Shown here piece by piece: positions 1 to 64,000 of a stretch of 64,000 nucleotides of DNA. Location of the stretch: positions 186,001 to 250,000 of the forward strand of contig JAOUMY010000002.1 in NCBI GenBank assembly GCA_029881255.1, written 5' to 3'. The notes under the pieces are model-generated. The model was not told the DNA's origin and made no database searches. It saw nothing but the letters and a program-made list of their open reading frames with translations. The translations under genes were made by a program, and so were the position numbers. This stretch comes from Gammaproteobacteria bacterium (GTDB taxonomy: Bacteria > Pseudomonadota > Gammaproteobacteria > S012-40). Every line of letters begins with the position of its first letter. The first letter of the stretch is position 1.

Positions 1-25
1 CTATTTCTGTTAGCAGTGGCTTATC

Positions 26-1069
26 TTAATCTCCCGTGTCCGTCTTGGCAATTTGTGCTTCCAAATTTTTTATTTTTTGTTCGAGTTGCTCAATTTGTCG
101 CAATTTCACGGTATTTTTACGCCAGCTGCGATTGTCCTGCACAGGTATTCCCGACGAATACACACCGGGCTCGGTAATCGACTTGGTTACCATCGACATA
201 CCGGTAAAGTGTACATTGTCTGCAATAGTTATGTGTCCATTAAAACCACTACCACCACCAAGTGTGCAATTCTTACCGATGCGGGTACTGCCCGAAATAC
301 CTGTCTCTGCAGCCGCGACAGTGTTTTCGCCAATATAGCAATTGTGCGCGACGTGAATCTGGTCGTCGAGTTTAACGCCATCTTCGAGTACTGTCGGCTC
401 TAGCGCTCCACAATCGACAGTCGTACTAGCACCGATCTCCACACAATTGCCTATTCGTACGCCGCCGATTTGAGGAATTTTGACCCAGCGCTCGCCATCT
501 TTGGCTATTCCGAATCCATCGGCACCAATAACACAGGCAGAATGAAAAATGCACTCTTTCCCTGTAACCACATCATCATAGAAAGTCACATTCGCAAATA
601 GCCGTGTACCCTCACCGATTATACAGTCGTTGCCAATAACACTCCCTGCGCCAATACTAACGCCGGAAGTGATAACACTTCGCTCACCGATCACCACATA
701 GGGACCGATATTTACATCGGCGCTGACATTGGCGCTCTCTGCGATAATCGCTGTCGGGTGTATCACGCCCAATTGCGGCGCCTGGCCACTCATGTAAGTC
801 GCGATACGTGCGTAAGCGAGATAAGGATTATCACAGATTAGCGCATCAACGGGACATTCATCTGCAAGCTCTGGCGCGACGATAACCGCACCGGCCTGTG
901 TTTGCTTGAGAAACTTTTGATATTTGCGATTGGAGAGAAAGCTGATTTGCTCAGAATTCGCCTTCTCTAGAGTAGCTATCCCCAGAATTTTACGCTCAGC
1001 ATCACCCCTTAGCTGCCCTTTTACCAGAGCAGCCAGCTCACCCAGGCTGGCACCGCGCAACATTCGCAT
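26..1069 (-). CDS. lpxD: UDP-3-O-acylglucosamine N-acyltransferase LpxD
   Basis: LpxD adds the second (N-linked) hydroxyacyl chain from acyl-ACP to UDP-3-O-acyl-glucosamine in lipid A synthesis, in the cytoplasm. The 347-residue protein has the family architecture: an N-terminal uridine-binding domain (about 1-100), a long left-handed beta-helix of hexapeptide repeats (about 105-300) and a C-terminal helix rich in Glu/Lys/Gln. The catalytic histidine lies in the motif IHVAHNC at residue 239, the same number as in E. coli. It is the last complete minus-strand gene of the block; fabZ/lpxA would be expected just outside the window. It starts 9 nt after the ompH stop, so co-transcription is likely. 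A second in-frame ATG two codons in is an alternative start. Confidence 0.96.
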   Translation of the reverse strand: MRMLRGASLGELAALVKGQLRGDAERKILGIATLEKANSEQISFLSNRKYQKFLKQTQAGAVIVAPELADECPVDALICDNPYLAYARIATYMSGQAPQLGVIHPTAIIAESANVSADVNIGPYVVIGERSVITSGVSIGAGSVIGNDCIIGEGTRLFANVTFYDDVVTGKECIFHSACVIGADGFGIAKDGERWVKIPQIGGVRIGNCVEIGASTTVDCGALEPTVLEDGVKLDDQIHVAHNCYIGENTVAAAETGISGSTRIGKNCTLGGGSGFNGHITIADNVHFTGMSMVTKSITEPGVYSSGIPVQDNRSWRKNTVKLRQIEQLEQKIKNLEAQIAKTDTGD

Positions 1070-1078
1070 AATGAATAA

Positions 1079-1582
1079 CTATTTCTTCTTTTTGAGTTCG
1101 CTTAAAACCTGTTCCGTCACATCTACAGATTCGCTCATATAGATGACTCCTTCGGCCAACAACACATCAAACTTCTGCTGCTTTGCATATTGCTGGATGA
1201 TACCGACCATTTCCCGTTGCAGTTTTTCAAGCAAGTCATTGCGCTTGAAATTAAGGTCATCACGAAATGCTTCCTGGTCACGTTGGAAATCCCGTTTCTT
1301 GGCGAGGATTTCACGTTCTAATTTACCGCGCTCAGCTTCGCTCATGATAGTGCCATTGCGCGCAAGACGTTCTTCCAGCGAACGCACACTCTTTTGCAAT
1401 TCCACCAGCTCTCGTTCTCTTGGCGCGAACTCATTCTGTAACGACGTTCGAGCACTTTCCGCCTGTGGCGCTTCTTCCATCACACGCGCGATATTGACCA
1501 CGCCAATCTTTAATTCGGCAGCAACCAGCGGCGAAAACATCAACGTCATCGCTGATACCAACCAGAGCTTTTTCAATTTCAC
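1079..1582 (-). CDS. skp: OmpH/Skp-family periplasmic chaperone
   Basis: Skp (OmpH) is a trimeric periplasmic holdase that carries unfolded outer-membrane proteins to the BAM complex. The 167-residue product starts with a signal peptide (MKLKKLWLVSAMTLMFSPLV, cleaved after about residue 22) followed by the family opening strand KIGVVNIARVM. The middle (about 45-135) is highly charged and helical, fitting the coiled-coil tentacles of Skp. It lies between bamA and lpxD, the position it has in many gammaproteobacteria, 17 nt from bamA. Length and order are ordinary. Confidence 0.93.
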   Translation of the reverse strand: MKLKKLWLVSAMTLMFSPLVAAELKIGVVNIARVMEEAPQAESARTSLQNEFAPRERELVELQKSVRSLEERLARNGTIMSEAERGKLEREILAKKRDFQRDQEAFRDDLNFKRNDLLEKLQREMVGIIQQYAKQQKFDVLLAEGVIYMSESVDVTEQVLSELKKKK

Positions 1583-1599
1583 TTTTCTTCTCCTTACTA

Positions 1600-3987
1600 T
1601 TAATACGGTGCGCCAATTGAGAACTGAAATTCTCGCAACTGGTCGTCCGCTCGGAATCGTAGCGGCAAGGCATAGCTAAACCGCAGAGCTCCCATAGGTG
1701 TAATCCAGATGAATGATGCGCCATAGGAAACCCTGAATTCGCGCGCAATATCCCATAGATTGTCGATGCTGGTTGGGTTTGGTGCACTCGGCCCATCCAG
1801 GTAGCCACCATCAACAAACAAGCTAAAACGCGTGGAACGACTGTCTTCGGAAAACGGCATCGGAAATACCAACTCAGCAGTACCGGTTACACGTCTATCA
1901 CCACCGATACGCACCTTTCCTAATCCTTCACAATTTGGCACTACTCCTGTATATGTTACTGGTGGATTATAATTACAAAGCTGTTCTACAGGTCCCAAGC
2001 TTCGTTCTTCGAAGCCACGTACACTCTGGCCACCACCAGCAAAATAATTTTCGTAAAACGGTAACTCAGTCCCCAAATATCCATGAGCATAGGAGAAGTT
2101 ACCTTCCAAATGCATAGTGATATCTTTAAACAATGGTATATACCACTGATGCCGGTAGTTCAATTTATAGTAGTTTGTTTTCGTCACAACGGGTGCAGAC
2201 GCATCTGCCGACAGGGTTATATAGGTACCGGAATCGGCGAAAAGGATATGGTTCCGAGTATCGTATGACCACGCCCCTGAAACCGACAATGTATAGTAAT
2301 CGCGCTTCTTCTCACCATTCAGTTCATCACGAAAACTCTGCGTCGTTTCGTCACCGATGGTAATACCCGTATTCTCAAGATTGAGACCGGCACGCGCCGA
2401 TCTGAATTCACTCAGTGGAATACCGAGAGACATGCTAGCGCCAGTGACGTCAGCCGTATAGGCACCCACCGTTGTGGTAAATTGGGAAATATTGGTACGT
2501 CGGGATGACAGACTGATACTGCGACTAATACCATCGACAGTGTAATATGGATCGGAAAGCGACAGGCTGAAGACACGACTGATTTGGCTATTGTTGACTT
2601 CTACTCCAACACGCCTGCCTGTTCCCAGGAAGTTAGTCTGATTGACGCTACCGGAAACAATAAATCCCGAATCGCCGCCATAACCAACAGCTGCCTGGAT
2701 ATTACCCGATGGCCGTTCTACTACGGTGAAATTCACATCCACCACGTCGGTACGCCCTGGGACCGGCGGCGTTTCGATATTGATGTTGTCCTCAAAAAAT
2801 CCTGTGCGCTGTAATCGAACCTTGGAACGGTTAATCTTACTTGTCGATATCCAGCCACCTTCCAACTGACGCATCTCGCGACGCATGACTTCATCCTGGG
2901 TTTTGATATTACCCGTGAAGTTGACGCGACGTACGTACACACGTTTACCAGGATCAACGAAAAACACGAGTGAAACTTGATTCTTCTCGTCCTTGTGAAA
3001 CTCCGGCGCTGGATTGACATTGGCGAACGCATAACCCTCTTCACTAAGGCGTTCACTAATGCGGGTGCTAGTCTCCGTTATTTCTTTACGCGAGAAAACC
3101 TGGCCACCACTGACTGTCATTACTTTGCGCATCTCGACTTCAGGAATAATGATGTCACCACGCAAACTCACTTCTTTAACAAAGAACTTCTCGCCTTCAT
3201 CAACATTAACTGTGACAAACACGTCTTTCTTATCCGGCGAGATGCTGACCTGCGTCGATTCAATATTAAAGTTCACATAGCCGCGGTCCATATAATAGGA
3301 GCGTATGATTTCAAGGTCGGCCTGCAACTTCTCACGGGAATATTTGCTGGAACTGGACAACAGTGCAAGAAACGAATGCTCGCCTGAATTAAGTTTGGAC
3401 AACAGCAACTCATCGCTGAATGATTCATTTCCAATCAGATTGATCTGACGAATCCGAGCCACCTCGCCTTCATCTATAGTCAAATCAATAGCGACGCGAT
3501 TACGTTCCTGTTCAAGGATGCGTGAACTGATCGATACGCCATAACGGCCTAATGAAAAATACTGGCGCTGTAGTTCAAGCTCTACGCGTTCGAGCAAAGA
3601 ACGGTTGAAAACTCGCCCGTCGGCGAGCCCGATTTTTTTCAACTCTGTAGTCAAATCTTCGGTGCTGATTTCTTCATTGCCTTTGATAGTGATCTTGGCA
3701 ATGGACGGACGTTCAACCAGGCGTACAACCAGTGTGTCGCCATCGCGCAACACTTGTACGTCGTTAAAAAAACCGGTGCCGAACAAGGCGCTGATCGCCT
3801 GTTCGACGCGAATCTGGTCAAACTTGTCCCCTTCCTTGACCGGCAGGTAATTCAGCACAGTATCTTCACTGATCCGTTCTGCACCTTCAATGCGAATCTG
3901 TTTTACGGTAAACGCATCAAACGCCAGCAATAACGGCGAATATAACAGAACCAGAACGACTATCAGACGAATCACAACGCTCATCAA
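1600..3987 (-). CDS. bamA: Outer-membrane protein assembly factor BamA
   Basis: BamA is the Omp85-family core of the BAM complex that folds beta-barrel proteins into the outer membrane. The 795-residue protein has a signal peptide (about 1-22), five POTRA domains (about 23-420; for example FTVKQIRIEGAERIS opens POTRA1) and a 16-strand barrel. The barrel contains the VRGF motif (QSVRGFEER) of the lid loop. The C-terminus ends in Tyr (FSIGAPY) rather than the usual Phe, still an aromatic terminal residue. Genes on both sides (rseP, ompH) match the classic order, with only 5 nt to rseP. Two ATG codons are adjacent at the start; either could be used. Confidence 0.97.
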   Translation of the reverse strand: MMSVVIRLIVVLVLLYSPLLLAFDAFTVKQIRIEGAERISEDTVLNYLPVKEGDKFDQIRVEQAISALFGTGFFNDVQVLRDGDTLVVRLVERPSIAKITIKGNEEISTEDLTTELKKIGLADGRVFNRSLLERVELELQRQYFSLGRYGVSISSRILEQERNRVAIDLTIDEGEVARIRQINLIGNESFSDELLLSKLNSGEHSFLALLSSSSKYSREKLQADLEIIRSYYMDRGYVNFNIESTQVSISPDKKDVFVTVNVDEGEKFFVKEVSLRGDIIIPEVEMRKVMTVSGGQVFSRKEITETSTRISERLSEEGYAFANVNPAPEFHKDEKNQVSLVFFVDPGKRVYVRRVNFTGNIKTQDEVMRREMRQLEGGWISTSKINRSKVRLQRTGFFEDNINIETPPVPGRTDVVDVNFTVVERPSGNIQAAVGYGGDSGFIVSGSVNQTNFLGTGRRVGVEVNNSQISRVFSLSLSDPYYTVDGISRSISLSSRRTNISQFTTTVGAYTADVTGASMSLGIPLSEFRSARAGLNLENTGITIGDETTQSFRDELNGEKKRDYYTLSVSGAWSYDTRNHILFADSGTYITLSADASAPVVTKTNYYKLNYRHQWYIPLFKDITMHLEGNFSYAHGYLGTELPFYENYFAGGGQSVRGFEERSLGPVEQLCNYNPPVTYTGVVPNCEGLGKVRIGGDRRVTGTAELVFPMPFSEDSRSTRFSLFVDGGYLDGPSAPNPTSIDNLWDIAREFRVSYGASFIWITPMGALRFSYALPLRFRADDQLREFQFSIGAPY

Positions 3988-3992
3988 AACCC

Positions 3993-5357
3993 TTAACCAA
4001 TCAGCCGATTAATATCGTTAAACAATGCCATAAACATCAGTGCGCCTATCATAACAACACCGATTTTCTGCCCAATTATCTGCGTCTCTTCAGAAACGGG
4101 GCTTCCTTTGAAAAATTCGACCAGATAGTACAACAAATGGCCGCCGTCCAGAATGGGAACCGGTAAAAGATTCAACACGCCCAGACTGACGCTGACGATG
4201 GCGAGAAAGGAAAGAAAAGGCACGATACCGATTTGCGCGGTCTGGCCGGCATATTGAGCGATACTGATCGGTCCACTCAAGTTTTCAAGTGATGCCTGTC
4301 CGGACAACATTTTCCACATCATGCGCAATGTAAGAATCGACATATCCCAGGTCTTGCTGATTGCAGCGGGTATTGCAGCAAGCAGTGAATACTGTTGAAT
4401 TGCACGATAGGCTTCAAATAGACCGTCGGGCACCAGTGGCGACGCACCCACCCTACCGATCACAGCATCCTGAACCTCAACACGCGCAGGCGTTACTCGG
4501 ATATCCAATTCAGCCCCATTGCGCTCAATCCCGACAATAATTTCCTGTTCCGGTTTGCCACGTACATATTCCGCCCATTTGACCCAGTCGTTCATGGGCT
4601 GACCGTCAACGCGAACGATCACATCCCCATGTTGAAACCCCGCTGCCACGGCTGCACCATCTGCCTGTAAATCTCCAATTACCGCAGGCAATATCGGGCG
4701 CAAAGGTGTCATACCGAGATATTGCAGAAAATTTTCCTGAATGGCGTCGACCGGTGTTTCGGACACGTCCATAACTAAGACGGCTTCGCTCTGATCCTCA
4801 TGGCGTACACCGAGTTCTACCTGACCACCTTTCATGACTGAGCCAACCAGCGACAATCGCATCGCCTCTAATGTCGGCGTTTTCTCACCATCGACGGAAA
4901 TGATTTCGTCACCCGTCTGCAATCCCGCACGAGCGAATGGTGTTTCTGAGATAACATCACCGACGAGCGGCTTGAGACCAGGCACGCCGAGCATAAAGAT
5001 CAACGCATAGGCTATGATGGCAAAAGCAAAATTAAACAGCGGACCGGCAGCGACAACGGCAACGCGAGAAGACAGTGGCTTGCGATTAAATGCTCGATGG
5101 ACTTCTGCCTCATCTACCGGACCTTCCCGTTCATCCAGCATCTTGACGTAGCCGCCAAGAGGTATGGCTGCCAGGACATATTCTGTTCCGTCAGTCTTAC
5201 CCGTCCGCTGCCAGATAGGTTTACCAAATCCGATTGAAAAACGCAGTACTTTGACGCCCGCCTTGCGTGCGACCCAGTAATGGCCAAATTCGTGAATCGC
5301 GATCAATAAGCCCAGCGCGATAACGAAAAATACGACTGAATAGAGAAAACCATCCAT
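3993..5357 (-). CDS. rseP: Site-2 intramembrane zinc metalloprotease RseP
   Basis: RseP cleaves anti-sigma factor RseA and signal-peptide remnants within the inner membrane and so feeds the sigma-E envelope stress response. In this 454-residue protein the zinc site HEFGH falls at residues 22-26 inside the first membrane segment. Two PDZ domains occupy the periplasmic middle (about 115-300). The third metal ligand is in the NLLPVPILDGG motif near residue 404. A membrane helix follows the LDG region near the C-terminus. Position between dxr and bamA is the usual one, and the 5-6 nt spacings point to one transcript. Confidence 0.96.
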   Translation of the reverse strand: MDGFLYSVVFFVIALGLLIAIHEFGHYWVARKAGVKVLRFSIGFGKPIWQRTGKTDGTEYVLAAIPLGGYVKMLDEREGPVDEAEVHRAFNRKPLSSRVAVVAAGPLFNFAFAIIAYALIFMLGVPGLKPLVGDVISETPFARAGLQTGDEIISVDGEKTPTLEAMRLSLVGSVMKGGQVELGVRHEDQSEAVLVMDVSETPVDAIQENFLQYLGMTPLRPILPAVIGDLQADGAAVAAGFQHGDVIVRVDGQPMNDWVKWAEYVRGKPEQEIIVGIERNGAELDIRVTPARVEVQDAVIGRVGASPLVPDGLFEAYRAIQQYSLLAAIPAAISKTWDMSILTLRMMWKMLSGQASLENLSGPISIAQYAGQTAQIGIVPFLSFLAIVSVSLGVLNLLPVPILDGGHLLYYLVEFFKGSPVSEETQIIGQKIGVVMIGALMFMALFNDINRLIG

Positions 5358-5363
5358 TTATGA

Positions 5364-6548
5364 TTATCGCTTTATCTCTTCGACCTTTTCTGTGGCAATG
5401 GAGCGTGCTGCTTCATCGTCGCCCAGTATTACCGCCAATTCCTGTGCATCATGAATCGACACCTGCTCAAGTGTGTGCTCGATTATTTGAGGAATTGAGG
5501 TAAAGGAAATCTTTTCTTCCAGAAACGCTTCAACGGCGATTTCATTAGCGGCATTGAGTATTGCCGTCGCCGTGCCGCCACGACGCAAAGCATCATATGA
5601 GAGTCTTAGACAGGGAAATCGTTCAAAATCGGGGGTCTCAAAATCCAGTCGTGCGATCTCAAACAGATTCAGAGGGGCCACACCTGATGTGTGACGTTCA
5701 GGCCAGGCCATAGCGTGGGCGATCGGCGTACGCATATCCGGATTGCCCAGTTGCGCCAACACCGAACCATCGGCGTACTGCACCATAGAATGAATCACAC
5801 TCTGCGGGTGTACAACAACCTGGATATCGTCGGCAGAGGCATTGAATAACCAACGGGCCTCTATCACCTCCAGTCCTTTGTTCATCATACTTGCCGAATC
5901 GACGGAGATCTTACGCCCCATATCCCAATTAGGATGGGCACAGGCCTGATCCGGAGTAACATCGTGCAACTCAGCAAGCGAACGGGTGCGAAATGGTCCT
6001 CCCGACGCGGTAAGCAGAATCTTTGTCACCCCCTGGGCGCGCAAATCACCGTGATAATTGACCGGCATGCACTGAAAAATGGCGTTGTGCTCGCTATCGA
6101 TGGGCAGTAATTCTGCGCCATTCTTTTTGACTTCGTCGATGAGGATTTGCCCGGACAAGACCAAGGCTTCTTTATTGGCCAACAACACACGCTTACCACT
6201 ACGTGCTGCCGACAGAGTCGGGCGCAAGCCGGCAGCACCGACGATAGCCGCCATGACCTGTTGCACCTCATCCAATGACGCGACTTTTTCCAGCCCAGCT
6301 ATGCCTTGCAGTACCGTAATATCGGAGATACCCGCTGTTTTCAACCGTTGTTCAAGCTGAGTAGCGGCATTTTCGTCAACCATCACCGCATACTGCGGAC
6401 GAAATTGCTGACATTGTTGAAACAGTCGCTCGACCTGTTTTCGTGCGGTCAAGGCAACCACGCGATACTTGTCGCTATGCTGCGAAATGACATCCAGTGT
6501 GCTCAGGCCTATCGAACCCGTAGAACCCAGAACGGTTACGCCAATCAC
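5364..6548 (-). CDS. dxr: 1-deoxy-D-xylulose 5-phosphate reductoisomerase
   Basis: Dxr (IspC) catalyses the NADPH-dependent rearrangement and reduction of DXP to MEP, the committed step of the non-mevalonate isoprenoid pathway. The 394-residue protein begins with the dinucleotide-binding motif GSTGSIG at 8-14. It carries the substrate and metal region [13 protein letters not shown] and the later family signature [19 protein letters not shown]. Downstream uppS uses the isoprenoids this pathway makes for the undecaprenyl carrier. Gaps to cdsA and rseP are 3 and 6 nt, so it sits inside the same operon. Confidence 0.97.
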
Positions 6549-6551
6549 CGT

Positions 6552-7373
6552 TTATATCTCCAGAAGTTGTATGCCAAGCACAAACAGTGGCGCAGCAGCC
6601 GTGACACTGTCGATACGATCAAGTACGCCTCCATGCCCAGGCAGGATATTACCGCTGTCCTTCACGCCGGCGCGTCGTTTATACAGACTTTCCAATAAAT
6701 CGCCTTCTACCGACACCAACACGATCACCAGACACATCAATACAAATTCGATCATTTTGTCGCTACTGATTTCCAGCCAAAACATACCGCCAAGCAATAC
6801 ATAGATCGTAGCGAACAACAGAGCGCCCATCACGCCTTCACGAGACTTACCTGGGCTTACCTTGGGAGCCAGTTTGTTGCGTCCAAATTTTCTGCCGACA
6901 AAATAGGCACCGCTATCGGCCACCCATATCAATACGAACATGAATAACAACCAATGCGCACCACCGTCTCGTCCGTGCAACACAACTAAGGATAACCAGG
7001 TCGGAATTAACAACAGCAAACCGACCAATATATTCAAAGGTAAAGCCGAGGCGGACATGCCTTGTTGACCCTGATAACTGACTATAAGAAACAGAGCAAA
7101 CAACCACCATGCAGCGGAGGCAAATAGTATGGTGTGAAGAATTTGAGTTTCATGACGTTGATCCAAAAGAACAAACATCATGGCGGCGACGATCAAAACA
7201 TATACCGCGCGTAAAACTGGCTGGCGGATACCAATAATGCGCGTCCATTCCCACGCGCCTATGGCAACAAACACGGCCAGAACATAAGCCAGGTGCTCGC
7301 TGCTCAGGGCATAAATTCCCCAGACAACGAGAGGGATGAGCGCCAGTGCGGTAAGGATTCGGTGCTTAAGCAC
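6552..7373 (-). CDS. cdsA: Phosphatidate cytidylyltransferase CdsA
   Basis: CdsA makes CDP-diacylglycerol from phosphatidate and CTP, the branch point to all bacterial phospholipids. The 273-residue product is a polytopic inner-membrane protein with about eight hydrophobic segments. The C-terminal half has the family signature: SPGKSREG, then KRRAGVKDSG and LPGHGGVLDRIDS, which hold the acidic metal-binding residues. The start overlaps the end of uppS by 8 nt, indicating translational coupling. Confidence 0.96.
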   Translation of the reverse strand: MLKHRILTALALIPLVVWGIYALSSEHLAYVLAVFVAIGAWEWTRIIGIRQPVLRAVYVLIVAAMMFVLLDQRHETQILHTILFASAAWWLFALFLIVSYQGQQGMSASALPLNILVGLLLLIPTWLSLVVLHGRDGGAHWLLFMFVLIWVADSGAYFVGRKFGRNKLAPKVSPGKSREGVMGALLFATIYVLLGGMFWLEISSDKMIEFVLMCLVIVLVSVEGDLLESLYKRRAGVKDSGNILPGHGGVLDRIDSVTAAAPLFVLGIQLLEI

Positions 7374-8136
7374 CCGCCACCTTCTCTATCTGGTCACCTG
7401 TCAGACCAAAGCGGCGTTGACGACGGGTAAACGAGGCAATGGCCTTGTCCAGTTCCCCTTTAGAGAAATCCGGCCATAGCAACTCAGTGAAATACAATTC
7501 AGTATAGGCGAGATCCCACAGCAGGAAGTTGCTAATGCGTTGCTCGCCACCGGTGCGAATGAACAAATCAGGTGTTGGCATATTAGAAAGAGACATGTAT
7601 TGACCAAGCATTTGCTCGTTAATGTCCTCCGGTTCCAATTCGCCTGCCTTGACCTTTGCCGCCAGCTTTTTCGTGGCATTGGTAATATCCCAACGACCAC
7701 CATAATTTGCCGCAATAACCAGTTTTAATCCGGTATTACCGGCAGTCAGGTCTTCAGATTCTTTCGCGCGTGCCTGTATCTTGTCAGAAAATGCTTCCAG
7801 ACCACCGATGATATGTAACTGCACATTGTTCTTATGGAGTTTTTTAACTTCTTTCTTCAGCGCGGTCAGAAACAAATCCATTAACACGCTGACTTCTTTG
7901 GTAGGACGTTGCCAGTTTTCACTACTAAAGGCAAACAAGGTAAGCACTTCAATGCCGTACTCGGTACAGGCCTGTACGGTTTTACGCACCGCTTCCAGTC
8001 CCACACGATGTCCGGCAAATCGTGGCAGACTACGACTCTTGGCCCAGCGTCCGTTGCCATCCATGATGATAGCGATATGTTTCGGCATTTTGGTCGTACC
8101 GATGGGTGTTACCTTGTTGTTCTGGGTATCTGACAT
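7366..8136 (-). CDS. uppS: Isoprenyl transferase (undecaprenyl diphosphate synthase)
   Basis: UppS (IspU) extends farnesyl diphosphate with cis isoprene units to the C55 carrier used for peptidoglycan and surface glycans. The 256-residue protein has the catalytic motif IIMDGNGRWAK with Asp26, then the SSENW motif and the C-terminal RTGGEQRISNFLLWD and ELYF blocks of cis-prenyltransferases. The N-terminus has a short polar extension before the conserved core. It overlaps cdsA by 8 nt. The 145-nt gap to frr upstream is the largest break in this block before rpsB, so an internal promoter there is possible. Confidence 0.97.
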   Translation of the reverse strand: MSDTQNNKVTPIGTTKMPKHIAIIMDGNGRWAKSRSLPRFAGHRVGLEAVRKTVQACTEYGIEVLTLFAFSSENWQRPTKEVSVLMDLFLTALKKEVKKLHKNNVQLHIIGGLEAFSDKIQARAKESEDLTAGNTGLKLVIAANYGGRWDITNATKKLAAKVKAGELEPEDINEQMLGQYMSLSNMPTPDLFIRTGGEQRISNFLLWDLAYTELYFTELLWPDFSKGELDKAIASFTRRQRRFGLTGDQIEKVAGA

Positions 8137-8281
8137 GCCCTGTAGTTCCTGTTATAACACCATTGACCGCTCTTGGCCTGATGACACTCCACATAATTTT
8201 GAACTAGTCCGTCGATGTTCACGGAACAATACTTTCAGCAGCCGAATTCCGTGTGATATCGCTGAACTATTCAAACAACAA

Positions 8282-8839
8282 TTATATTTCCATCAACTCT
8301 TTTTCTTTTTCTTTCAGCATCTCGTCGATGTCAGCGACATATTTGTCGGTAATTTTCTGCACCTGTTCCTGTACTTTGCGATCATCATCCTCGGTGATTT
8401 CCTTGTCCTTGAGCAGGCTTTTCACATCACCCAATACATCGCGACGAATATTACGTACCGCAACCTTGGCGGCCTCGCCTTCTTTGCGCACAACCTTTAT
8501 TAAATCCTTGCGTCGCTCTTCCGTCAGTGGCGGTAAGGGAACGCGGATGAGTGTACCGGAAGTGGCAGGATTCAAACCCAGATCCGAGGTCATGATTGCC
8601 TTTTCTATGACTTGAACCATGTTCTTTTCCCAGGGTGAAATGGCAAGTGTCCGCGCATCCTGTACTGTGACATTGGCCACCTGAGACAAAGGCATCTGGC
8701 TGCCATAATAGTCAACTGTTATTGAATCGAGTAAGGAAGTATGTGCGCGTCCAGTCCGTATCTTGGCCAGGTCAGTCTTCAACGACGCCAGGCTCTTTTT
8801 CATACGGGTCTCTGCATCCTTCTTGAGATCTTCTAACAT
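8282..8839 (-). CDS. frr: Ribosome recycling factor
   Basis: Frr splits post-termination ribosomes together with EF-G. The 185-residue protein has the normal length and the family sequence: an opening three-helix-bundle segment ([18 protein letters not shown]), the domain II core ([20 protein letters not shown]) and the [13 protein letters not shown] segment leading into the last long helix. Its ATG shares one nucleotide with the pyrH stop codon (TAATG), so translation is probably coupled. Confidence 0.97.
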
Positions 8840-9561
8840 TAGTCCTCCACTCTTACCAATGTGCCTTCTGCTTCGCCCATCACGACACGCATCATCGCAC
8901 CCGGCTTGAACATATTAAACACACGAATCGGCATCTTCTGATCACGACACAGCGCAATCGCCGCAGTATCCATCACATTGAGCTTGCGCTCTATGACCTG
9001 GTCATAGGTTAAATTAGCATAGAGTTCTGCGTTCGGGTTTTTCATCGGATCCGCTGAGTAGACGCCGTCGACCTTGGTGGCCTTCATCACTATCTGTGCG
9101 CCTATCTCTATACCGCGCAAACTTGCCGCGGAATCGGTAGTGAAAAATGGGTTGCCAGTACCCGCGGCGAAGATGACTACACGCCCTTTCTCAAGATGGC
9201 GGACTGCACGACGGCGGATGTAGTCTTCGCATATCTGGTTTATCTTGAGCGCTGACAAAACCCGCGCATTCAAACCATGCTTCTCTAATGAATCCTGTAG
9301 CGCCAGGGCATTGATTACTGTTGCCAGCATGCCCATTTGATCGCCAGTAACTCGATCCATCCCGGACTCGGCCAGGCCAGCACCGCGAAAGATATTCCCT
9401 CCGCCAACCACCATGCCGACCTGGACGCCGGCGTCAACCAGCTCCTTAATTTCGCTGGCGATCCTGCCGATGATTTTGGGATCTATACCATAATCCGCAT
9501 CACCAAGCAGGGCCTCACCACTGAGTTTGAGCAAGATACGTTTGTATACTGGCTGCGCCAC
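8839..9561 (-). CDS. pyrH: UMP kinase
   Basis: PyrH phosphorylates UMP to UDP in pyrimidine nucleotide synthesis; the bacterial enzyme is a hexamer of the amino-acid-kinase fold. The 240-residue protein starts with the phosphate-binding strand [11 protein letters not shown]. It contains [10 protein letters not shown], the UMP-binding region [14 protein letters not shown], and the segment [20 protein letters not shown]. Location between tsf and frr is the common order. The gap to tsf is 19 nt. Confidence 0.97.
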
Positions 9562-9580
9562 GCGTCACTCCGTTTATTGT

Positions 9581-10456
9581 TTAGCCTTTGACCTGTGCCA
9601 TAACCTCTTCGGCAAAGTTCTCTTCTTTCTTCTCGATACCCTCGCCTACTTCAAAGCGCTCAAAACCAACAACCGTCGCGCTGTTGGACTTCAATAACTT
9701 TTCAACGGTGGTGTCAGGGTCTTTAACGAAAGGCTGACCCACCAGGGTGACTTCTTTGAGGAATTTCTTCACGCGGCCTTCAACCATCTTGGCGACGATG
9801 TCTTCCGGCTTACCACTCTCGGCAGCCTGTGCCGTGAAAATTTCACGCTCTTTTTCCAGCAATTCCGCAGGAACCTGAGACTCGTCAACACAAACCGGGC
9901 GACTTGCTGCAATATGCATAGCCACATCCCGCGCCAGTTCCTCATTACCACCTTCCATGGAAACCAGCACAGCAATGCGTGATCCATGAAGATAGGCGCC
10001 TAATGTTCCGGCACTTTCAACAATCTTGAAACGACGTACGCTGATGTTTTCACCGATTTTCGCAATGAGTGCGCGACGTGAAAGATCGACGGTATTGCCG
10101 TCTGCCAAAGCGGTTTCATTTAGTGCCGCGATATCCGCTGGATTATTGGCCAGAGCCGCATCGGCAACTGCGTTTGCGAAACCATTGAAATCATCACCTT
10201 TGGAAACGAAGTCGGTTTCGGAATTGATTTCGACGATAACTGCGCGCTTGTTGCCAGCGTCGATTTTGACCACGACGGTACCTTCAGCTGCGACACGACC
10301 GGCCTTCTTATCAGCCTTAGCCATACCGCTCTTGCGCATGAGTTCGATCGCTGCTTCGATATCGCCGTCGGTTTCGACCAGCGCCTTTTTGCACTCCATC
10401 ATGCCCGCGCCGGTTCTTTCTCTTAACTCCTTCACCAGGGATGCTGTAATTGCCAT
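9581..10456 (-). CDS. tsf: Translation elongation factor Ts
   Basis: EF-Ts is the nucleotide-exchange factor for EF-Tu. I place the start at the ATG giving [20 protein letters not shown], 16 codons inside the longest open frame, because this is where family similarity begins. That gives 291 residues. The N-terminal UBA-like domain carries the signature [13 protein letters not shown], and the core has the second signature [12 protein letters not shown] strong GC-rich hairpin lies between this gene and rpsB upstream and may tune the rpsB/tsf ratio. Confidence 0.96.
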
Positions 10457-10491
10457 TGTTTCCAAACCTCTATATTCGCTAGTTAACTGGT

Positions 10492-10516
10492 AAAAGGGGG
10501 GCATTGCCCCCCTTTT
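10492..10516 (-). terminator. Intercistronic hairpin between rpsB and tsf
   Basis: A perfect 11-bp inverted repeat (AAAAGGGGGGC / GCCCCCCTTTT) with a 3-nt loop sits 44 nt after the rpsB stop and 36 nt before the tsf ATG. Read leftward it ends in four T residues, the form of an intrinsic terminator. As tsf probably depends on the rpsB promoter, a partial terminator or attenuator is the likely role. Confidence 0.7.
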
Positions 10517-10560
10517 TCAAAGACGTGTTACCACTTGCCCTAACAGGGTAAGAATTGGAT

Positions 10561-11418
10561 TTACTCTTCTGAGTCATCCTTCTTCTTAGTAGTAACCTTC
10601 TTCTTGGTAGCCGTCGTCTTCTTCTTGGCAGTTGTTTTCTTAGGCGCCGCCTTTCTCTCGTCACCTTCTTCACCGTCTGCCGCATTGCCCTGATCATCAA
10701 CTTCAACGAAGTCGTCATCTCTACCAGGCAGAGTGATCGCTGCACTACGTGCTTCGATGATGGTATCGGCCACACCGCCTACATACAGGCGGATAGCGCG
10801 AATCGCGTCGTCGTTTCCAGGGATGATGTAATCCAGACCTTCAGGGCTATTATTGGTATCAACTACGCCAATAACGGGGATACCGAGCTTGCGCGCTTCG
10901 GCAACGGCAATTTTTTCATGACCAACGTCTACGACGAATACCGCTTTAGGCATGCCGGCCATATCTTTAATACCACCCAGGCTGCGCTCAAGCTTTTCCA
11001 TTTCGCGCTGAAGCATGATGCCTTCTTTCTTGCTCAGACGCTCGAAGTGACCGTCGGCTTGCATGCTTTCCAGATCCTTGAGGCGCTTGATCGACTGACG
11101 AACCGTTCTATAGTTAGTCAACATTCCACCCAACCAGCGGTGATTCACGAAAGGCATGCCGCAACGTTCGGCTTCTTCCTTGACCACCTGGTTGGCGGCG
11201 CGCTTGGTGCCGACAAACAGAATATTGCCTCCACGGCTGGCAACACTACTGATAAAATTCATCGCGTCCCGATAAAGCGGGAGGCTTTTTTCAAGATTGA
11301 TGATATGGATTTTGTTACGGTCCCCAAAGATATAAGGGGCCATACGGGGGTTCCAGAAGCGAGTCTGGTGTCCGAAATGAACACCGGCTTCCAACATTTG
11401 ACGCATAGTGACAGACAT
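10561..11418 (-). CDS. rpsB: 30S ribosomal protein S2, with basic/acidic C-terminal tail
   Basis: S2 is a late-assembling small-subunit protein. The start is set at the ATG giving [20 protein letters not shown], 22 codons into the longest frame, preceded by AGAGGT. That gives 285 residues against about 240 in E. coli. The family signatures are present ([32 protein letters not shown]). The extra residues form a low-complexity tail from about 235 on: first acidic, then runs of Lys and Thr ([15 protein letters not shown]), ending DDSEE. Such a tail is probably disordered. Confidence 0.96.
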
Positions 11419-11537
11419 AATTACCTCTATATGGGTTAGGCCTCCACATACCCCATGAACCAACCCCGGATATCTCCGAAGCACCCTGGCTCACGTGCCG
11501 ATATGTGTGCGGATTTACAAGTAAAATAAAGGCGGCA
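11419..11537 (-). promoter_or_regulatory. Long 5' leader of rpsB, candidate S2 autoregulatory element
   Basis: The region between the predicted promoter and the rpsB ATG is about 120 nt and contains GGTGCTTCGG, GGGGTTGGTTCATGGGG and GGAGGCCTAACCC read leftward. From memory these resemble the conserved segments of the gammaproteobacterial rpsB leader, through which S2 represses its own operon. No covariance search was possible, so this is a resemblance rather than a proof. Confidence 0.5.
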
Positions 11538-11567
11538 TTTATATCATAAAATCGCAGGTTAGCTCAA
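11538..11567 (-). promoter_or_regulatory. Candidate sigma-70 promoter for rpsB-tsf
   Basis: Read leftward, TTGAGC (-35, 11562-11567) and TATAAA (-10, 11538-11543) are separated by 18 nt, followed by a GC-rich stretch (TGCCGCC). An overlapping alternative -10, TATGAT, lies 5 nt upstream. The placement fits a leader of about 110 nt before rpsB. Confidence 0.45.
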
Positions 11568-11671
11568 ACACTAATAGAACAATAGCCTTCTCCCGCCTGG
11601 TCCATTATCATGTACGGCAAAATTTCCCAGTAATTAGCTAAGCTTTAACCGATCGGATTTACAATTTCGCT

Positions 11672-12439
11672 ATGAGTGTACATATCAAAACTCCGGAAGA
11701 AGTCGAAAAAATGCGGGTTGCCGGCCGTCTGGCAGCCGAAGTCCTGACCATGATAGGCCCGTATGTCAAAGCAGGCGTGACTACCGACGAACTCAATCAG
11801 ATTTGCCACGATTACATCGTCAATGAGCAGCAAGCCATCCCTGCGCCACTGAATTATCGCGGCTTCCCCAAATCGATTTGCACCTCAGTAAACCATCAGG
11901 TTTGTCATGGCATTCCAGGCGACAAAAAGCTCAAAAATGGCGATATCATCAACATCGATATCACCGTGATTAAGGACTCCTATCACGGTGATACCAGTAA
12001 AATGTTCTATATCGGTGAGCCATCGGTGTTAGCACGCCGGGTGACGGAGACTGCCCACGAGGCCATGTGGAAAGGCATAAACATGGTCAAACCTGGCGTG
12101 AGACTAGGCGATATCGGCTATTTAATTCAACAACATGCCGAATCCAAAAACTGCTCCATCGTACGCGAATACTGCGGCCACGGAATCGGACGCCAGTTCC
12201 ATGAAGACCCCCAGGTCTTGCACTATGGCAAACCGGGCACCGGCATCGAACTGGAAGCAGGAATGACCTTCACCATTGAACCCATGGTCAATGTCGGTAA
12301 ACGTCACGTCAAATTACTTAAGGATAACTGGACGGTAGTGACCAAAGACCACTCCCTGTCTGCTCAGTGGGAGCACACTATCCTGGTGACCGAGACTGGC
12401 GTAGAAGTCCTGACCCTGCGCGAAGAGGAACGTAGTTAA
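11672..12439 (+). CDS. map: Type I methionine aminopeptidase
   Basis: Map removes the initiator methionine from nascent proteins using a two-metal site. The 255-residue protein has all five ligand motifs: INIDITVIKDSYHGDTSKMF (two Asp), the His in GHGIGRQFHEDP, Glu in TFTIEPM and Glu in QWEHTILV. It is divergent from rpsB, as in many gammaproteobacteria. No clear Shine-Dalgarno sequence precedes the ATG, and a TACAAT hexamer ends only 6 nt before it, so the message may be leaderless or nearly so. glnD starts 5 nt downstream. Confidence 0.97.
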   Translation: MSVHIKTPEEVEKMRVAGRLAAEVLTMIGPYVKAGVTTDELNQICHDYIVNEQQAIPAPLNYRGFPKSICTSVNHQVCHGIPGDKKLKNGDIINIDITVIKDSYHGDTSKMFYIGEPSVLARRVTETAHEAMWKGINMVKPGVRLGDIGYLIQQHAESKNCSIVREYCGHGIGRQFHEDPQVLHYGKPGTGIELEAGMTFTIEPMVNVGKRHVKLLKDNWTVVTKDHSLSAQWEHTILVTETGVEVLTLREEERS

Positions 12440-12444
12440 GCCCA

Positions 12445-15138
12445 ATGGCCACTACAGATGTCTATCTGTGTGATTTTGTCCAACTGGATCAGGATCTTGC
12501 GTCCACCACCAGTCCGGTAACCGTCATCCGTAAGGCCATAACCCAGGCCAGAAATCGCCTTGTCGATGCCTTTTGGGCAGATATCAATATCGAAAACCTG
12601 GTACACGCTCGTTCCGACTTCACCGACGAAATTCTAAAACGCGTGTGGCAACGCCATATACCTGAAGGTCTGGTCATATCCCTGGTCGCCGTCGGCGGCT
12701 ATGGCAGACAGGAGCTACACCTTGCATCTGATATAGACATATTGATTCTCGTTGAAAATCATGCAGATATTCCCAACGAGGCCATCGAAGCACTGATCAC
12801 AGAACTATGGGACCTCGGGCTGGAAATCGGCCATAGTGTGCGCGATCTCAATGAGTGTATTAATAGTGGTAGCGAAGATATCACTATCGCCACCAACCTC
12901 ATGGAAGCGCGTCTGGTTTACGGCAATTCCTCGCTGTTTACGCAATTACAGCAGCTGAGCGATCGTGAACACATCTGGCCTAGCCGTCAGTTTTTTGAGG
13001 AAAAATGGCAGGAACAAAAACAACGCCATTTAAAATTCCATGACTCGGCCTACAACCTCGAACCCAATATCAAAGAGGGGCCGGGGGGGCTGCGCGATAT
13101 ACAGATGATCGGCTGGGTCACCAAACGCCATTTCGATGCCGATTCATTGCACGACCTGATCAAGGTAGGTTTTCTCAATGAAGCCGAATATCAGGCTTTA
13201 ATAGAAGGACAGTCTTTTCTGTGGCGCATTCGCTTCGCCTTGCACGCAATTACCGGTAGAAGAGAAGACCGTTTGCTGTTCGAACACCAGCGCGCCATCG
13301 CCGAGCGATTCGGTTTTCAGGATGAATCACCGGGACTGGACCACCATGACCCTGCCCGCGCCGCTGACGGCAGACGACTGGGCGTAGAATTGTTCATGAA
13401 AAAATACTTCCGCACTATCACCGAGTTGAGCCGTCTCAATGAAATGCTATTGCAGCTATACCAGGAAGTTATTCTTTACGCCAACCAACCCGTAGCGCCT
13501 CAACCAATCAATCGGCGCTTCCAGTCGCTGCACGGCTTTTTAGACGTCACGCGAGAAGATATCTTCGAACACTACCCTTACGCCTTACTCGAACTTTTTC
13601 TCATACTCCAGCAGAACCCTGAGCTCAAAGGCGTGCGCGCGACAACGGTGCGCCTGCTACGTAAATATCGCTCACTCATCGACGATGACTTTCGCAACGA
13701 CATCCGTTGCCGCACGTTGTTTATGGAGATCCTTCGTCAACCTATCGGCATCACCCATACACTTCGACGCATGAATCAATACGGCGTTCTCGCAGCCTAT
13801 CTCAAGGAATTCGGCAATATCGTCGGTCAAATGCAATACGATTTATTTCACGTATATACCGTCGATCAACACACGCTATTCGTAGTAAGAAATCTTCGCC
13901 GTTTTGCCGTCGAGGATCACAAACAGGAATTCCCTTTGTGCAGTCAGGTGAGCGCCTATATTCCCAAACCGGAATTGCTCTACATCGCAGGTCTGTTTCA
14001 CGATATTGCCAAGGGCCGCGGCGGTGATCATTCTGTGTTAGGCGCGGAAGACGTCACCCACTTTTGCGAACGTCATGATTTAAGTGAAAGCGATACCGAG
14101 CTCGTCAGTTGGCTGGTGAAAAACCACCTGATTATGTCGATGACTGCGCAACATAAAGATATTGACGACCCGGAAGTCATCAACCACTTCGCCAGCCTGG
14201 TGCAAAACCGCACGCGACTGGATTATCTTTACCTGCTGACGGTTGCCGACATGCGTGGCACCAATCCAAAACTATGGAACAGCTGGAAAGATGCACTATT
14301 AATCGAACTATATAAACAAACCAATAACGCCTTTCGCCGCGGCTTGGAAAACCCAATGGACAAGCGCGGCCTGATACGCGAGACAAAAATGCTCGCGGCG
14401 CGCCAGCTTGTATTGAAAGGCATTTCGATGGAGCGTATCGAAGCCATCTGGCAAAACATGCGCGAGGACTATTTTCTGCGCTATAGCAGCGAAGAGATTT
14501 CCTGGCACATGGAACACCTGGCCGAGGACAGCAGCCACCAACGTCATCTGGTATTAATGCAGCCAACCGCTAGTCGCGGCAGTACCGATATATTTATCCA
14601 CGCACCGATTAAACCTTATTTGTTTACGATAGTAGCGGGCACTCTTGGACAGCTCGGTCTCAACATCGTCGAAGCGCGCATAGTGCCCACAACCGACGGC
14701 TACACCATGGATACCTATGGTGTTCTGGAATACAACAATGATCCCATTACAGACCCACATCGTATCGAAGAAATAGGACAGCGCCTCAACAAGGCACTGG
14801 ACGCGATGAAACTGGAAAAAGCCAATCGCATGCGCGGCAACCGGCGTATTGAACACTTCTCCATGGCGCCGAAGGTCACCTTTAGTGACGATCCGGCGAA
14901 TCATCGAACCATTATGGAAGTCGTCGCCACGGACCGGTCCGGACTGCTGGCACGCATCGCAAAAGGGATTACCGATGCCGGTTTAATCATACAAAACGCA
15001 AAGGTATCCACCATAGGCGCGCAAGCCGAAGACGTATTCTTTGTAACCGACGCTGAGCAACGCCCTATCGACAATCTGGAAAAAAGAGAAGATATCCGCC
15101 GTTTGATTTGCGCCTATATCGAACCGGAGAAGGATTAA
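12445..15138 (+). CDS. glnD: Bifunctional uridylyltransferase/uridylyl-removing enzyme GlnD
   Basis: GlnD senses glutamine and adds or removes UMP on PII proteins, controlling nitrogen assimilation. The 897-residue protein has the expected four parts: a nucleotidyltransferase domain with GGYGRQELHLASDIDILIL (about 83-103), a middle helical domain, an HD hydrolase domain with GLFHDIAKGRGGDHS (about 517-531), and two C-terminal ACT domains (about 710-785 and 820-890) that bind glutamine. The map-glnD pairing is conserved in this class. The gap to apaH is one nucleotide, suggesting coupled translation. Confidence 0.97.
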   Translation: MATTDVYLCDFVQLDQDLASTTSPVTVIRKAITQARNRLVDAFWADINIENLVHARSDFTDEILKRVWQRHIPEGLVISLVAVGGYGRQELHLASDIDILILVENHADIPNEAIEALITELWDLGLEIGHSVRDLNECINSGSEDITIATNLMEARLVYGNSSLFTQLQQLSDREHIWPSRQFFEEKWQEQKQRHLKFHDSAYNLEPNIKEGPGGLRDIQMIGWVTKRHFDADSLHDLIKVGFLNEAEYQALIEGQSFLWRIRFALHAITGRREDRLLFEHQRAIAERFGFQDESPGLDHHDPARAADGRRLGVELFMKKYFRTITELSRLNEMLLQLYQEVILYANQPVAPQPINRRFQSLHGFLDVTREDIFEHYPYALLELFLILQQNPELKGVRATTVRLLRKYRSLIDDDFRNDIRCRTLFMEILRQPIGITHTLRRMNQYGVLAAYLKEFGNIVGQMQYDLFHVYTVDQHTLFVVRNLRRFAVEDHKQEFPLCSQVSAYIPKPELLYIAGLFHDIAKGRGGDHSVLGAEDVTHFCERHDLSESDTELVSWLVKNHLIMSMTAQHKDIDDPEVINHFASLVQNRTRLDYLYLLTVADMRGTNPKLWNSWKDALLIELYKQTNNAFRRGLENPMDKRGLIRETKMLAARQLVLKGISMERIEAIWQNMREDYFLRYSSEEISWHMEHLAEDSSHQRHLVLMQPTASRGSTDIFIHAPIKPYLFTIVAGTLGQLGLNIVEARIVPTTDGYTMDTYGVLEYNNDPITDPHRIEEIGQRLNKALDAMKLEKANRMRGNRRIEHFSMAPKVTFSDDPANHRTIMEVVATDRSGLLARIAKGITDAGLIIQNAKVSTIGAQAEDVFFVTDAEQRPIDNLEKREDIRRLICAYIEPEKD

Positions 15139-15139
15139 G

Positions 15140-15988
15140 ATGGGGAAATTCAGGCGTGTCTTCGCGATCGGTGATCTTCAGGGATGCCTGTCTCCACTAC
15201 AACAACTACTGACACAAATCGACTTCGATCCAAGTTGCGACCAGTTATGGTTTTGCGGTGATCTGGTCAATCGTGGTCCTGATTCACTGGAAGTACTTCG
15301 CTTCGTCAAGTCACTGGGTGATGCCGCCATTACCGTACTCGGCAATCATGATCTGCACTATCTCGCAATAAGCGCCGGCGTCACCACACCGCGACCCAAA
15401 GACACCCTAGCGGAATTATTGGCCGCGCCAGATCGAGCCGAACTGGACGAGTGGTTACGCCACCAACCACTGTTACATATCGACGAAGATACTGGTTTCG
15501 CGATGGCGCATGCGGGCATCTATCCTAACTGGACATGGGAAACGACTAAGCAACTGGCCAAAGAAGCCGAATCGGTGCTACAAAGCGCAAAAGCCGCCGA
15601 ATTTTACCAATCAATGTATGGCAACCAGCCGGATCATTGGCAGTCGGCGCTAAACGGCCATGATCGAACCCGCTTTATCATCAACTGTTTTACGCGCATG
15701 CGTTATTGCAATGCCGATCACCGACTCGATCTCACCCATAAAGGCCCGCCAGGTTCTCAGGCGTCAGGACTACTGCCCTGGTATAAGGTCATCGGGCTCG
15801 ATACCGGCGGTCTGCAACTGGTGTTTGGGCACTGGTCAACACTCGCTAGCGATGAAACACCGTCAAATATCCATGCCCTTGACACCGGTTGCGTCTGGGG
15901 TGGACAGTTAACCGCTCTGGAGCTGCGCACGGGAAAGCGAATTTCGATACCCTGCACACAAACCCTCAAACCCGAGCCAGGCGCTTGA
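15140..15988 (+). CDS. apaH: Symmetrical diadenosine tetraphosphatase ApaH
   Basis: ApaH hydrolyses Ap4A symmetrically to two ADP and also removes Np4 caps from RNA. The 282-residue protein has the metallophosphatase motifs in order: GDLQGC at 12-17, GDLVNRGPDS, GNHDLHY and the later HAGIYP and GHWST. In many gammaproteobacteria apaH sits with ksgA/apaG; here it follows glnD by 1 nt, a different neighbourhood. The Ap4A link to stress and the nitrogen sensor upstream may be coincidental. Confidence 0.96.
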   Translation: MGKFRRVFAIGDLQGCLSPLQQLLTQIDFDPSCDQLWFCGDLVNRGPDSLEVLRFVKSLGDAAITVLGNHDLHYLAISAGVTTPRPKDTLAELLAAPDRAELDEWLRHQPLLHIDEDTGFAMAHAGIYPNWTWETTKQLAKEAESVLQSAKAAEFYQSMYGNQPDHWQSALNGHDRTRFIINCFTRMRYCNADHRLDLTHKGPPGSQASGLLPWYKVIGLDTGGLQLVFGHWSTLASDETPSNIHALDTGCVWGGQLTALELRTGKRISIPCTQTLKPEPGA

Positions 15989-16142
15989 AGAGAAAATAAA
16001 AATCTCTCTGGAAAGTGACTCCCTCTGAAGACTCTGACATAATCGCCAAAGCAGGAAATACGCGGGCTACAGCCCCTGGCATTTAATTTGCTTTTTGTAG
16101 TGAAATCCATCGCTACATAAAAACACCAATGGACAAGCCGAA

Positions 16143-17102
16143 ATGGTCACGCATATAAATGTCGTCGATGAGGGCAAAACGTCAGAAATCGAGGGTAATG
16201 CCCAGGTCATCGATAAAGTTCTAAATGTGGAGCAGATCGCCTGCGACAATCCGCGGCTCGGTCTGGCCCTGCGCGTGTCCAATGCCCTACAAACAACTCT
16301 CGATATCGAACAACTGATCTCACTGTTTTCCAAACGTATCAGCCCTGCCCTGCCACACGAGGGAATCAGCTATTGCAATGACAGGCTGGGCATAGTAATT
16401 CAATTAAACCGCAAGAAAAGCAAACACTTGTGTACATATCGCGTGTTATTAAACGATGAGCCCATGGGCGACATTACCTTGCGCAGAAGCTGGGAGTTCA
16501 GCAACGAAGAAACCAATATTTTCGAATACACCCTGTGTAATCTGATCTACCCGTTGCGCAACGCGATTTTGTATCGTGAGGCTGTACTTGCCGCCCACAA
16601 AGATCCTCTAACCGGCGTGAACAACCGCGCGACTTTTGACGAAACCATCATCCGTGAAACCCGTTTGGCAAGGCGTTATCACCGCCCTTTGTCACTGATC
16701 ATACTCGATATCGATCACTTCAAATTGATCAATGACGAACTGGGACACAGCATGGGTGACTGCGTTATCAAATCCACGGCTGAATGTACCGCATCGTGTA
16801 TTCGTAGTACCGATATTCTTTTTCGCTATGGCGGAGAGGAATTCGTCATTATGTTGAGCAACACCAGCGCAGAGGGCGCTAGCCAATTGGCTGAGCGCAT
16901 CCGCCGTGCAATCGAGCGCAGCAAAACCGGCTGCGGTGCCGAAAGTCGTTCCGTTACCGTCAGTCTGGGCGTTTCCACTCTTAGTCATGATGAAAGCGAA
17001 AAAGAATTCTTTTCCCGCGCCGATGCCGCGCTCCTCGAGGCCAAACGCAGCGGACGAAATCGCGTGTGTATTGCCGAACAGCTGGAAAAAACTCAGGCCT
17101 GA
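16143..17102 (+). CDS. GGDEF-domain diguanylate cyclase
   Basis: The C-terminal half is a diguanylate cyclase that makes cyclic di-GMP from two GTP. The active-site loop GGEEF is at residues 230-234 and an inhibitory I-site RSTD lies five residues before it (221-224), so the enzyme is predicted to be active and product-inhibited. The segments DPLTGVNNRATFDE and ILDIDHFKLINDELGH are canonical. The N-terminal 150 residues have no membrane segment and may form a GAF-like sensory domain, which I cannot identify firmly. The 3' end overlaps the convergent glycosylase gene by 10 nt. Confidence 0.9.
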   Translation: MVTHINVVDEGKTSEIEGNAQVIDKVLNVEQIACDNPRLGLALRVSNALQTTLDIEQLISLFSKRISPALPHEGISYCNDRLGIVIQLNRKKSKHLCTYRVLLNDEPMGDITLRRSWEFSNEETNIFEYTLCNLIYPLRNAILYREAVLAAHKDPLTGVNNRATFDETIIRETRLARRYHRPLSLIILDIDHFKLINDELGHSMGDCVIKSTAECTASCIRSTDILFRYGGEEFVIMLSNTSAEGASQLAERIRRAIERSKTGCGAESRSVTVSLGVSTLSHDESEKEFFSRADAALLEAKRSGRNRVCIAEQLEKTQA

Positions 17103-17746
17103 GCCACCGGACATCGCTCCCTCAAAACACATTGCTGACATAACGGTTTCTTACGACAAACATCTTTGCAATGCATCACTATCAGCGCATGATATTCATT
17201 GAACAGCGCCACCTCCGCGTTCAAATGAGCATGAAACAAGTCCTGTACTTCCTGATAGCTAATGTCCTCTTCCATCAAACCCAGACGTGAAAACAGACGC
17301 TTTGTATAGGCGTCCACTACGAACCAGGGACGCTCAAATGCGTACAGCATTATATCGTCCGCCGTTTCCGGTCCCACCCCATTAACACTAAGCAGACCTT
17401 TGCGTAGTGTTGTGTCATCGAGATTACATAACGACGCATAGCCACCGACATCGAGATACCATAAACAGTAATTTCTCAGGCGTTTCGCCTTGATATTGAA
17501 ATACCCGGAAGGTTGTAGCCACAGCGCCAGCTGATCGTGTTCGCTATCGACTATGGACTGGGGATCAAGTTGATCGGCCTGTTTCAGATTGGCTATTGCC
17601 TTTTCCACATTGATCCAGGCAGTATTCTGGGTCAGTATTGCTCCTACCATGACCTCAAACGGCGTTTCACCAGGCCACCAGTACTGTTTGCCATAGGCCG
17701 CAAAAAGTTCATTATATACCTGCTGAAATCTGAGATTCCGCTTCAT
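17093..17746 (-). CDS. HhH-GPD DNA glycosylase, MagIII/endonuclease III-like with 4Fe-4S cluster
   Basis: This is a base-excision repair glycosylase of the endonuclease III superfamily. The 217-residue protein has the opening YWWPGETPFEVMVGAILTQN, resembling Helicobacter MagIII (3-methyladenine glycosylase). It has the helix-hairpin-helix LLSVNGVGPETADDI and the catalytic Asp in VVDAYTKR. The Lys found in the HhH of bifunctional endonuclease III is replaced by Glu, suggesting a glycosylase without lyase activity. Five cysteines at the C-terminus (CKDVCRKKPLCQQCVLRERC) fit an iron-sulfur cluster. It converges on the cyclase gene with a 10-nt overlap. Confidence 0.85.
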   Translation of the reverse strand: MKRNLRFQQVYNELFAAYGKQYWWPGETPFEVMVGAILTQNTAWINVEKAIANLKQADQLDPQSIVDSEHDQLALWLQPSGYFNIKAKRLRNYCLWYLDVGGYASLCNLDDTTLRKGLLSVNGVGPETADDIMLYAFERPWFVVDAYTKRLFSRLGLMEEDISYQEVQDLFHAHLNAEVALFNEYHALIVMHCKDVCRKKPLCQQCVLRERCPVAQA

Positions 17747-17811
17747 CTATCATTCCCGTGCCGCAAAAAGCCGATATAATAGCTGCCAATCTTTCACTTT
17801 AAAAAACAACG

Positions 17812-20355
17812 ATGAACTTCAAACAAGCGCTTTCCGCGAATCAGCTCTATACCCGTTGTGATACCTCACTTTTCAATTTCGAAACCACTGTCGAACTTGC
17901 CCCCCTGGCCGATCCACTGGGACAGGAACGCGCGATTGCGGCGATAAATTTCGGCGTGGGCATTCCGCAAGAAGGATATAACCTATATGTACTGGGAAAA
18001 TCCGGTGTTGGGAAGCGTCATCTGCTACAAGGCGTTATTGAGCCGATAGCAAAAAACGCATCGACGCCGTCAGAATGGGCCTATCTCTACAATTTCGACG
18101 ACCCCCAACACCCCATCTGTATAAGTCTGCCGCCAGGTACTGGCATTCAGCTACGCAGCGATTTAAAGAATTTTTGTGAAGAACTCTTTCATGCCATACG
18201 CGCCGCATTTCGAAGCGAGGTTTACAGCTCCCAGGAAAAACACATCGAGGCCAGTTATCGCAAACGTGAGAATGAGGCCTTTATCAAACTCGAAAAGAGC
18301 GCCCACAAAAAAAATATCGCCTTCCTGCGCACGGAGAATGGGTTTGCATTTGCACCCGTACGTGATAACCACGTCATTGAACCTCACGAGTTTCAAAAAC
18401 TCCCCGAGGATCAACAGCGGCAGATAAATGATGACATTGATTCCTTGCAGAGCAAGTTACAGGTATTGGTTGAAACCCTACCCTTATGGCAACAAGAGGC
18501 ACGCCAACACTACAAAGAACTGGCAGCAAAAACTGCACGTCTGGCCGTCAGCTATCTAATCGACAATTTGAAAGACAAATATCATACACATCACCACCTC
18601 ACCGATTTTTTCAATCGCATTGAACAGGATATCGTTGACAATATCGACGTTTTTCGTCGCCCGGAAGTTATCGAAGCCGGAATAAGTGAAACAACCGATC
18701 CACAAAAATTTCCGCCTATAAAACATTATCAGATTAATCTGTTGACGGACCGTAGCAGTATACAAGGAGCGCCTGTCCACTATGTAGATCACCCGACCCA
18801 CGATAACCTCATCGGTAAGACAGAATATCTGTCTCACATGGGTACATTAGTCACAGATTATACGCTTATACGTCCCGGCGCCCTGCATCACGCCAACGGT
18901 GGGTATCTCATCATTGATGCTCACAAATTGCTGACCCAGGCACACGCCTGGGAGGCCCTGAAGCGCGCACTGACTTCAGGTGAAATCGTTATTCAATCTC
19001 TTGCGCAAGACCTCGGACTGATCAGTACAGTTTCACTTGAACCAGAACCTATTCCCTTGCGTACTAAAGTCATTCTGTTAGGCGAGCGAGATCTGTACTA
19101 TTTACTCGCTGAACACGATCCCGATTTCGAACAACTGTTCAAGGTTGCCGTCGATGTGGAAGATCAGATTGCACGCACGGCTGACAATACTGGTGCATTC
19201 GCCAAACTCATTGCTTCGGTTGCACGGCAGCATCACTTGCTGCCATTTCATCGCAGCGCAGTGGCACGCATCATTGAACACAGCGCACGCCATATTGAAC
19301 ATGCTCACAAGATCAGCATACATATGGGGCTAATCATTGATGTGATGGTCGAGTCCAGCTATTGGGCCAAACTACAAAAGGCCAGCACTGTCGACGCCAC
19401 TCATGTAGAGACTGCGATTCGTCAACAGGATTACCGCCATGGGCGAATACCTGAGCGCCTGCAGGAAGGCATCATTGATGGCACCACTTTAATCGACACC
19501 ACAGGCAGCGCGATCGGGCAAATCAATGCTTTGACCGTTATCGGTTACGGTAGCCGAATCTTCGGACTACCCTCGCGCGTCACCGCCACAGCCCGTGCCG
19601 GAGACGGGAAATTACTCGATATTGAACATGAAGCCGATCTCGGTGGTGAGATACACACCAAAGGTGTCTTGATTTTTTCGCACTTTATGGCGGCGAGATA
19701 TGCCACACACAAATCGTTTTCGGTATCGGCCAGCGTTGGTTTTGAGCAGTCATATGGCGGCGTTGAAGGCGACAGTGCATCGGCTGCTGAGTTATGTGCC
19801 GTGTTATCTGCCATTGCCAATATCCCGCTCAAACAAAATCTTGCGGTAACGGGATCTATCAATCAACACGGCATGATTCAAGTCATCGGCGGCATAAACG
19901 AAAAAATAGAAGGCTTTTTTGATATCTGCGTCAAACGCGGTCTGACTGGTGATCAGGGCGTCATCGTGCCACGCCACAATATTCAGCACCTGATGCTCAA
20001 ACAGGAAGTCATAACGGCTGTTGAGCAGGAAAAATTTCACATCTTCGCAGTTGATCACATCGACGAAATGCTCGAGCTCTTCACCGGCATGAGCGCCGGA
20101 CAACGCGATGAAAACGGTGAATTTCCTGAAGACAGTTTTAATTACGCCGTCGAAGAAGCCTTGATCAAAATGGCCGAACAGATTCATCCACCAGATAGCA
20201 AAGACGATGATGAAGACGAGGAGGATGAGGACGAAGAAGATGAGGAAAAGAATGTTTCCTCTGACGACAGTTCATCGCCGGAAAAAACTGGGGAAGATAA
20301 AGCAGCACCAGACAATGATCCGCAAAAACCCGATGAACAACCGGATACTAAGTGA
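17812..20355 (+). CDS. Lon-family ATP-dependent protease (LonB/YcbZ type)
   Basis: A cytoplasmic AAA+ protease of the Lon family lacking the classic Lon N-domain. In 847 residues it shows a Walker A motif (LGKSGVGK, about 61-69) in the N-terminal AAA_32-type region, a helical insertion, and a C-terminal Lon protease domain. The catalytic dyad is Ser655 in EGDSASA and Lys698 in GGINEKIEG, 43 residues apart as in E. coli Lon. Family features GNLAVTGS-like strand and GVIVP are present. The C-terminal 60 residues are extremely acidic, with a run of Asp/Glu, then Ser/Pro/Lys: a disordered tail. gluQ follows after 12 nt. Confidence 0.92.
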   Translation: MNFKQALSANQLYTRCDTSLFNFETTVELAPLADPLGQERAIAAINFGVGIPQEGYNLYVLGKSGVGKRHLLQGVIEPIAKNASTPSEWAYLYNFDDPQHPICISLPPGTGIQLRSDLKNFCEELFHAIRAAFRSEVYSSQEKHIEASYRKRENEAFIKLEKSAHKKNIAFLRTENGFAFAPVRDNHVIEPHEFQKLPEDQQRQINDDIDSLQSKLQVLVETLPLWQQEARQHYKELAAKTARLAVSYLIDNLKDKYHTHHHLTDFFNRIEQDIVDNIDVFRRPEVIEAGISETTDPQKFPPIKHYQINLLTDRSSIQGAPVHYVDHPTHDNLIGKTEYLSHMGTLVTDYTLIRPGALHHANGGYLIIDAHKLLTQAHAWEALKRALTSGEIVIQSLAQDLGLISTVSLEPEPIPLRTKVILLGERDLYYLLAEHDPDFEQLFKVAVDVEDQIARTADNTGAFAKLIASVARQHHLLPFHRSAVARIIEHSARHIEHAHKISIHMGLIIDVMVESSYWAKLQKASTVDATHVETAIRQQDYRHGRIPERLQEGIIDGTTLIDTTGSAIGQINALTVIGYGSRIFGLPSRVTATARAGDGKLLDIEHEADLGGEIHTKGVLIFSHFMAARYATHKSFSVSASVGFEQSYGGVEGDSASAAELCAVLSAIANIPLKQNLAVTGSINQHGMIQVIGGINEKIEGFFDICVKRGLTGDQGVIVPRHNIQHLMLKQEVITAVEQEKFHIFAVDHIDEMLELFTGMSAGQRDENGEFPEDSFNYAVEEALIKMAEQIHPPDSKDDDEDEEDEDEEDEEKNVSSDDSSSPEKTGEDKAAPDNDPQKPDEQPDTK

Positions 20356-20367
20356 CGTACCCAGGTG

Positions 20368-21270
20368 ATGCAACACAGCGAGCCTCTTTATCGCGGACGA
20401 TTTGCCCCCTCACCCACAGGCCCTCTGCACATAGGCTCACTCATTGCAGCTACCGCCAGCTATCTCGACGCAAAATCCCGGCATGGTCAATGGCTGATAC
20501 GCATCGAAGACATTGACCCGCCGCGCGAAGTCGCAGGCGCTGCCGACAACATTTTACGCGTACTGGAACAATTCGGTTTCGAATGGGATGAAGATGTTGT
20601 CTATCAAAGTCGACGCGGCGCGCTGTACGAAGAGGCCATCAGCGAATTAACGAAAAAACATCTCGTGTATTTTTGCCAGTGTTCACGCAAGGACATTGCG
20701 GCTAGTGCCACACATGGTTTAAACGGCCCTATTTACCCGGGCACTTGTCGTGATGCCATACCCACCCATCAGCAAGGAGCCCTGCGATTCGAGACTAAGG
20801 ATCAAAGCATCACATTTGATGATGCAATCTGTGGAAAAATCACCCAAAACGTGGCACGAGATAGTGGTGATTTCGTTATCAAACGAAACGATGGACTCTA
20901 CGCCTATCAACTCGCCGTCGTTGTCGATGATGCGGAACAACAAATCACTCACGTGGTTCGCGGCCGCGATATTCTCGATCTCACGCCCGGACAGATTTTA
21001 CTGCAACAGGCACTCAAGTTAGATACCGTTCACTACGCCCATTTCCCCGTAATCACAAACGCACTGGGACAAAAACTTAGCAAGCAAACCGGCGCACCTC
21101 CGGTGGGTGCAAAAAATCCGGTTTCGACCTTATTGGACTGCCTACGCTTTCTCGGCCAGGCAGCGCCTGTAGAATTAGGTGATGCTACTCTCGACGAATT
21201 CTGGATTTGGGCGATATCCAACTGGAATCTTGCAAACACAGTCACCACCTGTCGCGACCAGCCGCAATAA
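20368..21270 (+). CDS. gluQ: Glutamyl-Q tRNA(Asp) synthetase
   Basis: GluQ-RS attaches glutamate to the queuosine base at position 34 of tRNA-Asp. The 300-residue protein resembles the catalytic core of glutamyl-tRNA synthetase without an anticodon-binding domain, which defines this family. Motifs are FAPSPTGPLHIGS (HIGH-type), the zinc ligands in CQCSRKDI and YPGTC, and KLSKQTGA (KMSKS-type). ATG is preferred over the GTG directly before it. It is usually next to dksA; here it follows the Lon-like protease by 12 nt. Confidence 0.94.
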   Translation: MQHSEPLYRGRFAPSPTGPLHIGSLIAATASYLDAKSRHGQWLIRIEDIDPPREVAGAADNILRVLEQFGFEWDEDVVYQSRRGALYEEAISELTKKHLVYFCQCSRKDIAASATHGLNGPIYPGTCRDAIPTHQQGALRFETKDQSITFDDAICGKITQNVARDSGDFVIKRNDGLYAYQLAVVVDDAEQQITHVVRGRDILDLTPGQILLQQALKLDTVHYAHFPVITNALGQKLSKQTGAPPVGAKNPVSTLLDCLRFLGQAAPVELGDATLDEFWIWAISNWNLANTVTTCRDQPQ

Positions 21271-21512
21271 GCATCTGTTAGTCTCCTTTCTTTTTCCTGT
21301 CTGACCAGAGTGTTGCTTTCACTTACACCCGAGAAACAGTGCCCGGTTTCCTCCGTATACGTTAAAGAAAACCATAAAATTCATTTAAGAAATAACAGCT
21401 TGTTAGTGAATAAAGTCATACGCATTCATTAGGAATTAAGTTTGCCAGCGCATGATTTCGCGCTATATCTCAGCCGACAATAAGAACAGTTTCCATTGGG
21501 AGTTACACCAAC

Positions 21513-23927
21513 GTGAATAGACAGGGTCTGGTCCGCATGCGCGGTTTATTTGTCGCCTTGTTGCTGCTGGTTGCCTGCGACCCTGCGCCACCACCACATA
21601 ACAGAAATGATAGCGACGGCCAGTTTCGTGCCGCAGTTATTATCAACTGCGACAACAGCTGCGATTATGTTAGCCAGCATATTCAACTTAGTGGTGGGCG
21701 CGTTCGTCAGCGTTACCGAAATGTTCCCGCCCTCAGCGCCGAAATAGACCCCAATACACTCGCCTCCCTGTCTGCCCTGGTAGGCAAAAGCGCGATACTT
21801 CGTGACCGTATTCTGGCAAATCCTCGTCCAGCTGAACGCTATGCCTTGTCGCCGGCCCAGTCGAGAGACGCCAATCTAATCGATTTGAATCGTTTTAATA
21901 CCTTGGGGGCTAGCAATGTCACACCAACAAATTTTAGCTATAACAATGTATTAACCGGCGCCGCTACGGCTCACCAGAACGGTATCCGCGGCCAGGACGT
22001 TATTGTTGCGGTTATCGACAGCGGTGTCGCCAATAATCCCGAGGTCGTCCCGGTGTTGGCAGACACTGTTATTGGTGGCGAGAATTTCGTCGACGATCCG
22101 GAAGAACCATCGGCCACCAGTACGCTAAACGATCATCACGGCACCTGGGTCAGCACCATGATAGCGGGACACGGCGGGATCATGTTGCCACCCGACACCG
22201 AACTGGCGCAGGCCGTCAAGCGATACGCCCCGGAAAGTATAATCCCCGTCGATACCACGAATTCAGTCATTCCAATGTTTGGCACTGCGCCAGACGCCAA
22301 AATTTATGCCCTAAAGACCTTTCCGGCCAATGGCGACGGAACACCGAGCTCGGTGGTAATTGGCGCTATGGATCGAGTTTTGACCTTGAAAACGAATTTC
22401 CTCAACGGGAAGCCCTCGGAACCCATCGCCGGTGACGGTAGCGAAGATCGACCCTTTGTATACGACTCGCTTGACATCAAAGTAGTCAATATGAGTCTTG
22501 GTGGTCCGACATTATTCGCGGGTCGGGAGATCGACGATATTCTCACTGAAAAACTGCTCGCTGTTGGCGTTGTGGTCGTCACTGCAGCGGGTAACGAAGG
22601 TTATGCCGCGATAACTGGCGCTAGCCCCGGTACCGGCATTGGCTCTATCGCAGTCGGTGCCGCCAATCCACCCAAGCATGAGCGCATCCTGCGCGATATG
22701 CAGAACGGACCAGGAAATGGCGCGGATTTTCGCCCGACTGATCACATTCAGATTGCCAGTTTCAGTTCGCGCGGCCCGACAGCCGATGGCCGACCGGGTA
22801 TCGATATCGTTGCCAACGGTTTTGCCTCTTTCGTACAGGGTCCGGATGGCCATGTGAGCATGGTTTCAGGGACTTCATTGTCGTCTCCAACCATCGCTGG
22901 GGCGGCAGCATTGCTCTCTGGAGCCTACCCTGAGTTGAGCGCTGAACAAATCCGTATCGCCTTGATTGAAGGGAGTAATCCCGACCTGATTGGGGGACGC
23001 CCCGGTATGAACGACCAGGGCCAGGGCTTTGTTGATATTCAGAATTCGATTGCCATGATAGAAGCGGGAACGCTGCCCAGCCTACTACCCACACAACCCT
23101 ATGCTGCGCCAAACACCCTGATTCGCGAAATCCTGACCAGCAATGGTTATCCAGTAATCCGTTTTACCCGCGCCGATAATTACCGCGCACGCATCATTCT
23201 GGAACCAGGTGAAGTTAAACAGTTTTTCCTGGAAATTGAGCCTGATGTCCACGACGTTACCCTGAACATCGAAACCATCACGCCAGAGTTACCTGCCGCT
23301 AAACAAAATGTCTTGTTTGGTGATGATTTGATGGTGACCTTTGTTGATTCGCCTACCTCGGTTGATGACACGAGGTTGCGTGAGTTCCTCTCGAATCCAT
23401 CAGAGTTCAATATTGCCCACCCACAACCCGGTGTGGTGCGTTTGGCCTTTATGGGGGACTGGACCAATATCGGTAATATCAGCGCCGATTTCTCTATCAC
23501 GCTTAATCGAGAAGCCAGACCCGAGCCGGTTGTAACCGGCGTACTAGTGGACAAACAACAGGATGAGTACATCTTCACAGTTACGCCGGAGATGACACAA
23601 ATTGTTTTGGATCTCTCCTGGGCAGCCGACTGGCGGTTCTATCCATCGCATGATCTTGATCTCATCCTTTTCGATCCGAATGGTGAAATCAACATCGATG
23701 GCGCTACCCTGGCGGCACCTGAGATCGTGTTTATCGAAAACCCCATTCCCGGAGAGTGGAAGCTAAAAGTTGAGGGCTATCTATTACACGATATGCAGGA
23801 TGAGTACATGATAAGCAGCCAGGATCAGGACGGGCAACCGATCGCAATAACACCGGTTGGATCGGTTCCAGCAACACCTCCTGCCGACCCAGCACCTGCG
23901 CCACTAAACCGGCCGGGTTCGCGCTAG
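21513..23927 (+). CDS. Lipoprotein subtilisin-like serine protease (S8)
   Basis: The 804-residue protein starts with a lipoprotein signal (GLFVALLLLVAC, lipid-modified Cys22), so it is predicted to be exported and membrane-anchored. The S8 catalytic triad is complete: Asp169 in VAVIDSGVA, His209 in HHGTW and Ser455 in SGTSLSSPT, with oxyanion Asn361 in AAGNEG. The catalytic domain carries insertions of about 100 residues. The C-terminal 250 residues are beta-rich and include a P/PPC-like segment (HDLDLILFDPNGEIN...PGEWKLKVEGY), ending in a Pro/Ala-rich tail. The GTG start has GGGAG upstream; an ATG eight codons later is the alternative. The next gene encodes a giant multihaem cytochrome, so it may process that protein. 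Confidence 0.9.
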   Translation: MNRQGLVRMRGLFVALLLLVACDPAPPPHNRNDSDGQFRAAVIINCDNSCDYVSQHIQLSGGRVRQRYRNVPALSAEIDPNTLASLSALVGKSAILRDRILANPRPAERYALSPAQSRDANLIDLNRFNTLGASNVTPTNFSYNNVLTGAATAHQNGIRGQDVIVAVIDSGVANNPEVVPVLADTVIGGENFVDDPEEPSATSTLNDHHGTWVSTMIAGHGGIMLPPDTELAQAVKRYAPESIIPVDTTNSVIPMFGTAPDAKIYALKTFPANGDGTPSSVVIGAMDRVLTLKTNFLNGKPSEPIAGDGSEDRPFVYDSLDIKVVNMSLGGPTLFAGREIDDILTEKLLAVGVVVVTAAGNEGYAAITGASPGTGIGSIAVGAANPPKHERILRDMQNGPGNGADFRPTDHIQIASFSSRGPTADGRPGIDIVANGFASFVQGPDGHVSMVSGTSLSSPTIAGAAALLSGAYPELSAEQIRIALIEGSNPDLIGGRPGMNDQGQGFVDIQNSIAMIEAGTLPSLLPTQPYAAPNTLIREILTSNGYPVIRFTRADNYRARIILEPGEVKQFFLEIEPDVHDVTLNIETITPELPAAKQNVLFGDDLMVTFVDSPTSVDDTRLREFLSNPSEFNIAHPQPGVVRLAFMGDWTNIGNISADFSITLNREARPEPVVTGVLVDKQQDEYIFTVTPEMTQIVLDLSWAADWRFYPSHDLDLILFDPNGEINIDGATLAAPEIVFIENPIPGEWKLKVEGYLLHDMQDEYMISSQDQDGQPIAITPVGSVPATPPADPAPAPLNRPGSR

Positions 23928-24437
23928 TTGGATAAATTGAAAAACGACGTAAACATTAAACATGCTTAACTTTTTCAGCTACAAGTTAACTGCTACTGGT
24001 AAAAAACCATGAGCTACTGAAAAAACCGCCAAAACCGCTATAAATCAAGCAATAACCGGGACTTTGATGCGGGTTACGAGGCACTCGGCAAGACACGGAA
24101 GTACATAAAATAATTAGGCCGAAATTGGGGTTTTATTTTGCCACTGGTGAATAAGCGTACAAACGGTACAACATATTGAATATAAAACGCATTCACCTTG
24201 GCAATAACCTAGCGCTATGCTAGATTTAACGAAAAAAAAACGGGGTTAAAAAAATCAAACGACGTGGGGAAGCAGGGGCGGAAAACCATCTCAATAATAA
24301 CAACAATGGTTTCAAAATCTTATATTCAAACTCCTGTATTAACATGCAAGTTAGTCTTCCTCGCGCATACACGACGCAGCGTATTTCGTTTGGCATAAGA
24401 ACCAAAGGATAAATCGTGAAATCACGAAACTGGGTAA
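23928..24437. other. 510-nt intergenic region before the multihaem cytochrome
   Basis: No convincing coding frame or known RNA is visible. The region is AT-rich, with A-runs (nine A at 24232-24240) and a small inverted repeat CTAGCGCTATGCTAG near 24210. I compared it by eye with the cyclic-di-GMP riboswitch and found no match. It probably holds the cytochrome promoter and a long leader, but no promoter stands out. Confidence 0.4.
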
Positions 24438-24452
24438 GTGTCGGGGAAAAAA

Positions 24453-27400
24453 ATGGTACAGGGAAGGCGCACATACCCGATTAAGGGTGTGATCAATCCG
24501 CTCGATTCTGACCGTGATACTAAAACCGTATCGCGCGTTTACCTGTTTTTGCCACTTTTCATTTTGCTTTTCTGCGTACTCGCTACCCCCTCGGCCTCAG
24601 CCTCGCAATGGATGACTTACGTCGATCTGTCCTCGCTTCACAATCACAACAAAGACAGCGAATGCCAGCATTGCCACAACGGCGCAGATGCCTCCCCAAA
24701 ACCCGTTAGCCATGTGATGAGCAGCGATCAATGCCAGAGCTGTCACGATAGCGCTGCGTGGATACCAGCGAAATTTGATCACGAAGATACCCAGATGGCT
24801 TGCGATAGTTGCCATAACAATTTCGTCGCCACCGGTGCACCGTCAGATCACCCGGCTGTCCCTGAGACCTGCGACGCCTGCCACATGAGTATTGCCTGGA
24901 CCCCGGTTACCCAGACGTTTGCTGATGTGCTTCCCCCTGACATTGTAGCCTCTCAACCTCGACTCGCTTCTCGTGCACTTCGTACCGTCCGCCCCGGCGC
25001 ATTATTCGACCACACTGGCATCGTCGATCCATGTAGTACCTGCCATGACGGCGTGCAGGCGACAGGAAAATCACCGACGCATATTGATTCCACGCAAGTC
25101 TGTGACGCCTGCCATACTACGGTGACCTGGCGTCCACCAAAGCGCGTCGACCATGATCAGGTTGTTGGCGCCTGTATTAACTGTCACGACGGTGTTATAG
25201 CACGAGGCAAAACAGCAACACACATAAACACGACGGATAATTGCGGCGGTTGTCACACAGTCTTTGCGTTCAGGCCAATACCATCGGTCAATCATGATGA
25301 AGTTGTTGGGACATGTCTTGATTGCCACAACAACGCAATTTCTATTGGCAAACCTGCTACGCATATTCCAGCCTCGGATTCGTGCGAAACCTGCCATACC
25401 ACGATTTCTTTCCGCGCCGGTACCGTTGTCGACCACTCACAGGTTCAGGATGTGTGCGTTACCTGTCATAACGGTACAACAGCCGCAGGAATGCCCAGCT
25501 TTCACGTTCCGGCATCCAACGAGTGCGGTGCCTGCCACGGTACCCCACCCTCTGGATGGCGTCCGGTGATTACCGTAGACCACGCACAAGTCATTGGCGC
25601 GTGTGATCGTTGCCATAACGGTACCCTGGTAATGGGTAAAGGCGCCAATCACGCGAACACCACTGACCTTTGTGATGCCTGCCATACCGTACAGGCATGG
25701 AAACCTGCGCTGGCCACGATTGATCACACACAGGTCATCGGTGGCTGTCAGAGTTGTCACAACGGCACGATTGCAACGACAAAATCGAATCTGCATATTG
25801 CTACTACCGACAATTGCGACGCCTGCCACAATTCCACGGCGTGGGTACCGCCTACAACAGTAGACCATAACGAAGTCATTGGGGTTTGTAGCACCTGCCA
25901 CAACACCACACTGGCGATAGGCAAACCCAGAGGGCATATCAATACCACTGATTTGTGTGATACCTGCCATTCGACAACTGGCTGGGTGCCTGTTTTAACT
26001 GTTGACCACAATCAAGTCATCGGAATTTGTTTTGACTGCCACAACAATTCTGTAGCGCTTGGCAAACCGGCTAATCATTTGCAGAGTTCGGATACTTGCG
26101 ACAACTGCCATGATACAACGGCCTTTTCACCTGCCATTTTTGCGCACGAAAATGTAGCCGGAATATGTGCAACCTGTCATAACGGCACAAGCGTAACAGG
26201 CAAGTCGCCTCAGCATATCCCCACCACGGACCAATGCGATGCCTGTCATAATTTCACTGCCTGGGTTCCCACGGTTGCCGTCGATCACTCCCAGGTATTG
26301 GGACAATGTATCGATTGCCATAACAACGCCATTGTTGCAGGTAAACCGCAGATCCATATTGCGACCAGTGATATTTGTGATGCCTGCCATAACACAGCGC
26401 CTGGAGCCTGGGTGCCAGTTATCACAGTTGATCACGCCGAAGTCATAGGCCAATGTATAGACTGTCACAACAATACCGCCGCCATCGGTATACCAAATGG
26501 CCACATTAACACCACAACCAATTGCGGTGCCTGCCACTCCACCAGTACCTGGACGCCGGTAATTTTGGTCGATCATAACGAAGTGGTTGGCGCATGCGGT
26601 ACCTGTCATAACAACACTATCGCGCAAGGCAAAGGTCCAAAGCATATTCCTGTGGGAGACGCTTGCGAGGCATGTCATTCCGTTACGGCATGGATGCCTG
26701 CAGTGACCGTGGATCACGCACAGGTACAAGGTGCTTGCGCGGCCTGTCATAACAACACCCTGGCCCGTGGAAAATCCGCAAACCATCCACAGACAACTGA
26801 CTTGTGTGAAGCCTGTCATTCAACAACCAGTTTTTCGCCAGCAATTGCCGTTGATCACAACGAAGTGCTCGGTAATTGCGTAAGCTGTCATAACAATAGA
26901 ATTGCCCAAGGCAAGCCTGGCAACCACATCCAGACTACAGACGTTTGCGATGCGTGCCACTCGACTGCGACCTGGTCACCGGTCATACTCGTTGACCACG
27001 CTCAGTTACAACCGGGAACTGCGTGCGCGACCTGTCACAATGGTTCGGTGGCAAGAGGTAAATCTGCTGGACATATCGCATCAACCGATGTTTGTGGTGC
27101 ATGTCACAACACCTCTGCCTGGTCGCCAGTAACCAATGTCGACCACGATCAGTTGCTACAAGGAGCCACTTGCGCCACTTGTCACAACGGTTCAATTGCT
27201 CAAGGTAAAGGTCGGTCACACATTGCGACTACGGATCGTTGCGAGGCCTGCCACAACCCACGCTCATGGTCACCGTTTACCGTCGATCACGTTGAAGTAT
27301 TAGGTAGCTGCTCCTCCTGTCATACCCAGCCAGCCAGTCATCCGAACACCACCGATGTGTGTGAAGCCTGTCATGATGTGGCGCCGACGCCTTGGTTCCA

Positions 27401-27773
27401 AATCCTGACCGTAGACCACACCCAGGTTTTGGGTAGCTGTTTTGATTGTCACGACGGCGTCATCGCTACGGGTAAGTCTGCCGCGCATATCTTTTCAACC
27501 GACATCTGCGAGGCCTGCCACAACACAACAGCTTGGGCACCGGTGTTCACCGTTGATCACAATGAAGTACTAGGCACCTGTGAAACTTGTCATGCCGCAC
27601 CTGCAGACCACGTTGCTGCAGGCGTGACCGCTGGCTGTGAGGCTTGCCACTCAACCACGACCTGGTTGAACCCAACCGCAGATCTGCCTGCGCCTGCAGG
27701 CGCACCGGCACCAGCACCGGCACCAGCTGGAGGCGGCGGTGGCGGTGGCGGTGGTGGTGGCGGCCACATGTGA
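24453..27773 (+). CDS. Secreted 42-haem c-type cytochrome with repeat architecture
   Basis: An exported electron-transfer protein of about 1106 residues (start at the ATG preceded by CGGGG; a GTG five codons upstream is possible). A hydrophobic signal segment (YLFLPLFILLFCVLATPSA) ends in SASA, after a long basic N-terminus. I count 42 CxxCH haem-binding motifs. From about residue 185 they run as units of about 43 residues: CxxCHNGTxAxGKxxxH, then CDACHxxxAWxPxxxVDHxxVxG. Each unit supplies two CxxCH motifs plus two extra conserved His, enough for bis-His ligation of both haems. The C-terminus is a Pro/Ala stretch then 12 Gly and HM, with no anchor. It follows a subtilase gene. An extracellular conductive role is inference. 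Confidence 0.93.
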   Translation: MVQGRRTYPIKGVINPLDSDRDTKTVSRVYLFLPLFILLFCVLATPSASASQWMTYVDLSSLHNHNKDSECQHCHNGADASPKPVSHVMSSDQCQSCHDSAAWIPAKFDHEDTQMACDSCHNNFVATGAPSDHPAVPETCDACHMSIAWTPVTQTFADVLPPDIVASQPRLASRALRTVRPGALFDHTGIVDPCSTCHDGVQATGKSPTHIDSTQVCDACHTTVTWRPPKRVDHDQVVGACINCHDGVIARGKTATHINTTDNCGGCHTVFAFRPIPSVNHDEVVGTCLDCHNNAISIGKPATHIPASDSCETCHTTISFRAGTVVDHSQVQDVCVTCHNGTTAAGMPSFHVPASNECGACHGTPPSGWRPVITVDHAQVIGACDRCHNGTLVMGKGANHANTTDLCDACHTVQAWKPALATIDHTQVIGGCQSCHNGTIATTKSNLHIATTDNCDACHNSTAWVPPTTVDHNEVIGVCSTCHNTTLAIGKPRGHINTTDLCDTCHSTTGWVPVLTVDHNQVIGICFDCHNNSVALGKPANHLQSSDTCDNCHDTTAFSPAIFAHENVAGICATCHNGTSVTGKSPQHIPTTDQCDACHNFTAWVPTVAVDHSQVLGQCIDCHNNAIVAGKPQIHIATSDICDACHNTAPGAWVPVITVDHAEVIGQCIDCHNNTAAIGIPNGHINTTTNCGACHSTSTWTPVILVDHNEVVGACGTCHNNTIAQGKGPKHIPVGDACEACHSVTAWMPAVTVDHAQVQGACAACHNNTLARGKSANHPQTTDLCEACHSTTSFSPAIAVDHNEVLGNCVSCHNNRIAQGKPGNHIQTTDVCDACHSTATWSPVILVDHAQLQPGTACATCHNGSVARGKSAGHIASTDVCGACHNTSAWSPVTNVDHDQLLQGATCATCHNGSIAQGKGRSHIATTDRCEACHNPRSWSPFTVDHVEVLGSCSSCHTQPASHPNTTDVCEACHDVAPTPWFQILTVDHTQVLGSCFDCHDGVIATGKSAAHIFSTDICEACHNTTAWAPVFTVDHNEVLGTCETCHAAPADHVAAGVTAGCEACHSTTTWLNPTADLPAPAGAPAPAPAPAGGGGGGGGGGGGHM
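24660..27665 (+). repeat. About 20 tandem two-haem repeats in the cytochrome gene
   Basis: The coding sequence consists of degenerate tandem units of about 129 bp, most clearly from 25030 to 27330, each encoding two CxxCH motifs and a VDH sequence. Units are similar at the protein level but diverged in DNA, so the array is old rather than a recent expansion. The first four haem motifs and the last three are irregularly spaced, forming caps. Confidence 0.85.
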
Positions 27774-27778
27774 CAACC

Positions 27779-27804
27779 GGGGCAGGCAAAACCTTGCCTG
27801 TCCC
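27779..27804. terminator. Hairpin after the cytochrome gene
   Basis: An 11-bp inverted repeat (GGGGCAGGCAA / TTGCCTGTCCC, one G-T pair) with a 4-nt loop lies 5 nt after the stop codon. No T-run follows, so it may be an mRNA-stabilising structure or a Rho-assisted terminator rather than a classic intrinsic one. Confidence 0.5.
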
Positions 27805-27980
27805 GCCCCAAAAGTACACGAATACGACGATTTATCCCACCCGCCCGCTATCTATCCTATCGCTTTGTTTTACTTAAGCGCTTCCTCCAGTCAAATACCC
27901 CAGGTGTTGTTTGGTTACCGTCACTCAAGGCACTCATATTGCTTATATACACGCAAGTTAAAATTTTTCGGAAAACAGGC

Positions 27981-29924
27981 GTGGCAAGGGCTTTATTTAG
28001 AAACCGTTTTTTGATTTTCTGCCTAACTGCAATCGGACTTTTTTGTGGTTCAGTTCTGCCGGTTAATGCAGCCGAGTCTGCCGGCATGGATATCGTGCTC
28101 GTCGTCGACGGCTCCGGTAGCATGAAGGTAAATGACCCCAAAAAAGTCAGAATTGAGGCTGCAAAAATGTTCATCGGCTTGCTCGACAAAGGCGACCGCG
28201 TTGCCGTCGTCAGTTTTGCCGATCAAGCACAAACCCAAGTCGACCTGCTCAGCCTGGAATCTGAAGATAACAAAATCAAGCTTGTTCAAGCTATAGAAAG
28301 CATCAGCACAGAAGGAAAACTGAGTAATATTCATGATGCTCTACAAAATGCGTACAAGAAACTGAAAACGTCTAAACGCAAAGAGAAGCTCATCATTCTC
28401 ATGTCAGACGGTAAAATGGATGTAGGTGAAAGAACAAAAGACATCGCGTTACTAGAGAAAACGCTAGACACACTAACACCGGCTATGGCGAGAAAAAACA
28501 TCAAAATCTATTCTATCGCCTTCACTAAGAACTCTTATATCCCGTTACTAAAACTTGCAGCAAGAGACACCAATGGGCATTTCACATTGATGCGTGATGC
28601 CTCTCAAATTCATCATGTGTTTGAAAACATTTTTGAACGAGGAAAAAACCCGGACATGGTTCCCATGACGGGGAATAGTTTTATCGTTGATGGTTCCATC
28701 TCTGAAATGACAGTCGTCGCTACCAAATTCCACACCGATTCCTTTATCGCACTTGCCAATCCAAGCGGCGAAGATATTTCAACCGATCAACATGACATCA
28801 ACACCAACTGGTTTAACGCAAAAGAGTTCGACCTGATAACTATTCCCAATCCAGCAGCAGGTTACTGGGAAATAAAGTTCAGCGAAGGTGGCAATCGCGT
28901 TTATGTTAAATCCGACCTTACGCTCGAAATTGACACACCAAAAAAGGAAATTCAGACCGGTCGCCCTTTTATCGTTCGTGCCTGGCTCAAGAAGAATAAC
29001 AAAACTGTCTCCACCGGAGAAAAATCCACCTCTTCTATTTTTCATGTCACAGCAACGACTCCCAGCGGAAAAATAATCAAATCAAAATTGAAAGCTGGCA
29101 AAGGAAAAAACGGCATAGGCCAGGGAGAATTTAATTTTGAAGAAGAAGGTCTATATAAATTCAACGTCTATACTCGTGGACAGTCTTTGGACAGAGAAAA
29201 GTCTCTTTTTGTGACCATACGCCATACAGGTTTGGCTTCTCCGTTCGAATATCTCGACAAGGTCGATCCTGAACTGGCGCTCGCAGAAGAAACAGCTATG
29301 GAAACGCCTCAGATTGCAGTGCAAGTCCCTGCGGAACAAGCTCCGTCTACCAATAAAGAACCTCCTGCTGTAGCTACTCATACACCAGCGCAAGTTGTTG
29401 CGACTGCTGACAAAACGGCGCATCAAACGCCTGAACAAACGCCCGCGAAAGTTGATCAGCATCAGAAAACAGTCGCCACACCAGTACAAGAACAACACGC
29501 TCCTGCTCAAGCAGACGCAGCAGAACACGACCCAAATGCAAATACAGAAGACGGACCTGACACTGAGCAAGCCTCAAATCCAAAGGAGGAATCTGAAGTT
29601 GATGTTAGTGGTGCAGTCATTGCCTTTCTCGTCCTCAATCTTGGCATAGGAGGTCTTGTCGGCGGCTGGTTCTTGTACAAGCGACAACAGACAAAAAAAG
29701 CCGAACCGCAGGAAATGGAAAAGTTTGAAAATATTTCAGCCGAAGCAGGCAAGGTAGACTTGAGCGATGATGACGACAGTGGCATGGTGGCCGAAGCCAG
29801 CACTTCTACCTTATTAGCAGAAGCTGCCAACCCAGAAGGCGAAGATGAATTTGCCGGTCTGGATTTGGATATCGGCGCTGCAGAGCAGGAACTGGCAGAT
29901 CCAGGAAAGGATAATGCGGCATGA
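27981..29924 (+). CDS. Exported VWA-domain protein with C-terminal membrane anchor
   Basis: A metal-ion-dependent adhesion (VWA) protein. I choose the GTG start preceded by GGAAAACAGGC (a TTG 14 codons upstream is possible), giving 647 residues and a normal signal peptide cleaved after VNA. The VWA domain follows at once, with the intact MIDAS motif DGSGS and the later Thr/Asp positions (ISTEGKLSNIHDAL; LMSDGKMD). A beta-rich middle resembles Ig-like domains, then comes a Pro/Gln/Thr/Glu-rich linker (about 430-555), one membrane helix (VIAFLVLNLGIGGLVGGWFLY) and an acidic cytoplasmic tail. Its stop overlaps the next start (ATGA). The binding partner is unknown. Confidence 0.85.
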   Translation: MARALFRNRFLIFCLTAIGLFCGSVLPVNAAESAGMDIVLVVDGSGSMKVNDPKKVRIEAAKMFIGLLDKGDRVAVVSFADQAQTQVDLLSLESEDNKIKLVQAIESISTEGKLSNIHDALQNAYKKLKTSKRKEKLIILMSDGKMDVGERTKDIALLEKTLDTLTPAMARKNIKIYSIAFTKNSYIPLLKLAARDTNGHFTLMRDASQIHHVFENIFERGKNPDMVPMTGNSFIVDGSISEMTVVATKFHTDSFIALANPSGEDISTDQHDINTNWFNAKEFDLITIPNPAAGYWEIKFSEGGNRVYVKSDLTLEIDTPKKEIQTGRPFIVRAWLKKNNKTVSTGEKSTSSIFHVTATTPSGKIIKSKLKAGKGKNGIGQGEFNFEEEGLYKFNVYTRGQSLDREKSLFVTIRHTGLASPFEYLDKVDPELALAEETAMETPQIAVQVPAEQAPSTNKEPPAVATHTPAQVVATADKTAHQTPEQTPAKVDQHQKTVATPVQEQHAPAQADAAEHDPNANTEDGPDTEQASNPKEESEVDVSGAVIAFLVLNLGIGGLVGGWFLYKRQQTKKAEPQEMEKFENISAEAGKVDLSDDDDSGMVAEASTSTLLAEAANPEGEDEFAGLDLDIGAAEQELADPGKDNAA

Positions 29925-31099
29925 TCCTGACGGAGCCGATAGAAGTAAAACTATATATGCTACTCGGTCTCGCCGAGTTGATTTTTATCCTCATCGCCCT
30001 TGCCATTTTTCTGTATCTAAAAGTCCGCAAATACAAACCTCACTATCAGGCGAACACCTCCCCTATTGACTATATAAAACGCTACTTGAATATCGCCCTG
30101 GACTATTCCAGAAGCTATGCCAATAGCCTTGCGGACGACGCCAACAAAGGCGATATCGAAGCCACCAAAAGACGCATGCATATGGTTGCTCGTTTAAATT
30201 GGTTGGTATTGGAAAAAGATTTCATTAGTTTTGTAAACCCCAATACGTCCTATTGGGACGACATCAATTTTCGCATCAAAAAAATGTTGCGACGCTGGCA
30301 GGAACTTGGTTTTATTGAAGCCCCGCCAAACGAACATGTCATTACAGTTACGCTTTCCCAAGGCCAGGACGGCAACGGAGAACCTGAGTATGATCCAAGC
30401 AAAGGCGATATCAGTCAAATTGGTCCGACTGGAGACACCCCGGCTGATTTACGAGCGCGCGTACAATATCTCGAAAAGCAAGTTCGGCAAATGGCCAGCT
30501 ACAAAACCCTATACTTTGGATTGCAGAACACCTATGAAGGGATACAAAAGTCTTACAAAGAACTGAAAAAAGCCATGGCTGGAATGCGCATGGACTCTGT
30601 GGACGCAGAGCGCTTGAAACAAATTATCGCCGAACACGAAATGGCCGAGAAATCGATGGAAGATCAACTCGAGCACATGGAACAATCCAAGAAACGATTG
30701 AATGAGGAATTGAATCAACTTGAAGCAGCCTATGAAGCACTTGAACATGAGCGTGCGGAATCACCCATAGATGAAGATACGGATTTCAATCTCGAATCAC
30801 CTAGGACAGCAACACCGGCAGTGGAAATGATCGTTAATTATTCGGATCTGTTTGATAACTACGAAAACGTATTACGCGAATTCCGCGGATTTCTGCACAC
30901 ATTACAGGTAGACACTGATACCAAACTGGAAATAGACGAACATGCAGAAATCCTGGACCGCAGTAAGAACGAAATCAAGACCTGTGTCAGCACTCTGGAA
31001 ATGGAACGCGATCGCCTCATGCAGGAATTGATCGAACTCAAAGGGGAAGATGGAGGACCAGACTCAACTGGAGACCACACCCAACATAACGCAGCCTAG
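29921..31099 (+). CDS. Membrane-anchored coiled-coil protein of unknown function
   Basis: I do not recognise a named family. The 392-residue protein has one N-terminal membrane helix (LAELIFILIALAIFLYL, about 16-33). A globular segment follows (about 40-140), then long helical coiled-coil regions (about 165-285 and 330-380) rich in Glu, Lys, Leu and Met. The topology suggests a cytoplasmic rod anchored in the inner membrane. It overlaps the VWA gene by 4 nt and the FetB-like permease gene by 1 nt, so the three products are very likely made in fixed ratio and act together. Confidence 0.8.
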   Translation: MILTEPIEVKLYMLLGLAELIFILIALAIFLYLKVRKYKPHYQANTSPIDYIKRYLNIALDYSRSYANSLADDANKGDIEATKRRMHMVARLNWLVLEKDFISFVNPNTSYWDDINFRIKKMLRRWQELGFIEAPPNEHVITVTLSQGQDGNGEPEYDPSKGDISQIGPTGDTPADLRARVQYLEKQVRQMASYKTLYFGLQNTYEGIQKSYKELKKAMAGMRMDSVDAERLKQIIAEHEMAEKSMEDQLEHMEQSKKRLNEELNQLEAAYEALEHERAESPIDEDTDFNLESPRTATPAVEMIVNYSDLFDNYENVLREFRGFLHTLQVDTDTKLEIDEHAEILDRSKNEIKTCVSTLEMERDRLMQELIELKGEDGGPDSTGDHTQHNAA

Positions 31100-31857
31100 T
31101 GGCTGAAAACCGCAAAACTTACGCTCAAGTAAACGACATGCAAAACAAAGTAATTGAAATTTCTCTACTGGGACTGGCCATCGGATTTATACCGGTGATA
31201 CCCGTGTTGTGGATTATGTATCGCTGGGGAATGAAAACCGCCAATACGCTCTACGGCCTGGGCCGCATGCTCGTCCAGTTGATGATAGTCGGTTATTTTC
31301 TGGCCTTCATTTTCAACAGTTCAAGCTTACTACTTATCTCAGGCATTCTTAGCGTAATGCTGGCCGCGTCAAGCTGGATCGCGCTGAACACTATTACCGA
31401 ACATCGCACGACGTTTTTGTGGAACGCCTTTGTTGCCATACTATTAGGCGGTTGTAGTGTGTTGGCAATTATCATCAGCGGCGTTGTTCAGCCAAGTCCG
31501 TGGTATTCACCACAATATGTTATTCCACTGGCAGGAATGATCTTCGCCAACGCCATGAACGCCGTCAGCCTCAGTGCCGAACGTATGCTTTCAGAACTCC
31601 GACGTGGTGATGACTATCTCAGCGCCCGACACACCGCTTTTCAAGCAGCCATGATACCCGTGACCAATTCTTTGTTCGCCGTCGGCATCGTGTCTTTACC
31701 TGGAATGATGACCGGGCAAATTTTATCCGGTGTGTCACCACTCATCGCGGCGCGCTATCAAATCGTAGTCATGTGCATGATCTACGCGTCGTCAGGACTT
31801 TCCGCCGCTTACTTTTTGTGGCAATCGAAAAAACAGTTCAATACTTTATCCAATTGA
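31099..31857 (+). CDS. FetB-like (UPF0014) inner-membrane permease
   Basis: The 252-residue polytopic protein (about seven membrane segments) matches the UPF0014/FetB family. The diagnostic block is VIPLAGMIFANAMNAVSLSAER, shown here only in part: PLAGMIFANAMNAVSL, then AAMIPVTNSLFAVGIVSLPG and MMTGQILSGVSPLIAARYQI. E. coli FetB pairs with ATPase FetA as an iron exporter. No ATPase gene is nearby; instead the partners are the VWA and coiled-coil proteins. GTG start overlaps the preceding stop by 1 nt. Either an ATPase is encoded elsewhere or the protein has another role here. Confidence 0.8.
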   Translation: MAENRKTYAQVNDMQNKVIEISLLGLAIGFIPVIPVLWIMYRWGMKTANTLYGLGRMLVQLMIVGYFLAFIFNSSSLLLISGILSVMLAASSWIALNTITEHRTTFLWNAFVAILLGGCSVLAIIISGVVQPSPWYSPQYVIPLAGMIFANAMNAVSLSAERMLSELRRGDDYLSARHTAFQAAMIPVTNSLFAVGIVSLPGMMTGQILSGVSPLIAARYQIVVMCMIYASSGLSAAYFLWQSKKQFNTLSN

Positions 31858-31947
31858 GTTTTTTGCGCAACTACGACTGATTCATTCTAAAAGGCATATG
31901 ATTTCGGAAACAGCTATCGCTCGATAGATAAGACAGGCAAAAAATAT

Positions 31948-32649
31948 CTAGGCATCGCAGAGATCTTCCATACGCTCAACTTCCCGTATGGTGATATACC
32001 CATTCTCAACTGAGATCAAACCGTCTTCTTCCCAGGCCTTGAGCTGTTTGTTAATGCTCTCGCGCGACGCACCGGCCAATTTACCGATATCGCCCTGAGA
32101 CAGCTTCATACCAATCTCCACTCCGGTTTCCGTTTCGCGACCATAGTTGTCAGCGAGACCGAGAAAGCGTTTGGCAAGACGATTGGGAAGATTCTTGAAA
32201 AAATTATCTTCGCAGAGTTCATCAGCTTTGCGTACACGAGAGGCAATTGTCGATAGTAGACTGATAGCAACTTTGGGATTTTTCTCAAGGAAGGGCACAA
32301 AATCGCGTTTCTCGATAACCAGTAATTCAGAAGATTCGATGGTTTTTACCGTAGCGGTGCGTTCACCACCGTCGAGCATGGCAATTTCGCCGAAAATATC
32401 ACCTGGTCCCAACAGACCAAAGGTCAGCTCTTTTCCTTCGTCGGAATCCGTTGTCAGACTCACGCTACCACGGACGATGAAATACATTTGCGTGCCGAGA
32501 TCACCTCGACGAAAAACGACTTCGCGCTTTTTATAGGATTTGACTTTGGCGTATTGCGCCAGCCCCTTGAGCTGCCACTCTGGCACCTGATTAAACAAAT
32601 AGCTTCTGGCGATAAGAGACTGCTTATCTTCCGCTGATCTGGTGTCCAT
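31948..32649 (-). CDS. Crp/Fnr-family transcriptional regulator
   Basis: The ATG chosen is preceded by GAGGAG at 8 nt, giving 233 residues (MDTRSAEDKQ...). The N-terminal half is a cyclic-nucleotide-binding beta-barrel with GDLGTQMYFIVRGSV and GDIFGEIAMLDGGERTATV. The phosphate-binding cassette residues FGEIAML...RTA are close to those of cAMP-binding CRP, so a cyclic nucleotide ligand is plausible. There are no N-terminal cysteines of the FNR iron-sulfur type. The C-terminal helix-turn-helix is MKLSQGDIGKLAGASRESINKQL (core LAGASRESINKQLKAW). It converges on the FetB-like operon; targets are unknown. Confidence 0.9.
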   Translation of the reverse strand: MDTRSAEDKQSLIARSYLFNQVPEWQLKGLAQYAKVKSYKKREVVFRRGDLGTQMYFIVRGSVSLTTDSDEGKELTFGLLGPGDIFGEIAMLDGGERTATVKTIESSELLVIEKRDFVPFLEKNPKVAISLLSTIASRVRKADELCEDNFFKNLPNRLAKRFLGLADNYGRETETGVEIGMKLSQGDIGKLAGASRESINKQLKAWEEDGLISVENGYITIREVERMEDLCDA

Positions 32650-32743
32650 GTTTGACTCCTCGATTACCCTCAATGTCACGCGTTTATCCTGAATTGCTCA
32701 GGCTACGCTGTATTGTAGTCAAGCGCAGACAAAAGGTGAAACG

Positions 32744-32774
32744 AAAAGCCGCGCTCTCCTATCGACAGCGCGGC
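32744..32774 (-). terminator. Intrinsic terminator after the 82-aa gene
   Basis: Read leftward, an 8-bp GC-rich stem (GCCGCGCT / AGCGCGGC) with an 11-nt loop is followed by TTTT. It lies 56 nt beyond the stop of the small gene at 32831 and upstream of the Crp-like gene, separating the two. Confidence 0.7.
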
Positions 32775-32830
32775 GAAAACAGAGAAATCAAACTATAATC
32801 TATAGTTATATCAATCAATTACAGTCTTTA

Positions 32831-33079
32831 TTAAGCAGCATTTCTAAATTTCAGTTTGCCTTGCAGAGGGAACTCGTGGACACCTTGCTGCTTTCTCAGC
32901 CATTTCAGATAAAACTTGGCCGCGCGGTATCCTTCGCGAAAGGACAGGGTGAGATGCTCAGGTTTAGTCAAATGCAGTCCTTTGAGCGCATGATGAAAAC
33001 CTGCTTCAAAGCGATTTGCGCGCAAGTGTATGGGTATAGCAATGCCGACGTCCCGGGGTTTCGGATATTGGTAGTTCAT
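32831..33079 (-). CDS. Small conserved-looking protein, unknown function (82 aa)
   Basis: A good ribosome-binding site (ACGGAGGCACTT) precedes the ATG and an intrinsic terminator follows, so this is a real monocistronic gene. The 82-residue product is basic and soluble (LTLSFREGYRAAKFYLKWLRKQQG), with a helical, aromatic centre and no signal peptide or cysteines. I cannot assign a family; small size and charge would suit a nucleic-acid- or ribosome-associated protein, but that is a guess. A 16-bp palindrome lies 17 nt upstream of the start. Confidence 0.7.
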   Translation of the reverse strand: MNYQYPKPRDVGIAIPIHLRANRFEAGFHHALKGLHLTKPEHLTLSFREGYRAAKFYLKWLRKQQGVHEFPLQGKLKFRNAA

Positions 33080-33095
33080 AAGTGCCTCCGTCGTG

Positions 33096-33111
33096 TACCT
33101 ATAAATAGGTA
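33096..33111. promoter_or_regulatory. 16-bp palindrome upstream of the 82-aa gene
   Basis: TACCTATAAATAGGTA is a perfect palindrome with 7-nt arms and an AA centre, 17 nt before the start codon at 33079. The position suits an operator or a structure in a short leader. No regulator can be assigned. Confidence 0.45.
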
Positions 33112-33396
33112 TCGAGCAGGATTCGTTCCGAAAATGATAAAAGCGTCACAAGTTTGACGGCCAAATCATCATTTTATTCGCCAAACGCAATATATCCGCT
33201 ACTTAGCGGCGTACTAAGAACAAGATAAAAACCAGGGTTAACCGCGAGCCGGAAAGCATCTCCTCTGTGAAGAACAAATGCCGAGGATATGTAAGCAAAC
33301 AAGGCGAACAAAACAGGCCGTTTAACGACCGCTACGAGTGCGCTAAGATAGAGCACAGCAACTGGACCTCACATAGACAAAGATAAGGAAGTAGCG
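33112..33396. other. Intergenic region upstream of acs
   Basis: About 285 nt without a supported gene. It must contain the promoters of acs (rightward) and of the 82-aa gene (leftward). An AAGGAAG ribosome-binding site sits at the right end before the acs ATG. I see no clear CRP-type site or RNA motif. Confidence 0.4.
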
Positions 33397-35358
33397 ATGA
33401 GCGAAAATATCGATTCCGTCTTACACGAAGAACGCAGCTTTACTCCCGCTGACAGTTTTGTTTCTCAGGCAAACATCAAGGCTGCCGACCTGCAAGCCAT
33501 GTATGAAAAGGCTGAGAAGGACCACGAAGGTTTTTGGGCGGACCTGGCGCGCACGGAATTGGCCTGGCACAAACCGTTCGCCAAGGTACTCGATAGTAGC
33601 AACGCACCTCATTACCAGTGGTTCACCGACGGCGAAATCAACGTATCCTACAACTGCCTGGATAAACACCTGGCAAGCCGCGGCGATAAAGTCGCCATCA
33701 TCTTTGAAGGTGAAAAAGGCGACTCCAGGACTTACACCTATAAACAACTCCACGCCGACGTGTGTCGCTTTGCCAATGCCCTCAAAAAACAGGGCATCAA
33801 GAAAGGCGATCGCGTCGTCATCTATATGCCAATGACGGCCGACGCAGTTGTCGCGATGCAGGCCTGTGCACGCATAGGCGCGATACACTCGGTGGTGTTC
33901 GGTGGTTTCTCTGCCGAATCGCTCAAAGATCGTATCGAAGACGCCGGCGCGAAAATGCTGATTACCGCTGACGGTGGTCATCGTGGTGGCAAGATCGTCG
34001 AACTGAAATTGGCGGCGGACAAGGCCCTGTCCAAGGGATGCGCAACGATAGATAAAGTCATCGTTTTGAAGCGCACTGCGCACGCGGTAGAAATGAAGGC
34101 CGGGCGCGATATCTGGTGGGATGACGCAGTCGCAGGCATGGCAGATAGCTGCGAACCAGAGTGGGTAAACAATGAGCACCCCTTATTCCTGCTCTACACT
34201 TCCGGCTCCACTGGCAAGCCCAAAGGCATACAACATTCGTCGGGCAGTTACCTGCTCAACAGTATCCTGACCATGAAATGGGTATTCGATATCAAGGACA
34301 AGGATATCTTCTGGTGTACTGCCGACGTCGGCTGGATTACCGGCCACAGCTACGTCACCTATGGCCCACTCGCTACCGGCGCCACCATGTTAATCTACGA
34401 GGGTGCGCCCACCGTCCCTGACGCTGGTCGCTTCTGGAAGATCTGTCAGGACAAAAAAGTCACCATTTTCTACACCGCACCGACGGCGATTCGCGCCTTG
34501 ATGAAGGCCGGTGACAGCTTCCCCAACGCCTATGATTTGTCCGCTTTACGCTTACTGGGCACCGTTGGCGAACCGATCAACCCTGAAGCTTGGATGTGGT
34601 ATCACACCATCATCGGCAAAGAGCGTTGTCCGATTGTCGATACCTGGTGGCAAACCGAAACTGGTGCGCATATGCTTGCGCCGATTCCCGGCGCAATGGC
34701 TGCCAAACCAGGCTCTTGTACTCGCGCACTGCCCGGTATTGCTGCGGATATCGTCGACCAGGACGGCAAAATTATCACCGAACCCAATCAAGGTGGGTTC
34801 CTGGTGATTAAAAAACCGTGGCCTTCCATGTTACGCACCGTATGGGGTGACGATGAGCGTTATATCAAAACCTATTGGGGTGAATTCCAAAACCGTTACT
34901 ACGTCGCTGGAGACAGCGCACGCAAAGACGCCGACGGGTATTTCTGGATTATGGGGCGCGTGGATGATGTACTGAATGTCTCGGGACATCGTCTAGGCAC
35001 TATGGAAGTCGAATCCGCACTGGTGGCTCATCCACGAGTTGCCGAAGCGGCTGTGGTTGGCAGACCCGATGACATCAAGGGTGAAGCCATATTCGCCTAT
35101 GTAGTTTTGCGCGGCGAGCGTCCTGCCGGCGGAGTCGACGAAGCGCTAACCAAGGAATTGCGCGGCTGGGTCAGCGAACAAATCGGGCCGATCGCCAGAC
35201 CCGATGATATACGCTACGCCGACAATCTACCCAAAACCCGCTCGGGAAAAATCATGCGCAGATTACTGCGTACGATTGCTAAAGGCGAAGCGATTACTCA
35301 GGATACCTCGACACTGGAAAACGAAGCCATACTCGACCAGCTTCAAGGTAAGGCTTAA
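33397..35358 (+). CDS. acs: Acetyl-coenzyme A synthetase
   Basis: Acs activates acetate to acetyl-CoA through acetyl-AMP. The 653-residue protein has the full length of bacterial Acs. Motifs include the phosphate-binding loop [19 protein letters not shown], the WWQTETG adenylation motif, the hinge region [15 protein letters not shown] and the C-terminal lysine in [10 protein letters not shown], the site of inhibitory acetylation in known enzymes. An AAGGAAG ribosome-binding site precedes the ATG. It is followed by a strong hairpin and seems monocistronic. Confidence 0.97.
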
Positions 35359-35364
35359 AACGCT

Positions 35365-35395
35365 GCGAGCGTGGCGAAAAACTCGCCGCGCTCGC
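35365..35395. terminator. Strong hairpin after acs
   Basis: A 13-bp stem with a single G-T pair (GCGAGCGTGGCGA / TCGCCGCGCTCGC) and a 5-nt loop begins 7 nt after the stop codon. There is no following T-run, so it may act with Rho or protect the acs mRNA end. Confidence 0.6.
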
Positions 35396-35495
35396 AACAC
35401 AATACGCTTCATTTTGAGGGCTAGTGAAATAGCTCACATACGTTATACTTGGAATAACTGCATAATGCGTTATCTCAAGAGTTAGATAGGGAGTC

Positions 35496-36128
35496 ATGTC
35501 TATGAATGGAGTCGCCACCAAGCACTCACAGCAAAATCGCCAATCTGTTTTCTTTAAATTCGTTCAGCTTTTTTGTGTGTTTTTTATTCTGACTATGCCG
35601 GCACTGGCCAGGGATTCCATCGAAATTTCTTCGAGCAATGACTTCGAAGCACCGAATATCGAACACGATTTAAACAATGATGTACTGAAGGACAAAGCGG
35701 GCGATATCGTCGTTCGGGTTAGAGTTACCGATGAATTTAGCGTCAACTCGGTATCGCTATTCTTCCGTGACAGCGATAGCAACAAATACCGTAAACGCCC
35801 AATGTTAGCCGCTAAGGGTGAGAAGGATATATTTGAAGCCAGTATTCCAGCAGGATCGGTAACGGGTTCACGCATCGAATATTATTTCGAGGCCGATGAC
35901 AAAGTCGGCAATAAAAAGTTGAAGGGCCTGGAGTTTTCACCGTTGAAAATGGAACTGGCCCGTTTAGGCATCCAAAAGGAAACACCTAAGCCGGCGGTGA
36001 GTAAAACCGATAGTATTGCGCAGACTAAACCTGTTGAAAAAGCAGAAGAGCCGGCTACATCTGAACCAGCACACGATCAACCACTCACTTCAACAGATTT
36101 CCCTATGGTATGGATACCAGGGCTTTAA
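35496..36128 (+). CDS. Exported protein with Ig-like domain, unknown function
   Basis: The 210-residue product has an uncleaved or cleaved N-terminal hydrophobic segment (FVQLFCVFFILTMPALA, cleavage likely after ALA), so it is exported. Residues about 45-150 form a beta-rich domain with VRVRVTDEFSVNSVSLFFRD and GSRIEYYFEADDKVG, the pattern of Ig-like or fibronectin-like modules in cell-surface proteins. The remaining 60 residues are low complexity (Lys, Pro, Glu, Thr). GGGAG precedes the ATG. It may be co-transcribed with the barrel-like protein 17 nt downstream. Confidence 0.65.
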   Translation: MSMNGVATKHSQQNRQSVFFKFVQLFCVFFILTMPALARDSIEISSSNDFEAPNIEHDLNNDVLKDKAGDIVVRVRVTDEFSVNSVSLFFRDSDSNKYRKRPMLAAKGEKDIFEASIPAGSVTGSRIEYYFEADDKVGNKKLKGLEFSPLKMELARLGIQKETPKPAVSKTDSIAQTKPVEKAEEPATSEPAHDQPLTSTDFPMVWIPGL

Positions 36129-36145
36129 ATAAAAGGAATATGGAA

Positions 36146-36799
36146 ATGAAAAAACTACTCGGCATTTCAGCGCTTACACTACTCCCCTTGGCAGCGAACG
36201 CGGGTCTTATTGGCGGTCTAACGCTGGAAAGTGGGCTGTGGCAAACCGGTATTGATGGCAATGCCATGGGATTCAGTATTGGTCCCAATGTCGCCTATAC
36301 CCATGATCGTTACTTTGGCAGCTTTGGATTCACGCTTGGCAGCTATGAGGACAGTAATGCGCAGTCAACAATTGGCCAGAATGAAATCGATTTGTCTGTT
36401 GGCTATCGGGTTTTACCCATGGCGTCTGCCTTTGTAGGGCTACGACAAACCTTTCTCTCGTATACGAATAAACCCATAGAGCTAGAGTTCAAAGACAATA
36501 TCACCACCGTGGGCGCAGGTGTAGCGGTGAACTATCCGCTGACTAACAAGCTATTTATTGTTGGCGCGACATCTCTAGGTATCCCCTTCGCTTCATACAG
36601 CAGCGACAACCAGGCAGAAGTGACAGGTAATGGCTTTAGAACTTCTCTGGAGGCTGGAGCAACTTATCGCCTAAACCGCCAAAGCAGCCTCAATGCGCGT
36701 TTGAAGGGACAAAATCTGGTTGTCAATTATGACGCCACTCAGAGCAGCTGGAATACCTCGACCTGGAAACTCAGCCTGGGTTTGACTCACGCTTTTTAA
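36146..36799 (+). CDS. Predicted outer-membrane beta-barrel protein
   Basis: Start is set at the ATG eight nt after AAAAGGA, giving 217 residues with a typical signal peptide (MKKLLGISALTLLPLAANA). The mature part is made of alternating amphipathic strands (GFSIGPNVAYTHDRYFGSFG; LSVGYRVLPMASAFVGLRQ) and ends in a strand closing with Phe (LSLGLTHAF), as in outer-membrane barrels of about eight to ten strands. No named family is recognised; OmpW/OprF-like small barrels are the nearest general type. A bidirectional terminator follows. Confidence 0.7.
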   Translation: MKKLLGISALTLLPLAANAGLIGGLTLESGLWQTGIDGNAMGFSIGPNVAYTHDRYFGSFGFTLGSYEDSNAQSTIGQNEIDLSVGYRVLPMASAFVGLRQTFLSYTNKPIELEFKDNITTVGAGVAVNYPLTNKLFIVGATSLGIPFASYSSDNQAEVTGNGFRTSLEAGATYRLNRQSSLNARLKGQNLVVNYDATQSSWNTSTWKLSLGLTHAF

Positions 36800-36848
36800 C
36801 AAGCGAATTCGAGTTAAAACAAGAAATAGCGGAAACAATCATGAAGAA

Positions 36849-36880
36849 AAAGGAAAGTGGAATTACTTCCACTTTCCTTT
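36849..36880. terminator. Bidirectional terminator overlapping a lipoprotein stop codon
   Basis: A perfect 14-bp inverted repeat (AAAGGAAAGTGGAA / TTCCACTTTCCTTT) with a 4-nt loop lies between two convergent genes. Leftward it is followed by a run of five T; rightward by TTT. Its right arm encodes the last residues of the small lipoprotein (DKGKWK), so one sequence serves as both coding end and terminator. Confidence 0.75.
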
Positions 36881-37021
36881 ATCCCATTTCATCTGATCCC
36901 AACTGGAACCGAGGGTAGTCTTGTCTTCATCTGATGGATGACCTGACTCATGCTCCGCACCCACTCCGCAAGCAGACAAGACCACGACTGAAAAGATCAA
37001 AACCAATAGATTTAAGCGCAT
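36863..37021 (-). CDS. Small lipoprotein (52 aa)
   Basis: The ATG chosen has a near-perfect AGGAGG at the right distance, giving 52 residues. The N-terminus is a lipoprotein signal (MRLNLLVLIFSVVVLSAC) with lipid-modified Cys18. The mature part is only about 35 residues, polar and tryptophan-containing (SSWDQMKWDKGKWK). No family recognised. The strong translation signal and dedicated terminator indicate a real gene. Confidence 0.75.
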   Translation of the reverse strand: MRLNLLVLIFSVVVLSACGVGAEHESGHPSDEDKTTLGSSWDQMKWDKGKWK

Positions 37022-37184
37022 GTTCTTTCCTCCTGAAAGACTTTTAAAGTGCAACGTTGATAAGAATATTACACTTTTTCATCGCCAAGGTGTTAAGAGG
37101 TTAACAACTTCCAGGCATTAAAGGCAAGTAGACTTAACAACAGAACTCAACATTGAAACAAATCCACCAGGAAAGGAATCTACT

Positions 37185-38456
37185 ATGTACATTACAAAAG
37201 GTCTTGTTTTCGCAATCGCGCTAGGCATTGTGGCCAGCATGAATGTCAACGCCGAAACATTGGGTGACGACGCCCTGATCAAGTTTGAGGCCAATACCCC
37301 GGCCAAGGCAGATGATGTTAATCAGAATTTTGAAAAGTTGCGTGAGGCTAGCAATAGCAATGAAGAAAAAGCCACTCAACTAGAAACGAGGGCCAATGCT
37401 GTTGACATAAAAATAGACGCCATAGAGCTCGTAACATCTGACGGTGGCAAAGCGAACAACAACGCACGCAACCACGACAGGTATACTGACGACGAAGCTC
37501 GCGCAGCGGTGTCAATGGGCACCATACCTGGCGACATCAACATGGGTGGTAACAATATTCAAAACGTTGGGAACCTTCCTGACGGGAAGACCTATGCTTC
37601 GTTAGTTCGAATTCGTACACGCGGTTGGGTTTCGACACTCGGCGGTTCACCCGAAAAAGACTTTGCGCAGGACGCAATGAATGGTGTGGTTACTATTGAC
37701 GGCGAGACAGTCATGGAGTTGAAGCGATCCTATAACTTAATAGTCATGGAACGTGCTACTGGAAATATTGTGTTTACACAAGAATACGATGTGTTTGATA
37801 ACGCAGCGAATGCCCAAGCGATGGCTGATAAACTTGCCACGCTTAGCATTGATCACATAGTGATTGTGGCGACGTTTGATGAACCTAAAAGTCGCCGTCT
37901 CCTGAATGGACTTGATGGGCAAATGCTGCGTTGTGGTGCCAGTCAGGTGTTTACAGGTGGACAATTTCGTTATCGTTCAGCCTATGCACTTGTTGGAATT
38001 TGTGACATGGGGCCAGGTTCAGGTCTCGAGTATTATTCGGGCGAAGTCGATAATGACACGACGGCATTTGTTGATGCTTCTGTTGTCATCACCGATGGTT
38101 CTTTCAACGCGCCAGCTAAACCCGTAAATGGCAAATGGATTGACCTGCCACTTGCGGCAGGTTTTTCCGCATATGGAAATGAACATCAGACACCGCAATA
38201 CAGAATTCAGGGAGACGTTGTGTGTTTGAGAGGCTTAGCTACAGCAACAATCGCAGCAGGCAATCCCAATGTTGCTATCGCAAACTTACCGATAGGCTAC
38301 AGACCACCCGCTATCGAAATTTTCTCAGCGTCAGGATACAACGGAGGCATAGGTGACAGAGTCGACGTGCGCGCTAATGGGCAAGTTGCACTCGTATCAC
38401 AAGACACCAACACTTGGGTCTCGCTTGCAAACATGTGCTTCTCGATATCTCCGTAA
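37185..38456 (+). CDS. Exported protein with ILEI/PANDER-like domain
   Basis: The 423-residue protein has a signal peptide (about 1-23) followed by FEANTPAKADDVNQNFEKL, a helical segment often seen at the start of secreted bacterial proteins, and a short coiled coil (45-85). Residues about 140-280 resemble the ILEI/PANDER (FAM3-like) fold: a glycine-rich strand, LIVMERATGNIVFTQEYDVF, then DHIVIVATFDEPKSRRL and a Cys pair (MLRCGAS; GICDMG). The C-terminal about 110 residues form a further beta-rich domain with two Cys. It lies alone between its own AGGAAAGG site and a bidirectional terminator. Function in bacteria is unknown. Confidence 0.65.
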   Translation: MYITKGLVFAIALGIVASMNVNAETLGDDALIKFEANTPAKADDVNQNFEKLREASNSNEEKATQLETRANAVDIKIDAIELVTSDGGKANNNARNHDRYTDDEARAAVSMGTIPGDINMGGNNIQNVGNLPDGKTYASLVRIRTRGWVSTLGGSPEKDFAQDAMNGVVTIDGETVMELKRSYNLIVMERATGNIVFTQEYDVFDNAANAQAMADKLATLSIDHIVIVATFDEPKSRRLLNGLDGQMLRCGASQVFTGGQFRYRSAYALVGICDMGPGSGLEYYSGEVDNDTTAFVDASVVITDGSFNAPAKPVNGKWIDLPLAAGFSAYGNEHQTPQYRIQGDVVCLRGLATATIAAGNPNVAIANLPIGYRPPAIEIFSASGYNGGIGDRVDVRANGQVALVSQDTNTWVSLANMCFSISP

Positions 38457-38470
38457 TTCGTCACTTAAAT

Positions 38471-38509
38471 AAAAAAGCCTGAAACTGTTTCACAGTTTCA
38501 GGCTTTTTT
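38471..38509. terminator. Bidirectional intrinsic terminator
   Basis: A perfect 17-bp inverted repeat (AAAAAAGCCTGAAACTG and its complement) with a 5-nt loop, ending in six T on either strand. It lies between the ILEI-domain gene and the convergent mogA gene and can stop both transcripts. Confidence 0.9.
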
Positions 38510-38529
38510 ATCGTCTAAACCCTTCGCTA

Positions 38530-39099
38530 TCAGTCCAACTTCCCTTCCCGCTTCAACAACACATGCTTAGGGCGAAAGGCTTTCACAAAATCCGTATTTG
38601 TTTCAATAAACGGCCCATCGATCAGATCGATACAATACGGCACGGCGGGAAACACCGCGTTTAAACAATCAGAAATTGCCGAGGGTTTTCCGGGAAGATT
38701 GATAATCAAACTACTGCCACGAATGCCCGCTGTTTGGCGTGACAATATCGCCGTCGGCACCACCTTGAGAGATTCGAGACGCATCAATTCACCGAAACCG
38801 GGCATCATTTTTTCGCACACTTTTTCGGTAACGTCCGGTGTAATGTCGCGTTTGGCCGGGCCGGTACCGCCGGTTGTCACGACTAACTGACACGACTCTT
38901 CGTCACACAAACGCAACAAGGTGGCTTCAAGTATTTCCCGCTCATCCGGCACCACACAGCTCACCGCTTCCCAGGGAGATGCCAATGCCTTATCCAACCA
39001 TTCACGAATCGCCGGGCCACCACGGTCCTCGTACACACCCTGGCTGGCCCGGTCAGAGACCGTCACGATTCCAATACGCATAATCTGCTGAGTCATCAC
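38530..39099 (-). CDS. mogA: Molybdopterin adenylyltransferase MogA
   Basis: MogA adenylates molybdopterin before molybdenum insertion. The 189-residue protein shows IGIVTVSDRASQGVYEDRGG at the start, the substrate motif TTGGTGPAKRDITPD and the LPGKPSAI loop, which distinguish MogA from MoaB. The start is one of two adjacent ATG codons. It lies 47 nt after the RND pump stop on the same strand and ahead of a terminator, so it may be read through from the efflux operon. Other molybdenum-cofactor genes are not in the window. Confidence 0.92.
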   Translation of the reverse strand: MMTQQIMRIGIVTVSDRASQGVYEDRGGPAIREWLDKALASPWEAVSCVVPDEREILEATLLRLCDEESCQLVVTTGGTGPAKRDITPDVTEKVCEKMMPGFGELMRLESLKVVPTAILSRQTAGIRGSSLIINLPGKPSAISDCLNAVFPAVPYCIDLIDGPFIETNTDFVKAFRPKHVLLKREGKLD

Positions 39100-39146
39100 A
39101 TTGTTCCTGTTTCGTTCGTGCCTGGAAGCGACGTTCGGAATGAAAC

Positions 39147-42100
39147 TTACTGCTCGGCCAGACGCTCTTCCAAAGGCTTGCGCTTGAATTTGTGCAATAC
39201 AAAAAACTTGATATCCATGCCGACCGCAAAAGATGCGGGCACTGTAATCAGCGTGATTACTGTCGCAAATATCAATCCTGAAGACAAGGCCAGCGCCATG
39301 GGTGCGACAAAAGGATCACTACCACCCCAACCATAGGCGGTCGGTAACAAACCTACGACTGTTGTAGTTGCGGTAAGAATAACCGCGCGCAAACGACGAC
39401 GTCCTGCCAGGATCAAGGCCTCGACATAATGCATACCATCCTCGATCGCACGCTGGACAAAGACCAGCAACACAAGCGAGCTGTTCACCACCACGCCCGA
39501 CAATGCCACCATTCCCATTAAGGCAAAGAATGACAGCGGCATGGGCTTCCAGTAAATACTGTGCAAGTAGAAACTCACCACAATGCCGATGGCACCAAAC
39601 GGAATTGCCAGCATGACAAAGAAAGGATAGCTCATATTATTGAACTGTATCGCCAGAATAAAAAAGATACCGATAAGCGCAAACAAGAATGAGAACGCCA
39701 GGTCACGGATAGACTCCTGGTTTTTCTCCGCTTCACCACCGAATTGAATACTCACTTTCGATCCATCGTCGCCTATCCATTGATCTTTTTTCTCGGCAAC
39801 GATCTTGTTGATTTCAATACTGGTCAGTTTCTCGGTATTCACATTGGCGGTCACCGTCACCACGCGTATACCTTGTTTGTGACGGATCGTGGTAAAGCCT
39901 TCGTACTCCTGAAAATGAGCAATCTTGGCCAACGGCACCAGACCACCCCGCTGATTTGGAATCTCGATCTGCTTTAATACCTCAAGCTGATTTTCCGTTT
40001 CAGGAAAACGTATCGTGACGTCAATTTCTTCAGAACCGCGTCGTGTGGTACTGACAACCAGACCACCAACAACCGCACGCACGTGGCTAGCAGCAACAGC
40101 CAGGTTCACACCGGTATAGGCCGCCATTTCGCGATTCATGACGACGTGCACTTCTTTGTCACCAGGTTGCAAACCACTCTCGACGGAGATAACACCATCG
40201 ACTCCCTGAACAATATCGATCAAACGTTGCGCCACACGTTCACTCGCAGCGGCATCATTGCCCGAAATTTCCACTTCCAACGCACGCCCCGTTGGCGGAC
40301 CAGGCTTTATCTCTTCAACAGTGATCTTCAGGTCCGCATATTTCTCACCCAACATCGCACTGACTTTCTTCATATCTACCAGGGCATCATGATCGGGACG
40401 AGATACGGCCGGCGTATACATCACACGCAACTGTGCATAGCGAGAACCGATCTGCGTTAATGGGTCACCGGCATCACGTTGGATCTGACCGACAGAAGCC
40501 AGGGTACTTTCCAAGGTATCTTTATCCACGATTTGCCGCACATCTTTATCGATGTTCTGCATGATTTTACGCATCGCTTGCAAGGACGTACCTGGTGCAG
40601 CAACTACACGCACGATATATTGCTCTACACCAACAGCCGGAAATAACTGGAACGAACTTTTTTTGGCTATGCCTACACTTGCAACCAGCATCACCACAGA
40701 GACAATCACAGTTAACCATCTCAGTTTTAATGCCCAGTGCAAAACTGCGGCATAAAAATTTTCCAGCCCTTTAATCCAGGCTCGCTCCTTCGGGTGTTTG
40801 TTTGGATTGGAAACCGTCACCACGTGGGCTGGCAACATAAGAAACGATTCCAACCAGGAGAAAAACAACAAGGTACAGACTACAATCGGTATGGCGACAA
40901 TAAATTTACCGATCAAGCCGGAAACAAACACCATGGGTAGAAACGCGACGATAGTCGTCATAACCGTTGCGGTTACAGGTCCGATGAGTTCATAGGCACC
41001 TACTATTGCCGCATCCCGTGGTTTTAAACCCTTCTCCATGTGATAAGTAATATTTTCACCAACGATGATCGCATCATCAACCAACATACCCAACACCATG
41101 ATAAAACCAAGCATGGAGATCATATTCAGCGTGACACCGGACACCCATAACACGGTCAGACCTGTGAGGAAAACGATAGGTAAGCCCCAAGTCGTAGTCA
41201 CCGCCACTGACGGGCGCAGAAACAAAAACAAGGCGCCTAATACTAATAGGATTCCGACGATACCGTTATTGGTCAACACGCCGAGACGCATGCGCGTAAA
41301 GCGCGACATATCCTGATAGGTATCAACGCGTACTTCGGCGCCGTATTTTTCCGCAATCGTACCGAGATAGTCTCGTACTTTATCGACTGTGCGTATGATG
41401 TCGGCGTCCGCCTTTTTCATGACGATCATATTGACCGCCGGTTGACCACCTACATCATAGTATTTGTCTGCTTTGACCAGAGTTTCACTAATCGTGGCGA
41501 TGTCTTTCAGTTTTAGGCCATCACCAAATTCATTCGAACGAATAACCAGATTGGCAATATCTTTAGTATTGCGAAATTCGCCAACAATGCGCACGGACTT
41601 TTGTCCTTCAGGTGTATTGATCTCTCCACCTGGGGCATTGATATTCCATCCGGATAACAAGGCACTGACTTCGGAAACAGATACGTGTTCCTTGTCCATC
41701 TTTTTCACATCGAGGGTGATGCGCAATTCCTCTTTGCGTGTGCCCTGTACCGTGACGCGGGCAATTCCGTCCACGGCTAACAAATCGTCTTCTATCTGAT
41801 CCGATAGACGCTTCAAACCAAGATCGTCAAACGGACCGGATACCGAAAGCTGCATGACCGGAAATACCGCGCCATCAATCTCCAACACAAACGGATCTGC
41901 GGGTAAGTCGGTAGGTAGTTTTGCTCGATCAATCGCCAATTGGACTTCACTGGTCAGGCGTGCTCGATTGGAGGCATCCGGGTCAAGCTCCAAGGTGATG
42001 CGCGTCGATCCGGGAAACGAAACCGAAGTGACTTTGTCAATGCCACTCAATGCCTTCAACTCTTGCTCGATCGGCGTTACCACCAAACGTTCTATCTCTT

Positions 42101-42272
42101 CTGGCGTTGCGCCGGGATAAAACGCCGACACCGATATCTGATCCAGATTCACATTGGGAAAGGCCTCGCGATTGATATTAAACGTCGCCCACAGGCCGAG
42201 TATGATAAGCAATACCGAGACGAGATTGACGACAAGTTCACGATTGACCAGGAAACTGATTATTGCATTCAT
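39147..42272 (-). CDS. RND-family efflux transporter permease
   Basis: A proton-driven inner-membrane pump of the AcrB/MexB superfamily, 1041 residues. Start set at MNAIISFLVNRELVVNLVSV, just beyond the tolC-like stop; the longer frame would run into it. Twelve membrane segments in two repeats with large periplasmic loops; FPNVNLDQISVSAFYPGATPEEIE marks the porter domain, and GMLVDDAIIVGENI in TM4 carries the two Asp of the proton relay. The sequence is closer to the poorly characterised AcrB/AcrD/AcrF group than to the CusA metal pumps. It lies 4 nt from a TolC-like gene and under a TetR-family regulator. No membrane-fusion protein gene is present. Confidence 0.92.
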   Translation of the reverse strand: MNAIISFLVNRELVVNLVSVLLIILGLWATFNINREAFPNVNLDQISVSAFYPGATPEEIERLVVTPIEQELKALSGIDKVTSVSFPGSTRITLELDPDASNRARLTSEVQLAIDRAKLPTDLPADPFVLEIDGAVFPVMQLSVSGPFDDLGLKRLSDQIEDDLLAVDGIARVTVQGTRKEELRITLDVKKMDKEHVSVSEVSALLSGWNINAPGGEINTPEGQKSVRIVGEFRNTKDIANLVIRSNEFGDGLKLKDIATISETLVKADKYYDVGGQPAVNMIVMKKADADIIRTVDKVRDYLGTIAEKYGAEVRVDTYQDMSRFTRMRLGVLTNNGIVGILLVLGALFLFLRPSVAVTTTWGLPIVFLTGLTVLWVSGVTLNMISMLGFIMVLGMLVDDAIIVGENITYHMEKGLKPRDAAIVGAYELIGPVTATVMTTIVAFLPMVFVSGLIGKFIVAIPIVVCTLLFFSWLESFLMLPAHVVTVSNPNKHPKERAWIKGLENFYAAVLHWALKLRWLTVIVSVVMLVASVGIAKKSSFQLFPAVGVEQYIVRVVAAPGTSLQAMRKIMQNIDKDVRQIVDKDTLESTLASVGQIQRDAGDPLTQIGSRYAQLRVMYTPAVSRPDHDALVDMKKVSAMLGEKYADLKITVEEIKPGPPTGRALEVEISGNDAAASERVAQRLIDIVQGVDGVISVESGLQPGDKEVHVVMNREMAAYTGVNLAVAASHVRAVVGGLVVSTTRRGSEEIDVTIRFPETENQLEVLKQIEIPNQRGGLVPLAKIAHFQEYEGFTTIRHKQGIRVVTVTANVNTEKLTSIEINKIVAEKKDQWIGDDGSKVSIQFGGEAEKNQESIRDLAFSFLFALIGIFFILAIQFNNMSYPFFVMLAIPFGAIGIVVSFYLHSIYWKPMPLSFFALMGMVALSGVVVNSSLVLLVFVQRAIEDGMHYVEALILAGRRRLRAVILTATTTVVGLLPTAYGWGGSDPFVAPMALALSSGLIFATVITLITVPASFAVGMDIKFFVLHKFKRKPLEERLAEQ

Positions 42273-42276
42273 TGTG

Positions 42277-43710
42277 TTACTCCCCAGCCTTTTCCAACGG
42301 GACGACTCGTTGCCAGATGTTGCCACTGACTACAGACAACTTTGCAAACTTCTTTGCCAGTTCAACTTTTTGTTGTTCCAATGCGAGACGCGCAAAGCTG
42401 AGATCGTTTTCATAGAAAATCAACTGTTGCGTATCCGCCCTACCTCGACGATAGCGTTCAACACCTTCATCGAGTTTTTGTTGCTCTTTGTCCAGGCGTG
42501 AGTTCAATTCCTTAATCGCATTCGAAGTTTCATTCATTTCCGCAACGAGTCTAGACAATTCATATTTCAATTTCGTCTTTTCCATTTCCAATTCACGCTG
42601 CGCTACCTGAATGTCGATGCGATACTGGGAGATTTCTGCACCTATATCGCGATTATCCATTTTACGTTGAAAATCCAAACCAACAGAAAAGGCATAGTCT
42701 TGTTCATTTACAGTACCGGTGGCGCTGTCGCCATATTTAGCGCGCCCCCCAAGCGTGGCAAAGCCGTCCAACTTGTCCCGTTTCTTATCTCCAGCGATAC
42801 TAATTTGGGACTCTGCCATAGCGATTTGCAATTCACTGAGTTTAATCGAAGGTGACCACTTCACCGCTGCCTCAAACAAGACCGAATATTCGGGAAGCGC
42901 ATCGACCTCTAATTTCGCGTCAGCAACAACGCTACCTATCGGATCTGCATTCATGAACTGATTTAGCGTGGCGACAAGACTGGTATGTGCAATCTTCAAC
43001 ACTTCGAGATCGGCTTCTCGTGCCTTGATCTGTGCATTCATCTGCAGAATATCTTTCTGCTCCGACAGGCCAAGTTCTTTATTGCGTTTGTTATATTTCA
43101 ACAGACGGCGACTGCGCTCGATCGCGTCCTCCGCATTTTTCATTTGAATCTGAATCGCCACCAAACTGTAAAATACATCTACTGTTTGCCGCGCCATGGC
43201 ATCTTGTACGAAAAAACGCTGCAAATCAGTCATGTCCTCGCCCAGTGCCGCGATTTTCTTACCCAGACGATATGACGGCAAACCGAGACCACGTAATAAA
43301 GGATGTCGATAACTGATATCAATATTGGCGTCGTGTGAAGGATTAGGAAGTATTGGAAACAATGCCGCATCCGCATTCGCATAGCTGTAACCGCCGCCAA
43401 TACCGACAACTGAACCGTTTGGCATAACGCGCGCGATATTGCCGTTAAAGCGCATTGTATCCTGTGGAATACTGCCGAAACCGATATCGTGGGAATAGCT
43501 ACTTTGACCGCTGACTTGCCATCCCAGCATACTGTCAAACTTCTCTTTCTCCAGCCCACTACGCTCTTTTTTCAGTCGCGCCACTTCCAAATCAAGCGAC
43601 TTATCCACCACTCTTTGTAGAACCTGTTCGAGTGTCATGCTTGATGCCATCGTCCCAAAGGGAATTGATGTCGTCAAAAATACTGCAGCCGTCAGCAAAA
43701 CCTTCTTCAT
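42277..43710 (-). CDS. TolC-family outer-membrane efflux protein
   Basis: The 477-residue protein has a signal peptide (MKKVLLTAAVFLTTSIPFGTMA) and two repeats of the outer-membrane efflux protein family, each with long helices (for example the heptad-rich LEMEKTKLKYELSRLVAEMN stretch). It should form the trimeric channel-tunnel for the RND pump encoded 4 nt downstream. The ATG shares a nucleotide with the TetR stop codon, so all three genes form one operon. It lacks the lipoprotein Cys of the OprM group, as TolC does. Confidence 0.88.
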   Translation of the reverse strand: MKKVLLTAAVFLTTSIPFGTMASSMTLEQVLQRVVDKSLDLEVARLKKERSGLEKEKFDSMLGWQVSGQSSYSHDIGFGSIPQDTMRFNGNIARVMPNGSVVGIGGGYSYANADAALFPILPNPSHDANIDISYRHPLLRGLGLPSYRLGKKIAALGEDMTDLQRFFVQDAMARQTVDVFYSLVAIQIQMKNAEDAIERSRRLLKYNKRNKELGLSEQKDILQMNAQIKAREADLEVLKIAHTSLVATLNQFMNADPIGSVVADAKLEVDALPEYSVLFEAAVKWSPSIKLSELQIAMAESQISIAGDKKRDKLDGFATLGGRAKYGDSATGTVNEQDYAFSVGLDFQRKMDNRDIGAEISQYRIDIQVAQRELEMEKTKLKYELSRLVAEMNETSNAIKELNSRLDKEQQKLDEGVERYRRGRADTQQLIFYENDLSFARLALEQQKVELAKKFAKLSVVSGNIWQRVVPLEKAGE

Positions 43711-44354
43711 TATTCTCTGTCACCTTTTAGCACGGAATTCATAATCATATTGTTGATCTCGTCGAGCGGAAACGCGTTTCCTTCGCCCTTTTGTACCGGG
43801 AGAGGATAGTCGCTGAACATTTGCATCATGCGCTTGCGCATCGGTTCTCCAGTGGTATAAATGCTGAGACTTCCCATGATCAACATGTGTACCAGAAAGG
43901 GATTCACCGTGCGGAACTGTTTTGTCTCGATGCCTGCGGCAATAACCTCACGCAATATCTTCTGCACTTCACACATCGCCAACATGCCGCGTTCCGGAAT
44001 GCGTTCTGCGCCTGACACCACCTCGCGCATCATCACCGCCGGAAAATAGCGATAACGCCCGGCCATATGCTCGGCCAGAGTCTTGATATAGGCGCGCAAT
44101 TGCCGGGTTGGTTCACTTTGCTGCGACACCGCATGGCGGACACCCTCCAGTGTTGCTTCCAGAGGAGCGACAAAGATGTGTTCATACAAGGCCTGCTTGT
44201 TCCCGATGCGGTAATACATGGTGGCCTTATTGACCCCGGCATCAGCGGCGATTTCATCCACACGGGCCCCTGAGAACCCCTTCTCAGCAAAGTGTTTTGC
44301 CGCAATTTCCAGAATAAAATCTGTTAGTTCTGGCGATTTTTCCACACTATTCAC
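43710..44354 (-). CDS. TetR-family transcriptional repressor
   Basis: The 214-residue protein has an N-terminal TetR helix-turn-helix (AAKHFAEKGFSGARVDEIAAD, HTH core AGVNKATMYYRIGNKQALYEH) and a variable ligand-binding C-terminal domain. The start is a GTG; a second GTG three codons later is an alternative. It is the first gene of the RND efflux operon, and two palindromes directly upstream are the likely operators, so it should repress its own operon until an effector binds. Confidence 0.9.
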   Translation of the reverse strand: MNSVEKSPELTDFILEIAAKHFAEKGFSGARVDEIAADAGVNKATMYYRIGNKQALYEHIFVAPLEATLEGVRHAVSQQSEPTRQLRAYIKTLAEHMAGRYRYFPAVMMREVVSGAERIPERGMLAMCEVQKILREVIAAGIETKQFRTVNPFLVHMLIMGSLSIYTTGEPMRKRMMQMFSDYPLPVQKGEGNAFPLDEINNMIMNSVLKGDRE

Positions 44355-44358
44355 GAGA

Positions 44359-44388
44359 TAACTAACCAGTTAGTTAAACCAATTGGTT
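44359..44388. promoter_or_regulatory. Palindromic operators for the TetR-family repressor
   Basis: Two adjacent palindromes lie just upstream of the TetR start: TAACTAACCAGTTAGTTA (44359-44376, 8-nt perfect arms) and AACCAATTGGTT (44377-44388, perfect). Related half-sites (GTTAGTTA, GGTTAA) suggest binding of two repressor dimers. The position also lets the protein influence the divergent PLA2-like gene. Confidence 0.7.
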
Positions 44389-44447
44389 AAGGTATCGGCC
44401 CCACCCGATATTTGTCAATGCAATTTCGGCTTTGATACAGTCTCGTC

Positions 44448-44888
44448 ATGAAAAAAATTGTATCTTTGATTTGCCTACTGGCCTTGGTTGGCTGTGTCCA
44501 CACGTCGTCCCGGCTCTCAGAATTTGCCAGTGATGGTTGTAGTCTGTTCCCCGATGGTGATTTCAAAGATCCCAACGCCTGGTGCGACTGCTGTGTCCAG
44601 CACGATATGGTCTATTGGCGAGGGGGAAGTGAGGCGGAACGGGTCGATGCCGATCTGGCCCTCAAACACTGCGTCGAACAGAAAACCGGCAATCGCCCAC
44701 TGGCGGAAATCATGTACCAGGGGGTGCGCTTTGGCGGCTCACCATACTTTCCCAACTGGTATCGCTGGGGCTATGGCTGGCAATATGGGCGAGGTTATGC
44801 CCCCCTCACTGATGAGGAAAGACTGCAAGTCACTCGCAGGATGGCCGCATATTACAAAAATCCGCCTGCCAAGCAATGTCCGGATTGA
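44448..44888 (+). CDS. Small lipoprotein with phospholipase A2-like Cys/His motif
   Basis: The 146-residue protein has a lipoprotein signal (LICLLALVGC, Cys16). The mature protein begins SEFASDGCSLFPDG and contains WCDCCVQHDMVYW (Cys46, Cys48, Cys49, His52, Asp53). The CCxxHD pattern is the catalytic His-Asp signature of secreted phospholipase A2. The rest is rich in Tyr, Trp and Gly (YFPNWYRWGYGWQYG). The lack of a clear calcium loop makes enzymatic activity uncertain. It is divergent from the TetR operon and convergent with the sulfotransferase gene. Confidence 0.65.
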   Translation: MKKIVSLICLLALVGCVHTSSRLSEFASDGCSLFPDGDFKDPNAWCDCCVQHDMVYWRGGSEAERVDADLALKHCVEQKTGNRPLAEIMYQGVRFGGSPYFPNWYRWGYGWQYGRGYAPLTDEERLQVTRRMAAYYKNPPAKQCPD

Positions 44889-44900
44889 ACAAACATAGGT

Positions 44901-45779
44901 CTACACGCCAAGTGAGCGGGCAGCGATATCCAATCCCAGAAAGGACAGGCACTCAGGTTCCAGTTCTTCACCTGCCCGACGCAAAATACGGCGCTGATGT
45001 TCATCGGATAAGAGTGTTCGATGATCACCCACCTGGCCACGTCGAATAAATCCACCGGGCTTGAACAGCGGCTTTGTATCACCATTGTGGCGAGTGAATT
45101 TTTCGCTATGCGCCTTCATCCAGGGGAACGAGCTGTGCAGCAATGCACGTTGCCGTTGTTCTGGCGAAATACTCCATCCGAGAAACTCCAGAATCTGGTC
45201 GATGCAGCCGGGTAAATCCAGTTTCATATCTTCATAGCGCAACCACAACACGTTTTCATCGTGTCTGTGTGGCCACCAGCTTTTGACGTTGCGATACCAG
45301 GCACCAAAACCCAGCCAGTCCTCTACATATTGATCGAAGGTAGGCGGCTCGCCTATGCCACGCCGCGCCCGCGCCTCGTCGGTCAAATCCTGCAGATGAT
45401 GATAAAAGCTCACGCAGCAGTCGCGTGGGTCACGGGAACTAAGTATGACTTTGACCGTGTCGATGCCGGGCGTCTGCTCATATGTACAATGGGTCTTGAA
45501 TACACGCGGATTATTTATGGTCTCAAAGTCCGCCAAAACCTCCTGCCAGCTGCGACCGATTTGCGGCCATTCTATCCAAGGCACCACATCGTTAATCGAC
45601 TCAAAACTGTCATCACCTCCGGATTTCAGCTGATACAGTATTTGCTGCATCCAGGTGGTGCCCGCCTTTGGTGCCGTGGTTATCAACACATCGCTAGCGC
45701 GTGGCCGGAAATTCGCCAGGGCATAGGGATCATGAAAAGGTGAAGCGTGTCCCCAACGGGGATCGAGTTTTTGTGACAT
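44901..45779 (-). CDS. PAPS-dependent sulfotransferase
   Basis: The 292-residue cytosolic-type sulfotransferase has the 5'-phosphosulfate loop ITTAPKAGTTWMQQIL (Lys38), the 3'-phosphate-binding SSRDPRDCCVSFYHH and the C-terminal FIRRGQVGDHR, the counterpart of RKGxxGDWK. It should transfer sulfate from PAPS to a hydroxyl of a small molecule, lipid or glycan; the acceptor cannot be told. Such enzymes are not universal in gammaproteobacteria. It starts 16 nt after the CAP-domain lipoprotein gene ends, so the two are probably co-transcribed. Confidence 0.88.
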   Translation of the reverse strand: MSQKLDPRWGHASPFHDPYALANFRPRASDVLITTAPKAGTTWMQQILYQLKSGGDDSFESINDVVPWIEWPQIGRSWQEVLADFETINNPRVFKTHCTYEQTPGIDTVKVILSSRDPRDCCVSFYHHLQDLTDEARARRGIGEPPTFDQYVEDWLGFGAWYRNVKSWWPHRHDENVLWLRYEDMKLDLPGCIDQILEFLGWSISPEQRQRALLHSSFPWMKAHSEKFTRHNGDTKPLFKPGGFIRRGQVGDHRTLLSDEHQRRILRRAGEELEPECLSFLGLDIAARSLGV

Positions 45780-45795
45780 GTGACGAATGGTAATC

Positions 45796-47061
45796 TCAAA
45801 TGACGGTCAGGGAAAGTTCGCGTCCGTTATTGATGATGATTTTGGCCGTCCCAGTGGTCCCCGCGACCTCGATGACCAAGGTGTTCTTGTCTTTGGCACT
45901 GACATTGAGTTGCATGTTCGCCGGTCGCATAGAAGAGATGTTGTCGATGACGTCGTTTGCATTTGAAGGAATCAGATAAAGATAAGTCACCTTGCCCCGC
46001 TCCACTTTCACTGTATCCTGATTTGAGGAAAGACGAACAATATTCCCCTGAAGACTCCGTGTACGGAAGACCCAGTCCATACTTCCGGCGATACCATCGG
46101 CAATGTATTCCAGTTCAACTCGATATCGACGATTCCACTCCAGTCTTTGCAGTGGGAACAGCGCAAATTCATGACTACTTAACAACTTATTCGGATCGTT
46201 GTTCGTGTCCAGCTGCAGAGTGGATTCAATATAGACATCATCCACCAGATCATACAAACGAAACGCCGTCACGCTCACACTAGCGTAAGCCACGCGATTG
46301 AACTGCACAGTTACGGGATATCCGGAAACCGAATGTTCTGGCAATGGATCCGGGTCCTCTTCATAGAACACGGGAGGGATATCAAACGCGTTCTCCGCTG
46401 GCCACACCACAATGCTATTGTTTTTTTGTCGCGTTGAGACTACTGCCTGCATCACTTCGGCACTATCTATTGTTGCGCCGCTCGCACAATAGCCTTCAAA
46501 GGATACTCGATGTTCCTCGGTAGTTTTGCACAGCGTATTGATTTTCGAATTCCCCATATTGTGCACTACCAGGGTTTTATTTTTTCTCAGCTCGCTGCTA
46601 CTGATGCCTATACTGTCTAGATCAAGATTGAATAGATTCAAACGATGATAGATTGCGCTCATTAGGTTATCCACGGCAATCATGTCGCCGTCCCCTGTCG
46701 CTATCCCCTCAAAAACAAAGCGTGTGCTATACCCCGCCGCCAAAGCTCTCGCGCTGGCATTTTCACCGGTATATTCATCGAGTGCAGCGTCTTCTTCATG
46801 ACTGTAGCGACTATTGTTTTTCAAATAGCGCAAATGATTCTCGGCCGCCGTTTGCAAATTATCATTCTTGTTCAAAGCACTCAGACCGGCGGATTGGCGC
46901 AGATGGTTGATATATTCGTAGAGATCGCTAAACACTACGTAGTCTTCTTCCACCGTTTTTGTCGCAACGAAAGGCAGCATTCCATCAGATCGTGCGACAC
47001 CGCAGGAATTGAGCGTAAAAACTGATAACAGAAAGAAAGCGACGATTGTCGTTCTATACAT
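45796..47061 (-). CDS. CAP-domain (SCP-like) lipoprotein
   Basis: The 421-residue protein begins with a lipoprotein signal (FFLLSVFTLNSC, Cys20). Residues about 45-170 form a CAP/SCP-like domain with YINHLRQSAGLSALNKNDNLQTAA, HEEDAALDEYTGENASA and a MSAIYHRLNLFNL segment, the usual bacterial form with His and Glu pocket residues. The C-terminal half (about 225-420) is beta-rich, with an Ig-like/BIG-type module and a terminal strand domain (AKIIINNGRELSLTVI). Bacterial CAP proteins have mostly unknown roles at the surface. It is 16 nt upstream of the sulfotransferase gene. Confidence 0.8.
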   Translation of the reverse strand: MYRTTIVAFFLLSVFTLNSCGVARSDGMLPFVATKTVEEDYVVFSDLYEYINHLRQSAGLSALNKNDNLQTAAENHLRYLKNNSRYSHEEDAALDEYTGENASARALAAGYSTRFVFEGIATGDGDMIAVDNLMSAIYHRLNLFNLDLDSIGISSSELRKNKTLVVHNMGNSKINTLCKTTEEHRVSFEGYCASGATIDSAEVMQAVVSTRQKNNSIVVWPAENAFDIPPVFYEEDPDPLPEHSVSGYPVTVQFNRVAYASVSVTAFRLYDLVDDVYIESTLQLDTNNDPNKLLSSHEFALFPLQRLEWNRRYRVELEYIADGIAGSMDWVFRTRSLQGNIVRLSSNQDTVKVERGKVTYLYLIPSNANDVIDNISSMRPANMQLNVSAKDKNTLVIEVAGTTGTAKIIINNGRELSLTVI

Positions 47062-47236
47062 GAGACTCCCAGAATCGTTCTTGTTTTAACTACAGTTCAA
47101 CGATGAGTTTGTCTTTTTACGCGACAGGCATTAATCCTGACTTATCGGGAATAGCGTGAAGAGAGCATTAGAAAAAGAGAAGATGGTGCCCGGGGCCGGA
47201 GTCGAACCGGCACGGATTATTCATCCGAGGGATTTT

Positions 47237-47921
47237 CTTACCCGCTACAGCTTTCGCTGCTCTATCTATATTAGATAGATTTGTGGTCTGGACTTTCTCT
47301 TTGCCGTGTTATATTGCTACAACTTAGGCAGGAGCCGTCAAGTCTCTACACTTTTCCTGAACAAAATGAAACTATACAAATATTCAGAGAAAGATCTCAG
47401 AGAAGCGGTAAGAAATTCGACTTCTATGAGACAAACCCTAGATAAACTTTGCGTTTCACCTTTTGGTGGCAACTACGATGTATTGCGAAAAGCGCTATAT
47501 CACTTCGCGATCGATACATCTCATTTTCGCGGTCAAGCATGGAAAAAAGGCAAGTCACTGCCTCCAAAAACGTCCACAGAGGACTACCTTTCTAACAAAC
47601 TTCCAATTCAATCATACAAACTAAAAAGGCGCTTGATAAAAGAAGGGTACTTTCAGCATTTGTGTTCAAAATGTGGGAACACCAAATGGCTAAACGAACC
47701 AATTCCTCTCGAACTCGACCACGTCAATGGGGACAAAAAAGACAACAGATTAGAGAATCTTCGACTTCTTTGTCCAAATTGCCACGCTTTTACACCGACG
47801 TATCGGAGTAAAAACCGGTCCAGGACTTAGCTCGGGATTGCCACCACCACTACGTGCTGAGGTTTCCCCGAATTTGACTCCATTCACGCCAGGTGTTTCC
47901 AGCCTGGGTGCTCAAAAGTTT
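47237..47921 (-). mobile_element. Group I intron in tRNA-Leu(UAA), 685 nt
   Basis: Exact exon borders follow from the tRNA fold. The 5' splice site is ...GGGACTT|AAAC with the last exon U able to form the conserved U-G pair in P1 (CTT with GAG of TTTTGAGC). The intron ends in G before AAAATCCC. Core elements read leftward: a P2 hairpin near 47886-47912, the P element TTCGGGGAAACC (47861-47872), the Q element GGCAATCCCGAGCTAAGTCC (47823-47842), R element GTGTAGAGACTTGACGG (47335-47351) and S element AAAGTCCAG. GACTT/AAGTC form P7. P9 (TCTATCTA/TAGATAGA, 47261-47279) and a GAAA-tetraloop hairpin follow. The core resembles cyanobacterial tRNA-Leu introns. An HNH gene fills the P6 region on the opposite strand. 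Confidence 0.93.
47366..47830 (+). CDS. HNH homing endonuclease, antisense within the group I intron
   Basis: The 154-residue protein (start at MKLYKYSEKDLREAV; a GTG 20 codons upstream would run through the intron core) has an N-terminal DNA-binding type segment with FGGNYDVLRKAL and IDTSHFRG. A zinc-supported HNH nuclease follows: Cys100 and Cys103, LELDHVNGD with catalytic His119, DNRLENLRLLC, Cys136, Cys139 and His140. It should cut intronless tRNA-Leu genes and promote intron homing. The gene is AT-rich compared with its neighbours and has no Shine-Dalgarno sequence. It is read on the strand opposite to the tRNA and intron, and its stop codon overlaps the intron Q element. Expression therefore needs a separate promoter. 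Confidence 0.88.
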   Translation: MKLYKYSEKDLREAVRNSTSMRQTLDKLCVSPFGGNYDVLRKALYHFAIDTSHFRGQAWKKGKSLPPKTSTEDYLSNKLPIQSYKLKRRLIKEGYFQHLCSKCGNTKWLNEPIPLELDHVNGDKKDNRLENLRLLCPNCHAFTPTYRSKNRSRT

Positions 47922-48060
47922 AAGTCCCTTGCGTCTACCAATTTCGCCACCCGGGCCACGGGAAAGCGGCCGCCATTATAACCACTTCAACTTCTTATTG
48001 GAAATGATTGTACGAAGGGATTCGCAATTGAAAAAAACATAAAAAAAGGAAAAAAGAAGA

Positions 48061-48134
48061 TGGAGGCTGAGCCCGGAATCGAACCGGGGTACAAGGCTTT
48101 GCAGGCCTCTGCATGACCACTCTGCCACCCAGCC
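48061..48134 (-). tRNA. cysT: tRNA-Cys(GCA)
   Basis: A 74-nt gene with encoded CCA: acceptor GGCTGGG/CTCAGCC, anticodon loop CTGCAAA (anticodon GCA at 48100-48102), T-arm CCCGG TTCGATT CCGGG, discriminator U. Second gene of the Gly-Cys-Leu operon. No interruption. Confidence 0.95.
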
Positions 48135-48256
48135 ATCAAAGAGTGTGGAAGTATAACGTGAGACCGTGGTGATGTCTCCCTATACGGCCTTTGCAAGGCC
48201 CCACAATTCACTACGCTAAAATCAAAAAACCCCGGCAAGCACCGAGGTTTTGAATT

Positions 48257-48332
<76 letters not shown>

Positions 48333-48347
48333 GTCAAGCGAGGACGT

Positions 48348-48375
48348 ATTGTACCTTCAAAACACTCCTTGTCAA
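48348..48375 (-). promoter_or_regulatory. Strong sigma-70 promoter of the tRNA operon
   Basis: Read leftward: TTGACA (-35, 48370-48375), a 16-nt spacer and TACAAT (-10, 48348-48353), then the GC-rich discriminator ACGTCCTCGC before tRNA-Gly. Such a discriminator is typical of stringently controlled stable-RNA promoters. A CCTTGTC/GACAAGG inverted repeat surrounds the -35. Confidence 0.8.
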
Positions 48376-48610
48376 GCCGGTGGACAAGGAATTTCCTTCA
48401 CATATTTTCTCAGCCCAAAGGTAGCGATTTCAGTCGGTTAGCGGCTGGTTTTCGCTCACTATTTGCGCCTGAGCAGGCATTTTTCAGTGCAAAATAATTA
48501 AGTGCTCTATAAGATGCTTCGGGGATAATTCAAGCACTTAACCCAGCCCCCGACCATGTGGACAACAGAATCCACAGCGCGGGAACACTGGCAAGCGTGT
48601 TGGAACAGGG

Positions 48611-49075
48611 GTGAGAAAAGTGAAAAAAACATCCGGGAAAAAACCCGGCTTCAGTTTGGTTGAGCTACTTGCGGTTATTACCATCGCCGGTATTCTTGCC
48701 TCATTCGCCATTCCAGCCTATTACAGTTTTTTGCAACGCGGGTATGTGGCCGATGCCACCTCTAGCCTGACGCGCCTGGCCAACCAGCTGGAATCCAGTT
48801 TTCTCGACAGCCGCAATTATGCCAACGCACAAGGTCAATGCGCGGTTCCCACCGATGACACCAGTGATTATTTCGATATTCAGTGCGCTATCACCGGTCA
48901 AGGTTTGAACCAGTATTTATTGAGCGCGACCACCACCGCTCGTTTTGACCAGGAAAAGACCTACGTCTATAGCCTGGACAATAACGGTCGCCGCCAGACA
49001 CGGGTATTTATCAATAATAGTGAAACTGCCCACCATGAATGTTGGCTGGTGAGCAACAACGGGGCATGTATTTGA
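48611..49075 (+). CDS. Type IV pilin-like protein (cluster 1)
   Basis: The 154-residue protein has a class III (prepilin) signal: a short basic leader ending in Gly (GKKPG) before FSLVELLAVITIAGILASFA, with Glu at +5 of the mature protein. The C-terminal part has two Cys pairs, of which the last (ECWLVSNNGACI) resembles the D-region disulfide of PilE/PilA-type pilins. The GTG at 48611 is given; a second GTG at 48620 with AGGGG 8 nt upstream is equally good. It opens a six-gene set with overlapping reading frames. Its role may be a minor or accessory pilin. Confidence 0.85.
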   Translation: MRKVKKTSGKKPGFSLVELLAVITIAGILASFAIPAYYSFLQRGYVADATSSLTRLANQLESSFLDSRNYANAQGQCAVPTDDTSDYFDIQCAITGQGLNQYLLSATTTARFDQEKTYVYSLDNNGRRQTRVFINNSETAHHECWLVSNNGACI

Positions 49076-49557
49076 TGAGCGCTCGACACAATCAAAGTGG
49101 CTCGTTGATGATCGAATTAGTCATCGTAATGACGATCGTGGTGATACTGGGCAGTGTTGCCATGCCGGATCTACATCGGTTTCTGGTGCGTCGTGACATA
49201 GACAATACACGCTCGATGCTGATTCAGTCCCTGCACTATGCGAAACAGATGGCGCGTGCGGAAAACACCCTGGTCGATGTTCAGGTGGGAAGCAATCGTC
49301 TGACGATCAAGCCACGCAATACAGCACGCGAGATTTCCCGTCAGTTTTCGCAACGCATCAATCTCGTTAGTGCCAATAATACAGTTGGTCTCAGTTTTGT
49401 TTTTCGCCCGATGGGTACGCTGGCCCGCGAAGATGATGACCTGGTCATCGATGCCGACGCGGATTTATTGATTAAGATTCTTCCTCAGGATACCCGTCTG
49501 ACCGGTATCGAAGACAGTGTGGTAATCGGAAATTATGGCAGTCTCGCATCCCGTTAA
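49075..49557 (+). CDS. FimT/GspH-type minor pilin (cluster 1)
   Basis: The ATG overlaps the previous stop (TGATG), giving 160 residues. The prepilin leader is weak: SARHNQSGS|LMIELVIVMTIVVILGSVA has Ser at the +1 side where Phe or Met is usual, but Glu at +5 is kept. The rest follows the GspH/FimT pattern (helix, then RSMLIQSLHYAKQMARAENT). Members start pilus or pseudopilus assembly in the inner membrane. The 3' end overlaps the PilV-type gene by 23 nt. Confidence 0.82.
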   Translation: MSARHNQSGSLMIELVIVMTIVVILGSVAMPDLHRFLVRRDIDNTRSMLIQSLHYAKQMARAENTLVDVQVGSNRLTIKPRNTAREISRQFSQRINLVSANNTVGLSFVFRPMGTLAREDDDLVIDADADLLIKILPQDTRLTGIEDSVVIGNYGSLASR

Positions 49558-49966
49558 TACACAATCAGGATTCACTCTGATCGAAACGCTGGTAGCAATC
49601 ACCGTGCTGACTGTTGGCATGCTCTCGATCTCCATGAATCTCACCCTTGGCCTCAAATCCCGCATCGATACGGAAATCCATTCCGAGGCGATGCAGGTGA
49701 CAGCGCAATATGTGGAACCACTGAGTATCGCAGCAGGATCAGACCTCGAACGTTTTCGTGACTTGATTATGTCGCTCAACACCGTGCCTGCACAGTCGCG
49801 CTATCAGGTATCGATCAATTCAGTCCATGACGCGAAGCAAGTTGATTTGCGTGATGCACCCAGCGGATCCTGGGAACCGCCGTTCACGCTGGTCATGAAC
49901 GTCGCCTATCGCGGCAAGAATAATCTCGCGCTAAACTTTCCCACAACGCATGTCTTCGTGCCATGA
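49535..49966 (+). CDS. PilV-type minor pilin (cluster 1)
   Basis: The 143-residue protein starts with leader MAVSHPVNTQSG, then FTLIETLVAITVLTVGMLSI, the canonical prepilin signal with Glu+5. The pattern LGLKSRIDTEIHSEAMQ after the helix is PilV-like. It overlaps the previous gene by 23 nt and the next (PilW-type) by 4 nt. PilV helps prime pilus assembly with FimU, PilW and PilX in Pseudomonas. Confidence 0.82.
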   Translation: MAVSHPVNTQSGFTLIETLVAITVLTVGMLSISMNLTLGLKSRIDTEIHSEAMQVTAQYVEPLSIAAGSDLERFRDLIMSLNTVPAQSRYQVSINSVHDAKQVDLRDAPSGSWEPPFTLVMNVAYRGKNNLALNFPTTHVFVP

Positions 49967-50664
49967 ACAAAATCACATCGCAACAAGGATTCAGCCTGGT
50001 CGAGATGATGATCGCTATAACCCTGGCGAGTCTAATCACCATCATGGCTTTGTCGATGTATTTCATACAGGACCGCAACATCGGCATCGAAGAAAAGCGC
50101 AGCGGTAATATCACGCTTAGCGAAACAAGTTATAGCTCGCTTAGTCGCTTATTGCGTCACGCCTTGAGCAATACCGTCACGATTAATTATGGCAATGGTC
50201 GGCTAAATACCGCCAATAATGACTCGCCAGAAATTAGCAGCGATGAAATGACCGTAGATTTTTCATTGCCGCCAAACTATCCCATCTGGCCAAATGATAA
50301 ACTTCCGTATGACAAACCATGGGTTCGACTGCATTGGTCAAACAGACCACAGGCCGATGCGCCGTACAGCATTACTATTGCTACCGCTGCCAACCCTGCG
50401 GATCTTGCGAATGCAACGCCCGGCAAACTCACACCTGATGAGGGTGAAAATCTGATCGCCAATCTGGACTTCTGGCCACTCGATGCAAACGGAAATGTTC
50501 AGGCCTCGCCCCAGGCCGCGGCCCCCGGTGGTTACCTTTTGTCTGTCACCTCACGCACCACGATACCGGATCAAAACTATCAGCATCCACGCCTGGCGCA
50601 GAACAATCCCCTGGCGCAATTTCGCACCCACTCCCTGCAGGGCGTGGTTTCGCCGAGGAATTAA
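49963..50664 (+). CDS. PilW-type minor pilin (cluster 1)
   Basis: The 233-residue protein has the prepilin signal QQG|FSLVEMMIAITLASLITIMA and the extended globular domain typical of PilW (SYSSLSRLLRHALSNTV). It overlaps PilV by 4 nt, and the PilX-type gene starts 3 nt later. It lacks the cysteine pairs seen in cluster 2 PilW, so the two are not recent copies. Confidence 0.82.
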   Translation: MNKITSQQGFSLVEMMIAITLASLITIMALSMYFIQDRNIGIEEKRSGNITLSETSYSSLSRLLRHALSNTVTINYGNGRLNTANNDSPEISSDEMTVDFSLPPNYPIWPNDKLPYDKPWVRLHWSNRPQADAPYSITIATAANPADLANATPGKLTPDEGENLIANLDFWPLDANGNVQASPQAAAPGGYLLSVTSRTTIPDQNYQHPRLAQNNPLAQFRTHSLQGVVSPRN

Positions 50665-50667
50665 GCG

Positions 50668-51402
50668 ATGAAGCAACAGGGTTTTATACTTATATTCGTC
50701 GCGTTAATTCTGATGGCCTTGAGCCTGGTTTCGATCAGGTATTTCAACGGCTCTATCGGCGCGAAAAAAATTGCCGCTTATAATCGCGATGCAGAAGAAT
50801 CTTTTATGTTCGCCGAAGGGGCTCTCAATACCGTATACGGTGGCTTTGTTTACAAAGCAGATTTCAATCAGGATGGCACCATCGACAAAGATGCAGCAAT
50901 CAATCTGGACCAGCCCTCCCCCTTGCCGAATCCCTATATGTATTTTGTCTCAGCAGAAAACAAGATCGTGCAGACCATCCCATCGATACTGCAACGCATA
51001 GCGGATGGTGAAGCACGCGGGCGCGGCAATAGCGTTAATGGCGCGATTGTTCCGGCAACTGCCACAACTTTGAAAATCGATGATTTGTTTGGCGATACCG
51101 TCAGACCGATTTTGTTTACACAGGACGCAACTGGCCTGCAACAGGTCACGGGGAGCACCTGGGCGAATCTTGACAATGAAAACGCCAGGGCTGCTACCTG
51201 GATAGAAATCATACGCGACACCTATCAGCCTAATCGCCTTTATTTGTTTGTGCAGTCCATGGCCCAGGTCGGTGATTCGCGCAGTTATATACAACGTTAT
51301 ATCGGCGAATATACCGATACCATTGGACACCAGGTAAGTGCATTGACGGAAGCCAACCCGCATCCAGCAAGCAGCAACAGGGAGCGTCACCATGATGACT
51401 AA
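50668..51402 (+). CDS. PilX-type minor pilin (cluster 1)
   Basis: The 244-residue protein begins MKQQG|FILIFVALILMALSLVSI. PilX-type leaders often lack Glu+5, as here, and keep the AEESFMFAEGALN segment after the helix. It overlaps the following 635-residue gene by 11 nt. In known systems PilX partners with the tip adhesin PilY1. Confidence 0.8.
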   Translation: MKQQGFILIFVALILMALSLVSIRYFNGSIGAKKIAAYNRDAEESFMFAEGALNTVYGGFVYKADFNQDGTIDKDAAINLDQPSPLPNPYMYFVSAENKIVQTIPSILQRIADGEARGRGNSVNGAIVPATATTLKIDDLFGDTVRPILFTQDATGLQQVTGSTWANLDNENARAATWIEIIRDTYQPNRLYLFVQSMAQVGDSRSYIQRYIGEYTDTIGHQVSALTEANPHPASSNRERHHDD

Positions 51403-53299
51403 ACAGAGAATTTTTATTGTATTGCTTTTGCTTGCTCTTACACCGTCGCTTGCAATGGCATCCTCAGAGCGTGAGAAGAAGAACAAGAATCCCGGCAGTC
51501 TGATTATCGACAACAGCCTGGGAAAACCTGGAAGCATGGGCATTACCACGAATATGCGTGTCGGTCTGGACGACGATAGCGATGACCATCACCGTGGCGA
51601 TATCGAAGAGTGCGAGAACGAGCACGACACGATTTCTCGATCATGTAATAGCTTCGAGTTGGAAGACGGCGCAGACCTGCAGGTAATCCAACGCAACACA
51701 CAAGACCAGCTCCGTATCGAGAGCGGCGTGTTTAACACCGAGTCCACCAGTTACAATAATTTCGGCACCGACAATCAACTACGCCTGTTTGAAAACGAAA
51801 ACCACTTATTCGATATCGCACGTTTTCGCGAAGCGGCGAAGAAACTTAGCCTGATCACTACCACAGCCGAACCGTTTACCTATGGCAATATCACCTGGAA
51901 ACAGTTTATCGATAACGTCGCCCATGCGCGCACCATGCACGGCATCGTGCGCGTCGAGATACCGTTGCAGCGCTTAAGCGATGTCCCGCGTTCATCAAAC
52001 GAAGAGCATCGTTATCGCAGTCGCAGCGGCAAGCGTTACGGATTTTGTGGCAAGGAAAAAATCGAAAAATGTGGTTGCGGGCCGGGAACGAAAAGAGAAG
52101 GCGGTGACGATGACGACTACGATGAAACTCACATCAAACCCGGCGAAAAAATTTGCGATATTAAGATTCCCAGCTTTGCACGCATAGACGTACGCGGCTC
52201 CATACTCTTTGAATGGGTGGATTGCGATACGCGTGAACCGATCGCCCTGGAAGACCTGCCAGAAAAATCCGAAGATTTGCAGATCAAGGTTTCGGTTCCC
52301 CTCAGTATCAATCCTGCGCTTGCGGATACGGATACCAGTATGAAGAACACGCTTGCGATAGCCGCGCTGACGGCGGGCAAAAGCTGCGGCCCTGGCAGGC
52401 CGTGCAGCTTCCCGTTCGAAGTGCCTTTAAGCGCATCTTCCTTGCTGCCACCGGCCAGCGATTCGCGATTTCACCAGTTATTTAGCGCGTCCGAATATGC
52501 GGCCTTAAGCCACCCGATGCGCTATGGCTCGCTTATGCCTAGCGGCTATACCAAGGGTTGGGTCGAGGCCTTTCAAACTTTGGGCATCACCGGCGCGAAG
52601 TGGCGCAGCTATGGATTTCAAACACCGACGTCTGATAGTGCGATCATCAATGCAGAAGATATTCACGTTCAAAACAACACACCATTTGAAGACATTCCCG
52701 TGTATATGTATACCGGCGGTCTGTTCAAACTCGAACACCACATCAATATCTCGGGGCTGCTATATATTCCGCGCGCATTAGATCTCGAACAAGAAGGCAT
52801 TGAACTGGAACGCAAAGTCAAAAAACACGATGAGGAATACGAAAGAGAAGACGACCACTATCGTGAATATAGCCACTTCAAACGGGTCTATCGTTCCGAA
52901 AGCGAATACCATGACCACGAATATTCCAGTTGTCCGAAAAAGACAGAACACTACGAAACAGAGATTCCTGCCAAACAATATATCAGTGGCGCAATTGTAG
53001 TACGTGATGGTTTTTCAATTGAAGTGGAAGACGGTGGTGGCGCAACAATCATCGCTAATGATCCGGCTACCTATGACAATATGCGCGGTTCAGGAGGCAG
53101 TCATATGGCGAAAGGATTTGTTGCGTTTAAAAAGGAAACTACCGCATCACCGGGAAATTCGGGAGGAAATAATCCCAGCTCAGGAAGTGGAAATCAGAAC
53201 GGCTCTAACAATGATGATCAAAACAACAACGGCAATACCGGTCCTTCAACAGGGAACCGTCCAACCTTACCCTTGTGGATGGAAATTAGACCACGCTAG
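51392..53299 (+). CDS. Large exported protein in the PilY1 position, unknown function
   Basis: The 635-residue protein has a signal peptide (MMTKQRIFIVLLLLALTPSLAMA). It has no recognised PilY1 beta-propeller or calcium site. It is rich in charged residues and contains a cysteine-rich patch (FCGKEKIEKCGCGPG; about 207-230), a His/Glu/Tyr-rich stretch (about 470-525) and a Gly/Asn/Ser tail ending in LPLWMEIRPR. The 11-nt overlap with PilX and GGGAG upstream place it at the end of the minor pilin operon, the slot where pilY1 occurs in Pseudomonas. A secreted partner of the pilus tip is inferred. It has no membrane anchor. Confidence 0.6.
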   Translation: MMTKQRIFIVLLLLALTPSLAMASSEREKKNKNPGSLIIDNSLGKPGSMGITTNMRVGLDDDSDDHHRGDIEECENEHDTISRSCNSFELEDGADLQVIQRNTQDQLRIESGVFNTESTSYNNFGTDNQLRLFENENHLFDIARFREAAKKLSLITTTAEPFTYGNITWKQFIDNVAHARTMHGIVRVEIPLQRLSDVPRSSNEEHRYRSRSGKRYGFCGKEKIEKCGCGPGTKREGGDDDDYDETHIKPGEKICDIKIPSFARIDVRGSILFEWVDCDTREPIALEDLPEKSEDLQIKVSVPLSINPALADTDTSMKNTLAIAALTAGKSCGPGRPCSFPFEVPLSASSLLPPASDSRFHQLFSASEYAALSHPMRYGSLMPSGYTKGWVEAFQTLGITGAKWRSYGFQTPTSDSAIINAEDIHVQNNTPFEDIPVYMYTGGLFKLEHHINISGLLYIPRALDLEQEGIELERKVKKHDEEYEREDDHYREYSHFKRVYRSESEYHDHEYSSCPKKTEHYETEIPAKQYISGAIVVRDGFSIEVEDGGGATIIANDPATYDNMRGSGGSHMAKGFVAFKKETTASPGNSGGNNPSSGSGNQNGSNNDDQNNNGNTGPSTGNRPTLPLWMEIRPR

Positions 53300-53385
53300 T
53301 TTTCTTAATGGATATCTGGTAGACGCTGCGATGATTTTCTCATTACCGTCTAAACCCGTGAGCCTCAACTCATTCCAGATTTACC

Positions 53386-53805
53386 TTAGTTCCAGCAATC
53401 CTGATTGGCATTGGGCGCAGTAGTCACCGGTCCGTTATGATTAATCACGAAATTACCACAGGTATCATTGACCTGATCCGTCCCCGCAACTGCTGAGGCC
53501 GATACTTCAAAAGTTAGTGCCGTCGATTTAGTACTATCGATTTGAATATCGTAGAAACCCGCTGTGGTTTGTATCGTCGCAGTTGTGTAACCAAGTTGAG
53601 TTAAGCTACTCGCGTAGTTAGGGCTGTTCAGGCGAAAGCGTTCCTGTGCCAGGGCAACTTCCAATAAAATCGAAACCGCCTCGGCGCGACGACCATCACG
53701 CACCTGATTGATATAGTTCGGATAAGCGATAGCGGCAATAATACCAACGATCGCAATTACCAGCATAATCTCTATTAGTGAAAATCCGCTGCTTCTACTT
53801 TTCAT
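53386..53805 (-). CDS. PilE-like type IV pilin, minus strand
   Basis: Start set at MKSRSSG, 8 nt after GGAAA; a longer frame adds MRKLH. The 139-residue protein has a textbook prepilin signal (SSG|FSLIEIMLVIAIVGIIAAIA). The globular part follows the PilE/ComP minor pilin pattern with YPNYINQVRDGRRAEA and LLEVALAQERFRLNSPNYA. A C-terminal disulfide-type Cys pair (DTCGNF...QDCWN) matches the D-region. It stands alone between the two plus-strand minor pilin sets and may be separately expressed. Confidence 0.9.
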   Translation of the reverse strand: MKSRSSGFSLIEIMLVIAIVGIIAAIAYPNYINQVRDGRRAEAVSILLEVALAQERFRLNSPNYASSLTQLGYTTATIQTTAGFYDIQIDSTKSTALTFEVSASAVAGTDQVNDTCGNFVINHNGPVTTAPNANQDCWN

Positions 53806-53957
53806 ATGTAATTTCCGCAATTCTGTCTTACCAACTAGCCCGATACTTGTTACGGTTCGCGTCCTAAAAACTTAAGCTTTTGCCTCAATAGACGAAATCA
53901 AGAACACAAGTCATCAATTTTGGCTACCCATTGGATTCAAGCAGGTTTTAAGGACCA

Positions 53958-54491
53958 ATGATGTTAAACACCACGCAAATTCACAAACAACACGCATTTA
54001 CCATGCTGGAATTACTCATTACCATTGCCGTATTGGGAATCCTGCTATCGGTTGCGATACCCTCTTTCTCCGGAATGACGGAGCGGTACCGCCTGAAAAC
54101 GATGATAGAAACCGTGGTGGAGGACTTGCAATTTGCACGAAGCAAGGCGGTAACTGATAACACCAACATCTTTGTCAGTGTGTCCACCGGCAGTACCTGG
54201 TGTTACGGTATCAGTAGCACGGCCGCATGCGACTGCAGTACGGGTACTACATGCGACTTAAAGAAAGTTGGCTTCGGTGATTTCAATGGTTTGTCTATAG
54301 ATGGAACGAATACCGATGTGAGCAACATCACATATGGGCCAATTGGTGTTTCCAATTTCATCACAGGTGGTGGACGCATCGAATTTCGTACAACAAATCT
54401 GACCGCTCGAATCAACATCAATGCGATCGGCCGTTTGCAAACCTGCTCCGATGACATACCCAGTCTTGGAAGCGCACTGGTGGATTGTTAG
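53958..54491 (+). CDS. FimT/GspH-type minor pilin (cluster 2)
   Basis: The 177-residue protein has leader HKQHA|FTMLELLITIAVLGILLSVA with Glu+5; the -1 residue is Ala rather than Gly, an accepted but less common processing site. FimT features follow: IPSFSGMTERYRLKTMIE and LQFARSKAVTDNTNI. It has six Cys, including CDCSTGTTC. It begins the second set and is separated by 133 nt from the PilW-type gene. Confidence 0.85.
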   Translation: MMLNTTQIHKQHAFTMLELLITIAVLGILLSVAIPSFSGMTERYRLKTMIETVVEDLQFARSKAVTDNTNIFVSVSTGSTWCYGISSTAACDCSTGTTCDLKKVGFGDFNGLSIDGTNTDVSNITYGPIGVSNFITGGGRIEFRTTNLTARININAIGRLQTCSDDIPSLGSALVDC

Positions 54492-54624
54492 AACTGGCCC
54501 AGCAAATTGTAAAAAAATATGTGATATACCCCTCTAAAATTGAAATAACCGGACGCTAACAAGGTATGAAGAACCGTCTCCGCTCAGCGTAGACGGGACT
54601 ATTGGTTCTAACTCATTGAAGTAG

Positions 54625-55395
54625 ATGAATATGAACAGTTACCTACCACAGCAAACGGCACAATCAGGCTTTAGCCTGTTAGAGATGATGATTGCATCAT
54701 CCCTGGGCACGCTCATTATTATGGGTTTGCTACAGGTGTTTGCGAGTAATGTTCGTACCAATAGTGATGCCATCTTGAGTACCAAGATGACTCAGGAATT
54801 GCGTGCAACAATGGACTTTATTACTACCGAAGTTCGTCGTGCAGGCTATTGGAGCGCTTCGCCTGCGCCCGCCGGATCTGTCAATCCCTATGGTATCCAT
54901 GAAATTAATCAGACATGTTTACTGTACAGCTACGACACCACCGCTGCTACGACACCGGTCACAACGACAAACAGAGGTTTTCGCCTCAACACCACCACGA
55001 ATACGATAGAGTGGATACAAAGCAGCACGCCAGTCGACTGCGCCTCCGGCGCCTGGACGCCGATTACGATTCCATCGATGGTAACCGTAACCGCTGTGAA
55101 TTTTTCACTAAATTCTAACTCTGCCTGTATGAATGCAACCACCGGCGGTGACTGCGATCCATGCAATGGCGCAACCGCAGTATGGGCAGTAAACGATGTT
55201 CTGCACTATACACGCGGTATCAATGTCATTGTGGCAGCACAATTGACTAATGCACCGACAGTGTCGATGGCATTGCAGGAAACGATTTCCATCAGAAACC
55301 CTGAGTCTGGCGCGGCAACGGCTGCCGGACCGGCCAATACCAGTTTATGTGGTTTTAAACTTCCACTTCAGACACCAGCGATGATACGGATATGA
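54625..55395 (+). CDS. PilW-type minor pilin (cluster 2)
   Basis: The 256-residue protein carries prepilin signal AQSG|FSLLEMMIASSLGTLIIMG and PilW features such as KMTQELRATMDFITTEVRRAGYW. Several Cys (TCLL, VDCAS, CDPC) suggest disulfides. The stop overlaps the PilX-type start by 4 nt. Confidence 0.87.
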   Translation: MNMNSYLPQQTAQSGFSLLEMMIASSLGTLIIMGLLQVFASNVRTNSDAILSTKMTQELRATMDFITTEVRRAGYWSASPAPAGSVNPYGIHEINQTCLLYSYDTTAATTPVTTTNRGFRLNTTTNTIEWIQSSTPVDCASGAWTPITIPSMVTVTAVNFSLNSNSACMNATTGGDCDPCNGATAVWAVNDVLHYTRGINVIVAAQLTNAPTVSMALQETISIRNPESGAATAAGPANTSLCGFKLPLQTPAMIRI

Positions 55396-56549
55396 AGTCT
55401 ATGAAGCCTTTAAACGCGATACAAAAGCAGTCTGGTTCCGTCACACTTGTAATGACGGCGATCATTTTGTTCCTCTTGAGCATGGTATCGGTATTCGCCG
55501 CGCGTATTATTACGACAGACTATCGCATCAACGCCAATCACTATCGCGCCAAGCAGTTGTTTGACGCAGCGCAAGCAGGTATCGACCAGGCAATAAGTAC
55601 ACTGGATCGCCAGGCCATTAACGCGAATATCGGTAGCACCGATATATTCTCCGGTGGTCCACATACACTGTGTCCTCAAATACAAGCAGGACAAACAGAG
55701 TTTTACTGCGCAACCGATGCCAGTGGCACCATTGGTTTAGCCGTATTGCGCGCGCAATACAATCCTGTTCTTGTCGGTGATACCTCGCAATTAACACTAA
55801 CGATCAACGCATTCTCCCCCAATGCCAATATTGCGGGAGGCATTACAGCGAACAAGACGTTTACTCAGATTGTTCAGTTCAGCCCACTGATTCCAAACCC
55901 ACCACCAGGTCCACTGACCGTACTTGGAGATATCAATGCAGCGGGTGTCAGGCTGACGAATACCAATACCGACATTGCAGCATGGTCAGGTGGCGCGGCA
56001 GTAGCTCCGCCTAACACCTTCGTAAAAACCGGTACTGGCATCTATCCTTCCGACACCAATCTTGCGGCCCTGGGCATTGATCCGGCGCAAGGTATGTTCG
56101 ACAACTTTGTCGGCTTTAATAAGGCCATCGTCCGTCGCCATGCACGCACGATTAATTGTACAGGTGGCTGTACCGATACAAACGCCGATATTCAGAAAAT
56201 CGCAACATCAACCGGCGGCACGTACTGGCTCGCTGGTGATCTCGTTCTAAATTCTAATACTGTGCTTGGCACGTCACAGAATCCCATTGTTTTGATCATG
56301 GAAGGCAATCTGACCCTGTCCAAGAAAAACGACACGATTAATGGCCTGGTTTACAAAATTGGTGACTGGATCGATACCGGCAGCAAGGGCACGATCAACG
56401 GCGCACTTATTGTCGAAGGTAGCTTTACCGAAACAGGCAATATGGACGTCTGGTACGGCGATCTCTTATTAGGCACACCGCAGATTAGCAATCTCAATAT
56501 GGTTGGTATGTATACCTCGGTTGCTGGTAGCTGGCGCGACTTCTTTTAA
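55392..56549 (+). CDS. PilX-type minor pilin with large globular domain (cluster 2)
   Basis: The 385-residue protein opens with KQSGSVTLVMTAIILFLLSM, a PilX-type prepilin segment without Glu+5, followed by RAKQLFDAAQAGIDQAISTLD. At 385 residues it is about twice the usual PilX length. The C-terminal half (about 215-380) is a repetitive beta-rich region with QNPIVLIMEGNLTLSKK and GTINGALIVEGSFTETGN, resembling a parallel beta-helix or polymer-binding domain. It lies between PilW and the first PilV-like paralogue, with a 10-nt gap. Confidence 0.8.
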   Translation: MKSMKPLNAIQKQSGSVTLVMTAIILFLLSMVSVFAARIITTDYRINANHYRAKQLFDAAQAGIDQAISTLDRQAINANIGSTDIFSGGPHTLCPQIQAGQTEFYCATDASGTIGLAVLRAQYNPVLVGDTSQLTLTINAFSPNANIAGGITANKTFTQIVQFSPLIPNPPPGPLTVLGDINAAGVRLTNTNTDIAAWSGGAAVAPPNTFVKTGTGIYPSDTNLAALGIDPAQGMFDNFVGFNKAIVRRHARTINCTGGCTDTNADIQKIATSTGGTYWLAGDLVLNSNTVLGTSQNPIVLIMEGNLTLSKKNDTINGLVYKIGDWIDTGSKGTINGALIVEGSFTETGNMDVWYGDLLLGTPQISNLNMVGMYTSVAGSWRDFF

Positions 56550-56559
56550 TCAGTACGGT

Positions 56560-57402
56560 ATGAGTAATATGCAGCATAAATCACCACACACCCGGAACTC
56601 TGGTTTTACCCTGATTGAAATCCTGATTGCCATGGTCGTCATCGGTATCGGACTGGTCGCACTGGCACGCTTTTCCGGTGTCGGGGTAAAAGAAAGTAAT
56701 ATGTCGCAGGCGCGTGTGCAGGCGATCACCCTGGGTGAACAAGGTATCGAAACACTGCGCACTCAATGGGCAAATGACCCAACCAATGTTCCCAGCGGTA
56801 CCGACCAACAGACACCGGCTGGTAGTAATACCACTTATGATCGCAACTGGAATGTGAGTGAAACAACGAGTGGTGCGACACAGATCGATATGCGGGTTTC
56901 CTGGGCCGACCGTACCGGGGCTTTGCAAAGCGTGAGTTTGTCTTCGGTATTGGCAACGTCCACGCCACTGGATCATTCCATCACATTAACTTCAAGTCCT
57001 TCGGGTTTGGTAGTGGTTAGTACGACTGCACCGGGAGCACCTGGTACCGGCGGCGGCGCGGCTCCTGGTACTGGAACAGGTACTGGTACGGGAACTGGAA
57101 CAGGTACTGGTACGGGAACTGGAACCGGCACCACAACGACTACCCTGGCAGGCACAACCACCACCACTACGCCGCCGGTTTATGTAGACGTATTGACCTG
57201 TAATTGTGAATGGAGCCACGGGAAAAAAGGCAAAGTTGAAGGCACATTACATACATCATTGAACGGCGTCTATGCTAATCCAGAGCTGACACAAATGTGT
57301 AATACCTGTTGCGGATTGACGCCTATAAAACCACCAGTTGGCGGCGAACACTACACCGAGATCTGTAATGTAGACAGTACTAAGGCGATTACGCTGCAGT
57401 AA
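56560..57402 (+). CDS. PilV-like minor pilin with Cys-rich C-terminal domain, copy A
   Basis: Start at MSNMQHKSPHTRNSG, which leaves a normal prepilin leader before FTLIEILIAMVVIGIGLVAL. The 280-residue protein has the PilV core (QARVQAITLGEQGIETLRTQW), then a linker of Gly-Thr repeats and Thr runs. A domain with six cysteines closes it: VLTCNCEW, CNTCCGL and EICNV. The linker is encoded by a 24-bp DNA repeat. A diverged paralogue follows directly. The Cys domain has no family I recognise; the CxC...CxxCC pattern would suit disulfides or metal binding. Confidence 0.85.
   Translation: MSNMQHKSPHTRNSGFTLIEILIAMVVIGIGLVALARFSGVGVKESNMSQARVQAITLGEQGIETLRTQWANDPTNVPSGTDQQTPAGSNTTYDRNWNVSETTSGATQIDMRVSWADRTGALQSVSLSSVLATSTPLDHSITLTSSPSGLVVVSTTAPGAPGTGGGAAPGTGTGTGTGTGTGTGTGTGTGTTTTTLAGTTTTTTPPVYVDVLTCNCEWSHGKKGKVEGTLHTSLNGVYANPELTQMCNTCCGLTPIKPPVGGEHYTEICNVDSTKAITLQ
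57071..57125 (+). repeat. 24-bp tandem repeat in the pilin linker
   Basis: The unit CTGGAACAGGTACTGGTACGGGAA occurs twice exactly (57071-57094, 57095-57118) plus a partial copy. It encodes alternating Gly-Thr and preserves the frame, so copy-number change would lengthen or shorten the linker by 8 residues. Confidence 0.85.
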
Positions 57403-57546
57403 GCCAGAAATATAGATAACGTAAAAACAAAATAGAAAAGACAGGCCATAAGGGATTGCAAAAGGCCTGACATTTGGTTGGAAAGCTATGTTGTTGCTTC
57501 TTTCATTTCTGAGGGGATGCGGCGTCATAGCATAAGGAAAGTGACT

Positions 57547-58380
57547 ATGAAAACGACATTCAACAACCCACAACAAGGTGGGTTTAGTATGATCGAGATT
57601 CTGATCGCGATGGTTATCATCAGCGTTGCTCTATTGTCACTGGGCAAATTCGCCGGAGTCGGCGTCAGGGAAAGTAATATGTCGGCAGCGCGGGTGCAGG
57701 CAATCACCCTGGGTGAGCAGGGCATCGAAGAGCTACGTACCCAATGGGCGAATGATCCTACTGCCATTACCAATGGTTCCGACCCGACAATTACCCAAGG
57801 TAACACCACTTATGATCGCACATGGAACGTGAGTGAAACCTCTTCCGGTGCGACTCAAATCGACATGCGGGTAACATGGGCCGACCGCACCGGTGCCTCG
57901 CAAAGTATCGCGCTTTCATCAGTATTGGCGACTTCAACGCCTCTTGATCACTCGATTACGCTGACCTCCAGTCCTTCGGGACTGGTGGTGGTGAGTACGA
58001 CCGCGCCGGGTGGTGGTGGTGGCGGTGGCGGTGGCGGTGGCGGTACAACTTCGACTATTGGCGGGGGTGGCATGATGACCACAACCACCTTGCCCGGCGG
58101 CGCCACGACAACCACATTGTTCGGGGTTACTACGACCACAGCGCCTGTTTACATCGATATACTCACCTGTCAATGTGAGTGGGAACGTGGACGCGGCAGC
58201 GTCGAGGGAACTGTGCATATCTCGCAGAATGGTGTGTTCGTCAATCCCCAATTGACCAATCATTGCCGCACCTGTTGTGGGCTATCTACCGCACCCGCGT
58301 CGGGTGATGTCGATGTTGTCGACGAATACTATAGCGAGATGTGTTACGTCGATAGTAGCAATAACGTGGGCCTATATTAA
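57547..58380 (+). CDS. PilV-like minor pilin with Cys-rich C-terminal domain, copy B
   Basis: Start at MKTTFNNPQQGG preceded by AGGAAAG, giving 277 residues. It is a paralogue of copy A: the pilin part is nearly identical over NMSxARVQAITLGEQGIExLRTQWANDPT and the segment up to SSPSGLVVVSTTAPG. The linker differs (12 Gly, then Gly/Thr/Met stretches), and the final domain keeps all six cysteines (LTCQCEW, CRTCCGL, EMCYV). Tandem duplication with conserved ends and a variable linker suggests selection on both the pilin and the Cys domain. Confidence 0.85.
   Translation: MKTTFNNPQQGGFSMIEILIAMVIISVALLSLGKFAGVGVRESNMSAARVQAITLGEQGIEELRTQWANDPTAITNGSDPTITQGNTTYDRTWNVSETSSGATQIDMRVTWADRTGASQSIALSSVLATSTPLDHSITLTSSPSGLVVVSTTAPGGGGGGGGGGGGTTSTIGGGGMMTTTTLPGGATTTTLFGVTTTTAPVYIDILTCQCEWERGRGSVEGTVHISQNGVFVNPQLTNHCRTCCGLSTAPASGDVDVVDEYYSEMCYVDSSNNVGLY
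58009..58044 (+). repeat. Run of 12 Gly codons (GGT/GGC) in copy B linker
   Basis: Twelve consecutive GGT/GGC codons, in part alternating, form a slippage-prone trinucleotide tract. A similar 12-Gly run ends the multihaem cytochrome gene (27729-27764). Confidence 0.8.
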
Positions 58381-58395
58381 AGTCTAGATCGACAC

Positions 58396-58431
58396 GCTTT
58401 TTGCAGTAAAAAGGCTTTTACTGCAAAAAGC
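58396..58431. repeat. Perfect 16-bp inverted repeat before the glycosyltransferase gene
   Basis: GCTTTTTGCAGTAAAA and its exact complement are separated by 4 nt (AGGC). The right arm ends 5 nt before the GTG start of the glycosyltransferase gene. No T-run follows on either strand, so it is not a standard terminator. In RNA it would fold beside the start codon. Confidence 0.8.
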
Positions 58432-58436
58432 GCAAC

Positions 58437-59366
58437 GTGTTGATCAGCATCGTCATTCCCATATACAACGAATCGGCCAATATCTCCCCACTGTGGGAGA
58501 GTCTTTCGGCCGTGATGACTACCCTGGAAGCACCGTGGGAATGTATCTTTGTCGATGATGGCAGTCATGATGACAGCCTGGCGCGACTAGCCAATCTGCA
58601 ACAGCGCCATCCACAATGTCGGATCATCAGCCTGTCGCGCAACTTCGGCCACCAGGCCGCATTATTGGCCGGCTTGCAGGCGAGTAGAGGCGACTGCGTC
58701 ATCACCATGGATGGCGACCTGCAACACCCACCGCACATCATTCCGCAACTATTGGTGCAATGGAAGAACGGCGCGCACATCGTCAACACCCGCCGCGTGG
58801 ATAGACGCCAATTGAATCTGAAGCGACTCACTTCCGGGCTGTTTTATCGCCTGTTTTCCTCGTTGTCGGGGCAGCGCCTACTCCCCGGCATGGCGGATTT
58901 TCGATTGCTTGATCGCCAGGTGGTGGAAACCTTGTCGCAAACCCAGGAACGCGCCCTGTTTTTACGTGGCATTTTGCAATGGCTGGGTTTTCGTCAGGCG
59001 ATCGTCGACTACGAACCAGCGAAAAGATTAAGCGGAAAGTCCGGCTATTCAACGGGCAAGATGTTACACCTGGCCATGGATGGTATTACTTCGTTTTCTC
59101 TGATACCACTGCGCATGGCGACTTATTTAGGCTTTTTGTTTTCCTTCGCCAGCTTCGCCTATCTCTCTTACGCCTTGTATGGCTGGTGGTATACCTCACA
59201 CAATATCGTCGGCTGGACCTCGGTCGTTGGTTCGGTATTGTTTCTCGGCGGCATACAACTGATTTGTCTCGGCATCATGGGCGAATACATCGGCAAGATT
59301 TATCTCGAAGTCAAACACCGCCCGCACTATGTCATCGAGAAGACTCTGGGGTTTGACGATGAGTAA
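58437..59366 (+). CDS. GT2 polyprenyl-phosphate glycosyltransferase (GtrB/DPM1 type)
   Basis: The 309-residue protein has the GT2 fold with VIPIYNESANI, the DXD-type FVDDGSHDDS and TMDGDLQHPP. Two C-terminal membrane helices (MATYLGFLFSFASFAYLSY; SVVGSVLFLGGIQLICLG) follow. This form moves a sugar from a nucleotide donor to polyprenyl phosphate at the inner membrane (ArnC, GtrB and yeast DPM1 are members). GTG start; the TTG next to it is an alternative, and no Shine-Dalgarno is seen because an inverted repeat fills that space. It overlaps the small EamA-like gene by 8 nt, the start of a four-gene operon. Confidence 0.88.
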   Translation: MLISIVIPIYNESANISPLWESLSAVMTTLEAPWECIFVDDGSHDDSLARLANLQQRHPQCRIISLSRNFGHQAALLAGLQASRGDCVITMDGDLQHPPHIIPQLLVQWKNGAHIVNTRRVDRRQLNLKRLTSGLFYRLFSSLSGQRLLPGMADFRLLDRQVVETLSQTQERALFLRGILQWLGFRQAIVDYEPAKRLSGKSGYSTGKMLHLAMDGITSFSLIPLRMATYLGFLFSFASFAYLSYALYGWWYTSHNIVGWTSVVGSVLFLGGIQLICLGIMGEYIGKIYLEVKHRPHYVIEKTLGFDDE

Positions 59367-59712
59367 TTTTGTATTATTCATACTTGCCACTCTCGCCTCG
59401 GTCAGCGCACAGATACTCACACGCCAAGGTATGACGCAACAGACCAATGATGTCATCGCTTCATTGTTATCATGGCAAGTGTTTGCAGCTCTGGTTTGTT
59501 ATGCCCTCGCCTTCGTGTGTTACGCCCTGTTTCTCGCGCGTGTAGAACTTTCTCTAGCCGCGCCGTTATTCGTCGGCGGCACCATCATCCTGCTACAAGT
59601 GTATGGACAGTTCACTGGTGAACATCTGGATATCTATCGTATTGTCGGTGCGGTACTCGTCATTGCGGGTGTAACGCTGTTATCGCTGTCCATGCACAAG
59701 GGGGCGGCATAG
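59359..59712 (+). CDS. Small four-helix EamA/ArnE-type membrane protein
   Basis: The start is the ATG overlapping the GT2 stop, giving 117 residues with four membrane helices (FVLFILATLASVSAQIL; WQVFAALVCYALAFVCYALF; LAAPLFVGGTIILLQVYG; IVGAVLVIAGVTLLSLS). This is the small multidrug-resistance fold used by ArnE/ArnF to flip undecaprenyl-phosphate aminoarabinose. Placed between a GtrB-type enzyme and a large membrane protein, it may flip the polyprenyl-linked sugar. Its stop overlaps the next start by one base. Confidence 0.78.
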   Translation: MSNFVLFILATLASVSAQILTRQGMTQQTNDVIASLLSWQVFAALVCYALAFVCYALFLARVELSLAAPLFVGGTIILLQVYGQFTGEHLDIYRIVGAVLVIAGVTLLSLSMHKGAA

Positions 59713-62345
59713 TGTTTTTTCGTTTGCCAGGGATGGTGGCGCTATTCAATCTTGCAGGGCTCGCGCTACTCTATTTTATTTTTCTCGATCGATTTGAGCT
59801 GTCATTACTGTTTGAAGACACCATACTTACTGGCGGCGACTCGGCCTCATGGTATCAAATCGCCTGGCATATGAAGCATGAACTGCTGCCCTACGGACGT
59901 GTGTTTGGCTGGAGCCAGGACAATTATTTTGGCTACGATAATTTGTTGCACTACTTTGTGTTACCGTTCCTGGCCATCGTGTTACTTAGCTTTATTATCC
60001 CACTGACGATCTCTCTCAAGCTGATCAGCTTTCTCGGTGTGCTGTTGTTACCGCTGGCCGTGTTCTGGATGCTCAAACGTATTGGTTATAAAACGCCACT
60101 ACCCTTGATCGGCGCCGCGCTGAGTTTTTACTTTTTACTACACGAACAGTTCAGAATATTCGGCGGCAATTTATTGAGCACCCTGGCGGGTGAATTCTGC
60201 TTTAGCCTGGCCTTCGTCTTATTCACCTTGTTTATTGGCAATCTTCATCGTGGCATAGATTTGAATTCACGACTGGTGAGCAATGCCTTGTTGCTCGCCG
60301 CTATCGGACTCTCCCACGCCTTTGTGTTTTTCTCTGCGGCGTTGTTACCGGTTTTCTATTTGTTGCAACGCCACGGGCTGCGCCAGCGATTACCCTATGT
60401 ATTAAAAATCTACGGCCTGGCCTTTTTGCTCATGGCCTTCTGGTCTTTACCTATGCTCGACATGCGCGAGTTCACGACGCAGGTGAATATGGTTTGGTAC
60501 TTCACATCGTGGCGTGATTTTCTAAACAACCTGGGGATAATACCGATCGTGATTTTCATCAGCGGTGCGGTGCTGACCTTGATACCAGCGACGCGCAATC
60601 AACGCCTGTCCCTTTTCGTATTCATTGGCGGATGCGCAGTGGTGCTATATTTCGTCGCCAATTTATTGCGCGTACCGGATATTCGCTTTTTCCCGGCTTT
60701 TCTCTTTTCAACCATACTGATCTCAGTAGAGATTGTGTACTTACTCGCTAGTCGACTGTATTTTTATCGGCGTTATTTTATGGCTACGCTTGTGGCCATG
60801 GTCGTGCTGTTCTGTGGCAAGACGGTTTATGCACCGGAACTGCAATCACCGGCCTGGTTTGAATGGAATTACAGCGGCTATGAAGTTAAGCCGGCCTTTC
60901 GCAATGGCGTATTTCAAGAACTGGTCAACGAACTTAAAGGCGACTACACCCGTGGCCGTGTGGCCTGGGAACATGTGGATTACAATCCCGACTTTGGCAG
61001 CGAACGCGTATTTGAAAACCTGAGCTACTTCACCGGCCGTTATACCACCGAAGGCATACACTACGCCGCTGGCTTAATGAGCAAAACGGTAACGATACTG
61101 GCCAATGAATTTTCCTTGCGTCGCGGTGGTGCCGAACCCGTGATGCAAGCACAGCCCAATGTCGAGCGACTAGGTGATCACTTCAAGTTATTTAACATCT
61201 CGCAAGTCATCGCCAAGAGCACTCCGATTGAACAAATGTTCAGACGCTCGGCGGATTTTGAACTGGCACTGCTATCCGATGATTACTCTGTGTTTAATTT
61301 GAGAGACTACACGCCGTCGTTTGTTAAACCTTTGGAATATGTTCCCCCGTTGGCTACAATTGAAAGCTCACATCCAGAGGCCGCGATACGCAACTGGTTT
61401 CGTCGCGGCCATACCTTGGAATCACTATTTGTCGATCGACGACATCTTCATACGCCCGAGTTGAAAGAGCCGTTCACACAATCGGTCACGCTTGCCGCCA
61501 ATGGTAAGTTGAGTGAATTATCGGTTGAGAAGATGACCCCAGCGTCAGTAAGCAAGGAATTTATTGATAACAGAACGATACGCTTTCAAACCGATGGCAT
61601 TGGCAAGCCACATCTGATCAAAGTCAGCTTTTCGCCCTTATGGCAATCGTCCAATGGCGAAACAATTTATCGTGTCGCACCGGGGATGATGTTGTTGTTT
61701 CCGCAACAGGAGAAAGTTGAACTCGTGTATACGCGCAGCACTGCCGAAAAAGTTGGCCTATTAATGACATTGACAGGCTTGCTCATTATTCTCGGCATGC
61801 GCTACAAAGAAACATTCACCGAGCGATGGCTGGAAAGGCTGTTTTTGATCGCGCCGATTAACGCTACGGTATACCGACTACACCGTCCGTTGTTAATTTT
61901 ACTAGTAGTGGCAACACTACTCTTGTGCTGGTGGGGTGCGAGTGTGAAGCGACAACTACTGGACTTTCACTACCAGGGCGCTGCGCTGAGCAGTAGCCAG
62001 CAATTTCAGGCCAGCGTGAATTTTCATCAGGCTACGCTCGACAACCCCGAACAAATCGACGACGATCTCGACGTGGGGGCGTTGAGTATGCTCGCGCTGG
62101 CACGTGACCTGATTGCACTCAAACAGTATGATCGCGCGCAAATCGTGTTGCAACGCATGCATGAGGACTATCCAGATTGGGCTTCATTTGATTTGATTTA
62201 TTTACAACAGGCACGCCTTGCACTCGCGCAAAACCGACGCGAGATCGCCTCACGCGTACTAGATGAATGCAAAAAACGGCAAGTGCAGATTGGCGTAAAC
62301 AAGTCCTGCAATAATTTCAGGGAGTCCTTCCATGTGGCACCCTGA
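59712..62345 (+). CDS. Large polytopic membrane protein, possible GT-C glycosyltransferase
   Basis: The 877-residue protein has about ten membrane helices in its N-terminal 370 residues, an exoplasmic domain (about 380-660), two more hydrophobic segments (about 682-697 and 722-740) and a C-terminal soluble part with TPR-like helices (ALARDLIALKQYDRAQIVLQ). An Asp in the first loop (ILTGGDSASW) and the general layout suit a GT-C transferase using a polyprenyl-phosphate sugar, as in ArnT or the DUF6541-type proteins, but no signature is decisive. GTG start overlaps the preceding stop by one base. It overlaps the next gene by 14 nt. Confidence 0.7.
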   Translation: MFFRLPGMVALFNLAGLALLYFIFLDRFELSLLFEDTILTGGDSASWYQIAWHMKHELLPYGRVFGWSQDNYFGYDNLLHYFVLPFLAIVLLSFIIPLTISLKLISFLGVLLLPLAVFWMLKRIGYKTPLPLIGAALSFYFLLHEQFRIFGGNLLSTLAGEFCFSLAFVLFTLFIGNLHRGIDLNSRLVSNALLLAAIGLSHAFVFFSAALLPVFYLLQRHGLRQRLPYVLKIYGLAFLLMAFWSLPMLDMREFTTQVNMVWYFTSWRDFLNNLGIIPIVIFISGAVLTLIPATRNQRLSLFVFIGGCAVVLYFVANLLRVPDIRFFPAFLFSTILISVEIVYLLASRLYFYRRYFMATLVAMVVLFCGKTVYAPELQSPAWFEWNYSGYEVKPAFRNGVFQELVNELKGDYTRGRVAWEHVDYNPDFGSERVFENLSYFTGRYTTEGIHYAAGLMSKTVTILANEFSLRRGGAEPVMQAQPNVERLGDHFKLFNISQVIAKSTPIEQMFRRSADFELALLSDDYSVFNLRDYTPSFVKPLEYVPPLATIESSHPEAAIRNWFRRGHTLESLFVDRRHLHTPELKEPFTQSVTLAANGKLSELSVEKMTPASVSKEFIDNRTIRFQTDGIGKPHLIKVSFSPLWQSSNGETIYRVAPGMMLLFPQQEKVELVYTRSTAEKVGLLMTLTGLLIILGMRYKETFTERWLERLFLIAPINATVYRLHRPLLILLVVATLLLCWWGASVKRQLLDFHYQGAALSSSQQFQASVNFHQATLDNPEQIDDDLDVGALSMLALARDLIALKQYDRAQIVLQRMHEDYPDWASFDLIYLQQARLALAQNRREIASRVLDECKKRQVQIGVNKSCNNFRESFHVAP

Positions 62346-63177
62346 TCGATCGAATAATTGTTTCTACCGCATGCTGGCAGGGGTGTTGTTACTCCTGATA
62401 TATACAGGCATGGCAAGCGCAGAAGAAGCAAAATTGTCAGCCTCTATCCAGGTGAAACTTGTCGACAAGCAGTTCCACCTGAATTGCCGAATCGAAAACA
62501 CGGGGACCGTATCGCTATTCGATGTTGCGCCCGTGCTATTTGTAAACAACCAGCGCATACGCTTGCCCGCCAGTCCGCAGCTATCCGCAGGTGCGACTTA
62601 CCAGCACATCATGCAAATGGATAACCCCTGGTCGACCAGAGGTAACTTTCTGTTTCCTGTGAATATCACCTATCGTAACGAAGAGGGCGTCACCGGTAGT
62701 TTTTATGCCGTAGCCGACGTCGCGCATGAGGCAAGTGCCTCGCCCAAACTCGTCATTGCCGTGCCTCCTAACTTTCTTAGCGACGATGAATCATTTGATG
62801 TTGATACTTTTATCCGCAATGCGGAAGACCAGGCGATAGACATTACGCTGTCACTCTATCCTTCAGGGCAGGTGTCCCGCCGTTTTTATCAAAGCGCGGC
62901 GCTGACAGCAGGACAATCGCTTGAATTGAAGACCGAAGTAGAAACGGAGCTAAGTCTACACAAGAAGGAGATGCTCATCATTGTTGACTATGAAAAACAG
63001 GGATATCACTATGCGCAATTAACGCGCACCTATTTTTCCGAACCCCCTGACTATGAATGGCTGTCGGCCTTTTTCTCGAAATCCAGGCTTGTCTATAGCC
63101 TGATGTCAGTTCTATTCCTCATAGCACTCACCATCATTTTTCTCGACTGGCGTAAACGCCGCCTCACACGTACTTAA
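62332..63177 (+). CDS. Exported membrane-anchored beta-domain protein
   Basis: The 281-residue protein has a signal peptide (FYRMLAGVLLLLIYTGMASA). It contains two beta-rich domains of the CARDB/Ig type (VKLVDKQFHLNCRIENTGTVS; ESFDVDTFIRNAEDQAIDITLS), a C-terminal membrane helix (LMSVLFLIALTIIFLDW) and a basic tail. It is translationally linked to the membrane protein upstream (14-nt overlap, GGGAG before the ATG). It may hold or present the substrate of the glycan module at the periplasmic face. No named family. Confidence 0.7.
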   Translation: MWHPDRSNNCFYRMLAGVLLLLIYTGMASAEEAKLSASIQVKLVDKQFHLNCRIENTGTVSLFDVAPVLFVNNQRIRLPASPQLSAGATYQHIMQMDNPWSTRGNFLFPVNITYRNEEGVTGSFYAVADVAHEASASPKLVIAVPPNFLSDDESFDVDTFIRNAEDQAIDITLSLYPSGQVSRRFYQSAALTAGQSLELKTEVETELSLHKKEMLIIVDYEKQGYHYAQLTRTYFSEPPDYEWLSAFFSKSRLVYSLMSVLFLIALTIIFLDWRKRRLTRT

Positions 63178-63251
63178 TATTCGGTTAATCCCGCTTTTCT
63201 ATAAAGTCGCTTCGTTGAAAACAATAAAAATATGGAACGAGATTTTCAGGG

Positions 63252-63803
63252 ATGATGCTGCATACGCGGGCGCAAGGTTTTAGCCTATTCGAACTACTCA
63301 CCGTCATAACACTCGTATGTCTGCTCGTACTGGCAGCCGTTCCAGCGTTTACCGATCTCATCGACCGCATTCGTATCAAGCAACAAACGCATACCTTGTA
63401 TTCACGACTACAACTGGCCCGACAATTAGCCTTGAGTAGCGGTAGCGATGTACGGGTGCGTTTTCAGCAACACCAGGGGCGCTGGTGTCTGGGTTTTTTT
63501 GATGAAATACATGGCGCGTGTGATTGCACGCAAGCTGACAGTTGTCGCGTTTCGGAGCGGGAATATCGCTACACCATCGACAACCACGATGCCGCCTTGT
63601 ACCGGACGCGATTTGCCGGAGGCGGCGTTCTCGGGTTTTCCGCCAGCCGAGGGATAGCCAGCGATAGCGATGGTTTTCACAACGGCAGTGTGTGGTTGCG
63701 TTCGCCTCGCAACAAAACCTTTGCGGTTGTCGTCAGTCGGCTTGGGCGATTGCGCCTGTGTGAAGCAGGCGTCGGTAATTGTCCGCCAGCGCCGGGAGCC
63801 TAA
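63252..63803 (+). CDS. FimT/GspH-type minor pilin (cluster 3)
   Basis: The 183-residue protein has the prepilin signal RAQG|FSLFELLTVITLVCLLVLAA with Glu+5, then PAFTDLIDRIRIKQQTHTLYSRLQLARQLALSS, a FimT pattern. Three Cys lie in GACDCTQADSC, similar to those in the cluster 2 FimT (CDCSTGTTC), so these two are related. AGGGATG overlaps the start. It opens a third minor pilin set running out of the window. Confidence 0.86.
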   Translation: MMLHTRAQGFSLFELLTVITLVCLLVLAAVPAFTDLIDRIRIKQQTHTLYSRLQLARQLALSSGSDVRVRFQQHQGRWCLGFFDEIHGACDCTQADSCRVSEREYRYTIDNHDAALYRTRFAGGGVLGFSASRGIASDSDGFHNGSVWLRSPRNKTFAVVVSRLGRLRLCEAGVGNCPPAPGA

Positions 63804-63804
63804 C

Positions 63805-64000
63805 ATGCACAATCAGCGAGGTCATAGCCTAGTCGAACTGGTAATCGCCAGTGCCATCGGCGTCGTCGTGTTAACCCAGGCGCTGGACTTATTTGCTCAT
63901 CGAGTAGCGGCGCAAACCCATCACCAGGGGCAACTACGACTCGAACAGGAAGTCCGCGCCATTATCGCCGTCGTGGAAAACGAGGTATCGCGTCATGCCT
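63805..64000 (+). CDS. PilW-type minor pilin, partial at window end (cluster 3)
   Basis: The ATG follows the FimT stop by 1 nt. The visible 65 residues begin MHNQRG|HSLVELVIASAIGVVVLTQA, a prepilin signal with His at +1 (unusual) and Glu+5. They continue LRLEQEVRAIIAVVENEVSRHA, like the PilW pattern in cluster 2. The gene is cut off by the window edge. Confidence 0.8.
   Translation, partial: MHNQRGHSLVELVIASAIGVVVLTQALDLFAHRVAAQTHHQGQLRLEQEVRAIIAVVENEVSRHA

Follow-up and report, generated by a model that had tools for sequence, protein, structure and literature searches.

The tRNA-Leu(UAA) gene of this gammaproteobacterium is interrupted by a group I intron, and the locus raises the question of whether this intron is a static resident of its host or an element that still moves. 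Based on comparisons with bacterial and phage relatives, we favor, with a probability of roughly 0.8, a group I intron of the tRNA-Leu(UAA) type that is mobile, linked to phages, and equipped with an antisense homing endonuclease gene. The intron looks mobile and phage-linked because its intact antisense HNH gene has phage relatives that lie mostly next to leucine tRNA genes; this gene had been overlooked, and it turns a static intron into a probably mobile one. Coordinates (Table 1) refer to the window, i.e., the whole 64,000-nt stretch of DNA that was analyzed.

Table 1 Features of the split tRNA-Leu(UAA) gene, its intron, and the surrounding tRNA operon (window positions).
Feature	Position	Strand	Basis
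tRNA-Leu(UAA) 3' exon, CCA included	47184..47236	-	ARAGORN intron mode
Group I intron, 685 nt, terminal G	47237..47921	-	ARAGORN, covariation, own model R1
P7 3' strand AAGUC, at S element start	47291..47295	-	Sequence reading, covariation
P3 3' strand GGCUCC	47331..47336	-	Sequence reading, covariation
R element / P7 5' strand, GUGUAGAGACU	47341..47351	-	Sequence reading, covariation (3' half)
HNH endonuclease ORF, 154 aa + stop, antisense to tRNA and ribozyme, P6 position	47366..47830	+	Pfam, PHROG, homologues, selection
P element / 3' strand of P4, AATCCCGAGCTAAG	47826..47839	-	Sequence reading
P3 5' strand GGAGUC	47876..47881	-	Sequence reading, covariation
tRNA-Leu(UAA) 5' exon, last nt U34	47922..47956	-	ARAGORN intron mode, sequence reading
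tRNA-Cys(GCA), same operon as tRNA-Leu(UAA)	48061..48134	-	ARAGORN
tRNA-Gly(GCC), same operon as tRNA-Leu(UAA)	48257..48332	-	ARAGORN
Sigma-70-like promoter TTGACA-16-TACAAT, upstream of Gly-Cys-Leu operon	48348..48375	-	Consensus match only

The split gene was called by ARAGORN in intron mode as tRNA-Leu(taa) at 47956..47184 (minus strand), with a 685-nt intron at the junction gactt-intron-aaaat (i.e., U34|A35) and spliced exons that form a normal tRNA of 88 nt; without intron mode, the program did not report it. The initial annotation had claimed that the exons rebuild a complete tRNA-Leu(UAA), that the insert sits exactly between U34 and A35, and that the gene belongs to a gly-cys-leu tRNA operon; all three claims are borne out, the last by tRNA-Gly(GCC) and tRNA-Cys(GCA) preceding tRNA-Leu(UAA). 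It had also proposed a search for a second tRNA-Leu(UAA), which was run on the 44 contigs of the genome assembly (99.45% complete) and found none; of the 230 candidates, 150 were scored, and 32 tRNAs exceeded the cut-off. The remaining leucine tRNAs all carry the anticodons UAG, CAA, CAG, or GAG, so that a second intact copy in the searched assembly was rejected, and a copy could lie in an assembly gap because the genome is divided into 44 contigs. Judging from its sequence, the intron is real and looks essential for the host. Near the operon, positions 48611-50664 (plus strand) hold several short ORFs with pilin-like leaders (GFSLVE, GFTLIE), which, by reading, are probably a minor type IV pilin cluster.

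To analyze the ribozyme core, the window intron was aligned with 17 related chromosomal and five phage introns (23 rows; L084 was left out). Predicted partners pair in 136 of 138 cells in P3, 137 of 138 in P4, and 115 of 115 in P7, and only 20–110 cells pair when one partner is slid by 1–2 positions. P3 shows compensatory change, being GGAGUC/GGCUCC in the window and CUCCUC/GGGGAG in the phage locus L070. Over the 3' half of the intron, 96.2% of cells pair (33–41% when slid), with two-sided changes in 27 of 42 pairs. The terminal G was read from the sequence and from ARAGORN, and P1 with its U34-G pair was drawn by hand. Reading and covariation of the 23 introns thus uphold the U-G splice pair, terminal G, and group I core of the initial annotation.

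The covariance-model check proposed with that annotation yielded matches only by way of relatives and a model of our own. The gathering score of RF00028 was passed by four of eight related loci (L060, L070, L095, and L105, all ORF-less) and missed by L077 and L097 (ORF-less) and by L042 and L085 (ORF-bearing), and our own model R1, which was built on the intron 3' half with the window among its rows, gave 177.6 bits on 47184-47354. The window intron itself was not matched by Rfam at E<=0.1 over 46000-49500, and its 3' part had no match even at E<=10, presumably because the ORF splits the core; a NiCo match in the window (E 0.035) was under its gathering score. The group I class is secure through comparison with the relatives, even though the window alone fails Rfam. 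The putative subgroup is IC3.

The HNH ORF of the window has a longer in-frame GTG start at 47306, which would give 174 codons, and its TAG stop codon (47828-47830, plus strand) lies within the ribozyme P element. The protein matches the Pfam families HNH_3 (27.1 bits; cut-off 24.8) and HNH (22.7 bits; cut-off 21.4) and phrog_10822 (E 5.8e-49), and a PDB sequence search returned no match. Residues H119, N138, and H140 and four cysteines are invariant across 37 sequences of the HNH family. The AlphaFold model (mean pLDDT 89.1, pTM 0.55) predicts a helical N-terminal domain and a C-terminal Zn/HNH-like domain. Matches of the model to solved structures are weak: the best Foldseek hit was EcoKMcrA (E 0.062; none at E<=0.001), and structure comparison reached a best Z of 5.5 on the C-terminal part, with HNH nucleases at 4–5. 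These weak matches include HNH nucleases for residues ~78–154 and helix-turn-helix proteins for residues ~1–53, and no solved homing endonuclease of this kind was found among the 50 PDB rows listed.

A homologue scan of genomes from 84,980 species, with three HNH proteins as query, identified 21 loci. The HNH gene lies antisense inside a tRNA-Leu(UAA) intron in 16 of them (ARAGORN intron mode); in L046, with an antisense HNH gene in its intron, the tRNA was called Phe through a shifted anticodon. One locus (L060) has the HNH gene beside an ORF-less intron, and four actinobacterial loci have it beside a short tRNA-Leu (UAA called in L063, UAG in the three others). The chromosomes of L063-L066 are from Janibacter, Pseudonocardia, and Nocardioides; the HNH gene abuts or is near tRNA-Leu, and in the first three its stop codon falls at the edge of the short tRNA-like gene. 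The locus L051, titled as a Klebsiella pneumoniae metagenome-assembled genome, shares its marine-type intron and HNH gene with uncultured gammaproteobacteria, and its title may be wrong.

A scan of IMG/VR with the HNH family alignment provided 27 viral loci. ARAGORN found tRNA-Leu at most 200 nt from, or around, the HNH gene in 22 of these (24 when L070 and L071 are read by hand as tRNA-Leu(UAA); the tRNA of L093 was left uncounted), compared to 0 of 28 loci in the single, unrelated control HNH family, the relatives of T4 MobE. By reading, eight viral loci have an intron-bearing tRNA-Leu(UAA): the HNH gene lies beside it in L070, L071, L074, L077, L078, and L084, and inside the intron, in sense orientation, in L085 and L088. 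L093 is a possible ninth, its HNH gene lying in the P1 region. Three loci (L067, L069, and L072) have the same surroundings as L070, yet their tRNA-Leu(UAA) is intronless. Phage members of the family lie beside an intact tRNA-Leu, beside a tRNA-Leu(UAA) whose intron is related but lacks an ORF, or, in sense orientation, within such an intron. Among isolate phages, 210 records had an HNH match and 10 of these were examined. The HNH gene overlaps or is at most 25 nt from a tRNA-Leu in six (Cronus, mistaenkt, S-CRM01, Atu_ph07, GodonK, and phiPsa347), where ARAGORN called the anticodon not as UAA, being UAG in five and CAA in one, and it is not next to tRNA-Leu in the other four (Dorin, LCK69, EGole, and LR756511). 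More distant HNH members thus drift to other tRNAs or to none.

Two viral loci have unusual structures. The sense intronic HNH gene of L088 (2501-2971) has TAG three times in frame, and its tRNA array includes a tRNA with a CTA anticodon (ARAGORN), so that this phage probably recodes TAG. In L087 (2301-2950), the anticodon of a tRNA-Leu is seemingly interrupted by an insert containing a complete tRNA-Leu(UAA) and an HNH gene, with no evident intron core, which is perhaps a self-rescuing insertion.

The sequence around the intron insertion site was compared between genes with and without a neighboring HNH gene. Of the 11 distinct uninterrupted tRNA-Leu(UAA) genes that neighbor HNH, one has the motif GACTTAAAATC. 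Among distinct tRNA-Leu(UAA) genes of phages with no HNH nearby, 111 of 130 have it, among the matches listed (Fisher p 3e-7 for the comparison, a value that ignores relatedness and uses controls chosen by tRNA-like patterns). These controls came from two scans, again among the matches listed (120 stretches and 80 loci), with 63 of the 80 loci used from the second scan and 17 shared. The sole motif-bearing exception (L089/L090) has its UAA gene 146 nt from an HNH match, and the main HNH gene there abuts tRNA-Leu(UAG). Altered insertion sites were found beside phage HNH genes in L067, L072, L075, L076, and L080. When the exons are joined, GACTTAAAATC is restored in all 26 chromosomal intron carriers described below (3 read by hand) and, among six distinct phage introns, in all but L084. 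Such scarcity of the motif beside HNH is what cleavage of the insertion site by the enzyme would predict.

These data bear on the possibility that the HNH protein is a weapon of competition or exclusion, like the free-standing SegB and MobE enzymes, which has entered the intron opportunistically and does not move it. Most viral loci indeed have the HNH gene outside any intron, and its position beside tRNA-Leu(UAG), tRNA-Leu(CAA), or no tRNA-Leu in some named phages would fit such a role. This explanation is nevertheless unlikely, given that, in bacteria as well as phages, the HNH gene recurs within or next to an intron at this same site, and that the insertion-site motif is changed in intronless HNH carriers.

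Phylogenetic trees were used to compare the arrangements of intron and endonuclease. The protein tree was built without L065, L071, L078, L079, L090, and L091 (near-copies or partial sequences), and the intron tree without L115, L116, L120, and L121 (missed by the pattern) and without L094, L096, L098, L100, and L101 (copies of included rows); alignments A2 and A3 exclude L084, and A4 excludes L073, L084, L087, L088, L092, and near-copies. L060, with HNH beside the intron, is sister to L058, with HNH antisense inside it, in the protein tree (support 100/98), and their introns are also sisters (100/99). Among phages, the HNH sequences of L070 (intron) and L072 (intronless) are identical over the aligned columns, and those of L076 and L077 (intronless and intron-bearing tRNA-Leu, respectively) are nearly identical. 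ORF-bearing and ORF-less introns are interleaved in the intron tree (e.g., L062 with L103 and L106). The antisense copies do not form one clade in the protein tree, which has three changes, two of them forced by the starred branches, with many forks poorly supported.

To determine how widely the intron occurs in chromosomes, 369 gammaproteobacterial genomes were searched with R1 and the loci were then read. Strong matches stand well above those to ordinary tRNAs, and a clear intron at U34|A35 of tRNA-Leu(UAA) was found in at least 26 of the 369 genomes (23 by ARAGORN call and three by hand: L102, L111, and L113); L108 (at a contig edge) and L119 (with another junction) were not counted. This number is a lower bound because the filters lose weak matches. 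Within the GTDB family of the window, only its own genome among 13 has an intron-bearing R1 score (177.6 bits; next 48.1), and in a phylum-wide sample of 200 genomes the HNH gene was found in its own genome only. The initial annotation had suggested either lateral arrival or an unusually wide distribution; the 26 carriers support an unusually wide distribution, and lateral arrival of the intron in this host is plausible. An intact antisense HNH gene is present in five of the 26 carriers, a broken one, likewise inside the intron, in another (L102), and none in the other 20, whose introns measure 210–372 nt. At L158, a C-terminal HNH remnant with stops lies beside an intact tRNA-Leu(UAA) that bears GACTTAAAATC, and L102 and L158 would represent stages of decay. 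At L131 (1100-1560, minus strand), the terminal part (3' end) of a group I intron and an additional 3' exon come after an intact tRNA-Leu(UAA), and it looks as if an intronless gene had replaced an intron-bearing one.

The weaker R1 matches include introns in tRNA-Arg(UCU), tRNA-Arg(CCU), and other tRNA genes. Gammaproteobacterial tRNA-Arg(UCU) introns carry a sense PDDEXK_5 endonuclease gene in L135 (549-965) and L147 (1296-1703), and L150 has a fragment of such a gene. We take these Pfam PDDEXK_5 enzymes of L135 and L147 to be PD-(D/E)XK endonucleases of the I-SspI type. Like the window intron, the group I introns of L135 and L147 interrupt a tRNA anticodon and harbor an endonuclease gene; they differ from it in tRNA (Arg(UCU) vs. 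Leu(UAA)), in orientation (sense vs. antisense), and in nuclease fold.

Selection on the antisense frame was studied in 17 distinct copies, comprising the 16 loci, the window, and two relatives, minus the duplicates L048 and L050 (introns identical to those of L042 and L043). All 17 antisense ORFs lack an internal stop and end in TAG inside the P element, and the five other frames hold at least two stops each in every copy. Differences at codon positions 1/2/3 are 0.29/0.19/0.60, and median dN/dS is 0.11 (0.08–0.14; restricted to pairs whose dS is unsaturated, 13 of 136). The antisense HNH frame is, on these sequence data, under purifying selection. A chance ORF was rejected on the grounds that all 17 distinct copies keep the frame open and conserved. 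The ORF replaces the P6 region, which is 13–170 nt long in ORF-less introns. The T in GAGCTAAG was considered as an adaptation for the endonuclease stop codon and rejected, because it is also present in most ORF-less chromosomal introns.

Alternatively, the intron may be a fixed resident, inherited vertically or rarely transferred, with the antisense ORF as a passenger that died recently or is not expressed, and that has ceased to drive movement. The absence or breakage of the family HNH gene in 21 of the 26 chromosomal introns (20 and one, respectively) would agree with this, as would upstream signals: a promoter scan found no plus-strand promoter-like site upstream of the endonuclease gene, and a Shine-Dalgarno-like site (AGGA/GGAG type, 6–8 nt before the start) precedes six of the 17 antisense ORFs and is absent from that of the window. 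We consider such a passenger quite improbable in view of the frame that stays open in every distinct copy, its dN/dS near 0.11, and the stops in all other frames. Host or element regulation, in which an antisense transcript would base-pair with the intron to adjust tRNA-Leu(UAA) splicing and nuclease activity would be secondary, would suit the complete opposite-strand overlap in all 17 copies and is highly improbable, considering that the protein is what selection acts on and that non-intronic relatives keep it without such overlap.

For the mobile, phage-linked intron that we favor, the promoter of the tRNA operon would produce a pre-tRNA from which the ribozyme would splice itself out, giving the cell its only UUA-reading tRNA. 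The HNH protein would be made from a separate plus-strand transcript and would cut intron-free tRNA-Leu(UAA) DNA at or near the anticodon, with the GGGACTTAAAATCCC site as candidate target; repair from the intron-bearing copy would then insert intron and endonuclease together. Genomes that keep the enzyme would escape cutting in one of two ways, either with the intron interrupting the site or with a changed anticodon arm of tRNA-Leu. The likely vehicle would be phages in which a tRNA-Leu gene contains or adjoins the gene for this endonuclease, and we infer phage-to-host transfer from the shared HNH family only.

Cyanobacterial and plastid tRNA-Leu(UAA) genes contain group I introns in the same gene and at the same U34|A35 position, and the cyanobacterial core sequences are probably similar to that of the gammaproteobacterial intron. 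Compared to these, the intron described here has a gammaproteobacterial host and an HNH gene antisense in the P6 position. Titles in the reference list of PMC3984707 cover the cyanobacterial and plastid introns. A putative group I intron interrupts tRNA-Leu-TAA in Thiomargarita nelsonii, and, after MacGregor 2013, also in Beggiatoa BOGUAY, according to PMC4853749, and a gammaproteobacterial tRNA-Leu(UAA) intron itself is thus already reported. The T. nelsonii interval of 353 bases is too short for the HNH ORF of the window, and both introns are described there without subgroup or structure. Antisense homing endonuclease genes, shown to be active, are described for group I introns of Didymium nuclear rDNA in PMC9548176. 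As in the window, ribozyme and endonuclease gene lie on opposite strands there; the setting differs in being eukaryotic rDNA, with a His-Cys enzyme in P9 and separate polymerases, compared to a bacterial tRNA gene with an HNH enzyme in P6. In collaborative homing, a free-standing endonuclease neighbors an intron that occupies its target (PMC10448857, citing Bonocora & Shub 2009 as well as Zeng et al. 2009), which resembles the endonuclease beside an ORF-less intron in L060, L070, L074, and L077; here, however, the target is a tRNA gene, and the family also has intronic members, both sense and antisense, and members in bacterial chromosomes. Our literature search (titles and abstract starts, mostly without subscription papers) returned no bacterial group I intron that encodes an endonuclease in antisense, no phage tRNA gene interrupted by a group I intron, and no tRNA-Leu-linked HNH family. 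As far as searched, the conserved antisense HNH gene, the tie of its family to tRNA-Leu, and the phage tRNA-Leu(UAA) introns are apparently new.

How a group I intron and an endonuclease unite into a mobile intron is a long-standing question, and in this system one endonuclease family and one intron family occur in several arrangements at a single site. The direction and rate of the step that brings the gene into the intron are therefore testable, using these arrangements and, in particular, the L058/L060 sister pair. Introns in phage tRNA genes had not been observed at the date of PMC3984707, according to that paper, and our results suggest phage tRNA genes as intron carriers. The locus also provides a bacterial example of an antisense endonuclease gene that overlaps an essential tRNA, an arrangement that may uncouple expression of the endonuclease from essential tRNA splicing.
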